Shown: piece after piece, positions 1-38,532 of the stretch
Layout of the letters: every line of letters begins with the position of its first letter
Position numbering within the stretch: the first letter of the stretch is position 1
From: Candidatus Gastranaerophilales bacterium
Lineage (GTDB): Bacteria; Cyanobacteriota; Vampirovibrionia; Gastranaerophilales; Gastranaerophilaceae
DNA length: 38,532 nucleotides
Assembly (NCBI GenBank): GCA_944327215.1
Contig: CALVGY010000002.1
Coordinates: forward strand, 1-38,532
Direction of reading: 5' to 3'
Made by a program: the position numbers and the translations under genes
The notes under the pieces: model-generated
Database searches by the model: none
The model's input: only the letters and a program-made list of their open reading frames with translations
What the model was told of the DNA's origin: nothing

Positions 1-172
1 CCAAAATTTCCTGGACAGTTTCAAACCTTACGCGTTTTTTATTTATAGAATCAGATAATCCACTATCTTTTGGAATATCATACCCCTTTTCACGCAAAAT
101 TTTAGCAACCTTTCTCATGGAAAGGCCTCGTCTTAATAAGCAAATTACCAATTCTTCTTTTAAATTTAACAT
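1..172 (-). CDS. Small HTH-like protein, C-terminus cut off by window edge
   Basis: An open frame of 57 codons runs from ATG at 172 leftward off the window. The visible protein begins MLNLKEELVICLLRRGLSMR and continues with a second half rich in basic residues ending in RFETVQEIL. A basic helix (RKVAKILREKG) followed by a second predicted helix suggests a small XRE-like DNA-binding protein, but no textbook HTH signature is complete. Its plan, with a TVQEIL segment near the end, resembles the 70-aa protein at 22972-23184, where the matching segment is LKEFEIILDTLGY, so the two may be paralogues. It has no Shine-Dalgarno; a TAGACT hexamer ends exactly 6 nt before the start. It is transcribed divergently from the small gene at 240. 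The family assignment is inference. Confidence 0.6.
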   Translation of the reverse strand, partial: MLNLKEELVICLLRRGLSMRKVAKILREKGYDIPKDSGLSDSINKKRVRFETVQEIL

Positions 173-178
173 AACAAC

Positions 179-230
179 AGTCTATGTTATAAACTGATTA
201 GTTGACAATTGTATAAATATTTGATAGATT
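179..230. promoter_or_regulatory. Divergent promoters sharing one -35 element
   Basis: The 7-mer TTGACAA at 202-208 reads TTGACA on the plus strand and TTGTCA on the minus strand. On plus it is followed after 17 nt by TAGATT (225-230), 9 nt before the ATG at 240. On minus it is followed after 18 nt by TAGACT (184-179), 6 nt before the ATG at 172. Both transcripts would therefore have almost no 5' leader. This is read from the sequence; use of both promoters is inference. Confidence 0.55.
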
Positions 231-240
231 ATAACTATCA
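222..240. promoter_or_regulatory. Inverted repeat over the -10 and start of the 240 gene
   Basis: TGATAG at 222-227 and CTATCA at 235-240 form perfect 6-bp arms around a 7-nt centre. The repeat covers the proposed -10 and includes the first base of the start codon, a typical position for a repressor operator. It resembles the TGATAT/ATATCA palindromes at 37792-37834. No regulator is assigned. Confidence 0.35.
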
Positions 241-455
241 TGACAGATAATTCAAATCAATCATTAAATATATCAATCATAGAAGATTTTGATGAAAAAG
301 AAGATATTATAATCCCTGACACAGTCTGGGGAGAAATAATTTACATCAAATATATACTTGTAGACATTATAAAAAATCCTCAAAATATCAAACGGAAAAT
401 TTTTGAACTTAAAAGACAAATCCTTTTTTTTATAAAAATGATGCAAATTAAGTAG
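240..455 (+). CDS. Hypothetical 71-aa protein
   Basis: Not recognised. The protein has an acidic N-terminal third (EDFDEKED at about residues 15-22) and a hydrophobic/basic second half rich in Ile, Lys and Phe, which could be an amphipathic or membrane-associated helix. There is no Shine-Dalgarno; the ATG lies 9 nt after a TAGATT -10 with a good TTGACA -35 17 nt upstream, supporting expression as a nearly leaderless message. It ends 20 nt before ftsY, which appears to have its own promoter. The alternative is that the region is only a spacer and the frame is fortuitous; the promoter is the main support. Confidence 0.45.
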   Translation: MTDNSNQSLNISIIEDFDEKEDIIIPDTVWGEIIYIKYILVDIIKNPQNIKRKIFELKRQILFFIKMMQIK

Positions 456-463
456 TTTCATGT

Positions 464-469
464 TATCAT
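464..469 (+). promoter_or_regulatory. -10 element of ftsY, leaderless type
   Basis: TATCAT at 464-469 is preceded by TG at 461-462 (extended -10) and ends 6 nt before the ftsY ATG at 476, so transcription should start at or next to the A of the start codon. No Shine-Dalgarno is present. Confidence 0.5.
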
Positions 470-475
470 CTGCGT

Positions 476-1387
476 ATGTTCGGATTTTTTAAAGATAAAT
501 TTAATAACCTTAAAGAAACAGTTTCAAATACAGCCCAAGCGCTTGTTAACAACGTTGTAAATTCAGTTGAAAAAGAAGAAGAATTCTCTGAATTCGTTCT
601 TGATGATATGGAAGATATGCTTATTAGCGCCGATCTAGGAGTTAATTATGCTTGTGAGTTGGTTGACAAATTGAGAGATCAAACAAAGATTAAGCCATCT
701 GACGTAAAAAAATATCTTAAAGAAGAATTTTTAAAAACCCTGCAAGAAGCAGGAAGCACAGAATTAAACGTTCAAGACGGTCTAAACATATATTTTATAT
801 GCGGTGTAAACGGTGTTGGAAAAACGACCTTAATCGGGAAACTAGCTTACAAATTCAAAAATAACGGGAAAAAAGTTTTAATCGCAGCGGGCGATACATT
901 TAGAGCTGCTGCAGAAGAACAACTTGATATTTGGTCTAAAAGAGCAGAAGCATCTATTGTAAGACGTGACAAGGCCGATCCTGCATCAGTTGTTTATGAA
1001 GCGATTGAAAAAGCTCAAAAAGAAAATTTTGATGTAATTTTGGTGGATACCGCAGGTCGTTTACAAAATAAATTTAATTTAATGGAAGAATTAAAGAAAA
1101 TTAAATCCGTTATAGACAAAAAAGCTCCTGAAGCATTGAGAGAATGTATGCTGGTTCTGGATGCAAATACAGGACAAAATGGACTTCAGCAGGCAAAAGT
1201 TTTTACAGAAGCTGTAAATCTGACATCAGTTGCCTTAACAAAGCTTGACGGATCAGCAAAAGGTGCAATAGTTCTTGCTATCGCAAAAGAATTAAAGCTT
1301 CCTGTAAAACTTGTCGGAGTCGGCGAAAAAATGGAAGATTTGAAAACATTTAATAACGAAGAATTTATCGAGGCTTTATTTGAATAA
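476..1387 (+). CDS. ftsY: Signal recognition particle receptor FtsY
   Basis: FtsY is the membrane-associated GTPase that docks SRP-ribosome-nascent chain complexes at the Sec translocon. The 303-aa protein has an N domain (about residues 30-95) and an SRP-type G domain: P-loop GVNGVGKTT at 110-118, the insertion-box motif GDTFRAAAEEQL at 139-150, DTAGRLQNK at 191-199, TKLD at 255-258 and the closing GVGEKMEDL at 281-289. The DTAGRLQNKFNLMEEL form is typical of FtsY rather than Ffh, and there is no C-terminal M domain. The long acidic A domain of some proteobacterial FtsY proteins is absent; only a short amphipathic start (MFGFFKDKF) remains as a likely membrane-targeting helix. Its last 8 nt overlap the next gene. 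Confidence 0.97.
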   Translation: MFGFFKDKFNNLKETVSNTAQALVNNVVNSVEKEEEFSEFVLDDMEDMLISADLGVNYACELVDKLRDQTKIKPSDVKKYLKEEFLKTLQEAGSTELNVQDGLNIYFICGVNGVGKTTLIGKLAYKFKNNGKKVLIAAGDTFRAAAEEQLDIWSKRAEASIVRRDKADPASVVYEAIEKAQKENFDVILVDTAGRLQNKFNLMEELKKIKSVIDKKAPEALRECMLVLDANTGQNGLQQAKVFTEAVNLTSVALTKLDGSAKGAIVLAIAKELKLPVKLVGVGEKMEDLKTFNNEEFIEALFE

Positions 1388-1988
1388 ACTTAAATCAACA
1401 AAAACAAAATTAGGAAACGAAATAGAATTATTAGGCGAAAAAAATTCGAAGTCGCTTGTCATTGGGGTATTTCACGGGGATGAACCGCAAGGAAAATTTC
1501 TGATTAATGAATATTTAAAAACACACTCCAACACAAACCTTTTATTTATCCCCTGCCTTAATCCGGACGGGCTAGAACTTGGCAGACGGACAAACTCAAA
1601 CGGTGTTGATTTAAACAGAAATTTCCCGACAAAAAACTGGGAATTAACCGAAAAAAATGAATTTTTTGGCGGAGAAAAAGCAGCAAGCGAAATAGAAACC
1701 AAATTTCTTATAGACATAATCAATGAATATAAACCGTCATTAATCCTGACACTTCACGCACCTTTTAAAGTTGTCAACTATGATGGTCCTGCAAAAGAAA
1801 TATCTGAAAAAATTTCAAAAATTATTAATTATCCTGTCGAAGCTTCTATAGGTTATCCAACACCTGGCAGTTTTGGAACCTATGTAGGAATTGAAAGGCA
1901 GATTCCGACAATTACACTTGAATTAGACGAAACCTGCCCTGTTGAAAGTTTATTAAAACCAGTATATAAAATATTTGATATTTTATAG
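1380..1988 (+). CDS. M14-family zinc peptidase, MpaA-like (murein peptide amidase)
   Basis: A 202-aa compact metallopeptidase of the M14 carboxypeptidase superfamily. Visible active-site elements are the HxxE zinc motif in FHGDE (His32, Glu35), the substrate-binding run GVDLNRNFP (about 75-83), a third zinc ligand in LTLHAP (His126) and the catalytic Glu181 in ITLELDE. The short length and HGDEPQG start resemble MpaA, which cleaves the gamma-D-Glu-diaminopimelate bond of murein tripeptide; that exact substrate is inference. No signal peptide is visible, so it is probably cytoplasmic. The best start is TTG at 1380, overlapping the end of ftsY by 8 nt, which implies translational coupling. Confidence 0.85.
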   Translation: MNKLKSTKTKLGNEIELLGEKNSKSLVIGVFHGDEPQGKFLINEYLKTHSNTNLLFIPCLNPDGLELGRRTNSNGVDLNRNFPTKNWELTEKNEFFGGEKAASEIETKFLIDIINEYKPSLILTLHAPFKVVNYDGPAKEISEKISKIINYPVEASIGYPTPGSFGTYVGIERQIPTITLELDETCPVESLLKPVYKIFDIL

Positions 1989-2010
1989 ATTCATTTTTAT
2001 TTAATCTATA
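1984..2010. terminator. Weak AT-rich hairpin between convergent genes
   Basis: TATAGATT at 1984-1991 pairs with AATCTATA at 2003-2010 (8-bp perfect arms, 11-nt loop) and overlaps the stop codon of the M14 peptidase gene. No long T-run follows directly, so it is at best a weak terminator between this gene and the minus-strand gene ending at 2039. Confidence 0.3.
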
Positions 2011-2038
2011 TATTTACTTTGACAGAAAATATATTTTT

Positions 2039-2245
2039 TTAACATGTCAAACTTTTTTGACTTAAAGTATTGAAAAAAGGAAATTCGTTATTTTTCAAAT
2101 CAAAGATTTTGCTGTACAAACTTATATCTTCTTCAATTGGAACAAAATATGATATAGTTTTTTTTGTCTTTTCATCATACATTTTAATCTTTTTGTACCC
2201 TTCGGGTACTGCAACATTTTTAATATCATTTAAGTCTGACATCAT
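2039..2245 (-). CDS. Hypothetical 68-aa protein
   Basis: Not recognised. It begins MMSDLNDIKNVAVPEGYKKI and contains KMYDEKTKKTISYFVPIEED, a soluble-looking mix of basic and acidic residues with no membrane segment or signal peptide. A good ribosome-binding site (AGGAG) sits 5 nt before the ATG at 2245; the second Met of MMSD is an alternative start. It lies 41 nt downstream of the LysM gene in the same direction, so the two are probably co-transcribed. The antisense frame through this stretch lacks a comparable start signal. Confidence 0.6.
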   Translation of the reverse strand: MMSDLNDIKNVAVPEGYKKIKMYDEKTKKTISYFVPIEEDISLYSKIFDLKNNEFPFFNTLSQKSLTC

Positions 2246-2286
2246 TAATCTCCTATATAATATAAATTGAGTTTTTATTATATTGA

Positions 2287-3042
2287 TTAGAAAAAGTTAC
2301 CCCAGAATCTATCCCATGCAGTCCTGTTTTCATCAGGGTGAAAATGTTGACCGTCGATTAAAAGAGAATCACCAACCGGAACTTCTGCTAAATCATAATC
2401 GTTATAACGCATACATTTTTCACTATCAATTATTGTTTCAGGCTTATATTTACCTTTTATATTATTGGTAGAGGACAAGGAACCTTTAGGAAGTAGGAAG
2501 TCACGTCTAACTTCACCGAGGAGCTTTTCTTTCTTAAGCTTGACAAGAATATTACCATCTTTATCCACTGTAAATGAATAATCTTCACCATATCCATATT
2601 CTTGAGCTTTTTCTACTTGTTCATTTGATGTTTTTATTTTTAGTTCTAAACTTTCTTTTTCTTCTTGTTCCCATTTTTGTTTTTCTAAAGCGTATTGATA
2701 ATTCTCATATTCTTTTAACTCTTTAGAATCAATTGCATCTATCTGTAATTTTTGACCAGGTTTTAATCTATCAGGATCATCCAAATTATTTAATTTTACA
2801 ATTTGGGATACAGAAGTATTATATCTTCCTGCAATATAACCTAAACTTTCACCATCTCTTACAGTAATTGTAATTCTTGTTGGTTTCGGTTTTGGAACAG
2901 GTTTGAGCTTTTGACCTCCTTTAGAGTTTGCTTCTGCATAAACCGAATTTATTTTTACTTCTTGATTTGCAGATTTAACCGTTGCACTATTTTGTACAGC
3001 AGATGATGTACTTGCACCTACAGATGATGTTTTGTCAACCAT
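2287..3042 (-). CDS. LysM-domain protein
   Basis: A 251-aa protein with one LysM peptidoglycan-binding module at about residues 58-102 (GESLGYIAGRYN ... LNNLDDPDRLKPGQKLQI). The first 45 residues are a low-complexity Ser/Thr/Ala segment, then a KPVPKPKP linker. After the LysM comes a charged, probably coiled region (about 105-150) and a C-terminal part ending WDRFWGNFF that I do not recognise. No cleavable signal peptide or transmembrane helix is visible, odd for a wall-binding protein; the start MVDKTSS is nevertheless well supported by AAGGAG 6 nt upstream. It may leave the cell by a non-Sec route or act inside. It precedes a small orphan in the same direction. Confidence 0.8.
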   Translation of the reverse strand: MVDKTSSVGASTSSAVQNSATVKSANQEVKINSVYAEANSKGGQKLKPVPKPKPTRITITVRDGESLGYIAGRYNTSVSQIVKLNNLDDPDRLKPGQKLQIDAIDSKELKEYENYQYALEKQKWEQEEKESLELKIKTSNEQVEKAQEYGYGEDYSFTVDKDGNILVKLKKEKLLGEVRRDFLLPKGSLSSTNNIKGKYKPETIIDSEKCMRYNDYDLAEVPVGDSLLIDGQHFHPDENRTAWDRFWGNFF

Positions 3043-3136
3043 ATGTATCTCCTTTTTAGTATAACTATTACGTATATACTTAATAAATATTTTTTATATA
3101 TAAAATTGCTATTGAATTAAACTATTTTTACATTAG

Positions 3137-3166
3137 TTAACATAATAAATATTTTTGTTGTAAAAT
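3137..3166 (+). promoter_or_regulatory. cysS promoter
   Basis: TTAACA at 3137-3142 and TAAAAT at 3161-3166 are separated by 18 nt. A leader of about 18 nt with the ribosome-binding site AGAGGA follows before the ATG at 3191. No T-box or other long leader element fits in this space. Confidence 0.45.
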
Positions 3167-3190
3167 TTAGTAAAAAAGAGGAATTTTCAT

Positions 3191-4564
3191 ATGAAATTAC
3201 ACAATTCTTATACAAACCAACTTGAAGAATTTACACCAATAGAAGAAAACAAAGTTAAAATGTATGTTTGCGGGCCAACAGTTTATGATTACGCGCACTT
3301 GGGACACGCAAGATGTTATATAACTTGGGATGTTTTATACAGATATTTAAAATTCAAAGGGTATGACGTTACATATTGTCGAAACGTAACAGATGTTGAT
3401 GACAAAATTCTTAAAAAAGCAGAAAAAGAAGGAAAAACTCCAGAAGAAGTATCCCAATATTGGTATGAGCAATTCTCAAATTCTATGAAAGCCCTAAACA
3501 CTTTAAAACCAGACATTGAACCTTTTGCAACAAAAACTTTAGGCGAAATGATTGGTATGGTAAAAGATTTAATAAATAAAGGCTTTGCATACGAAGTTGA
3601 GGGAGATGTATATTTCAGAGTAAAACAATTCCCTAAATACGGCTATCTTTCAAAACAACCGATTGACCAATTGGAAAGCGGTGCAAGAATTGAAATAGGA
3701 GAACACAAAGAAGATCCTCTTGATTTTGCACTATGGAAAAAAGATGAAAAATTTGGGTATAAATCACCTTGGGGCATAGGCAGACCTGGCTGGCATATTG
3801 AATGTTCTGCAATGAGCAGAAAATATTTAGGGGAAACAATTGATATACACGCAGGCGGTGCTGATTTAATATTTCCACACCACGAAAACGAAATTGCTCA
3901 ATCAGAATGCGCGAACGGATGCAAATTTGTAAATTACTGGCTGCACAACGGCTTTGTAACAATAAACAAAGAAAAAATGTCAAAATCTTTGGGAAATTTC
4001 TTGACTATTGATGAATTATTAAAAAGATATGACTCAAATACTATAAGATTTTTCATTTTGACAAACCATTACAGAATGCCTGTAGAATTTTCTGATGAAG
4101 CTCTATCTTCTGCACAAGCAGGCGTAAAACGTATGCTTAACGCTAAACGCACAAAAATTAATGAAGATTTAGATATTACAAAAACAGAAGAATACAAAGC
4201 ATTTACAGAAGCTATGGACGATGATTTGAATACATCTAAAGCTCTTGCTGTACTTTTTGATCTTACAAGTAAAGCAAATAAAGATGATAAAGATGCATTT
4301 ACAATCTTGTATAAATTGGCATCTGTACTCGGCTTCACATTTGAAAAAGCAACTCTTTCTGAAGATGAATTAAAAAATGCAGTAAAACACGTTTCAGAAA
4401 GACTTGAACAAAATTTCAACACAATGGGAGAATTAATTGCATATAGAAAAGAAGCTCGTGACAACAAAAATTGGGCTATTTCCGACAAAATAAGAGATGC
4501 ATTAGATGAAGTTAATATTGTTCTAAAAGATTCCAAAGAAGGAACTGTCTGGGAAGTTAAGTAA
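3191..4564 (+). CDS. cysS: Cysteinyl-tRNA synthetase
   Basis: A class I aminoacyl-tRNA synthetase that charges tRNA-Cys. The 457-aa length is normal. Visible signatures are the Zn-ligand/active-site opening MYVCGPTVYDYAHLGHAR with Cys27 and the HIGH-type motif HLGH at 36-39, the region GRPGWHIECSAMS with a further zinc-ligand Cys, HAGGADLIFPHHENEIAQ, and KMSKS at 262-266. The C-terminal DALR-type helical domain ends with the family-typical IRDALDEVNIVLKDSKEGTVW. Start ATG 3191 has AGAGGA about 8 nt upstream. It is followed by a perfect AT-only inverted repeat. Confidence 0.98.
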   Translation: MKLHNSYTNQLEEFTPIEENKVKMYVCGPTVYDYAHLGHARCYITWDVLYRYLKFKGYDVTYCRNVTDVDDKILKKAEKEGKTPEEVSQYWYEQFSNSMKALNTLKPDIEPFATKTLGEMIGMVKDLINKGFAYEVEGDVYFRVKQFPKYGYLSKQPIDQLESGARIEIGEHKEDPLDFALWKKDEKFGYKSPWGIGRPGWHIECSAMSRKYLGETIDIHAGGADLIFPHHENEIAQSECANGCKFVNYWLHNGFVTINKEKMSKSLGNFLTIDELLKRYDSNTIRFFILTNHYRMPVEFSDEALSSAQAGVKRMLNAKRTKINEDLDITKTEEYKAFTEAMDDDLNTSKALAVLFDLTSKANKDDKDAFTILYKLASVLGFTFEKATLSEDELKNAVKHVSERLEQNFNTMGELIAYRKEARDNKNWAISDKIRDALDEVNIVLKDSKEGTVWEVK

Positions 4565-4595
4565 ATATTTTTTAATAAACTGGCAAAAAATATTT
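4563..4595 (+). terminator. AT-only perfect hairpin after cysS
   Basis: AAATATTTTTT at 4563-4573 and AAAAAATATTT at 4585-4595 are exact reverse complements around an 11-nt loop, overlapping the cysS stop codon and followed by TT. The stem is all A-T, so it would be a weak terminator or processing site. Confidence 0.4.
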
Positions 4596-4615
4596 TTATA
4601 TAACTTATACAGAAT

Positions 4616-5137
4616 ATGGTAGATATTAATATTACAACAAATACAAGATTGCCTTTCGCTCCAAAAGAAGTTGGAAAAACTTCTGACGGAAAGATTATTT
4701 ATGAATCAAAAAATCCTAAGACAGGAATAACTAAGTTTACAATCCCTGAAGAAAATAAAGACAAATTTGAGAAATTAGTTCAGGAAATTCATAAAAAATA
4801 CGGGAAATATGAAATAGAGCCTGAAAAAAAATTCGCCAAATTATCTCATTACGCAACACTTGGCGGAGCAATCTTAGGCGGAGCGTTAACAGCTTCTCTT
4901 ATCAAAACCAAATCAAAATTGGGAAAATTTGGGAAAACTATTGGCGGTGCATTGGGCGGTGTAGTTGTTGCAAGTTTAGCTTTAGCCTGCACAATATTAT
5001 ATCCGCTAATAAAATATACAAAAGAATTAAAAAATTTAGGCTACAAACACTTGGAAACAATACCGCTGCTTAAAGGTCAAAAAGAAGAAGTAATTAAACC
5101 AGAAGAAAAAGAACAACCGAAAACTGAAAAACAATAA
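4616..5137 (+). CDS. Hypothetical glycine-zipper membrane protein
   Basis: Not recognised. The 173-aa protein has a soluble N-terminal half (about 1-75, with KFTIPEENKDKFEKLVQEIHKKYG) and a central hydrophobic region with glycine-zipper runs: LGGAILGGALTASLI (about 82-96) and a second segment IGGALGGVVVASLALACTILYPL (about 105-127). It ends in a charged Glu/Lys/Pro tail (KPEEKEQPKTEKQ). The pattern fits a protein with two short membrane helices and cytoplasmic ends. There is no Shine-Dalgarno; TATACA lies 4 nt before the ATG, so it may belong to the leaderless class, but less clearly than its neighbours. It precedes the SpoIID-domain gene. Confidence 0.65.
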   Translation: MVDINITTNTRLPFAPKEVGKTSDGKIIYESKNPKTGITKFTIPEENKDKFEKLVQEIHKKYGKYEIEPEKKFAKLSHYATLGGAILGGALTASLIKTKSKLGKFGKTIGGALGGVVVASLALACTILYPLIKYTKELKNLGYKHLETIPLLKGQKEEVIKPEEKEQPKTEKQ

Positions 5138-5161
5138 TTGTTACTTTTGCTTGTTTTGTCA

Positions 5162-5167
5162 TATAAT
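5162..5167 (+). promoter_or_regulatory. -10 element of the SpoIID-domain gene, leaderless type
   Basis: A perfect TATAAT at 5162-5167 ends 6 nt before the ATG at 5174; TTGTTA at 5138-5143 is a plausible -35 with an 18-nt spacer. There is no Shine-Dalgarno. Confidence 0.6.
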
Positions 5168-5173
5168 AAGTGT

Positions 5174-6907
5174 ATGAAAAAATTATTATACGCAATTTTA
5201 GTTTTTAGTTTTATATTAACTCCAACTCAGGCACAAATAATGCCAAATATTCCGCTTGCAACACTTCAAGCAGCACAACAATCTGCAATGCAGCCGCAAG
5301 GTCCATCCTCAGAAGTTGTTAGAGTCGGAATTGGAACACAAAATTTCGGTACTTATCAATACAAAAATATAACCATTTTTGGAACAGGGGATACACAAAT
5401 TTATGATAACAAAATGCTTATAGGGAATTATCCTCCAAATCAGGAAATTTCTATATCATATAACAACGGGCAATTCAGTATTTATACACCCGGAAATATT
5501 TTCCCTGAAAAAATTGATGGCCCTATTCAAATAACAAGCAACTTTGGCCTTCTTGGCGTCTCAGGTTTAAAACGTGCAGGCAAACAAGCGCTATATCATG
5601 GAGCATTTGAACTTACCCCTAATAAAAATGGGACATTCAACCTTGTTAATATGATTGAAGTTGAAGATTATCTAAAAGGCGTTGTTCCAAATGAAATGCC
5701 TGTAAGCTTTGGACTTGAAGCCTTAAAAGCTCAAAGTGTTGCGGCAAGAAATTATGTACTGTCTCCTAGAACTAAAGCTTCAACAAATTACGATGTAGTA
5801 GACAGCGTTGCAAGTCAGGTTTATTTTGGAGCAAATACTGAAAAACCTTTATCTAATCAAGCAGTTGAAGAAACAGAAGGTATTGTTGCTATATACAATT
5901 GGGAATTGATTTTAGCTCAATATTCATCAACTGCAGGCGGTTATACAGAAAGCTATTCAAATGCGTTTTCAGATCCGAAAACAAAAGAATTTCCATCACC
6001 AGAAAAACCTTATTTGAAAGCAAAAGCAGACATCATTGGTCAACCCCCGCTAAATAAAGAAGAAGATGCCGCAAAATATTATAAATCAAAACCTGATGCA
6101 TACGATATCAGATCTCCTTATTACAGATGGGAAAGGGAATGGAATGCTCAAGAATTGAAAAAAGCTCTTGAAACAACTCTCGTTTCACAATCAACAACAG
6201 GTTTTGTACATCCGGCATTCAAAAAAGATGACAAGTTAGATGACTTGGTTGAGCTAAAAGTTGTAAGACGAGGAGACTCCGGAAAAATTATTGAGATGGA
6301 AGTTATCACCAAATCGCAAAAATATAAAATTTTTAAAGAACTTGTTGTCAGAAGACTTTTGACAAAAGATGGTAAAGCACTTCCAAGCGCGAATGTAGTA
6401 TTTGATAATATTAAAGATGAAAATGGAAATCTTATATCAGTCCACGCATACGGCGGCGGTTTTGGACATGGGGTCGGAATGAGCCAATATGGTGCAGGAT
6501 TTATGGGATCTGAAATGCACATTCCTTATGATAAAATTTTGCAACACTATTACAGCGGTATAACTCTTTCAACAAAACCTGTTATTATCTCAACTGATAT
6601 AGGACAACAATCTATAACCCAACATTTTTATTCTAAAAATAAAAAAGCAAAAATCATAATTGACAACAAATTTGGAGTAGGCAGTTTGACTGTTGACATA
6701 AACGGTTTTAAACAGAATTATGAACTTCCGAAAGAAATGCTTGGATTTAAAAGATATTCAGAAATTGACATTTCAAAATATCTAAAAAAAGGACGTAATA
6801 CAATTACATTTACCTCTTCTGAATTTTTTAATAGTTCAGTAAGAAAAGGGATTAGATTATATGTGGAGCTGGTAGAAAAAGATGACGACGGATACATCTG
6901 GCAATAA
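5174..6907 (+). CDS. Exported SpoIID/LytB-domain protein
   Basis: A 577-aa protein with a Sec signal peptide (MKKLLYAILVFSFILTPTQA) and the SpoIID/LytB domain, known in spore formers as a peptidoglycan lytic enzyme acting on denuded glycan and in other bacteria as an amidase-enhancer module. Family motifs seen are YLKGVVPNEMP, ALKAQSVAARNYVL, SSTAGGYTE and, near the domain end, GGGFGHGVGMSQYGA followed by YDKILQHYYSG. The last ~120 residues are a beta-rich extension I do not recognise. I chose ATG 5174 over the upstream TTG at 5138 because only 5174 gives a clean signal peptide and it sits 6 nt after TATAAT. Its end overlaps murJ by 26 nt, so the two wall-related genes are probably coupled. 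Confidence 0.88.
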   Translation: MKKLLYAILVFSFILTPTQAQIMPNIPLATLQAAQQSAMQPQGPSSEVVRVGIGTQNFGTYQYKNITIFGTGDTQIYDNKMLIGNYPPNQEISISYNNGQFSIYTPGNIFPEKIDGPIQITSNFGLLGVSGLKRAGKQALYHGAFELTPNKNGTFNLVNMIEVEDYLKGVVPNEMPVSFGLEALKAQSVAARNYVLSPRTKASTNYDVVDSVASQVYFGANTEKPLSNQAVEETEGIVAIYNWELILAQYSSTAGGYTESYSNAFSDPKTKEFPSPEKPYLKAKADIIGQPPLNKEEDAAKYYKSKPDAYDIRSPYYRWEREWNAQELKKALETTLVSQSTTGFVHPAFKKDDKLDDLVELKVVRRGDSGKIIEMEVITKSQKYKIFKELVVRRLLTKDGKALPSANVVFDNIKDENGNLISVHAYGGGFGHGVGMSQYGAGFMGSEMHIPYDKILQHYYSGITLSTKPVIISTDIGQQSITQHFYSKNKKAKIIIDNKFGVGSLTVDINGFKQNYELPKEMLGFKRYSEIDISKYLKKGRNTITFTSSEFFNSSVRKGIRLYVELVEKDDDGYIWQ

Positions 6908-8489
6908 AAATACAGAAAAAACAACAAGCGTACTCAAAGCTGCATGGATTATTGCAGTAGTTACAATCATAAGCAAACTTATAGGTTTTATAAGAGATGT
7001 TATTATAGCTAATTATTATGGAGCAACACTTGTATCTGACGCATATTATTATGCTTATCAAATCCCATCTCTGTCACTTATTTTATTAGGCGGAGTAGGA
7101 GGGCCTTTCCACAGTGCAACAGTTGCAGTGTTTTCAAAACTTATACCAAATTTACAAAACAAACCAGAAGAAGCTGTTAATAAGTTATATTCAACTTTTA
7201 TGACTGCAACTACAATATTTTTCCTTGTACTATCAGTCATAATGTTTGTATTCCCGCGTCAGATTATGGGATTAATCATATCTAACGGTTCTGCTGATAT
7301 GATTAATTTAGCGGCTGAACATTTAAAAATTATGACTCCGCTTTTAATCATCGGTGGAATTGTCGGAATTTATTATGGAATTTTAATTATTTACAGACAG
7401 TTTATGCTGCCAAATTTATCCCCAATCATTATGAGTGCAGCTATAATCGGAGTTGTTATGGCTGTTCCAAATGACAATAAAGGGTATGCTCTTGCTTGGG
7501 CAACTACAATCGGTGCAATATTACAACTTGTAATCCAATACCCGAATGTTAGAAAATTAGGTTTTAAATGGAGACCGAACTTTGAATTTACAAATAACCC
7601 CAATTTTAAAGAGATAATGGAACTTTTATTCCCTGCAGTACTAAGCTCAACTGTTGGACAAATTCATATTTACGTTGATATGTTTTTCACATCGTCAATT
7701 TCTGAAGGGGCTTGGACAGCAATCGGTTATGCAAATAGAGTTTTTCAATTCCCTGTAGGGATTTTGGTTACAGCATTTTTAGTTCCTTTGTTTCCAATTT
7801 TTTCAAGACTCGTAGCTGAAAAAGATTTGGAAGGAATTAAAACATATTTTAATAAAGGAGTCGGTGTTCTATTCTTTGCTGCAATTCCTATTATCATAGG
7901 AATTTTAACAGTCGGAATGGATGCTGTTAGATTAATTTTTGAACGTGGAGTATTCGATGCTAACGCAACATTTATGGTAACTGAGGCATTATGGTTCTTG
8001 TCTGTTTCTATATTACCTTATGTATTCAGAGATTCTATTACAAGAGTTTACTACTCTTTTAATGATTCCAAAACTCCTTTTATTGTTGCATTTTCATCAA
8101 TCGTCTTAAAATATTTGCTTAACGTAATATTTATAAGCAAAATGCACATGGGAATAGGCGGTATTACACTATCTACATCACTTGTAACTTTATTCAATGC
8201 ATGTGTCCTTGGAAGTTTAATTTACAAAAAAGTCAGAATGGATTACAAAAGCCTATTTACAAATTTATTAAAAATGACTATTGCCGGTTTAATTTCACTT
8301 ATATTATGTTTTGGCTTGGCATACGGTTTTGATAAATTCGTAAATATGCCTAAAGCATTATTTGAAATAATAAAAATTACATCAGTAGGTATTGTATGTC
8401 TTGTAACTTATACAGGATTAAATTTAATATTCAAAATGGAATATGCAAATGAATTAGCTCAAAGATTTATGCACAAAATTAGAAAATAA
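6882..8489 (+). CDS. murJ: Lipid II flippase MurJ (MviN family)
   Basis: A 535-aa polytopic membrane protein of the MOP superfamily that flips undecaprenyl-PP-disaccharide-pentapeptide across the inner membrane. The start of the membrane part reads SKLIGFIRDVIIANYYGAT, matching the conserved MviN opening, followed by SDAYYYAYQIPSLSLILLGGVGG; further family features are the ALSSTVGQ-like run AVLSSTVGQIHIYVD and the IFERGVFDANAT segment. About 14 helices are expected for the family. ATG 6882 lies inside the end of the SpoIID-domain gene. The stop is followed within 16 nt by the hairpin repeats of the GIY-YIG cassette. Confidence 0.95.
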   Translation: MTTDTSGNKNTEKTTSVLKAAWIIAVVTIISKLIGFIRDVIIANYYGATLVSDAYYYAYQIPSLSLILLGGVGGPFHSATVAVFSKLIPNLQNKPEEAVNKLYSTFMTATTIFFLVLSVIMFVFPRQIMGLIISNGSADMINLAAEHLKIMTPLLIIGGIVGIYYGILIIYRQFMLPNLSPIIMSAAIIGVVMAVPNDNKGYALAWATTIGAILQLVIQYPNVRKLGFKWRPNFEFTNNPNFKEIMELLFPAVLSSTVGQIHIYVDMFFTSSISEGAWTAIGYANRVFQFPVGILVTAFLVPLFPIFSRLVAEKDLEGIKTYFNKGVGVLFFAAIPIIIGILTVGMDAVRLIFERGVFDANATFMVTEALWFLSVSILPYVFRDSITRVYYSFNDSKTPFIVAFSSIVLKYLLNVIFISKMHMGIGGITLSTSLVTLFNACVLGSLIYKKVRMDYKSLFTNLLKMTIAGLISLILCFGLAYGFDKFVNMPKALFEIIKITSVGIVCLVTYTGLNLIFKMEYANELAQRFMHKIRK

Positions 8490-8504
8490 AATTTGTTTAT
8501 AAAA

Positions 8505-8669
8505 GACCCTGAAACAAGTTCAGGGTGACAAAGGTAATAAGTCATTCCGAACTCGTTTCAGAATCTCGAAATCTAAAATTTAAAATCAACCGTCATTCCG
8601 AACTTGTTTCGGAATCTCAAAGTCTAAAATAACAAATCAACCATCATTCTGAACTTGTTTCAGAATCTC
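8505..8669. repeat. Left hairpin-repeat block of the GIY-YIG cassette (four units)
   Basis: Four copies of a 25-27 bp imperfect palindrome: 8505-8529 (inverted orientation, arms CCCTGAA and TTCAGGG), then 8541-8567, 8592-8618 and 8643-8669 in direct orientation. The last three repeat with an exact 51-bp period: a 27-bp palindrome plus a 24-bp linker similar between copies. Arms of the 8592 copy are ATTCCGAA and TTCGGAAT around CTTGT. The last copy stops 22 nt before the nuclease start codon. The block also directly follows murJ and could act as its 3' hairpin. Confidence 0.9.
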
Positions 8670-8691
8670 AAATATTAATAGACAAAAATTT

Positions 8692-8985
8692 ATGACTAAC
8701 AAAACTGGATATATTTACATACTAACCAATAAAAATAATAACGTTTTCTATATAGGAGTTACTTCTAATCTAAAGAAGAGAATATGGGAACACAAAAACA
8801 AAGTTGTTGAAGGATTTTCAAAAAAGTATAATTTAAACAAACTTGTATATTATGAAGTTGGAGAAGATATATTAAGTGCAATTGAAAGGGAAAAACAGCT
8901 TAAAAACTGGCATAGAGAATGGAAAATTAATCTTATAAAAACACAAAATCCTAATTTTAAAGATTTATATGATGATATTTTGTAA
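8692..8985 (+). CDS. Single-domain GIY-YIG nuclease (UPF0213/URI-like)
   Basis: A 97-aa protein made almost entirely of one GIY-YIG nuclease domain. Visible: the GIY equivalent YIYILTN at 7-13, YIGVT at 20-24, the basic motif LKKRIWEH at 27-34 with catalytic-type Arg30, and AIEREKQLKNW at 63-73 with the metal-binding Glu (65 or 67), ending with the family-typical NPNFKDL. All nuclease residues appear intact. It has no partner domain, so any DNA target specificity must come from this domain or from the flanking DNA. The gene sits alone between two hairpin-repeat blocks 500 bp apart. There is no clear Shine-Dalgarno. A role in moving the repeats is inference; a housekeeping nuclease is the alternative. 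Confidence 0.9.
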   Translation: MTNKTGYIYILTNKNNNVFYIGVTSNLKKRIWEHKNKVVEGFSKKYNLNKLVYYEVGEDILSAIEREKQLKNWHREWKINLIKTQNPNFKDLYDDIL

Positions 8986-9004
8986 TATTTTATTATAGAA
9001 AAGA

Positions 9005-9118
9005 GACCCTGAAACAAGTTCAGGGTGACAAAGGTAATAAGTCATTCTGAACTCGTTTCAGAATCTCGAAATCTAAAATTTAAAATCAACTGTCATTCTG
9101 AACTTGTTTCAGAATCTC
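9005..9118. repeat. Right hairpin-repeat block of the GIY-YIG cassette (three units)
   Basis: Copies at 9005-9029 (inverted), 9041-9067 and 9092-9118 match the left block base for base at a constant offset of 500 over 114 positions, with four mismatches (8548/9048, 8591/9091, 8599/9099, 8611/9111), all transitions. Arms of the last two copies are ATTCTGAA and TTCAGAAT, perfectly paired. The left block has one extra 51-bp unit. Confidence 0.9.
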
Positions 9119-9158
9119 AAAAGATAAATATAAACATACATTAATTAATTTTTTGCAT

Positions 9159-9164
9159 TATAAT
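9159..9164 (+). promoter_or_regulatory. -10 element of tsaC
   Basis: A perfect TATAAT at 9159-9164 lies just beyond the cassette. Transcription from it would give a leader of about 12 nt carrying the purine-rich AGGAAAAGGA before the ATG at 9183, so this gene is not of the leaderless type. Confidence 0.45.
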
Positions 9165-9182
9165 TTTATATAGGAAAAGGAT

Positions 9183-9770
9183 ATGATTTTACAAAATAAA
9201 GAAAAAATTAAAGAAGTATTAGAAAATGATGGCGTAATTGCATACGTAACAGATACCGTATGGGGGTTGGGTTGCCTGCCAACATCTGAAAAAGCAGTAA
9301 AAAAAATTTATGAAATAAAAAAAAGAGAAGCCCAAAAACCTTTAATTTTAATGTCTAACGAAACATACAATTTGCTTGAATATGTAAAACCAATACCAAA
9401 AATTGGTTGCCAATTAATAAAAAAATATTTCCCGGGAGCACTCACACTTGTCGTTGAAAAAAGTGACAAAACACCATATTTTATGACATCAAATATGGAA
9501 ACAGTCGGGATTAGAGTTCCTGATAACGAAGTTTTTAAAGAAATTTGTGAAATAACTCCAGGTCATGTTCTTGCAACAACAAGCGCAAACCTATCACATC
9601 AACCATCTGCAAAAACTTATGAACAAGCATTAGAAAATATGCAAGGGCTGGCAGATTTAATCATTCCTGATTACGGTCATATATGCAAAGGGCTTGAATC
9701 AACTGTTTGCGGAGTATTTGGAGATGATGTAAAAATCTTCCGTCAAGGCGCAATAAAAATTGAATTATAA
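9183..9770 (+). CDS. tsaC: Threonylcarbamoyl-AMP synthase (TsaC/YrdC-YwlC family)
   Basis: Makes threonylcarbamoyl-AMP from Thr, bicarbonate and ATP for t6A37 modification of ANN-decoding tRNAs. The 195-aa protein has the YrdC-like core: GVIAYVTDTVWGLGC at about 17-31 (usually PTDTVYGL), the basic nucleotide-binding run KKREAQKPLILM at about 46-57, and SANLSHQPSA in the second half. It is the short form, without the C-terminal Sua5 domain. The D-T-V-W-G variant of the usual Tyr is a small difference. Start ATG 9183 has AGGAAAAGGAT directly upstream. It is convergent with lipA, with only 2 nt between stop codons. Confidence 0.92.
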   Translation: MILQNKEKIKEVLENDGVIAYVTDTVWGLGCLPTSEKAVKKIYEIKKREAQKPLILMSNETYNLLEYVKPIPKIGCQLIKKYFPGALTLVVEKSDKTPYFMTSNMETVGIRVPDNEVFKEICEITPGHVLATTSANLSHQPSAKTYEQALENMQGLADLIIPDYGHICKGLESTVCGVFGDDVKIFRQGAIKIEL

Positions 9771-9772
9771 AT

Positions 9773-10615
9773 TTAAATAAGTTCTGATGCTCGATAAGAA
9801 CTTCTTACCAAAGGTCCAATTTGATAGTGCTTTATACCAACTTTTTCAGCTAACTGTTTTAATTTCTCATACTCTTCAGGAGTATAATATTTAGAAACCT
9901 CTAAATGAGCTTTGGATGGTTGAATATATTGACCTATTGTCAAAATATCACAGCCAACATTTTTCAAATCTACAAGAGTTTCTTCGATATCTTCAAAGGT
10001 TTCACCCAATCCAATCATCAACCCTGATTTTGTTAGGATATCGCTATTATCTTTAATATATTTCAAGACTTCCAATGAGCAATCATAATCACCTTGAGGA
10101 CGTGCTGTTTTAAAAACATTCCTTACCGTTTCAATATTATGATTAAATACATTTGGATGTGCTTTTATAATTATATTTAAAGAATCTTTATTTCCCTTAA
10201 AATCAGGAGTTAAAATTTCAATTTTAACATCTGGAGATATTTTTCTGATTTCATAAATGCAATTTGCAAAATGTTCTGCACCGCCATCAGGCAAATCATC
10301 TCTTGTAACAGATGTTATTACTGCATATTTAAGTCCTAAGTCTTTTACAGCTTCAGCAACATGAGATGGCTCATTCAAATCCAATGGTTCAGGGCTTGAA
10401 CAGTTGATATTACAATATTTGCAATTTCTTGTACAGTTATTCCCCATAATCAAAAATGTCGCAGTATTTTTTGTGTAACATTCATTTTTATTAGGGCAAC
10501 GAGCATTTTCGCATACGGTATTTAAACATTTTGTTTTTAAAATTCGACGTACATTGCGAGTCTTGTCCGTATCTATAATTGGTCGTTTTAAATAATCAGG
10601 TAATCTTTTATGCAT
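9773..10615 (-). CDS. lipA: Lipoyl synthase
   Basis: A radical-SAM enzyme that inserts sulfur at C6 and C8 of protein-bound octanoyl groups. The 280-aa protein has both iron-sulfur motifs: the auxiliary-cluster CX4CX5C (Cys35, Cys40, Cys46) and the radical-SAM CX3CX2C (Cys61, Cys65, Cys68), plus the conserved C-terminal RSSYRA (271-276) whose Ser ligates the auxiliary cluster. VTRDDLPDGGA is also typical. No octanoyltransferase lies beside it, but a dihydrolipoyl-dehydrogenase-like gene is about 1 kb away, also on the minus strand. The start lacks a Shine-Dalgarno and follows a -10 hexamer by exactly 6 nt. Confidence 0.97.
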   Translation of the reverse strand: MHKRLPDYLKRPIIDTDKTRNVRRILKTKCLNTVCENARCPNKNECYTKNTATFLIMGNNCTRNCKYCNINCSSPEPLDLNEPSHVAEAVKDLGLKYAVITSVTRDDLPDGGAEHFANCIYEIRKISPDVKIEILTPDFKGNKDSLNIIIKAHPNVFNHNIETVRNVFKTARPQGDYDCSLEVLKYIKDNSDILTKSGLMIGLGETFEDIEETLVDLKNVGCDILTIGQYIQPSKAHLEVSKYYTPEEYEKLKQLAEKVGIKHYQIGPLVRSSYRASELI

Positions 10616-10621
10616 AATATA

Positions 10622-10649
10622 ATCATAATACCAAAATTTAATATGACAA
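10622..10649 (-). promoter_or_regulatory. lipA promoter, leaderless type
   Basis: On the minus strand TTGTCA (10649-10644), a 16-nt spacer and TATGAT (10627-10622) end 6 nt before the ATG at 10615. No ribosome-binding site is present. Both hexamers are close to sigma-70 consensus. Confidence 0.6.
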
Positions 10650-10698
10650 ACCTTAATTAATAATATATTTATTGTATAGACATATTTACAAAAACAAT

Positions 10699-10704
10699 TA
10701 TTAT
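10699..10704 (+). promoter_or_regulatory. -10 element of the 10711 gene, leaderless type
   Basis: TATTAT at 10699-10704 ends 6 nt before the ATG at 10711; TAGACA at 10677-10682 is a possible -35 with a 16-nt spacer. There is no Shine-Dalgarno. Confidence 0.5.
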
Positions 10705-10710
10705 ATAAAT

Positions 10711-11349
10711 ATGGAAACCAATGAAATTTACAAATTGATTTTAGAAAAATTTAATTCTCCATCATTAAAAAATTATCTTGATATACTTGAGTTATGCTCA
10801 AATAACATTAATAAAAATTACAACGATGTCAATGCTCATTATATCAAATCAATGGCTCTTTTTGGCATTGCGACTCTTGTAGATAAAGTAGATGAAGTAT
10901 ATGCATATAATCATAATGAAGAAGTTCAACATTCTAGTTTGCGTAATGGGGAATTAATGAGAAAAATTGAAGACAACTTTAAATTAGCAGACAAGGCTGT
11001 TGAAGAATTTAACATAGCTTACAATATGGATAATAAAATTATTGAAAAACATCCATATTTGAAAGTAATTGTTGAATATCAAATGACTGGAGTAAAGTAT
11101 TTATTTTCACGCCCAATACCTTCTAAAGATATTTGTGACTTAATATTCCAAAATAGCAAATGGACTTTTATAGGAATTATAGGTACTTTATGCGTGTTAG
11201 CAACAATTCTGGCAATGACTTTGGGCGATGAGGTACTTGGAGTAAAATTTATTTTTGCAAGTATGATCATTATTATAATATCAATATTTCTTTACCCTAA
11301 TGAAAATAAAAGACTCCTGAATAAATATAAACAATTCATAATAAAATAA
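10711..11349 (+). CDS. Hypothetical membrane protein with helical N-terminal domain
   Basis: Not recognised. The 213-aa protein has a helical, TPR-like soluble region (about 1-140, including SLKNYLDILELCSNNINKNY and AVEEFNIAYNMDNK), then two closely spaced hydrophobic helices at about 155-176 and 180-198, and ends with a short basic tail (NENKRLLNKYKQ). The layout suggests a cytoplasmic helical domain anchored by a C-terminal hairpin. ATG 10711 is preferred over the upstream in-frame TTG at 10672 because it lies 6 nt after a -10 hexamer and gives a more typical soluble start. It is divergent from lipA. Confidence 0.7.
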   Translation: METNEIYKLILEKFNSPSLKNYLDILELCSNNINKNYNDVNAHYIKSMALFGIATLVDKVDEVYAYNHNEEVQHSSLRNGELMRKIEDNFKLADKAVEEFNIAYNMDNKIIEKHPYLKVIVEYQMTGVKYLFSRPIPSKDICDLIFQNSKWTFIGIIGTLCVLATILAMTLGDEVLGVKFIFASMIIIIISIFLYPNENKRLLNKYKQFIIK

Positions 11350-11372
11350 CATTAAACCTACTAGCAAAAATA

Positions 11373-11401
11373 TTGATTTTCATGACTTAAAACGTTATAA
11401 T
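11373..11401 (+). promoter_or_regulatory. Promoter of the small exported-protein gene
   Basis: TTGATT at 11373-11378, a 17-nt spacer and a perfect TATAAT at 11396-11401 precede a leader of about 20 nt carrying the ribosome-binding site CAGGAG before the ATG at 11430. Confidence 0.6.
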
Positions 11402-11429
11402 ATATGTAAGTAACAACAGGAGTAAAAGT

Positions 11430-11675
11430 ATGAAAAAATTTATAACACTATTATGTCTATTATGCTTTGCCGGATGTGCGTATGCAGAAGTTTATGAAGT
11501 TCCTGGCTCTCAAGTAGTAACCGAAGAAGAAGTTCAAGTTCAACAAAATGAAAATGACAAAACTAAGACAGAAACCAAAGTTGAACGTAAAAAAATATTA
11601 CGCCACAGAGATCTTAACCCAACAAATTCTTATTGGAATTTTGGAAAAGTTCCTTTCTGGACAGGCACTATTTAA
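11430..11675 (+). CDS. Small exported protein or lipoprotein, unknown function
   Basis: An 81-aa protein with an N-terminal signal sequence (MKKFITLLCLLCFAGCAYA). It can be read either as a lipoprotein (FAGC lipobox, Cys16) or as a signal-peptidase-I substrate cut after AYA. The mature part is very polar (EEEVQVQQNENDKTKTETKVERKK) and ends in an aromatic-rich stretch (NSYWNFGKVPFWTG). I do not recognise the family. It has its own promoter and an AGGAG site. The last 8 nt overlap the end of the converging lpd gene. Confidence 0.7.
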   Translation: MKKFITLLCLLCFAGCAYAEVYEVPGSQVVTEEEVQVQQNENDKTKTETKVERKKILRHRDLNPTNSYWNFGKVPFWTGTI

Positions 11676-12903
11676 ACAAACATTCAAAAATGCCCTCTGA
11701 ATATGTTGGATGGGCAAAACATACTTTTTTTAAATCATCAATAGCTATGTTATTTTGCATAGCTATTGTTATTTCTTGGATTAATGCGGAAGCTTCTTTT
11801 GCAACAATATGAGCTCCAACAATTTTTCCGTTTTGAGAAAGTATTTTAATAAATCCATCAGTACAATTGTCACAATGCGATTTTCCAAGAGCTGAAATCA
11901 ATAAATTTGATTTTTTATAACTTCCTTCATCCAAATCCTGTTCACGTTTACCGACCCAAGCTATTTCGGGACAGCCATAAACTACAGACGGAACTAAATT
12001 TTCATCAAATTCAACTCCCGAAACTTCTGCCACAGCCTGTTTTATTGCAAAATGCGCTAATTGAATTTTTCCGCACGCATCACCAATACAAGTTACATTT
12101 TTAAAATCATTTTCAGGCTTGCGACCAACAGCTAATAGAACAAGTTCAGGTTCCAAAATATCTCCTGAAGATAAATAAACCTTTTTATCTTCAATCTTTC
12201 CAACAGAATTTGCTAGAAACATCTTTATTTTTTTAGCTTTAAAAATTCTTTCAACTCTTTTGGAAACTTCAACATCAGCTAAAGGAAGCAAATGTTCCGC
12301 AAGCTCAACAATAGACACTTCTACATCAAATGCAGCAAAAATCTTTGCCCATTCAATCCCAATAGCACCTGAACCGATTATTAAAATACTTTTTGGCAAA
12401 GTATCTAAATTTAAAACATCATCAGAACTCAACACAAATTGATGATCAAATCTAAGGTTTGGAAAATCTTTCGGCTTTGAACCTGTTGCAGTGATTATAC
12501 TTGAGCATTCATAAATTTTGTCATCAGCCAATATTTGATTATTAGATACAACTTTTGCCTCTGCATTTACTGTCTGCACACCGCAGTTTTTCAATGCTAA
12601 TTCAAGAGATTTTCTGATTTTTTCAACAACTTTGTCTTTGCGTTCCACAACTTTTTTATAATCAACAGACAAGTTTTCAACATTTATACCAAGTTCAGAC
12701 GCTGACTTCATCTCTTCGTACAATTCAGCCGAATGTAAAATTGCTTTTGTCGGAATGCAACCTCGATTAAGACATACACCACCAACTTTATCTTTTTCAA
12801 ACAAAACAACAGATAATCCTTTAGCTCTTGCCTGAAAAGCAGCTGTATAACCGGCTGGCCCTGCACCTATTATACCTAAATCAAATTTGCAATTTTCACT
12901 CAT
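11668..12903 (-). CDS. lpd: Dihydrolipoyl dehydrogenase-like flavoprotein, shortened
   Basis: A class I pyridine nucleotide-disulfide oxidoreductase, most like the E3 component of 2-oxoacid dehydrogenase or glycine-cleavage complexes. Seen: FAD-binding GIIGAGPAGYTA (10-21), the redox-active disulfide GGVCLNRGCIPTK with Cys44 and Cys49, NAD-binding IIGSGAIGIEWAK at about 175-187, FAD motif CIGDACG, and the catalytic pair in FAHPTYSE (His398, Glu403). At 411 aa it is about 50-60 residues shorter than usual; much of the gap is between AVGRKPE and CIGDACG, where the family normally has some 30 more residues. All catalytic residues remain, so activity is plausible. It follows alr by 4 nt in one operon. 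Confidence 0.88.
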   Translation of the reverse strand: MSENCKFDLGIIGAGPAGYTAAFQARAKGLSVVLFEKDKVGGVCLNRGCIPTKAILHSAELYEEMKSASELGINVENLSVDYKKVVERKDKVVEKIRKSLELALKNCGVQTVNAEAKVVSNNQILADDKIYECSSIITATGSKPKDFPNLRFDHQFVLSSDDVLNLDTLPKSILIIGSGAIGIEWAKIFAAFDVEVSIVELAEHLLPLADVEVSKRVERIFKAKKIKMFLANSVGKIEDKKVYLSSGDILEPELVLLAVGRKPENDFKNVTCIGDACGKIQLAHFAIKQAVAEVSGVEFDENLVPSVVYGCPEIAWVGKREQDLDEGSYKKSNLLISALGKSHCDNCTDGFIKILSQNGKIVGAHIVAKEASALIQEITIAMQNNIAIDDLKKVCFAHPTYSEGIFECLFK

Positions 12904-12907
12904 TAAA

Positions 12908-14035
12908 TTATTCCCTTGTATAAACTCTTGGCAATCTTACCTTTAAGCGGCAAGTCAATTCGTAATTTATTGTACCTAATATTTTTGCCCACTCATCAAT
13001 TGTATGATTTTCATCCAACAATGTTATGATATCACCTAAGTTCGCATCTACTCCTGTTATATCAAACATCATCTGATCCATTGTAATATTACCGACTTGC
13101 GGAACTTCTTTGCCGTTTAAAACAGCTGAAATCTTATTGGAAAGTCCGCGAGGAACACCATCTGCATAACCCAAAGGAACCGTTGCAATTTTTCTTGTTC
13201 CATGAGCCGTAAATGTATGCCCATAGCTAATTCCTTCCCCGTCTTTTGCCTCATGAATATTTACAATTCTGGCTTTTAATGACATTACAGGTTTAAGATC
13301 AGGTTTTCTAACTTCACCGTCTTCAGGCAAATCAGGATAAAGCCCGTATAGAGCGATTCCAGCTCGTCGCATATTTGAATTTGGGACATCATAACACATT
13401 GCACCTGCAGTATTTAAAATATGTAAAAGCAAACCTTTAGTATCAACTTGTGAAATAACTTTATTCCATCTGTCAATTTGAATTTGAGTTTTTTCTCTGT
13501 TTTCAGCATTTGCAAGATGTGTAAATATTCCGCGAAAATCTAAATAATCAGCATTTCTGACATCTTTTATAAAATCCACTGCATCATCTACAGATACACC
13601 GATTCTATTCATGCCGGTATCAAGTTTTACATGAACCTTTGGTTTTATACCTGTTCTTTCATAAGCCTGATGACAAGCTGCTAAATGTTCTTTTGAAAAA
13701 ATTGCGATTGCTAAATCAGCCTTAACAGCACTTTCAACAGCCCATACAGGTACTGCTCCCAAAACTAAAATTTCACAATTAATCTTAGCTTGTCTTAAAT
13801 CAACACCCTCATCAATAGATGCAACACCCAACATATCGGCACCTGATGCTAATAATGTCGGAGCTAACATAACAGATCCGTGCCCATACGCATCAGCTTT
13901 AACAACAGCCAATAACTTAATTCCTTCCGGAGTATTTTTTCTTATTGAGCGCATATTATATGCAATATTTTCTAAATTAATCTCAACCCAACTGTCTCTA
14001 TGAATGTTTACATTTGTTTGTCTTACATTTTTCAT
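12908..14035 (-). CDS. alr: Alanine racemase
   Basis: A fold-type III PLP enzyme that makes D-Ala for peptidoglycan. The 375-aa protein has the PLP-lysine motif VVKADAYGHG (Lys46), HVKLDTGMNRIG, the GIFTHLANAE segment, the LNTAGA stretch, RAGIALYGLYP near the PLP phosphate site, and the second catalytic base in GISYGHTFTA (Tyr271). The C-terminal beta domain (about 250-375) contains the conserved GNITMDQMMFD. It lies upstream of lpd with a 4-nt gap. Its start follows a TATACT -10 by 9 nt with no Shine-Dalgarno, so the message would be nearly leaderless. Confidence 0.97.
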   Translation of the reverse strand: MKNVRQTNVNIHRDSWVEINLENIAYNMRSIRKNTPEGIKLLAVVKADAYGHGSVMLAPTLLASGADMLGVASIDEGVDLRQAKINCEILVLGAVPVWAVESAVKADLAIAIFSKEHLAACHQAYERTGIKPKVHVKLDTGMNRIGVSVDDAVDFIKDVRNADYLDFRGIFTHLANAENREKTQIQIDRWNKVISQVDTKGLLLHILNTAGAMCYDVPNSNMRRAGIALYGLYPDLPEDGEVRKPDLKPVMSLKARIVNIHEAKDGEGISYGHTFTAHGTRKIATVPLGYADGVPRGLSNKISAVLNGKEVPQVGNITMDQMMFDITGVDANLGDIITLLDENHTIDEWAKILGTINYELTCRLKVRLPRVYTRE

Positions 14036-14044
14036 AATAACTTT

Positions 14045-14073
14045 AGTATATTACCAAATTGAAATAAGAGCAA
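14045..14073 (-). promoter_or_regulatory. alr-lpd promoter
   Basis: On the minus strand TTGCTC (14073-14068), a 17-nt spacer and TATACT (14050-14045) precede the alr ATG at 14035 by 9 nt. The expected leader is only a few nucleotides, with no ribosome-binding site. Confidence 0.45.
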
Positions 14074-14106
14074 GAAATTTGTGCATAAAAAAGGATATTG
14101 AACGTT

Positions 14107-14112
14107 TATAAT
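14107..14112 (+). promoter_or_regulatory. Upstream -10 element before proB
   Basis: A perfect TATAAT at 14107-14112 is followed after 6 nt (AAGGAG) by a TTG that opens an 11-codon frame ending at 14154. It lies 38 nt upstream of the second TATAAT nearest proB. No convincing -35 is visible. Confidence 0.35.
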
Positions 14113-14118
14113 AAGGAG

Positions 14119-14154
14119 TTGAAATTGATTAAATTTATTTGTACTATAATATAA
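14119..14154 (+). CDS. Possible 11-codon leader ORF before proB
   Basis: TTG at 14119 opens an 11-codon frame (M-K-L-I-K-F-I-C-T-I-I, then TAA at 14152-14154) that ends 2 nt before the proB ATG. AAGGAG directly abuts this TTG and lies 6 nt before a second in-frame TTG at 14125, a good Shine-Dalgarno distance. The frame differs from proB. It could be a leader peptide or coupling ORF on a longer proB transcript, but it contains no proline or glutamate codons, so classical attenuation is not indicated. It may be chance. Confidence 0.25.
   Translation: MKLIKFICTII
14145..14150 (+). promoter_or_regulatory. -10 element of proB, leaderless type
   Basis: A perfect TATAAT at 14145-14150 ends 6 nt before the proB ATG at 14157; the six bases between are ATAAAT and contain no ribosome-binding site. 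Confidence 0.55.
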
Positions 14155-14156
14155 AT

Positions 14157-15296
14157 ATGGACAGAAAAGAATTTATTAACGCAAAACGTATCGTTTTCAA
14201 ATTTGGAACAAATATTTTAAGAGGAGATGATGGTTACGTATCTCTCCCTAGAGTTTTTTCATTTATTGAAGATCTTGCACATCTTGCAAGACAAAGTAAA
14301 GAAGTTATCGTAATCACATCAGGCGCAGTAGGACTTGGTAAAAAAAGATTAGGCATTGAAAGCACCGAAGGTGTCGCACTAAAACAAGCTTGTGCTGCAA
14401 TCGGTCAAGGCAAATTGATGTCGATTTACGAAACTGGATTTGATACATACGGACTTATTGCCTCTCAAATTCTTTTAACAGAAGATGATTTTTCTTTAAG
14501 GCAAAGGTACTTAAGTCTTAGAACAACGCTAAACAAGTTGCTTGAGCTTAAAGTAATTCCTATTATCAACCAAAATGATACAGTATCAACTGTTGAAGTT
14601 CACCCGCAGTATGAACATATGCAGGTATGTTTTTCTGACAACGACAAGTTATCTGCGCTTGTTGCAAGTGAATTAGATGCTGACTTACTTGTAATCTTAT
14701 CAGATGTAGAAGGCTTGTACGATAAAAACCCTAAAACAAATCCTGATGCAAAAATTATCCGCACAGTAGAAGAAGTTACAGACGAAATATTATCTCTCGG
14801 AACAGATGCGTCAGAAGGCGGAAGAGGCGGAATGAGAACAAAACTTAAAGCTGCAAGAATGGTAACAAGATTTGGCGGGAAAGTTCTTATTGCTAACGGT
14901 AAAATTCCTTATGTTATCAAGAAAATATTTGACGGAGAAGAAATAGGCACAATGTTCCTTCCTCAACCTGAGAGTATGTCTGATAAAAAACGCTGGATTG
15001 GTTATGCTACAAATATTATTGGTCAAATCGTAGTTAATCAGGGTGCTAAAAAAGCACTTTTAGAACAAAAAAGCTTGCTACCTATCGGGGTTTTAGATGT
15101 AATACACGAATTTAATAAAGGTGATGTTGTTTCTATCCTTGACGAAAACAAAAATGAAATCGCAAGAGGCATAGTAAATTACAGCTCTGATTCCTGCAGA
15201 AAAGTAATAGGCAGACATTCTGACAATATTATGGAAATTCTTGGATTTAAAAACTACGATGCAATTATCACTAGAGATAATATAACTCTTTTATAA
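14157..15296 (+). CDS. proB: Glutamate 5-kinase with PUA domain
   Basis: First step of proline synthesis: ATP-dependent phosphorylation of glutamate. The 379-aa protein has an amino-acid kinase domain (about 1-260) with VFKFGTNILRGDDG near the start, VITSGAVGLGKKRLG, PIINQNDTVS, FSDNDKLSALVA and LSDVEGLYDKNP, then the lysine-containing GRGGMRTKLKAA. The C-terminal ~100 residues form a PUA domain (about 280-360), which in enterobacterial ProB affects oligomerisation and feedback. I start at ATG 14157 because the upstream in-frame TTG (14139) would add six residues across the TATAAT. It is 44 nt upstream of proA and likely co-transcribed. Confidence 0.96.
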   Translation: MDRKEFINAKRIVFKFGTNILRGDDGYVSLPRVFSFIEDLAHLARQSKEVIVITSGAVGLGKKRLGIESTEGVALKQACAAIGQGKLMSIYETGFDTYGLIASQILLTEDDFSLRQRYLSLRTTLNKLLELKVIPIINQNDTVSTVEVHPQYEHMQVCFSDNDKLSALVASELDADLLVILSDVEGLYDKNPKTNPDAKIIRTVEEVTDEILSLGTDASEGGRGGMRTKLKAARMVTRFGGKVLIANGKIPYVIKKIFDGEEIGTMFLPQPESMSDKKRWIGYATNIIGQIVVNQGAKKALLEQKSLLPIGVLDVIHEFNKGDVVSILDENKNEIARGIVNYSSDSCRKVIGRHSDNIMEILGFKNYDAIITRDNITLL

Positions 15297-15340
15297 ATCC
15301 TGCTTACCTAAAAAATTTTCCAAACAAGGAGAGAAAAGAA

Positions 15341-16600
15341 ATGATTGACTTTGTAAAAATTGCAAAAGACGCAAAAGATGCTTCTTTAAAAATTGCAGAT
15401 TTATCAACAGAATTGAAAAACACTGCATTATTAAAAATTGCAGATGAAATCGAATTGAATAAAGAAGAAATTTTTGAAGCTAATAAAACAGATTTGGAAG
15501 CTGCAAAAAGTCTTGTAGAATCGGGCGAACTTACAAAATCGACATTTAATCGTCTAAAACTTGATGAAAATAAAATGCGTGATATGATTCAAGGTATTAG
15601 AGACATTGCAAAACTTGAAGATCCCGTAAATAAAAAGCTTTTAGTAAGAGAGCTAGATAGCGACCTAACTCTATACAAAGTATCTTGCCCTATCGGAGTT
15701 TTAGGGATAATCTTTGAGGCAAGACCTGATGTTATTGCACAGATTTCATCACTTGCAATAAAATCAGCAAATGCTGTAATTTTAAAAGGCGGAAAAGAAT
15801 CAATAAACACAAATAAAAAAATTCTATCAATAATAAATTCTGCACTCGAAAAAATCGAAGGATTTCCAAAAAATGTTATCCAACAAGTATTCACACGTGA
15901 TGATGTAGCAGAAATGCTAAAATGCGACAAATATATTAACTTGATAATTCCAAGAGGCGGAAATAAACTTGTTAAATTCATAAAAGAAAATACAAAAATT
16001 CCAGTACTTGGTCACGCTGACGGAATTTGCCATATATTTGTAGACGAAAGTGCTGATCTTGATATGGCAATAAAAGTTGTAACAGATGCAAAAACTCAAT
16101 ACCCGAGTGCTTGTAATTCTGTAGAAACTTTGTTAATTCATGAAAAATTTCCTAAAATTGATAACCTGCTTGCAACATTGCAATTATCAGAAATTCAATT
16201 GATAGACAAACCAGAAAGCTGGTCACACGAATACGGAGATAAAATTTTATCATTCAAAACCTTAAAAAATGTTGATGAAGCAATCGAACATATTAATACA
16301 TTCGGTTCAGGCCATACAGATAGCATTATTACAAAAAATATAGAAAATGCGGAAAAATTTATGAACAAAGTTGATTCCGCAGGCGTATATTTTAATGCAT
16401 CTACAAGATTTGCAGACGGTTTCCGCTACGGTTTCGGCGCCGAAGTCGGGATTTCTACAAATAAAACTCATGCAAGAGGCCCTGTAGGACTTGAGGGTTT
16501 AACAATTTATAAATACAAACTTGTAGGTAACGGAAATATCGTAAAAGATTACGTTGACGGAACCAAACATTTTAATCATAAAGATTTGAAAAATGCATAA
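15341..16600 (+). CDS. proA: Gamma-glutamyl phosphate reductase
   Basis: Second step of proline synthesis: NADPH-dependent reduction of glutamyl-5-phosphate to the semialdehyde. The 419-aa aldehyde-dehydrogenase-fold protein has CPIGVLGIIFEARPDVIAQI, ILKGGKE, the IPRGGNKLV stretch and the catalytic Cys258 in YPSACNSVETLL, plus the ProA-typical ending GFGAEVGISTNKTHARGPVG. Start ATG 15341 has AAGGAG about 9 nt upstream, the ordinary type, consistent with being the internal gene of a proBA operon. A tRNA-Ser gene begins only 4 nt after its stop codon. Confidence 0.97.
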   Translation: MIDFVKIAKDAKDASLKIADLSTELKNTALLKIADEIELNKEEIFEANKTDLEAAKSLVESGELTKSTFNRLKLDENKMRDMIQGIRDIAKLEDPVNKKLLVRELDSDLTLYKVSCPIGVLGIIFEARPDVIAQISSLAIKSANAVILKGGKESINTNKKILSIINSALEKIEGFPKNVIQQVFTRDDVAEMLKCDKYINLIIPRGGNKLVKFIKENTKIPVLGHADGICHIFVDESADLDMAIKVVTDAKTQYPSACNSVETLLIHEKFPKIDNLLATLQLSEIQLIDKPESWSHEYGDKILSFKTLKNVDEAIEHINTFGSGHTDSIITKNIENAEKFMNKVDSAGVYFNASTRFADGFRYGFGAEVGISTNKTHARGPVGLEGLTIYKYKLVGNGNIVKDYVDGTKHFNHKDLKNA

Positions 16601-16604
16601 AAAA

Positions 16605-16691
16605 GGAGAGGTGTCCGAGTGGTTTAAGGTGCGGATCTCGAAAGTCTGTGAGGGGTAACACTCTCCGTGGGTTCGAATCCCACCCTCTCCG
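16605..16691 (+). tRNA. tRNA-Ser (anticodon CGA)
   Basis: An 87-nt type II tRNA. Acceptor arm GGAGAGG (16605-16611) pairs with CCTCTCC (16684-16690), followed by discriminator G at 16691; CCA is not encoded. The anticodon loop CTCGAAA gives CGA, reading UCG. The long variable arm (around GTGAGGGGTAACACTC) is typical of tRNA-Ser, and the T-loop GTTCGAATC is canonical. The anticodon stem includes G-T pairs. It starts 4 nt after the proA stop, so it is probably made by processing of the proBA transcript; no separate promoter fits in the gap. No obvious terminator hairpin follows. Confidence 0.95.
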
Positions 16692-16729
16692 ATTTTTATT
16701 TTTTTTGATAATAAATAAATATAAAAAGA

Positions 16730-16747
16730 ATTTTACCTTATGGATTT
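16730..16747. repeat. 18-bp direct repeat, left copy
   Basis: ATTTTACCTTATGGATTT occurs here and again at 18115-18132, just after the stop codon of the intervening orphan gene. Similarity does not extend beyond the 18 bp. The rest of the 243-nt space between the tRNA and the orphan holds only AT-rich sequence in which I see no gene. Confidence 0.7.
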
Positions 16748-16934
16748 TAATTTAATGGGACATTTTACATTTGTTCTTTAATATTTATTTTATCTTTTAC
16801 AAATAAGCATTGAATATATTCCGATACAAACTCTTTACATTTTTTAATTTTTATAAAATTAATAGCAATTTTCAATCTTGACATCTTTTCGAAAAAAAAA
16901 CAAATAACAAAATATTTTTTGTAAGGGAATATAT

Positions 16935-18113
16935 ATGCTAAAAGTTGAACCTATCTTATTTAATAAATTAATCAATAATGCATCAAGAACAAAAAGAGAA
17001 ATTACAAATATGAAAAACATAGGCTTAACTCAAAAAGAAATTTTGCTGGAAACAATTGCTCGCAATAATAATTTATCTAATCCTGAATTTAGCAATGCTT
17101 TAAATGAAATGTTTATAGAAATGGCTAACGGGAATTTTTCAAAAGGTGTAGAAATAATTAAAAAATTTATCCCTAATCAAGCAGCAATAAAACAAACAAA
17201 ATTAGGGACAGCAGTAATGGCTGAAGGTTGGGAAAAACCAATTGTATTTCCTCAAACTAAAGACTTTAAAATGCTTGAATGGGCTGATAAGCCGGATGTT
17301 TTAACAACTGAAGAGCTATGGGCTGCAGCTTATGGTAAAAAGCCTGCATTAACAATGGGTGCCGTCGGGAATTCAAACATCAAACCGGAACAAGTTTTAG
17401 GTGGTTGCTCTATGACCAAGAAAGAATTATCAGCAAAATATGAACAAGGAATTGAAGATTTTTACAATCCTATATTTGCATATTTGAAAGAATGCGGAGC
17501 TAATCCGCAAGATATTGGATTTGCATTTGCACACAGCGACTGTGGTGTTGACCGTGCAGTAAGAAATGTTGTTGAAAAAAATAATTTAAAAGGATTTGCA
17601 ACCACCCCAACAGAATACACTCAATATCTTAGAGGAAAAGAAATGCCACCGTCTGACGAATTTCCAAATGGTTTTATCTTAGCAGATTTTCCGTTTCCAA
17701 GTGTATTAACAAGAAATGGAGGTCAGATAGAAGACTATGCAAATGTATATAGCAAAATGGTAGGAAAAGAAATGCCGTTAGGAGTTTTCGGAGGTGGCGA
17801 ACATGCTTTCACAAGAGATGCAAGAGAAGCATTATTTGGGAAAAACGGTTCACAAGCAGTTCCTGTAGATATTATGAAAGACAAATTTAATATAGTAATA
17901 CCCGCTACTAATGAAAATGGGGCTGTTACAAATGCTGCTCGTGATATGCTTGAAAGAGTAAACGGCTCTCCTTACGAGCAATATAAATATGCTTTCAGAT
18001 ATTACTTACCAAATAACACAAAAAAATCTGATATAGCACAATATGACCCTCAAGCATCTATTGCTACAATTGCATATACGCAATTAGCAAAAGCTGGGAA
18101 AATTGGGAAATAA
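16935..18113 (+). CDS. Uncharacterised protein, possible Rossmann/SLOG-like fold
   Basis: Not confidently recognised. The 392-aa protein has a helical N-terminal ~75 residues (RTKREITNMKNIGLTQKEIL, then ANGNFSKGVEIIKKFIP) and a larger alpha/beta region. The latter contains LTMGAVGNSNIKPEQVLGG, IGFAFAHSDCGVDRAVRNV, ILADFPFPSVLTRNGGQIED and GVFGGGEHAFTRDAREALFG. The glycine-rich GVFGGGEHAFTRDARE and the repeated strand-turn-helix pattern recall nucleotide- or ligand-binding Rossmann folds such as SLOG/LOG, but this is inference from pattern only. No signal peptide or membrane helix. Start ATG 16935 has AAGGGA about 7 nt upstream. The gene stands alone after a tRNA and is bracketed by an 18-bp direct repeat. 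Confidence 0.6.
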   Translation: MLKVEPILFNKLINNASRTKREITNMKNIGLTQKEILLETIARNNNLSNPEFSNALNEMFIEMANGNFSKGVEIIKKFIPNQAAIKQTKLGTAVMAEGWEKPIVFPQTKDFKMLEWADKPDVLTTEELWAAAYGKKPALTMGAVGNSNIKPEQVLGGCSMTKKELSAKYEQGIEDFYNPIFAYLKECGANPQDIGFAFAHSDCGVDRAVRNVVEKNNLKGFATTPTEYTQYLRGKEMPPSDEFPNGFILADFPFPSVLTRNGGQIEDYANVYSKMVGKEMPLGVFGGGEHAFTRDAREALFGKNGSQAVPVDIMKDKFNIVIPATNENGAVTNAARDMLERVNGSPYEQYKYAFRYYLPNNTKKSDIAQYDPQASIATIAYTQLAKAGKIGK

Positions 18114-18114
18114 G

Positions 18115-18132
18115 ATTTTACCTTATGGATTT
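18115..18132. repeat. 18-bp direct repeat, right copy
   Basis: Second exact copy of ATTTTACCTTATGGATTT, starting 1 nt after the stop codon of the 16935-18113 gene; the first copy is at 16730-16747. Confidence 0.7.
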
Positions 18133-18256
18133 ATATATAAAGGTATTTAAGATTTAACTTGTTTTGTGTATTTTATATAAAGCAGGGAATTTGCTATACA
18201 CAAATGCTTAATCTTCTGCAATTTATAAAATGAAAACACAAAATAAGGAGCTTTGC

Positions 18257-18727
18257 ATGTTTAAAAATTTAACTAAAGAATTAAAAGAATTTATCTTACG
18301 AGGTAACGTTCTTGATATGGCAGTTGGTATAATTATAGGTGCAGCGTTTGGGAAAATTGTTGATTCTTTAGTAAAAGATGTTATAATGCCACCGATAGGT
18401 TTAATTTTAGGTAAAGTAGATTTTTCAAATTTATATCTTCAAATATACCCATACAACGTTCATTATAATTCCTTGCAAGCCGCAAAAGATGCTGGAGCCG
18501 TAACCATTAATTATGGGATTTTCATAAACAATATTATCAGTTTTTTAATAGTTGCGTGTGCTGTATTTATATTAATCAAAGCTATAAATAAACTAAAAAA
18601 TTCTATTATAAAACAAGACAAAATTGAGCAGGAAAACACATCAAAAACTTGTCCTTACTGTTGTTCAACAATTCCTTTAAAAGCAACAAGATGTCCATTT
18701 TGTACATCAACACTCACACAAGATTAA
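18257..18727 (+). CDS. mscL: Large-conductance mechanosensitive channel MscL with C-terminal zinc ribbon
   Basis: A pore that opens under extreme membrane tension to release solutes. The 156-aa protein begins with the typical amphipathic S1 helix and TM1: [39 protein letters not shown], shown here only in part ([20 protein letters not shown]). TM2 lies at about 93-113 ([20 protein letters not shown]). After a charged linker, residues about 131-152 carry two CxxC knuckles (CPYC and CPFC), a zinc ribbon seen in some MscL proteins but absent from E. coli MscL. I use ATG 18257 with AAGGAG 6 nt upstream rather than ATG 18230. Its end lies 9 nt from that of the converging lipoprotein gene. Confidence 0.93.
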
Positions 18728-18736
18728 TTTGCTTGA

Positions 18737-19627
18737 TTATCCTTGGGATTTTGACTTATAAATCAAGTAACACAAAATTCCAAAAACAACTAGAACTGAA
18801 AATATAGGTCCTAATGAAGAGAAATCAAATTTTCGATATTCAAGAATTATCTCAACAGGCTGTTTAGCCCCTGCCAAATCCCAATAATATTCAGTATCAC
18901 TTACAACTTTGGTCGCATTATTTTTTACGGCTTTTTCAGGAATTTTAATTGTTAACTCTGAAATAGGTTTTGGACTTTTAACAGTTTTATTAGTTTCTTC
19001 TGAATTTTCATCATATATTTGTTGATTTTGAGAGTTAGACAAAGATTCAGAATCAGACGAATCAAAATCTTGTATAGTTTCATTTGAATCTACACTTTGC
19101 TCACTTGTTTCTCCTATATTTGAAACAACATCAATTTGCTCATTATTTTCAACAAGCATATCATTATAACCTTGAGAAGTTAAAAAAGCTTGTTCATCTT
19201 TAGTTGCTTGATCCATTGCTGTTTTAAAATCATAAACAAAATGGACTTTATAAATTTTGCTGAAGCCCTTTTTCTCCATAGAAAATATATCTTCATCACC
19301 GCCGAACTCATTAGCTAAAGTATCAGAAGCTTCTTTTAAGGAGAGATTTTTCTTACTTGCAATAATCCCTTTATATCCATTATCCAAATATTCTTCAACT
19401 TCATAGCCATCCTGGCTAAAGCTGTCTTTATGTTGTTTTATAGATAAATCGAATTTTTGTTGAAAATCTGTAACAGAGTTTTGAAAAAATGATGAATTCA
19501 AAGCTTCTGTTTTGGAAAAAGCCACATTATCATTATCGTCAATTTCTATATTATAAGAATACTTTACGCAACCTGTACAAAAAACAGATAGCATAATAGC
19601 TAAAATAAATAAAAGACTTTTTTTCAT
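18737..19627 (-). CDS. LppM-like membrane lipoprotein
   Basis: A 296-aa envelope protein. It has an N-terminal signal sequence with a lipobox-like end (MLSVFCTGC, Cys20, although Cys at -3 is atypical), then an ectodomain beginning VKYSYNIEIDDNDNVAFSKT that resembles LppM/DUF3153 proteins. A Ser/Glu/Asn-rich low-complexity region follows (about 165-210), then EIPEKAVKNN-type sequence and a single C-terminal membrane helix (about 270-290, GPIFSVLVVFGILCYLIYKS) with a short basic tail. It would thus be anchored at both ends. The LppM assignment rests on the start and overall plan and is moderate. Ribosome-binding site CAGGAG lies close before ATG 19627. Function unknown. Confidence 0.65.
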   Translation of the reverse strand: MKKSLLFILAIMLSVFCTGCVKYSYNIEIDDNDNVAFSKTEALNSSFFQNSVTDFQQKFDLSIKQHKDSFSQDGYEVEEYLDNGYKGIIASKKNLSLKEASDTLANEFGGDEDIFSMEKKGFSKIYKVHFVYDFKTAMDQATKDEQAFLTSQGYNDMLVENNEQIDVVSNIGETSEQSVDSNETIQDFDSSDSESLSNSQNQQIYDENSEETNKTVKSPKPISELTIKIPEKAVKNNATKVVSDTEYYWDLAGAKQPVEIILEYRKFDFSSLGPIFSVLVVFGILCYLIYKSKSQG

Positions 19628-19778
19628 ACATTCTCCTGATTAATATTTAAATTTATTATATTATATTGCAGCTTGAGTTCATTCGTTTAATTAATGTATA
19701 TTTATATATGTTTTTATGATTTTAAGATGTACAATTAAAAGAAAAATTTATATTTTTCCAAAAACTCTCAAATTTATG

Positions 19779-19784
19779 TATAAT
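19779..19784 (+). promoter_or_regulatory. -10 element of rarA
   Basis: TATAAT at 19779-19784 with TG immediately before it gives a leader of about 22 nt containing AAAGAGAAA ahead of the ATG at 19813. This is the conventional leader-containing arrangement. Confidence 0.4.
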
Positions 19785-19812
19785 AAAAGTTATCAAATAA
19801 AGAGAAACTATC

Positions 19813-21129
19813 ATGGAACAAAAATCACTTTTTGAGAATAACGAAAATCAACCGCTTGCCTCTCGCTTAAGACCACGAGATTTAGATGAATTTGCAGGGC
19901 AGCAGCATCTTATCGGGGAAGGAAAAATTTTACGCAGGCTCATAGAAGAAGACAAAATAACATCAATGATATTTTGGGGGCCTCCTGGAGTTGGGAAAAC
20001 GACCTTAGCAACTATTATCGCGAACAAAACACACGCAACATTTATAAATTTTTCAGCGGTTATAAGTGGGATTAAAGAAATAAAAACCGTTATGAATCAA
20101 GCTGAAGAAGCAAGAAAAATGGGGCAAAAAACAATTGTATTTGTGGATGAAATCCATAGATTTAACAAAGCTCAACAGGATGCTTTTTTACCGTATGTTG
20201 AAAAAGGAAGTATTATCTTAATTGGCGCAACAACAGAAAACCCGTCATTTGAGGTTAACGGGGCGCTTCTTTCAAGATGTAAAGTTTTTGTTTTGCAGGG
20301 GCTAAAAACAGAAGATCTTCTAAAACTTTTAAAACGTGCCATCACAGACAAACGAGGATTTGGCAATCAAACAGTTCATATTACAGATGACCAATTGGAA
20401 GTTGTTGCAAAGTTTGCAAACGGAGATGCCAGAAATGCACTTTCCACATTAGAAATGGTTGTCTTAAACGGAGATGTTTCTTCAACAGGAGAAATAACAG
20501 TTACTCAAGAAACATTAGAACAATGTATATCAAAAAAATCCTTGCTATACGATAAAAATGGGGAAGAACATTACAATATAATATCAGCCCTACATAAATC
20601 CATGAGGAATTCTGATCCTGATGCGGCAGTTTATTGGCTTGCCAGAATGCTTGAAGCAGGGGAAGATCCGCTATATGTAGCAAGAAGGGTCATAAGATTT
20701 GCGAGCGAAGATGTAGGGCTTTCAGACCCTCACGCGCTAGAAATTGCAGTTGCAGCCTATCATGCCTGCCACTATATAGGGATGCCTGAATGTTCCGTCA
20801 ATTTAACCCAAGCAGTTATCTATATGTCACTTGCGCCAAAATCCAATGCTTTAGAAATCGCATATTTAAAGGCCAAAACAGATGCAATAAAAAATATTGC
20901 AGAACCCGTACCACTTGTTATCAGAAATGCCCCGACAAAATTAATGCGTGATCTCAATTACGGCAAAGGCTACCAATATGCACACGACACAAAAGAAAAA
21001 CTAACCAATATGCAATGTCTGCCGGATTCTCTTGTGGGAACAGAATATTATACTCCAACAGAACAAGGGCTTGAAGCAAAATACAAAGCTAAACTAGAAA
21101 GAATAAAAGAGTGGAAAAGAACCCACTAA
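19813..21129 (+). CDS. rarA: Replication-associated recombination protein A (RarA/MgsA)
   Basis: A clamp-loader-like AAA+ ATPase acting at stalled replication forks. The 438-aa protein has the RarA opening PLASRLRPRDLDEFAGQ, Walker A GPPGVGKTT at 56-64, Walker B VFVDEIHRF at about 111-119, the sensor-1-type GATTENPSFEVN, and the arginine-finger region ALLSRCKVF. The C-terminal part contains ISALHKSMRNSDPDAAVYWLARM and EDVGLSDPHAL, diagnostic for RarA/WRNIP1 rather than RuvB. It is complete and normal in length, and ends 1 nt from the end of the converging EamA gene. Confidence 0.97.
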   Translation: MEQKSLFENNENQPLASRLRPRDLDEFAGQQHLIGEGKILRRLIEEDKITSMIFWGPPGVGKTTLATIIANKTHATFINFSAVISGIKEIKTVMNQAEEARKMGQKTIVFVDEIHRFNKAQQDAFLPYVEKGSIILIGATTENPSFEVNGALLSRCKVFVLQGLKTEDLLKLLKRAITDKRGFGNQTVHITDDQLEVVAKFANGDARNALSTLEMVVLNGDVSSTGEITVTQETLEQCISKKSLLYDKNGEEHYNIISALHKSMRNSDPDAAVYWLARMLEAGEDPLYVARRVIRFASEDVGLSDPHALEIAVAAYHACHYIGMPECSVNLTQAVIYMSLAPKSNALEIAYLKAKTDAIKNIAEPVPLVIRNAPTKLMRDLNYGKGYQYAHDTKEKLTNMQCLPDSLVGTEYYTPTEQGLEAKYKAKLERIKEWKRTH

Positions 21130-21130
21130 A

Positions 21131-22015
21131 CTAATTTTTAATCTGTTTTCTTGAAACAGCAAGAAATACCCCGAATAAAACAAGTAACACTCCGATAGAA
21201 ATTCTTAATGTCAAATGCTCGTTAAAGAATAATATTCCGAAAAATATTGCCGTTAAAGGTTCAAGTGCTCCCAAAATTGCAGTCTTTGTTGATCCGATAA
21301 GTTTTATTGCAATGTTAATAGTTTCAATCGAAATTATCGTAGGCAACATCGCAAGCCCAATAACAAAAAGCCATAGCATAGGTCGTTCCAAAATTTGTAA
21401 TTGAGTACAAAATTTCAAATTAACAATATAAACCAAAAGTCCGAACAACATTACATAAAAACTCATCTTAGCACTATTCATATGTTTTATTGCTTTAATA
21501 TTTTTAACCCCGACAATATACAGAGCATACAAAAGTGCTGATATAAAAACGACCGTAACTCCGTGAATATTCAAACTCACACCGGATTTTCCATGATATA
21601 AAAGAACAATTCCGCTAAAGGTTAAAAATATTGATGCAAGAACTGTTTTCGTCATTTTTTCTTTAAAAAACAATGACATAATAATAGCAACTAAAACAGG
21701 ATAAATAAAAAGTATAGTACAAGCGATACCCGCTTCTATATACTTGAACCCTTCAAATAAAGCAAGCGAAGACAAAGAAAAGAACAATCCCATAACCAAA
21801 AGAGGAATAAATTCTTTAAAAGTAATATGTAAAGATAATTTTTTAACAAACTTCAACCACAAACCATAAATTAAAACTGCAATAGCATACCTGTAAAAAA
21901 GTACTGAATTAACCCCAATTCCGCTTGCGAACAAAGGCAGTGCAAACAAAGGATTTGTACCGTAACTTGCAGAAGCTATAGCCCCGTTGAATATACCTTT
22001 TATATTCCTTTTCAC
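21131..22015 (-). CDS. EamA/DMT-superfamily transporter
   Basis: A 294-aa integral membrane protein with about ten hydrophobic helices arranged as two EamA repeats. The first repeat has the motif around SLALFEGFKYIEAGIACTIL and the second around LAMLPTIISIETINIAIKLI followed by GSTKTAILGALEPLTAIFFG, the usual EamA signature before the last helices. Members export amino acids or metabolites; the substrate cannot be read. Translation starts at GTG 22015 with GGAGAGAG upstream. It is divergent from tyrA with 74 nt between start codons. The basic C-terminus (SRKQIKN) fits a cytoplasmic end. Confidence 0.9.
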   Translation of the reverse strand: MKRNIKGIFNGAIASASYGTNPLFALPLFASGIGVNSVLFYRYAIAVLIYGLWLKFVKKLSLHITFKEFIPLLVMGLFFSLSSLALFEGFKYIEAGIACTILFIYPVLVAIIMSLFFKEKMTKTVLASIFLTFSGIVLLYHGKSGVSLNIHGVTVVFISALLYALYIVGVKNIKAIKHMNSAKMSFYVMLFGLLVYIVNLKFCTQLQILERPMLWLFVIGLAMLPTIISIETINIAIKLIGSTKTAILGALEPLTAIFFGILFFNEHLTLRISIGVLLVLFGVFLAVSRKQIKN

Positions 22016-22077
22016 TTCTCTCTCTCCAACAATATAATACTAAGAAAAAACTGATTTTCAAATAACGAAATTAATGC

Positions 22078-22083
22078 TATAAT
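22078..22083 (+). promoter_or_regulatory. -10 element of tyrA, leaderless type
   Basis: A perfect TATAAT at 22078-22083 preceded by TGC (extended -10) ends 6 nt before the ATG at 22090. No Shine-Dalgarno is present. Confidence 0.6.
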
Positions 22084-22089
22084 AGATTT

Positions 22090-22851
22090 ATGAAAATAGG
22101 AATTATAGGACTGGGCCTAATTGGAGGTTCATTATTTAAAGATTTAAAACATCATTATGATGTAATTGCAATATCTCAATCCCAAAACGGTGAAAATATT
22201 TATAAATCATATAACGAACTAAAAGATAGAGATATTGTTATAGTCTGCACACCAATGAACAAAACTCTTGCGGTGTTAGATGAACTTGAAAATATTTTGC
22301 CAAACGAAACAACCGTAACAGATGTTTGTAGTTTAAAAGAATTTGTTACGAAGAAAAAAAGACCATACAATTTTATCCCGTCACACCCGATGGCAGGGAC
22401 AGAACATAAAGGATTTGAAAACTCGTTTGAAGGCCTTTTTAAAAATGCAAAATGGGTAATTATTGGCAATCCAGAGGACAAGAAGACAAAAGGTCAGGAA
22501 TTATTACTAGAAATTATTGATTATGTAGGTGCAACACCTATTTTCACAACCGCAGAAGAACACGATAAAGCAGTTGCGATGATTTCGCATATGCCAATGG
22601 TAATAGCCCAAGCCCTAATGCTTGCTGCAAAAGAAAACCCGCTTGCTTTACAAATTGCCTCAAGTGGTTTTCGCGATATGACACGTCTTGCACTTTCAAA
22701 TGAAGAAATGGCAACAGATATGGTCACAATGAACCATAAAAATATAGAACAATCTATACTAAAACTATATAAAGCAATAGGAGATTTAACAAACGGCGAC
22801 TATCCAAAGACAATCGCCGAGTTGAAAAATATTCGCTCTAAAATGTTTTAA
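22090..22851 (+). CDS. tyrA: Prephenate/arogenate dehydrogenase
   Basis: An NAD(P)-dependent oxidative decarboxylase of tyrosine synthesis. The 253-aa protein has a Rossmann start GIIGLGLIGGSLFKDLK (about 3-19), the VCTPMNKT strand-loop, the active-site histidine region PSHPMAGTEHKGFENS, and the helical C-terminal domain with AVAMISHMPMVIAQAL and SSGFRDMTRLA. It is a short TyrA without chorismate mutase or ACT domains, so feedback control would have to lie elsewhere. Whether it uses prephenate or arogenate cannot be told. It follows a perfect extended -10 with no ribosome-binding site. Confidence 0.93.
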   Translation: MKIGIIGLGLIGGSLFKDLKHHYDVIAISQSQNGENIYKSYNELKDRDIVIVCTPMNKTLAVLDELENILPNETTVTDVCSLKEFVTKKKRPYNFIPSHPMAGTEHKGFENSFEGLFKNAKWVIIGNPEDKKTKGQELLLEIIDYVGATPIFTTAEEHDKAVAMISHMPMVIAQALMLAAKENPLALQIASSGFRDMTRLALSNEEMATDMVTMNHKNIEQSILKLYKAIGDLTNGDYPKTIAELKNIRSKMF

Positions 22852-22895
22852 AATTTTATTTTTGTTATTTTTGCAAAATTTTCAATTGTCCCCTC

Positions 22896-22933
22896 TTTAA
22901 ATTATTAATTTAATTTTAAATTAATAATTTAAA
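22896..22933. repeat. Perfect AT-only inverted repeat upstream of the small HTH gene
   Basis: TTTAAATTATTAATTTAA at 22896-22913 is followed by TT and then its exact reverse complement at 22916-22933: 18-bp arms with a 2-nt centre and no G or C. It lies between tyrA and the promoter of the 22972 gene, directly beside the TTGTCG -35. It could be an operator, a tyrA 3' end, or a cruciform-prone site. Confidence 0.6.
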
Positions 22934-22959
22934 ATTGTCGATATTAATTTATAATATTG

Positions 22960-22965
22960 TATTAT
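22960..22965 (+). promoter_or_regulatory. -10 element of the small HTH gene, leaderless type
   Basis: TATTAT at 22960-22965 ends 6 nt before the ATG at 22972; TTGTCG at 22935-22940 may be the -35 (19-nt spacer). There is no Shine-Dalgarno. Confidence 0.5.
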
Positions 22966-22971
22966 TTTTAT

Positions 22972-23184
22972 ATGAATATAAGTAACGAGATAAAAAAGTT
23001 GATGATTGATAGCGATATTACTCAAACAAAACTTGCAAAAATCATCTCAACAAAGAAAAAGAAAAGTTTTAGTGTTCAAAACTTTTCTCAAAAATTAAAA
23101 AATAATACAATTACCCTAAAAGAATTTGAAATAATTCTTGATACTTTAGGATATAATATTCTTTTTATGAAAAAGAAAAATTAA
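22972..23184 (+). CDS. Small HTH-like protein (XRE-like)
   Basis: A 70-aa basic protein beginning MNISNEIKKLMIDSDITQTK. The segment DITQTKLAKIISTKKKKSFSVQNFSQKLKNN fits a small XRE-type helix-turn-helix with the recognition helix around SVQNFSQKLK; only parts are quoted. The end TLKEFEIILDTLGYNILFMKKKN resembles single-domain cryptic regulators of mobile-element origin. It shares its plan with the cut-off gene at 1-172. ATG 22972 is chosen over TTG 22957, which would lie before the -10. The nearby 18-bp inverted repeat could be its operator. Convergent with mtnA. Confidence 0.7.
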   Translation: MNISNEIKKLMIDSDITQTKLAKIISTKKKKSFSVQNFSQKLKNNTITLKEFEIILDTLGYNILFMKKKN

Positions 23185-23186
23185 TT

Positions 23187-24245
23187 CTATTTTTTAAACG
23201 CTTCTGCAATAGATTTGTTATAATCAGGTCTTAAAATACCTTTTTCTGTAATAATTCCTGTAATCAATTCATGTGGTGTTACATCAAATCCCGGATTTAT
23301 AACATTTACATCAGGTGCGCATATCCATTTGCCGTTGATATGTGTAACTTCTTCATGTGAACGTTCCTCTATCACGATCTCATCACCTGTTTTAATTGAT
23401 GTATCAATAGTTGATAAAGGTGCTGCAACATAAAAAGGAATATTATGATACTTAGCTGCAATAGCAACTGTATAAGTCCCAATTTTATTTGCAGCATCAC
23501 CGTTAGCAGCAATTCTATCAGCACCAACAACAACCATATCAATCATACCTTTTTTCATGAAATATGAACACATACCATCTGTGATTAAAGTTGTCGGAAT
23601 ACCATCCATTGTTAATTCAAATGTTGTAATTCTTGCCCCTTGCTGACGAGGTCTTGTTTCGTCCGCAAACACTTGAATTGTCGGATCATTTGCAAATGCA
23701 GAACGAACAACACCCAATGCTGTTCCATATCCGACAGTTGCTAATGCCCCTGCATTACAATGAGTCAATATTGTTGCACCTTTTGGAACAACTTCTGCGC
23801 CGTAATCTCCGATTTTTTTGTTTATTGCAATATCTTCATTTTCAAGTTTTATTCCGTTTTGTTTTAATTCTTCAACTATACCTTGAATGTCTGATTTAGA
23901 ATTTTTTATAACATCTTTTTGTTTTTCAACTGCCCACATCAAGTTAACGGCAGTAGGTCTTGATGTCGCCATATAATCAGCTTTTTCAAGAAGTTTTTTT
24001 ACAAACTCATCTCTTGAAAGATTTTCTTTTGCAAGTTCTTGAGCATACAAAACAACACCATGTGCACCTGCAACACCAATTGCCGGAGCCCCGCGAACTA
24101 TCATAGTTTTGATTGCATCAAACATTTCCTGTCCTGTTTTGATATTTACAAACTTAAATTCGTAAGGCAAAACAGTTTGATCAACCATCTTAGAATAATT
24201 ATCTACCCATTCTATAGTTTTAATTTTTGAATGAAATTCTGCCAT
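23187..24245 (-). CDS. mtnA: Methylthioribose-1-phosphate isomerase
   Basis: Converts 5-methylthioribose-1-phosphate to the ribulose form in methionine salvage. The 352-aa protein belongs to the eIF2B-like family: MIVRGAPAIGVAGAHG (about 48-63), active-site Cys163 in LTHCNAGALATVGYG, ETRPRQQGARIT, and the catalytic Asp243 in VVVGADRIAANGDAANKIGT, then FYVAAPLSTID. The C-terminus INPGFDVTPHELITGIITEKG is typical. No other methionine-salvage gene is adjacent, so the substrate could also be a related 5-deoxyribose-1-phosphate. Ribosome-binding site AAGGGG lies about 8 nt before ATG 24245. Confidence 0.95.
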   Translation of the reverse strand: MAEFHSKIKTIEWVDNYSKMVDQTVLPYEFKFVNIKTGQEMFDAIKTMIVRGAPAIGVAGAHGVVLYAQELAKENLSRDEFVKKLLEKADYMATSRPTAVNLMWAVEKQKDVIKNSKSDIQGIVEELKQNGIKLENEDIAINKKIGDYGAEVVPKGATILTHCNAGALATVGYGTALGVVRSAFANDPTIQVFADETRPRQQGARITTFELTMDGIPTTLITDGMCSYFMKKGMIDMVVVGADRIAANGDAANKIGTYTVAIAAKYHNIPFYVAAPLSTIDTSIKTGDEIVIEERSHEEVTHINGKWICAPDVNVINPGFDVTPHELITGIITEKGILRPDYNKSIAEAFKK

Positions 24246-24342
24246 TTTATTTTCCCCTTTTTTTAATCAATCATAATTGAAATATACTTATACGTAAAGT
24301 ATTTTATGGCATGAAAAGAAAATAATCAGGTTTTATACGATT

Positions 24343-24792
24343 TTATTTTTTTAAAGAGCTTAATAAATCTAATACACAGAATGTTAAAAACCCGCTAAAA
24401 GCATTAACGGTAGCCCCTAACACACCCATAAACACAGACACAACTACAAGGATAAAAAAGCCTGCATTCTGAAGCATAAACCCAACCCCATAATTTGCTG
24501 CCAAGTGAAAAAACTTCATCAAAATAACAGAAATAGGTATATATATAACTGAAAATCCCATATAAGCAACAAAACCTGCGATAGCTCCGACAATTATACT
24601 ATCCTTGATAGATGTTAAAGATAAACAATTAAATTTTATCAAAATTGAAATAACAAGCGGAGCAATAAAACAAATTAAAAATATAAAAGAAACAATTCCG
24701 ACATAAGGTATTAAAGTAACCGCACCGATTAATAATCCGAAAAATGCGCTTAATACAGTAATTTGTCTTAATAAAATCCAATTAATATCCAT
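24343..24792 (-). CDS. Hypothetical small membrane protein
   Basis: Not recognised. A 149-aa hydrophobic protein (from MDINWILLRQITVL) with about four membrane helices at roughly 8-30, 33-52, 67-92 and 110-145. Two helices carry Gly and Pro, as in small transport or scaffold proteins, but no motif decides a function. ATG 24792 is preferred: it lies 5 nt after the ruvC stop with TAGGA upstream, whereas the longer frame from 24828 would start inside ruvC. Position as last gene of the murA-ruvC operon is the only context. Confidence 0.65.
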   Translation of the reverse strand: MDINWILLRQITVLSAFFGLLIGAVTLIPYVGIVSFIFLICFIAPLVISILIKFNCLSLTSIKDSIIVGAIAGFVAYMGFSVIYIPISVILMKFFHLAANYGVGFMLQNAGFFILVVVSVFMGVLGATVNAFSGFLTFCVLDLLSSLKK

Positions 24793-24797
24793 AAATT

Positions 24798-25274
24798 TTA
24801 TCCTACCATACTTGAACGAGTATGACAAATTGCAATTGCAATTGAATCAACGGTATCATCAAGCTTTGGAAGCACATCAACCCCCAAAGACAATTTTACC
24901 ATTCTCTCAACCTCTTTTTTATCTGCACGCCCGTAACCTGTCAAAACTTGTTTAACTTCCATCGGAGTATATTCATAAATTGGAACCTTAAATTTTTCTA
25001 ATACAGTCAAAATAACCCCTCTAGCATGAGCCACAGGCATAACCGTTGTTCTGTTGCGGAAGAAAAATAACTTTTCAATAGCTGCACAATCAGGTTTGTA
25101 CTTATCAACAATTAATGTCATATCCTCAAAAATTTCCAACAATCTTGCAGACTCTTTTTCACCTTTTTGGGTCTGAATAGAACCTGAATGCAAAAGGACA
25201 GGAACTTCTCCATCAAATTCAACTATAGAATATCCGACAATACCAAGCCCAGGATCAATTCCTAAAATTTTCAT
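24798..25274 (-). CDS. ruvC: Holliday junction resolvase RuvC
   Basis: A dimeric endonuclease that cuts Holliday junctions after RuvAB branch migration. The 158-aa protein shows the acidic tetrad of the RNase-H-like fold: Asp7 in GIDPGLGIVGYS, Glu67 in AAIEKLFF, and Asp140/Asp143 in LDDTVDSIAIAICH. Also typical are ARGVIL and the GYGRADKKEVERMV segment. ruvA and ruvB are not nearby. It follows the duplicated-motif protein by 15 nt in an operon with murA. The start ATG 25274 has AAGGGA-type purines upstream. Confidence 0.96.
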   Translation of the reverse strand: MKILGIDPGLGIVGYSIVEFDGEVPVLLHSGSIQTQKGEKESARLLEIFEDMTLIVDKYKPDCAAIEKLFFFRNRTTVMPVAHARGVILTVLEKFKVPIYEYTPMEVKQVLTGYGRADKKEVERMVKLSLGVDVLPKLDDTVDSIAIAICHTRSSMVG

Positions 25275-25289
25275 TGAAAAAACTATCCC

Positions 25290-25634
25290 TTATTTAGCAT
25301 CTGTATTATTAGGGCTGACATATTCAATGCCCATTTCTTTAAGAGTTCTGATAAAATTTTGGGCACAAATTTTTTGAGCTTCCGGAGGAACGATCCTCAA
25401 AATTTCAACTGTCTTTGATATAACAGGATCTTTATCATACCAACGGTTATTTGCATTCACAGGTTTTACCATTGCATAAAACTTATCAATAGTTTCTTTA
25501 GAAACTTTTTCTTCAATTTTTTGCAAGAAAATTTCTGCCTGAGCTCTCAATTCAGTTTGATAATTCTTTAAAAGCTCAATAACCTCAAGTAATAAAGGAT
25601 CATGATCATACCAGCGTTTGTAGGCAGCTGTCAT
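25290..25634 (-). CDS. Hypothetical protein with duplicated RWYDxDP motif
   Basis: A 114-aa protein made of two tandem, diverged copies of about 55 residues: RWYDHDPLLLEVIELL at 7-22 and RWYDKDPVISKTVEIL at 64-79, each followed by a helical stretch with an A-x-x-F pattern (AQAEIFLQKI and CAQNFIRTLK). I do not recognise a function. It is soluble-looking, without signal peptide or membrane helix. Its ATG overlaps the murA stop by 1 nt, indicating translational coupling, and ruvC follows 15 nt later. Trp, Tyr and acidic residues in the repeated motif suggest a binding or dimerisation surface; that is inference. Confidence 0.75.
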   Translation of the reverse strand: MTAAYKRWYDHDPLLLEVIELLKNYQTELRAQAEIFLQKIEEKVSKETIDKFYAMVKPVNANNRWYDKDPVISKTVEILRIVPPEAQKICAQNFIRTLKEMGIEYVSPNNTDAK

Positions 25635-26956
25635 TAGCGTAAGCCCTCCGTTAGATTAACTTTAGGTTCAACAGGAGAAATAATGTCATCATCTCTTCTC
25701 TCTATTTTCCCTCCTAATAATCTTAGCTTACTTTCGAAATTTTCGTATCCTCTATCTATATGATGTAAGTTTTCAATAGTAGAATTTCCCTCAGCCATCA
25801 AAGCTGCAACAACAAGAGAAGCACCGGCTCTCAAATCACTTGCCGCAAGAGTTGCTCCTGTAAGTTTTTTAACACCTTTGACAATAGCATGGTTTCTGTC
25901 TTGATGAATATCAGCACCCATACGTCTGAGTTCAGGAACCTGCATAAATCTGTTTTCATATAAACTTTCAGTAATAATTCCGACTCCGTTAGCAGTTGTC
26001 AAAAGAGTCATTGCCATTGACTGTAAATCTGTTGGGAAACCAGGATATGGCTGAGTTATAAAGTTTATAGAATTAAGTCTGTTTTTACAAGAAACCTCTA
26101 GAGAATTAGGTTCAATAAGTTTAATATTTGCACCCATTTTCAAAAGTTTGTCTGTAAAGAATGTCAAATGAGCAGGGAACACGTTTTTAATAATAGCTTT
26201 TCCCTTAGTTGCAATAATTGCAGACATAAATGTACCGGCTTCAATTCTATCAGGTATTGTAGTATATTCGATAGGATGAAGTTTTTCGGGCTTCACACCG
26301 TTTATAACGATTTCAGAAGTTCCTGCGCCTATAACATCTGCACCCATAGTATTTAAGAAATTTGCCAAATCAACAATTTCAGGTTCTTGTGCAGCGTTTT
26401 GAATTCTTGTAGAGCCATCAGCTAAAATTGATGCAAGCATAAGGTTTTCTGTAGCACCAACAGATGGAATATCCAAATAAATATCTGCACCAACAAGTTT
26501 TGCAGCTTTTGCATGAACATAACCGTTTTCAATTTTTATTTTAGCTCCAAGAGCTTCCAAACCTTTTATGTGAAAATCTACACGGCGTTCCCCAATCGCA
26601 CATCCGCCGGGCAGAGCAACAATAGCTTCTCTGCAACGTGTAACCAAGGCTCCTAAAACGATAAATGAAGCTCTCATTTTGCTAACTAATTCATACTTCG
26701 CAGTAATACTTGTCAAATCAGTAGCATCAATAGTTACAGTCTTTGCAGTTTTATCATAAGTTGTTTTTGCACCCAATTGCGCAATAACATTCAACATTAT
26801 TTCAACGTCTGTCAAATCAGGGACGTTATGAATTTTTGTTTCACCTTTAGCCAATAATGCAGCAGCCATAAGTTTTAGAACTGAATTTTTAGCTCCGCCT
26901 ATTGAAACCTCACCTTTTAACGGGGTACCGCCTTTTATATAATATTTTTGAGTCAA
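25634..26956 (-). CDS. murA: UDP-N-acetylglucosamine 1-carboxyvinyltransferase
   Basis: First committed step of peptidoglycan precursor synthesis: transfer of enolpyruvate from PEP to UDP-GlcNAc. The 440-aa protein opens with YYIKGGTPLKGEVSIGGAKN (Lys23-Asn24 pair of the active site), has the catalytic Cys119 in ALPGGCAIGERRVDFH (Cys, so fosfomycin-sensitive type expected), and conserved TTIPDRIEAGTF and YPGFPTDLQSM. The start is a TTG at 26956 with AAGGTAAG upstream; no suitable ATG precedes the conserved core. It leads an operon with the duplicated-motif protein, ruvC and a membrane protein. Confidence 0.97.
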   Translation of the reverse strand: MTQKYYIKGGTPLKGEVSIGGAKNSVLKLMAAALLAKGETKIHNVPDLTDVEIMLNVIAQLGAKTTYDKTAKTVTIDATDLTSITAKYELVSKMRASFIVLGALVTRCREAIVALPGGCAIGERRVDFHIKGLEALGAKIKIENGYVHAKAAKLVGADIYLDIPSVGATENLMLASILADGSTRIQNAAQEPEIVDLANFLNTMGADVIGAGTSEIVINGVKPEKLHPIEYTTIPDRIEAGTFMSAIIATKGKAIIKNVFPAHLTFFTDKLLKMGANIKLIEPNSLEVSCKNRLNSINFITQPYPGFPTDLQSMAMTLLTTANGVGIITESLYENRFMQVPELRRMGADIHQDRNHAIVKGVKKLTGATLAASDLRAGASLVVAALMAEGNSTIENLHHIDRGYENFESKLRLLGGKIERRDDDIISPVEPKVNLTEGLR

Positions 26957-27096
26957 TTTTCTTACCTTTTCAAATATAAAATATTATCACTTTCTTTTAT
27001 ATAATAATACAATTACTTTTAAATGATGTAAATAAGTTAAATTATGTAAAGATAATTTTTGCTTGTTCTAAATTATTAAAAAATAATAAATTTTTG

Positions 27097-27124
27097 TTGT
27101 TAATTAATATTGATAAACTATAAT
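27097..27124 (+). promoter_or_regulatory. grpE promoter
   Basis: TTGTTA at 27097-27102, a 16-nt spacer and a perfect TATAAT at 27119-27124 give a leader of about 20 nt with GAGGTAG before ATG 27151. I see no CIRCE-type inverted repeat in this region, so HrcA control is not evident. Confidence 0.55.
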
Positions 27125-27150
27125 ATTAATATAAATTACGAGGTAGAAAA

Positions 27151-27732
27151 ATGTCACATAAACACCATAATAATAATCCGTTCAAAAACCCTGACGATCT
27201 TGAACAAGCAGCTAAAAATGATGTACAATCAGAAGAAACTGCTGAAGATACAAAAAATGATGTTTCAAAAGATCAAGGAAATGAAAGTGAACTTCAAAAA
27301 AAATATGATGCGTTAAACCAGCAATATTTAAGACTTGCTGCAGATTTTGACAATTACAGAAAAAGACAAGAACACGAAAGAGAAGAATTGTTAAAATTCG
27401 GAACAGAAAATGCATTAAAGAAAATGATTGAAGTTCTTGACAACTTTGAACGCGGACAAAAAGCTCTAGAAAAAGTTGAAGACTGTGAAAAAGTTAAAGA
27501 AAGCTTTAATCTTGTTCACAAACAGGTTGTTGATGCACTAACAAAGCTTGGACTAGAAACTATTGAAACAGAAGGCAAAGAGTTTGATCCAAACTTCCAC
27601 GATGCAGTAATGCAAACACCAACATCAGACAAACCTGAACATACTATTATAAATGAATTACAAAAAGGATACAAAATGGGCGACAAGGTTTTAAGACCTG
27701 CGCTTGTAAACGTTGCAACAGCTGAAAATTAA
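27151..27732 (+). CDS. grpE: Nucleotide exchange factor GrpE
   Basis: Releases ADP from DnaK in the Hsp70 chaperone cycle. The 193-aa protein has a disordered charged N-terminus (about 1-45), the long dimerising helix with YLRLAADFDNYRKRQEHERE (about 60-79) and FGTENALKKMIEVLDNFERG, and the C-terminal beta domain with the family signature GYKMGDKVLRPALVNVA. Start ATG 27151 has GAGGTAG upstream. dnaJ follows after 62 nt; dnaK is not in the window. A terminator hairpin overlaps its stop codon. Confidence 0.96.
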   Translation: MSHKHHNNNPFKNPDDLEQAAKNDVQSEETAEDTKNDVSKDQGNESELQKKYDALNQQYLRLAADFDNYRKRQEHEREELLKFGTENALKKMIEVLDNFERGQKALEKVEDCEKVKESFNLVHKQVVDALTKLGLETIETEGKEFDPNFHDAVMQTPTSDKPEHTIINELQKGYKMGDKVLRPALVNVATAEN

Positions 27733-27749
27733 TTATTTTCAGCTTTTTT
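27720..27749 (+). terminator. Intrinsic terminator between grpE and dnaJ
   Basis: AGCTGAAAAT (27720-27729) pairs perfectly with ATTTTCAGCT (27735-27744) around a 5-nt loop, followed by a T-run to 27749. It overlaps the grpE stop and is directly followed by a new extended -10, so dnaJ expression is partly independent. Confidence 0.75.
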
Positions 27750-27751
27750 GC

Positions 27752-27757
27752 TATAAT
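27752..27757 (+). promoter_or_regulatory. -10 element of dnaJ
   Basis: TATAAT at 27752-27757 preceded by TGC (extended -10), located just after the grpE terminator. Transcription would start near 27764, leaving a ~30-nt leader with a weak GGGAAG ribosome-binding site before ATG 27795. Confidence 0.5.
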
Positions 27758-27794
27758 AAAATATTATTGGAAGATAGGGAAGAATTAAAGATAA

Positions 27795-28925
27795 ATGACA
27801 GATTACTATGAAATACTCGGAGTAGCAAAAGATGCTACCAAAGATGAGATAAAATCTGCTTTTCGTAAAAAAGCAAGAACATTACACCCCGATGTAAATA
27901 AAGCTCCGAATGCGGAAGAAAAATTTAAAGAATTAGGCAAAGCATACGAAACCTTAATGGATGATAATAAACGTGCGACCTATGATCGCTACGGTGAAGA
28001 CGGATTAAAAAATGCCGGTTTTGACACAGGCGGGCCATTTGCCGGCGGATTTGGAGACTTGAATGATATATTCAACTCATTCTTTGGCGGAATGGGAGGT
28101 TTTGGTTTTGGCGGAAGACCGGATCCAAATGCCCCAGTTGAAGGCGATGATTTAAGACTCGATATTGAAATAGATTTTAAAGATGCAATATTTGGCATAG
28201 AAAAAGAAGTTAAATTTGACCATCTTGAAAATTGTCCATCTTGCGGCGGAACAGGAGCAGAAAAAGGATCAAAACCAGTAACTTGTCCAACATGTCATGG
28301 CTCAGGACAAGTTCAACATGTTACCCGCACACCTCTTGGTTCGTTTGCACAAATAGTAACCTGTCCTGACTGTCACGGCTCAGGGAAGAAGATAATGAAC
28401 CCTTGCAAAGACTGCAAAGGACAAGGAAAAATTCAAAAAGAAAAGAAAATTAATATCAAAATTCCAGCAGGCGTCGATAATATGTCAAAAATAAGAGTCT
28501 CAGGCGAAGGCGATGCCGGCACAAACGGCGGGCCCGCAGGTGATTTATATGTAGTTTTACATGTAAAATCATCTGATTATTTCAAACGAGACGGCAACAA
28601 TGTTTATTCAAGAATTGATATAACTCCTGCTCAAGCAGCTCTTGGAGATGATATTATCGTGAAAACTCTAGACGGAGAACAAAAAATTACGGTTCAATCA
28701 GGGATACAAAGCGGGAATTCTATTAAGATAAAAGGAGCAGGTGTTCCGTTTATTCAAAGACCTTCACAAAGAGGAGATCATATTGTAATTGTTGCAGTCA
28801 AAACACCAACAAAACTATCTGATGAGGAGCGTAATTTATATAAACGACTTTACGAAATTCAAAATAATCAAAAAGCTAAACAACAAGCTACAATTATGGA
28901 TAAAGTAAAAGGAGTATTCCAATAA
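27795..28925 (+). CDS. dnaJ: Chaperone DnaJ
   Basis: J-domain co-chaperone that stimulates DnaK ATPase. The 376-aa protein has the full type I layout: J domain (1 to about 65) with HPD at 31-33, a Gly/Phe-rich linker (about 72-115, GGFGDLNDIFNSFFGGMGGF), four zinc-finger CxxCxGxG repeats starting at Cys147 (CPSCGGTG, CPTCHGSG, CPDCHGSG, CKDCKGQG), and C-terminal substrate-binding domains. It overlaps the next gene by 1 nt (stop and start share an A), coupling it to the exported beta-propeller gene. Confidence 0.98.
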   Translation: MTDYYEILGVAKDATKDEIKSAFRKKARTLHPDVNKAPNAEEKFKELGKAYETLMDDNKRATYDRYGEDGLKNAGFDTGGPFAGGFGDLNDIFNSFFGGMGGFGFGGRPDPNAPVEGDDLRLDIEIDFKDAIFGIEKEVKFDHLENCPSCGGTGAEKGSKPVTCPTCHGSGQVQHVTRTPLGSFAQIVTCPDCHGSGKKIMNPCKDCKGQGKIQKEKKINIKIPAGVDNMSKIRVSGEGDAGTNGGPAGDLYVVLHVKSSDYFKRDGNNVYSRIDITPAQAALGDDIIVKTLDGEQKITVQSGIQSGNSIKIKGAGVPFIQRPSQRGDHIVIVAVKTPTKLSDEERNLYKRLYEIQNNQKAKQQATIMDKVKGVFQ

Positions 28926-30385
28926 TGATAAAATCAGCAGCAAAAAAAACAGCTTTATTATTGTTTGTGTCAACTCTAATGTTTGTAAACACATTACCAA
29001 CTTTTGCTGCAACAATACCTGATAATATCCAAAAATTTATCAGCAAAGATTTCCCTAAAACAACTTTCAGATTTGATGGAATGGTAATTTTACCTGACAA
29101 CACGATTTATTTGCCATTGTTTCCTGCAAAAATTTTAAATCCTGAAACATTAGCTATTAAACAAACTTACCCATCAGGCAAAACATTAGCTTCAAAACCC
29201 GATGTTGTTATATTGAACAATGACTTTGCACTCTTAAAAGTCGTTGATAATCCTCGCGGATATAAAACAATTGCTCAAATGACAAATCCGCCAACAGAAC
29301 TGAAAACCGGTTTATTACCACAAGATTTATTAGTTCCAAAGGGTTTGGTTGTTCCTGATAACTTAAAATCCATAATTGGGAATTTAGAAATCAAAACAGT
29401 TAATGATCCGGGAATAAGAATTGAAAATTCAAAGCCTGTCATTTCAGAACTTTCCGGTTCTACTTTAAAAACTCTTTCTGAAATTCCTCCATTAAAAAAC
29501 AAAAGTTTTTATGTATCATCTCCGTATTCAAAAAATATTCAAGTGTTCAACCCAGGTGCAAAAACCCCTGAATATTCCCTGAAGCAAATAAACGTACCAA
29601 TATCTATGCAAGCTTATGACAACAAATTTTTATTAGTTACAGCTTATGAAAAGCCTTCTGTTGATGTAATATCTCTTGCAGATGATCAAATTATCAAACA
29701 AATTTACACAAAAACTCAACCTGATGAAATTGTAATTGATAAAAATAAAAATATTGCATATATTTCAAGTTCTGTTGATTCAAGCATTTATACAGTAAAT
29801 CTTGAAACTATGACTTTATCAAAACAAATTAAAATCACAGGAATGTGTGAAAAATTAACTCTATCAGAAGATGGTACAAAATTATTTTATTATGACAAAA
29901 AAACTCGTGACATTTGGGCTATAGAACTTGATAATAACTATCTTTTAAAAGAAATAGGCAAATTTCCGAATGTGTCAAAAATCGCATTTACAAATAATAA
30001 AATTTATATAACAAGCAGAACCAAAAACCGCCTTGCAATAATTGACTATCAAACAATTGGACTAATTGCAGAAATAGAAGTTTGTGAAAAGCCAATTGAT
30101 ATGTTAACATTCCACGGCAGACTATACGTTTTGGGAGCTGGAGACAATTCTATCCAAATTCTTGATACAAAAACAGATCAGCTCACTGATGCTATTTACT
30201 TAAACACAAACGGTTTTTCAACTAAACTGAATTACATTGATGGCACAAATATTGCTCTCATCACTGATACAAAAGCTTCATTATATACAGTATTTGACTT
30301 GGGAACAAACAAAATTATAAAAACTATTCCGCTGGATATTCCGGCAAGTTCAATAGTTGTAACAGAAAAGGTACAAAAAATTTAA
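28925..30385 (+). CDS. Exported beta-propeller (YVTN-like) protein
   Basis: A 486-aa secreted protein with a Sec signal peptide (about residues 1-28, hydrophobic LLLFVSTLMFVNTLPTFAA). The mature second half (about 190-480) shows repeated beta-propeller blades of the YVTN/NHL type, for example KNIAYISSSVDSSIYTVNLE, KLFYYDKKTRDIWAIEL and RLYVLGAGDNSIQILD. The N-terminal part (about 30-180) has Pro-rich strands I do not recognise. Likely a periplasmic or surface binding scaffold; ligand unknown. Start ATG overlaps the dnaJ stop by 1 nt, an unusual partner for a cytoplasmic chaperone. A methyltransferase gene follows after 4 nt. Confidence 0.78.
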   Translation: MIKSAAKKTALLLFVSTLMFVNTLPTFAATIPDNIQKFISKDFPKTTFRFDGMVILPDNTIYLPLFPAKILNPETLAIKQTYPSGKTLASKPDVVILNNDFALLKVVDNPRGYKTIAQMTNPPTELKTGLLPQDLLVPKGLVVPDNLKSIIGNLEIKTVNDPGIRIENSKPVISELSGSTLKTLSEIPPLKNKSFYVSSPYSKNIQVFNPGAKTPEYSLKQINVPISMQAYDNKFLLVTAYEKPSVDVISLADDQIIKQIYTKTQPDEIVIDKNKNIAYISSSVDSSIYTVNLETMTLSKQIKITGMCEKLTLSEDGTKLFYYDKKTRDIWAIELDNNYLLKEIGKFPNVSKIAFTNNKIYITSRTKNRLAIIDYQTIGLIAEIEVCEKPIDMLTFHGRLYVLGAGDNSIQILDTKTDQLTDAIYLNTNGFSTKLNYIDGTNIALITDTKASLYTVFDLGTNKIIKTIPLDIPASSIVVTEKVQKI

Positions 30386-30389
30386 TAAA

Positions 30390-30962
30390 ATGATAACTTA
30401 TTTTGATGAAACAACAGAAAATGTTCTACATAATCTTGAACAAACACAAAAACAATTTTGGAATATTGCACGTGTAACAGGGGAATTTTTATATACCCTA
30501 ATTAAAGCTGAACATTCTAAAAATGTCCTGGAAATCGGGACCTCAAACGGATATTCAGGAATATGGCTCGGTAAAGCCGTAAAAGAAAATGGCGGTCATC
30601 TTACAACAATCGAATTTTATGATAAAAGACTTGATGTCGCAAAAGAAAACTTTAAAATTTGCAAAGTAGATGACGTTATAACAACTCTTAAAGGGTCTGC
30701 ATTAATGCATCTTGAATATTTAAAAGATGATTATATTATTGATTTTGCCTTTGTTGATGCAAATAAAAGTGAGTATATAAAATATTTTGAATTTATAGAC
30801 AAACATATGAAAAAAAATGGTATTATTGCTTGTGATAACATCTTGTCTCACGAAGCGAAATGCAAACCTTTTATTGACGCAATAAACGCAAATCCTAAAT
30901 ATGAAAATGTAATCTTACCACTTCCGGCAGGTTTGTCTCTCGCAAGAAAAATAAAAGATTAA
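30390..30962 (+). CDS. SAM-dependent O-methyltransferase (family 3 type)
   Basis: A 190-aa class I methyltransferase. Motif I is NVLEIGTSNGYSGIWLGKAV (about 47-66), followed by the acidic residue in TTIEFYDKRLDVAKENF that contacts SAM ribose, and FAFVDANKSEYIKYFE (about 118-133) with the metal-binding-type Asp. C-terminal NILSH and LSLARK match caffeoyl-CoA/catechol O-methyltransferase-like bacterial proteins; some of these modify tRNA (TrmR-like), so the substrate is open. It is the last gene of the dnaJ - beta-propeller string and is followed by a strong terminator. Confidence 0.88.
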   Translation: MITYFDETTENVLHNLEQTQKQFWNIARVTGEFLYTLIKAEHSKNVLEIGTSNGYSGIWLGKAVKENGGHLTTIEFYDKRLDVAKENFKICKVDDVITTLKGSALMHLEYLKDDYIIDFAFVDANKSEYIKYFEFIDKHMKKNGIIACDNILSHEAKCKPFIDAINANPKYENVILPLPAGLSLARKIKD

Positions 30963-30976
30963 TAATTAATAATAAA

Positions 30977-31007
30977 AAAAAAGATGGATTTAAAAACCAT
31001 CTTTTTT
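30977..31007. terminator. Bidirectional intrinsic terminator
   Basis: AAAAAAGATGG (30977-30987) is the exact reverse complement of CCATCTTTTTT (30997-31007), with a 9-nt loop. The A-run on the left and T-run on the right let it serve both the methyltransferase gene (plus) and the small gene ending at 31037 (minus). Confidence 0.85.
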
Positions 31008-31036
31008 ATTGTTCCTTTTTCCTAAATTCCTATTGA

Positions 31037-31321
31037 TTATCTAACGACGCTTGTTACAAAGTTTGCTATTTCAAAAAATGAATCTTTTACAAATTCTTTT
31101 GCCAAAGTTTTGATCGGCCTGTTCTCGATTACATCAAATACGTAATAAATTGGGTCTTTCGCATTGTTAAAACGCATTCTTCTATCTTTTAAAGCAAGAT
31201 AATTGTAATCTTCAATATTAAATTCACCGTCTTGTTGTTTGTTTCTTCTTTTTCTTAATAAAGAACCAAACTGTCCATTTCCGCTTGTGTTATTATTTAA
31301 TTCATTTGTCATTGGAAGCAT
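31037..31321 (-). CDS. Hypothetical 94-aa protein
   Basis: Not recognised. It has an Asn/Gly-rich start (MLPMTNELNNNTSGNGQFGS), a basic patch (LLRKRRNKQQ), a central DYNYLALKDRRMRFNNAKDP and a C-terminal part IYYVFDVIENRPIKTLAKEF that looks alpha/beta. No signal peptide or membrane helix. Start ATG 31321 has GAGAGA upstream; the Met at codon 4 (31312) is an alternative. It is downstream of tolC in the same direction with 115 nt between, so it may be read from the efflux operon or on its own. Followed by the two-way terminator. Confidence 0.55.
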   Translation of the reverse strand: MLPMTNELNNNTSGNGQFGSLLRKRRNKQQDGEFNIEDYNYLALKDRRMRFNNAKDPIYYVFDVIENRPIKTLAKEFVKDSFFEIANFVTSVVR

Positions 31322-31436
31322 TTTCTTTTTCTCTCTCTTATTTATCTCTTACATATATATAAAGTATACAAGGAGAAAAAAATTGCTTTTTATGTTTGCA
31401 TAATATTAAGTTTTTGTAACAATATACACAGAAAAA

Positions 31437-32855
31437 TTATTGACCAAGTTCGATAATATCAGATTCATCAGCTGTAAGGTTTTTACCTATAGCTTTTTCA
31501 AGTTGTGCTTTTGCGGAATTATATTGGTAAAGTGCATTATAATAACTCAATTGAGCTTGTTGATAATTTATTTGAGCGTCTTTCAATTCTGTAGGATTTG
31601 CTTCACCGACACGATATCTGCCATAAGATAACTCGTAATTCTCTTTTGCTTGTTTTACACCCAAAATAGCTACAGGCATTTGATTTTTCTTTTCTTCAAG
31701 AGTCAAAAATGCATTTTGAATTTCAAGATATATTTGATTTTGAGTATTTTTTGCATTTGCTATTTCTTTATCGTACAAATATCTTGCTTCCTGAATTTCG
31801 TTTTTTATCAACATTCCGTTGACTGTCGGGAAATTCAAATATCCACCGAGGTTATAACCATAGTTTGAAGTCCAGCTTTTACCACCTATTTGATATTGTC
31901 CTTCTATTGAAAGCGTTGGGAAATAGGATTTTTTTGCCAATTTCAAAGTTTGATTAGCGCTTTCTACTTTTAATTCCGCAAGTTTTAATTCCGGTCTTGC
32001 ATCTCTTGCAATTTCCACCGACTTGTTAAACGTAATATTAACAGGCTCGTATTTTAACCTTTCTTGAACATTATACTTATCAATAAAAGGAACACCCATT
32101 ATATTATTAAGCTTTGCAACCGCAAGATTTACAGCATTGTCAGCTTGAATCAATTGCAATTTTGCATTACTCAAATTAACTTCAGCAATGGTGACATCAA
32201 CTTTTGGGTTCATACCAATTTCATAAAAAGCTTTTGCCTGATTATAAAACATTTCAAACTTTTGTACAGTATCTTCTGCAACCCTTTTATTTTCAAATGC
32301 ATAAAGCAAATTAAAATAAGCGTCTTTAGTTTGATAAATTACATCATTAATTGTTGCACCAAGAGTTGTTTTATAAGCTTCATAATCCAATCTTTTTATA
32401 GTAGCCTGATTTTGTGTTACTCCAAAATCGTATAACATTTGCTGCAAGGTTACTTGCCCTAAAATAAAATAATTAAATGTAAGGTTTCTTCCCAATGCAT
32501 CAGATAATTGTAGTTGTTTTATTCTGGTATAACCTGTCTGCCAACTGATTTGAGGGAAATAGTTAGACCAAACTTGCTTGATTCTTGAATCAGAAGCCAA
32601 AATATCATGAAAAGCAGCATTAATTTGAGGATTATTACCCAATGCAAGTTCAATGCAACGCTCAAGAGTCATATCAATATTTTTCTCAACAGAACCTTCA
32701 ATGACAAAATCAGGTTCTTTGGTCTTCGTATTAGGAAGAACTGCATCTGCTTTAGGATATTCTTTTTCGCTTACAGAATTTCCTATCCCATCTGCAAACG
32801 CCGCAGATGAAATCATATTTAATATTAGACATATTGATATAATCTTTTTTAGCAT
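31437..32855 (-). CDS. TolC-family outer-membrane efflux channel
   Basis: A 472-aa outer-membrane channel subunit that joins the RND pump to the outside. Signal peptide about 1-22 (MLKKIISICLILNMISSAAFA). The mature protein shows the OEP pattern with two related halves: LERCIELALGNNPQINAAFHD at about 63-83, DVTIAEVNLSNAKLQLIQA, then in the second half SVEIARDARPELKLAELKVE and VGEANPTELKDAQINYQQAQ. Its ATG overlaps the stop of the RND gene by 1 nt, so pump and channel are translationally coupled. Confidence 0.93.
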   Translation of the reverse strand: MLKKIISICLILNMISSAAFADGIGNSVSEKEYPKADAVLPNTKTKEPDFVIEGSVEKNIDMTLERCIELALGNNPQINAAFHDILASDSRIKQVWSNYFPQISWQTGYTRIKQLQLSDALGRNLTFNYFILGQVTLQQMLYDFGVTQNQATIKRLDYEAYKTTLGATINDVIYQTKDAYFNLLYAFENKRVAEDTVQKFEMFYNQAKAFYEIGMNPKVDVTIAEVNLSNAKLQLIQADNAVNLAVAKLNNIMGVPFIDKYNVQERLKYEPVNITFNKSVEIARDARPELKLAELKVESANQTLKLAKKSYFPTLSIEGQYQIGGKSWTSNYGYNLGGYLNFPTVNGMLIKNEIQEARYLYDKEIANAKNTQNQIYLEIQNAFLTLEEKKNQMPVAILGVKQAKENYELSYGRYRVGEANPTELKDAQINYQQAQLSYYNALYQYNSAKAQLEKAIGKNLTADESDIIELGQ

Positions 32856-35800
32856 TATTTACCCTTTTTCTTTAATTTATTTGCCGTAAAGATTTTGAAA
32901 TCTTCAACTAAAACAAAAAATGCCGGAACTAAAAACGTACCGATAAATGCAACTGCCATCATACCTCCAAATACTGTCATACCAACAGAATTTCGGCTTG
33001 CAGCACCTGCACCTTTTGCAAATACCAGAGGCAACAAACCTAAGATAAATGCAATATTTGTCATCATAACAGCACGGAATCTTAATTTTGCAGCCTGCAT
33101 AGCTGATTCTACTATTCCCATACCTTTTTGATGAGCGTCTTTCGCAAATTCAATAATCAAAATTGCCTGTTTTGTAGACAAACCGATTAACATAACAAGC
33201 CCGATTTGCGAATACAAATCAAGAGAATACCCCGAAACATATTGGAAGAATAATGCACCAACAAGTGCAACCGGAGATATCAAAAGAACCGCAATTGGCA
33301 ACATCCAGCTTTCATACAACCCTACAAGGAACAAATATATGAATACAAGTGACATCGCAAGAATAGGTCCGATTTGACCACTTGATTCTTTTTCCTGCAA
33401 AGAACTTCCTGACCAAGCATATCCCATATCTTGAGGCAATACTTTATCAGAAATACTTTCCATAGCACCCATTGCATCGCCGGAGCTTACACCGTTACGA
33501 GCCTGACCGTTAATCGTAATTGCAGGATACATATTAAACCTTGTCAAGCTGTAAGGTCCGACAACATTGCTTACAGTCACGACTGCTGATAAAGGAACCA
33601 TCGTACCTTTTGAATTTTTTACATAAATTTTTTCAATATCAGCAGGTTTTTCTCTGAACGGCGAATCAGCTTGTAAATATACACGATAAACACGTCCATA
33701 TTTATTAAAGTCATTAACATAAGATTTTCCGAAATATCCTGAAAGCGCACTATAAATTTCCGAAATGTCAACCCCTTGAGCTAATGCCTTGTCCTCATTA
33801 ACCTTTATCATTAACTGAGGCAAATTAGCCGTAAATGATGTATAAACCATCTGGAAAGCTGAATTTTTATTAGCAGCTTCAATTAATTTTTGAGCTTCGT
33901 CATACAATTCCTGAGGAGTTCTGTCACCTTTGTCTAAAAGTTGATATTCAAAACCACCAAACATCCCCAAACCGGAAATTGACGGTGGAGAGAAAGATGC
34001 AATAGTTGCAGACGGATAATTCGCAAATTCTTTTTTAATTTTGCTCAAGATACTTTGCATAGACAAATCTTTATTCTTACGCTTTGACCAATCATCTAGT
34101 TCCGCAACAATAAGAGCCGTATTTTCACCAGAATACCCAACCATGGTAATAGTATTTTTCACACCCGGGATTTTTAAAATTCTATCTTCTACCTCAGTTG
34201 CTACCATATCAGTTCTTGATGCAGAAGACCCGTCAGGCAACTGAATTTGAGAAAATACTGCACCTTTATCCTCTGTTGGTAAAAAGCCTTTCGGAATTAA
34301 ATAAAACATCCACATTGTGAATACTACAACTACAGCATAGAGGCTTAATGTCAAAGCAGGAGATTTAATAAATAACTGTACTCCCTCCAAATATTTGTCT
34401 CTTATACTATTAAACCAGTCATCAAATTTTTGGATAAATTCAAAGTCCGCCTTTTCTTCACCCGGTTTTAATATCATAGCACACAGAGCAGGGGCAAGAG
34501 TCAATGCAACTAAAGTAGACAACCCGATTGACGATGCGATACAAAGTGCAAACTGTCTAAACATCTGTCCTGTAATTCCTGACATAAATGATACAGGAAC
34601 AAATACAGCCATCAATACAAGAGAAGTTGCAAGAACAGCACCAAATACTTCTTCCATAGTAACTTCTGTTGCATCAACAGGAGATTTACCTTCCTGAATA
34701 TGTCTTTGGGTATTTTCAAGAACAACAATAGCATCATCAACAACCAGCCCAACGGCCAATACAAGGCCAAATAAGATTAACAGGTTTATTGAAAATCCCA
34801 AAATATTCATAAATATGAATACCCCGATTAATGAAACAGGAATTGCACAGAATGGGATAAGAGCAGCACGTCCGCTTCCTAAAAACATATAAGTTACAAT
34901 ACCAACAAGCACAATAGCAAGCCCAATTGCATTAATAACTTCTTTAATAGATTCACGTACAAATTCTGTTTCATCACGCTGAATTTTATATTCAATTCCT
35001 GGAGGGAAACTCTTGCTTAATTCTGCCATCTTTGCTCTGATTTTATTTGACAAATCAATAGCATTCGCTTCAGGTAGCTGACTGACAGAAATAATTGCAG
35101 AATCTTTTCCCCCAATACGAGAGAAATAAGAATAACTTTCCGCCCCCAGTTGAACTCTTGCAATATCTTTTAACTTAATCTGTGAACCATCCGGTTTTGA
35201 ACGAACAATTATATTTTCAAATTCAGAAACATCTTTCAAACGACCTTTAGTTCTCATCGTGAGCTTAATCATCTGCTTATTCGCCATAGGTTCAACACCC
35301 AAATCACCTGCAGGCACCTGCGTGTTTTGCGACTGAATTGCCGCATTAACCTCTGAAACAGATACACCCAAATTTGCCATTTTCGCAGCATCTAGCCATA
35401 TTCTCATAGAATAATCAGAAGATCCGAATACTGAAACTTTACCAACACCTTTAATACGGGCTAATTCATCTTTAATATAAATAGATGCATAGTTTGCAAT
35501 GTACAAAGAATCGTAAGTATGAGTTGGAGAATTAACGGAAATCATCATCAAACCAGGGCCGCCTGTAGATTTTCTAACCGTTAAACCATATCGCCTAACA
35601 TCTTCCGGCAAACGAGGAGTAACTAATTGAAGCTGGTTTTGAACGTTAACAACAGCCATATCAGGATCAGATCCGATTTCAAAATACAAAGTCAATTGGT
35701 ACTGGCCGTTTTGTGAAGTCGAAGACATATAAATCATATCTTCAACACCGTTTAACTGTGCTTCAACAGGAGCAGCAATAGTATCTTCCACAACGTCAGA

Positions 35801-35977
35801 ACTCGCACCTGCATAAGTAGCGGTAACAATAACCTGCGGAGGTGTAATTGACGGATACTCTTCCAATGGCAATGTCGTAATCATTAACATCCCTGCAAGC
35901 ATAATAGCCAAAGAAATAACAATCGCTAACTTTGGTCGTTTTATAAATATATTTCCCTTTTTTTCGTTTTGCATCAT
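32855..35977 (-). CDS. RND efflux transporter (HAE-1/AcrB-like)
   Basis: A 1040-aa inner-membrane proton antiporter. It begins GNIFIKRPKLAIVISLAIML (TM1), has ATYAGASSDVVEDTIAAPVE in the porter domain, the proton-relay aspartates in GLVLAVGLVVDDAIVVLENT (about 398-417), and a second-half repeat with TM12 region and the STKQAILIIEFAKDA stretch. Length and two large periplasmic loops match hydrophobe/amphiphile exporters; substrate unknown. Two ATGs in tandem at 35977; AAGGGA precedes them. It lies 96 nt after the adaptor gene, separated by a hairpin, and overlaps tolC by 1 nt. Confidence 0.96.
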   Translation of the reverse strand: MMQNEKKGNIFIKRPKLAIVISLAIMLAGMLMITTLPLEEYPSITPPQVIVTATYAGASSDVVEDTIAAPVEAQLNGVEDMIYMSSTSQNGQYQLTLYFEIGSDPDMAVVNVQNQLQLVTPRLPEDVRRYGLTVRKSTGGPGLMMISVNSPTHTYDSLYIANYASIYIKDELARIKGVGKVSVFGSSDYSMRIWLDAAKMANLGVSVSEVNAAIQSQNTQVPAGDLGVEPMANKQMIKLTMRTKGRLKDVSEFENIIVRSKPDGSQIKLKDIARVQLGAESYSYFSRIGGKDSAIISVSQLPEANAIDLSNKIRAKMAELSKSFPPGIEYKIQRDETEFVRESIKEVINAIGLAIVLVGIVTYMFLGSGRAALIPFCAIPVSLIGVFIFMNILGFSINLLILFGLVLAVGLVVDDAIVVLENTQRHIQEGKSPVDATEVTMEEVFGAVLATSLVLMAVFVPVSFMSGITGQMFRQFALCIASSIGLSTLVALTLAPALCAMILKPGEEKADFEFIQKFDDWFNSIRDKYLEGVQLFIKSPALTLSLYAVVVVFTMWMFYLIPKGFLPTEDKGAVFSQIQLPDGSSASRTDMVATEVEDRILKIPGVKNTITMVGYSGENTALIVAELDDWSKRKNKDLSMQSILSKIKKEFANYPSATIASFSPPSISGLGMFGGFEYQLLDKGDRTPQELYDEAQKLIEAANKNSAFQMVYTSFTANLPQLMIKVNEDKALAQGVDISEIYSALSGYFGKSYVNDFNKYGRVYRVYLQADSPFREKPADIEKIYVKNSKGTMVPLSAVVTVSNVVGPYSLTRFNMYPAITINGQARNGVSSGDAMGAMESISDKVLPQDMGYAWSGSSLQEKESSGQIGPILAMSLVFIYLFLVGLYESWMLPIAVLLISPVALVGALFFQYVSGYSLDLYSQIGLVMLIGLSTKQAILIIEFAKDAHQKGMGIVESAMQAAKLRFRAVMMTNIAFILGLLPLVFAKGAGAASRNSVGMTVFGGMMAVAFIGTFLVPAFFVLVEDFKIFTANKLKKKGK

Positions 35978-36006
35978 ATCCCTTTTTAGTTTTAAGAATA
36001 AGATTA

Positions 36007-36068
36007 AAGAAGGCTGGAGCTGCTATTGGCACTTTAAAATATTAATACACCTGCTTTCCAGTCTTCTT
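36007..36068 (-). promoter_or_regulatory. Hairpin between adaptor and RND pump genes
   Basis: On the transcript strand AAGAAGACTGG (36068-36058) and CCAGCCTTCTT (36017-36007) pair over 11 bp with one A-C mismatch around a ~40-nt loop, starting 5 nt after the adaptor stop and followed by TTTAAT. It may be a weak attenuator or an RNA-processing/stability element that sets the pump-to-adaptor ratio. Confidence 0.45.
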
Positions 36069-36073
36069 ATCCT

Positions 36074-37234
36074 CTATTGTGTTACTTTATCAGATTTTAT
36101 TTTTTTCATTTCTTCTTCAGAAACTATTTTAACAGGCTTGCCCGGGGTAACCTTTTGCAAACCTTCAGTAATTATACGATCGCCTTTTTGCAAGCCTTCA
36201 TTAATAATCCAATTATGTCCAACTTGTTCGCCTGTTTTGACATAAACAAGTACAGGCAAATCATTTTCATCAAGCTTATAAACATATTTTCCAGCCTGAT
36301 TTTCTAATACAGCTGTCACAGGAGCAATTGGCACATTAACAGGTTTGTTTGCATAAAGTTTCACCGTAACAAACTCACCATGGATTAAACTGTTATCAGG
36401 ATTTTCAAAAGTCGCTCTCATCGTAACAGTACCGGTTGAAGTATCAACTTTGTTGTCCTGAAAATCTTGCACACCTTTAAGCGGGTACTTTGCACCGTTA
36501 CTCATTATCAATTCAACCTTACGATTTTTATTAGCTTCCCCATCAGATGTTACAAGCGACTGATAGTCTTTTGAATCTAACGGAAAAGTAACATAAATAG
36601 GATTTGTGCTGTTAATTGTAGTTAATGCACCTGATGTAGGTGAAACATAGTTCCCGACTGTAACATTAATTATCCCAACTTTACCGTCTACCGGAGATTT
36701 TACATTTGTATAACCTAAATTTCTTTGAGCATCATTGTAAGAAGCCTTTGCAGAAGCTAATTGAGCTTTTAAAGAATCTCTGTTTGAAAGCATCTGATCA
36801 TACTGAGCCTTAGCTATGTAATCTTTTTTTACAAGTTCAGCCGCACGCGCAAGCTGTTTTTCTGCATAAACAAGCTGTGCAGTTAAATTTTTCACATTAG
36901 CACCAGCAACCTTTGCCGCATTTAAATATTCCGTAGGCTCAATCAAAAATAAAACCTGACCTTGCTTTACAAAATCACCTTCTTTAAAATAACTCCTTTG
37001 AAGATATCCTGAAATACGTGCTAAAACATCAACACGATACTTTGAAACGACTCTTCCAGGAGCCTCAAAATTTCTTATAACACTTTGTTCTTGAATTTCT
37101 TGAACGGTTACATTCGGGGCAGGCTTATTCATCATAGCTTTTCCCTGCATAAAATTACTAAACGTAGAAAAACCATACCTGAACAAAATTGCAGCCACAA
37201 TTACGGAAAGAAATATTATAATATTTTTCTTCAT
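36074..37234 (-). CDS. RND periplasmic adaptor (membrane fusion protein)
   Basis: A 386-aa AcrA-like adaptor linking pump and channel. The N-terminus has a single membrane anchor or uncleaved signal (IIIFLSVIVAAILFRYGFST). Domains in order: first barrel strand and lipoyl half (about 60-100, VDVLARISGYLQRSYFKEGD and VKQGQVLFLIEP), coiled-coil hairpin (about 108-170), second lipoyl half (YTNVKSPVDGKVGIINVTVG), beta-barrel (about 205-290) and membrane-proximal domain. Ribosome-binding site GAGGGAGAG lies just before ATG 37234. First gene of the efflux operon, behind a promoter that overlaps an 18-bp palindrome. Confidence 0.94.
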   Translation of the reverse strand: MKKNIIIFLSVIVAAILFRYGFSTFSNFMQGKAMMNKPAPNVTVQEIQEQSVIRNFEAPGRVVSKYRVDVLARISGYLQRSYFKEGDFVKQGQVLFLIEPTEYLNAAKVAGANVKNLTAQLVYAEKQLARAAELVKKDYIAKAQYDQMLSNRDSLKAQLASAKASYNDAQRNLGYTNVKSPVDGKVGIINVTVGNYVSPTSGALTTINSTNPIYVTFPLDSKDYQSLVTSDGEANKNRKVELIMSNGAKYPLKGVQDFQDNKVDTSTGTVTMRATFENPDNSLIHGEFVTVKLYANKPVNVPIAPVTAVLENQAGKYVYKLDENDLPVLVYVKTGEQVGHNWIINEGLQKGDRIITEGLQKVTPGKPVKIVSEEEMKKIKSDKVTQ

Positions 37235-37287
37235 GAACTCTCCCTCATCCGGTATAATATAAATTAAGTTTTATATATAAATTTGAT

Positions 37288-37317
37288 ATTGTATTTGTTT
37301 TGTTGTTATAACAACAA
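37288..37317 (-). promoter_or_regulatory. Efflux operon promoter
   Basis: On the minus strand TTGTTG (37317-37312), an 18-nt spacer and TACAAT (37293-37288) give a leader of about 47 nt with GAGGGAGAG before the adaptor ATG. The -35 lies inside the 18-bp palindrome at 37300-37317. Confidence 0.45.
37300..37317. promoter_or_regulatory. 18-bp perfect palindrome, candidate efflux repressor operator
   Basis: TTGTTGTTATAACAACAA is fully self-complementary and covers the proposed -35 and part of the spacer of the RND operon promoter, where a TetR- or MarR-type repressor would act. No such repressor gene is in the window; the XRE gene at 37420 is the nearest regulator. Confidence 0.6.
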
Positions 37318-37419
37318 TTGTATTATTAACTTTTTTTGATGTCAATAACATAAGAGAATGAGAAAATTAAAAAAAACTATAAAAAAATAAACTTATTAAA
37401 AAAAAATATGTTCAACTAC

Positions 37420-37746
37420 TTATTTTCTGTTTTTGTGAATAGCTTCTATAATATCTTTTATTAAATTAAGCTCTTTAACTGAAGATAATTGAATTAAATC
37501 ATAAATATCATTTCTTAATTTATCATCTTTAATCTTCGACAAATTAAAGAAATCATTAATATCTATTTCCAGAATTGAGGCAATCTTGATAAATGTTTCT
37601 ATTGAAGGAAAAGAATTCCCATTCTCTATCGTACACATGTGGCGTGGAGAAATATCAATTTTTTCAGAAAGTTCTTCTTGTGAAAAACCTTTTTCTATGC
37701 GCAATTGACGTATTTTTTTTCCAATAATTTCTTTATCTAAATTCAT
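37420..37746 (-). CDS. XRE-family transcriptional regulator
   Basis: A 108-aa protein with a classic N-terminal XRE helix-turn-helix (about 8-63): IGKKIRQLRIEKGFSQEELSEKI, then ISPRHMCTIENGNSFPSIETFIKIASILEIDI, quoted only in part here (SQEELSEKIDISPRHMCTIE). The last ~40 residues (KLRNDIYDLIQLSSVKELNL) form helices, probably for dimerisation. There is no ligand or protease domain. Start ATG 37746 has AGAGG about 7 nt upstream. It is divergent from the prepilin and downstream neighbour of nothing else; the efflux operon begins 186 nt further along the same strand. Twin TGATAT/ATATCA palindromes in the divergent region are its likely operators. Confidence 0.9.
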   Translation of the reverse strand: MNLDKEIIGKKIRQLRIEKGFSQEELSEKIDISPRHMCTIENGNSFPSIETFIKIASILEIDINDFFNLSKIKDDKLRNDIYDLIQLSSVKELNLIKDIIEAIHKNRK

Positions 37747-37791
37747 TATAAACCTCTAATAAAATATAAGAATAAGTTTACAATGATTTAA

Positions 37792-37805
37792 TGATATTTA
37801 TATCA
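37792..37805. promoter_or_regulatory. Operator-like palindrome 1 (XRE/prepilin region)
   Basis: TGATATTTATATCA: perfect 6-bp arms with a TT centre, just upstream of the -35 of the prepilin promoter. Its centre lies 29 bp (close to three helical turns) from that of the second palindrome. Confidence 0.5.
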
Positions 37806-37811
37806 ATAATC

Positions 37812-37840
37812 TTGACAAATTGATATATATATCGTATAAT
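37812..37840 (+). promoter_or_regulatory. Perfect consensus sigma-70 promoter of the prepilin gene
   Basis: TTGACA at 37812-37817, a 17-nt spacer and TATAAT at 37835-37840 match consensus at all 12 positions. Expected transcription start is near 37847, giving a ~29-nt leader with AAAGGTGG before ATG 37876. Such a strong promoter usually needs a repressor. Confidence 0.75.
37821..37834. promoter_or_regulatory. Operator-like palindrome 2, inside the prepilin promoter spacer
   Basis: TGATATATATATCG repeats the TGATAT-NN-ATATC plan of the first palindrome (one terminal mismatch) and fills the space between -35 and -10, where a bound repressor would block polymerase. Confidence 0.5.
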
Positions 37841-37875
37841 ATTCATGTATACAATTTAAGAAAGGTGGAAATAAT

Positions 37876-38532
37876 ATGAGATTATCAAACAATAGGATGA
37901 GTGGCTTTACTTTGGCTGAAGTATTGATTACTTTGGGTATCATTGGTGTAGTTGCCGCAATGACTATGCCGACATTGATGAACTCTACACAGGGTGCACA
38001 ATATAAAGCCGCTTACAAAAAAGCTTTATCTGCAATAGCACAGGGTGTAACATTGAACGTTGCTCTGGACGGATCTAGTTTTGCTGACGCTGTTGCAGGT
38101 ACTGCAGGGGAAGTAACTGCTCCTACTGGAGGAGAATCAGTGGCAAGTATACTTAATTCCAGAATGAATATTGTTAATGCTACAAATGCTACGGACAGCG
38201 GATATGGAATGACAACTCCACAAGGAGGCGGTAATGCAACTTCAAATTTCAACGGGAAAGTTACAACATGCGTTGATCACGATAGTGATCCAGATACTCC
38301 ATGCCAAGACCAATCAGTCACACCTGATACATTTTTATTCTTTAATGATGGCAGTATGTTTGCGTATGTAGCAGCTGATGCAGTAGAGTGTACAGATGAC
38401 GAAGTAGCCGGAGTAAAACATTGTTCCGGTGTAATTGATGTAAACGGACTTAAAGGACCAAACAAAATTGTAAAATGTGACGATGGAAAGGAAAATGTAA
38501 CAACAGGAACTTGTACTGTAAGTAATCCTACA
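37876..38532 (+). CDS. Type IV prepilin/pseudopilin-like protein, C-terminus cut off
   Basis: An open frame of 219 codons runs to the window edge. The class III signal is MRLSNNRMSG cut before FTLAEVLITLGIIGVVAAMT, with Gly at -1 and Glu at +5, followed by the pilin N-terminal helix (about 11-60). The globular part has Cys residues at about 130, 139, 176, 185, 204 and 214, which could form disulfides, and many Gly/Ala/Thr/Asp residues. Codon use is clearly richer in G+C than its neighbours. Ribosome-binding site AAAGGTGG lies before ATG 37876. It is driven by a perfect consensus promoter and divergent from an XRE regulator. Pilus or secretion-system role is family knowledge; the specific machine is unknown. 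Confidence 0.88.
   Translation, partial: MRLSNNRMSGFTLAEVLITLGIIGVVAAMTMPTLMNSTQGAQYKAAYKKALSAIAQGVTLNVALDGSSFADAVAGTAGEVTAPTGGESVASILNSRMNIVNATNATDSGYGMTTPQGGGNATSNFNGKVTTCVDHDSDPDTPCQDQSVTPDTFLFFNDGSMFAYVAADAVECTDDEVAGVKHCSGVIDVNGLKGPNKIVKCDDGKENVTTGTCTVSNPT

Follow-up and report, generated by a model that had tools for sequence, protein, structure and literature searches.

An orphan gene, probably acquired by transfer, in a plastic tRNA-Ser flank of a Gastranaerophilales bacterium whose relatives carry a tRNA-associated TniA/TniB transposon

In the 38,532-nucleotide stretch of Candidatus Gastranaerophilales DNA analysed here (contig CALVGY010000002.1; hereafter the window), an open reading frame of 392 amino acids, ORF392 (16935..18113, + strand), lies in a variable interval between a tRNA-Ser(CGA) gene and tyrA. 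The account that we favour, and to which as a whole we give a probability of about 0.6, is that ORF392 is a functional, acquired accessory gene in a plastic interval and that the 18-bp direct repeat on either side of it is no unit boundary. ORF392 would have been gained by horizontal transfer and would have settled between tRNA-Ser(CGA) and tyrA, in an interval presumably kept open by the recurrent insertion and decay of a tRNA-homing transposon encoding a TniA-like transposase, a TniB ATPase and further genes. The element, which inserts 36-80 bp downstream of tRNA genes, probably left the worn left end of one insertion at positions 16746-16767 of the window.

The interval is preceded by its conserved left neighbour, proA (15341..16600, + strand; Aldedh Pfam match), for which a match was found in 33/33 genomes of the genus, partial or weak in a few. 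It is anchored by the tRNA-Ser (CGA) gene (16605..16691, + strand; ARAGORN; Rfam RF00005, 48.6 bits). ORF392 is followed by mscL (ORF from 18230, 18230..18727, + strand; MscL Pfam match), for which a start at 18257 is likelier from the AAGGAG that precedes it, and, in the right part of the interval, by a gene for an mgsA/RarA-type AAA ATPase (19813..21129, + strand; domain match); tyrA (22090..22851, + strand; PDH_N Pfam match) forms the right border. Of 20 regions fetched around proA in relatives, 19 have a tRNA-Ser(CGA) gene on the downstream side of proA, at a distance of 0 to ~2.5 kb; in the exception, L074, none was found. The genes that come after it differ among groups of genomes. A near full-length mscL is present in 9 of the 33 genus genomes, the window's own included, and the mgsA/RarA-type gene in two of the 20 relatives' regions (L063 and L072), with a 43% match in a third (L068). 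In genome G169 and in 12 of the 20 regions, a tyrA gene came into view beyond proA; in the remaining eight regions the fetched DNA contained none. Where it could be measured, the tRNA-to-tyrA span ranged from ~0.2 kb (L068) through ~2.3-2.5 kb (six genomes), 5.4 kb (the window) and ~12 kb (L063) to ~22 kb in G169, in which a further stretch is included. Since this distance varies between genomes, as seen directly, the flank of tRNA-Ser up to tyrA is a plastic interval, or insertion hot spot. Genomic islands that are associated with tRNA genes and carry a tyrosine integrase are a known system with which the locus may be compared. The window likewise has a variable interval beside a tRNA gene but, unlike such islands, shows no integrase, and its 18-bp repeat lies outside the tRNA gene, with no overlap with its 3' end. 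A preliminary description of this DNA had likened the locus downstream of the tRNA gene to an inserted unit while remarking on the lack of an integrase, and none was indeed matched among ORF392 and its neighbours. What survives of the inserted unit is its place, a tRNA-flank insertion hot spot with a probable transfer; the 18-mer as boundary of a mobile unit is not supported.

ORF392 belongs to an orphan family with SLOG-like motifs only. It gave no match in Pfam or NCBIfam, nothing below E 0.9 among solved structures and one weak match among PHROGs (PHROG 17504, E 0.018, function unassigned), so that its family stays unassigned, as first described. A PADLOC match to GajA (E 0.0086, residues 9-87) was weak and was taken as chance. 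No relative was found in phages, plasmids or viral contigs. With an 11-row profile, the family was detected in 12 of 382 genomes of the class, all but one of them in the same taxonomic family. Two of the 12 carriers hold damaged copies, G369 fragments only and G323 a gene with an internal stop, and in the outlier, G233, two distant copies stand in tandem, both included in the profile. A further member, L011, was found in genome_contigs. A candidate in G349 (E 8.7e-4) looked from its sequence like an AAA-type ATPase, was not recovered by the profile and was left out of the counts. Two carriers were seen within the genus, the window and G169, the genus genomes listed numbering at least 22. The homologues at L011-L014 occupy other places and have other neighbours. 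ORF392 is not conserved in gene order, so that the conserved order which the preliminary description had named as a refutation of its reading does not apply.

Several observations were made alongside. In G323, the stop splits the homologue (L095 7462-8664) into two ORFs; together with the fragments on contig C38 of G369, this indicates that the family is also being lost. At L011, an ATPase-like ORF and a small partner ORF (1019-2882) precede the ORF392 homologue by ~2 kb and resemble a defence pair of the RloA/RloB-like type. Many unrelated ORFs in L011, L014, L063, L148 and other regions display, by eye, an N-terminal motif resembling ISFxG or NFxG, which is possibly a sorting signal.

ORF392 is under purifying selection and its protein is kept: dN/dS was ~0.07-0.19 in five family pairs, four of which have saturated dS; the value for the pair formed by the window and L011 is ~0.075. 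Its history was compared with that of proA in trees of 10 genomes, in both of which some forks stay open and in which G132 and G411 contribute long rows. For ORF392, the window falls in one group with G408, G409, G410 and G411 (support 100/99) from which G169 is missing, whereas the proA tree joins the window with G169, of the same genus (again 100/99), and places the four ORF392-tree partners outside the pair. The conflict is thus observed directly; over the same 10 genomes, ORF392 and proA identities show a correlation of only 0.35. Sparse spread and conflict with the proA tree make horizontal transfer likely, rather than paralogy and loss. It is unlikely that ORF392 is instead an old gene of vertical descent, duplicated and lost many times, with interval and repeat as coincidences. 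Such a history would suit the finding that both genus carriers seen hold ORF392 between tRNA-Ser and tyrA, as well as the two tandem copies in a distant family and the evidence of loss in the decayed copies of G323 and G369; against it stand the strongly supported disagreement of the two trees and the different places and neighbours of the L011-L014 homologues.

The favoured account further draws on a transposon found in relatives. Four of their regions (L066, L070, L071 and L075) have a transposase-like ORF, 593-673 aa long, at no more than 2.7 kb from the tRNA gene. The transposase ORFs of L070 and of G159 (the genome of L066), which belong to related modules, contain a Mu-transposase C-terminal domain (Pfam Mu-transpos_C), and a TniB ORF (Pfam TniB) comes after each of them. 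A transposon end, TGTAATTTAACGGGACATTTTATC..., is shared by several of the relatives' regions, diverged in L071 and not seen in L070. When a 64-nt query made of the left end was run against the 33 genus genomes, matches were obtained in 22 of them. The left ends analysed were those at E<=4e-10 (22 places), and since DNA was lacking for one, 21 were examined. In 16 of the 21, the nearest left end starts 36-80 bp after the 3' end of a tRNA gene on the same strand, the tRNAs being of the Ser, Met and Arg types; these cannot be counted as 16 independent events, since an insertion may be common to related genomes, although more than one tRNA gene was hit. The other five have no such tRNA gene within the fetched DNA, and four of them (L106, L109, L124 and L129, not L104) start 4-18 bp behind a sequence resembling a right end, by a pattern derived from L106, itself one of the four positives. 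The right end at L129 departs from the L106 pattern at 7/26 positions yet was confirmed as a junction. These four left ends probably sit behind another element. Two left ends are stacked 28-47 bp apart (L110, L114 and L124), and in L129 with L100 two elements abut exactly at a 5-bp duplication; such arrangements look as if later copies had struck the ends of earlier elements.

Both elements that were checked, in G159 and in G169, have TGT...ACA ends and 5-bp duplications, so that the duplication, like the tRNA preference, is a matter of direct observation. In G159 (L200 and L201), the element (C4:141898-120357) extends over 21,542 bp and has a copy of ATTAG on either side; in G169 (L075 with L089), it measures 15,786 bp and is flanked in the same way by CTCAA. 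On the G159 element, genes for a TniA-like protein, TniB and a second, Mu-like transposase occur together with an unnamed gene of 221 aa; the cargo consists of DpnII plus DNA methylases, a helicase and a protein of the Mrr-nSTAND3 type. G169 has ORFs similar in size and sequence start, as judged by eye, for the transposition genes, DpnII and the methylases. No TniQ was matched in the 10 ORFs scanned of the 24 listed in the G159 element, and a TniQ search returned 0/13 genomes, its positive control giving no match either. A 21-mer of the transposon end had 0 matches in viral contigs.

These features recall the tRNA-homing transposons of the Tn7 superfamily (CAST I-B2, I-D and V-K). TniA/TnsB-like and TniB/TnsC-like genes are present in the relatives' element as well, and it, too, inserts just downstream of tRNA genes. 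Tn7 makes a 5-bp duplication, as this element does. For CyCAST, homing to a site 30-33 nt past the tRNA is described (PMC10293859; PMC11406308). The relatives' element, unlike these systems, is found at 36-80 bp from several different tRNAs, has a second, Mu-like transposase and gave no TniQ; the comparison rests on the relatives' elements, the window having one worn end at most.

That end lies at 16746..16767 (+ strand) and is a probable eroded left end of the tRNA-homing TniA/TniB transposon. Within it, TTTAATGGGACATTTTA (16751-16767) differs from the relatives' end at 1 of 17 positions. When up to 3 mismatches are allowed, nothing else in the window, on either strand, matches the 17-mer of the end; some such match occurs in 26 of 100 shuffles. 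The end-like sequence is found 54 bp after the tRNA gene (36-80 bp in relatives); ~20 bp of it are kept, and the terminal TG reads TT. It is plainly present in the window; as judged from its letters and its position, it is a probable fossil left end and, by the same reasoning, would probably be a true remnant of an insertion. The window's own genome gave no match to the 64-nt end query at E<=0.01, and a right-end pattern, searched in the window at up to 6 errors, gave one match, within proB on the opposite strand (15005), which was taken as chance.

It is conceivable, if improbable, that ORF392 was once cargo of this TniA/TniB transposon and that the right end and the transposase genes were deleted later: the start of ORF392 comes 167 bp after the end-like sequence, which is oriented so that the ORF would fall inside the element, and the G159 element does carry defence and other cargo. 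The window has no right end, however, and the homologues L010-L014 have no tRNA gene in their fetched DNA. In G169, moreover, the homologue lies on the other strand, 1,877 bp past the right end of the transposon and hence outside it, so that ORF392 is not cargo there.

We turn to the 18-bp direct repeat, which lies at 16730..16747 and 18115..18132 (+ strand; sequence match) on the two sides of ORF392 and was correctly described beforehand. The repeat unit, ATTTTACCTTATGGATTT, is identical over 18 nt in both copies. As the preliminary description also had it, copy 1 starts 38 nt after the 3' end of the tRNA-Ser(CGA) gene; it touches the end-like sequence. Copy 2 starts after one base past the ORF392 stop codon, and ORF392 is the sole ORF of at least 90 aa between the two. 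In 200 dinucleotide-preserving shuffles of the whole window, an exact direct repeat of at least 18 nt within 1.5 kb arose four times, and once when low-complexity repeats were excluded. The chance of so close a repeat is ~0.5-2% per window, which is unusual, yet reachable when many windows are scanned. A second exact 18-nt repeat in the window (21826/27043), 5.2 kb apart, is without evident meaning. A separate stretch of the window, 8504-9107, holds exact repeats tens of bases long and ~450-500 bp apart, unrelated to the 18-mer.

In the window's own genome (131 contigs, 98.85% complete), the 18-mer occurs with 0 or 1 mismatch at these two places only; one further match appears at 2 mismatches. 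It is not frequent, and the genome-wide frequency that the preliminary description had named as a refutation of its reading is therefore not seen. At up to 3 mismatches it is found at 16 places, the window pair included, against 9 for a reversed control pattern; these counts reveal no clear motif family across the genome, and the 18-mer was rejected as a genome-wide motif. The other genus genomes contain no exact copy (0/32), and none with one 18-mer and no gene was found among them; two of the 32 have a copy with 1 mismatch, in both cases within a 496-aa open frame. At 13 loci of ORF392 homologues, in 11 genomes, no copy was detected at up to 2 mismatches. Two other origins were tried and rejected. 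The 5-bp duplications of the TniA/TniB transposon, observed in two elements, would not yield an 18-bp repeat, which speaks against a target duplication of that transposon. A viral repeat was discarded as well: 19 stretches of viral_contigs have an exact match, one each, a number that by rough estimate is near chance level for an AT-rich 18-mer.

The two 18-mers, one ahead of ORF392 and the other ahead of mscL, might alternatively be paired operator sites for a single regulator. The spacing would fit, copy 1 preceding the ORF392 start by 187 bp and copy 2 the likely mscL start by 124 bp, but we consider the proposal quite improbable: the genome has only the two copies at up to 1 mismatch, the 18-mer was not found before the mscL gene of G073 or near ORF392 homologues, and promoter-like sites are no commoner than in shuffles. 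Very improbable is a minimal mobile cassette, a 1.4-kb ORF392 unit moved by site-specific recombination at the 18-mer with an integrase encoded elsewhere, which could invoke an exact repeat that chance yields at 0.5-2% and that is unique in the genome, the sparse, transfer-like spread of ORF392 and the closeness of copy 2 to the stop codon, but which is opposed by the want of any empty site, by the homologue loci (0/13) and genus genomes (0/32) that have no such repeat, by the lack of an inverted core in the 18-mer (palindrome score, crude), by the absence of an integrase match in ORF392 and its neighbours and by a transposon that duplicates 5 bp. The 18-mer is thus real and unusual and by itself proof of nothing; the likeliest reading makes it a scar of recombination or a coincidence, not a unit boundary, and its role is probably incidental. 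Among the points that weigh against the favoured account is the exactness of the 18-mer beside the transposon end, which this account leaves without explanation.

The preliminary description had also read ORF392 as Rossmann-like, with possible SLOG similarity. This stays plausible from the motifs and was not borne out by profile comparison, structure models or fold search. G204-V205-D206 is invariant in 11/11 aligned members of the family, and one glycine of a late GGG is kept in all 11. G-V-D agrees with the GxD/E motif by which PMC6459960 characterises the YpsA clade of SLOG proteins. ORF392 resembles this clade of the SLOG (SMF/DprA/LOG) superfamily in having a GxD motif after a predicted strand, an alternation of strands and helices in low-confidence models and GGG-x-H-A late in the chain; it differs in its lack of a significant profile match and in an extra, predicted N-terminal helical region. 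In hhalign comparisons, ORF392 reached 1-3% with the sets for LDcluster4 and LOG and 0.2-0.4% with that for DprA, whereas the three SLOG sets, used as a control, retrieved each other at 87-99.5%. No SLOG family of Pfam matched ORF392, and PF10686, searched in 40 class genomes, gave 0 matches and therefore no comparison set for that SLOG family. AlphaFold2 models were of low confidence (pLDDT 40.5 and 45.9), and Foldseek, run with a trimmed low-confidence model against pdb, had its best hit at E 0.51 and none at E<=0.001. We do not assign ORF392 to SLOG; that it works like a SLOG ligand-binding protein is a tentative view, to which we incline somewhat less than to its opposite. It could be a cytosolic SLOG-type protein that binds a ligand or nucleotide, with an N-terminal helical part of ~100 residues and a ligand-binding H-S-D-x-G-V-D loop.

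That tRNA flanks are insertion hot spots is already well known. What the present locus and its relatives add is a nameable agent of insertion at such flanks, in bacteria that are mostly uncultured; it appears to choose tRNA genes by means of a TniA/TniB module without a known target selector. Taken further, and at slightly less than even odds for all its parts together, the transposon would be of a kind undescribed in the literature consulted, with two transposases (one TniA-like with TniB, the other Mu-like). It would select tRNA genes although no TniQ is recognisable, and would time and again have reshaped the tRNA flanks of Gastranaerophilales with restriction and other defence cargo, and the window would hold a fossil of it beside a transferred gene. 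ORF392 itself represents a conserved, selected protein family that is nameless in the libraries searched.
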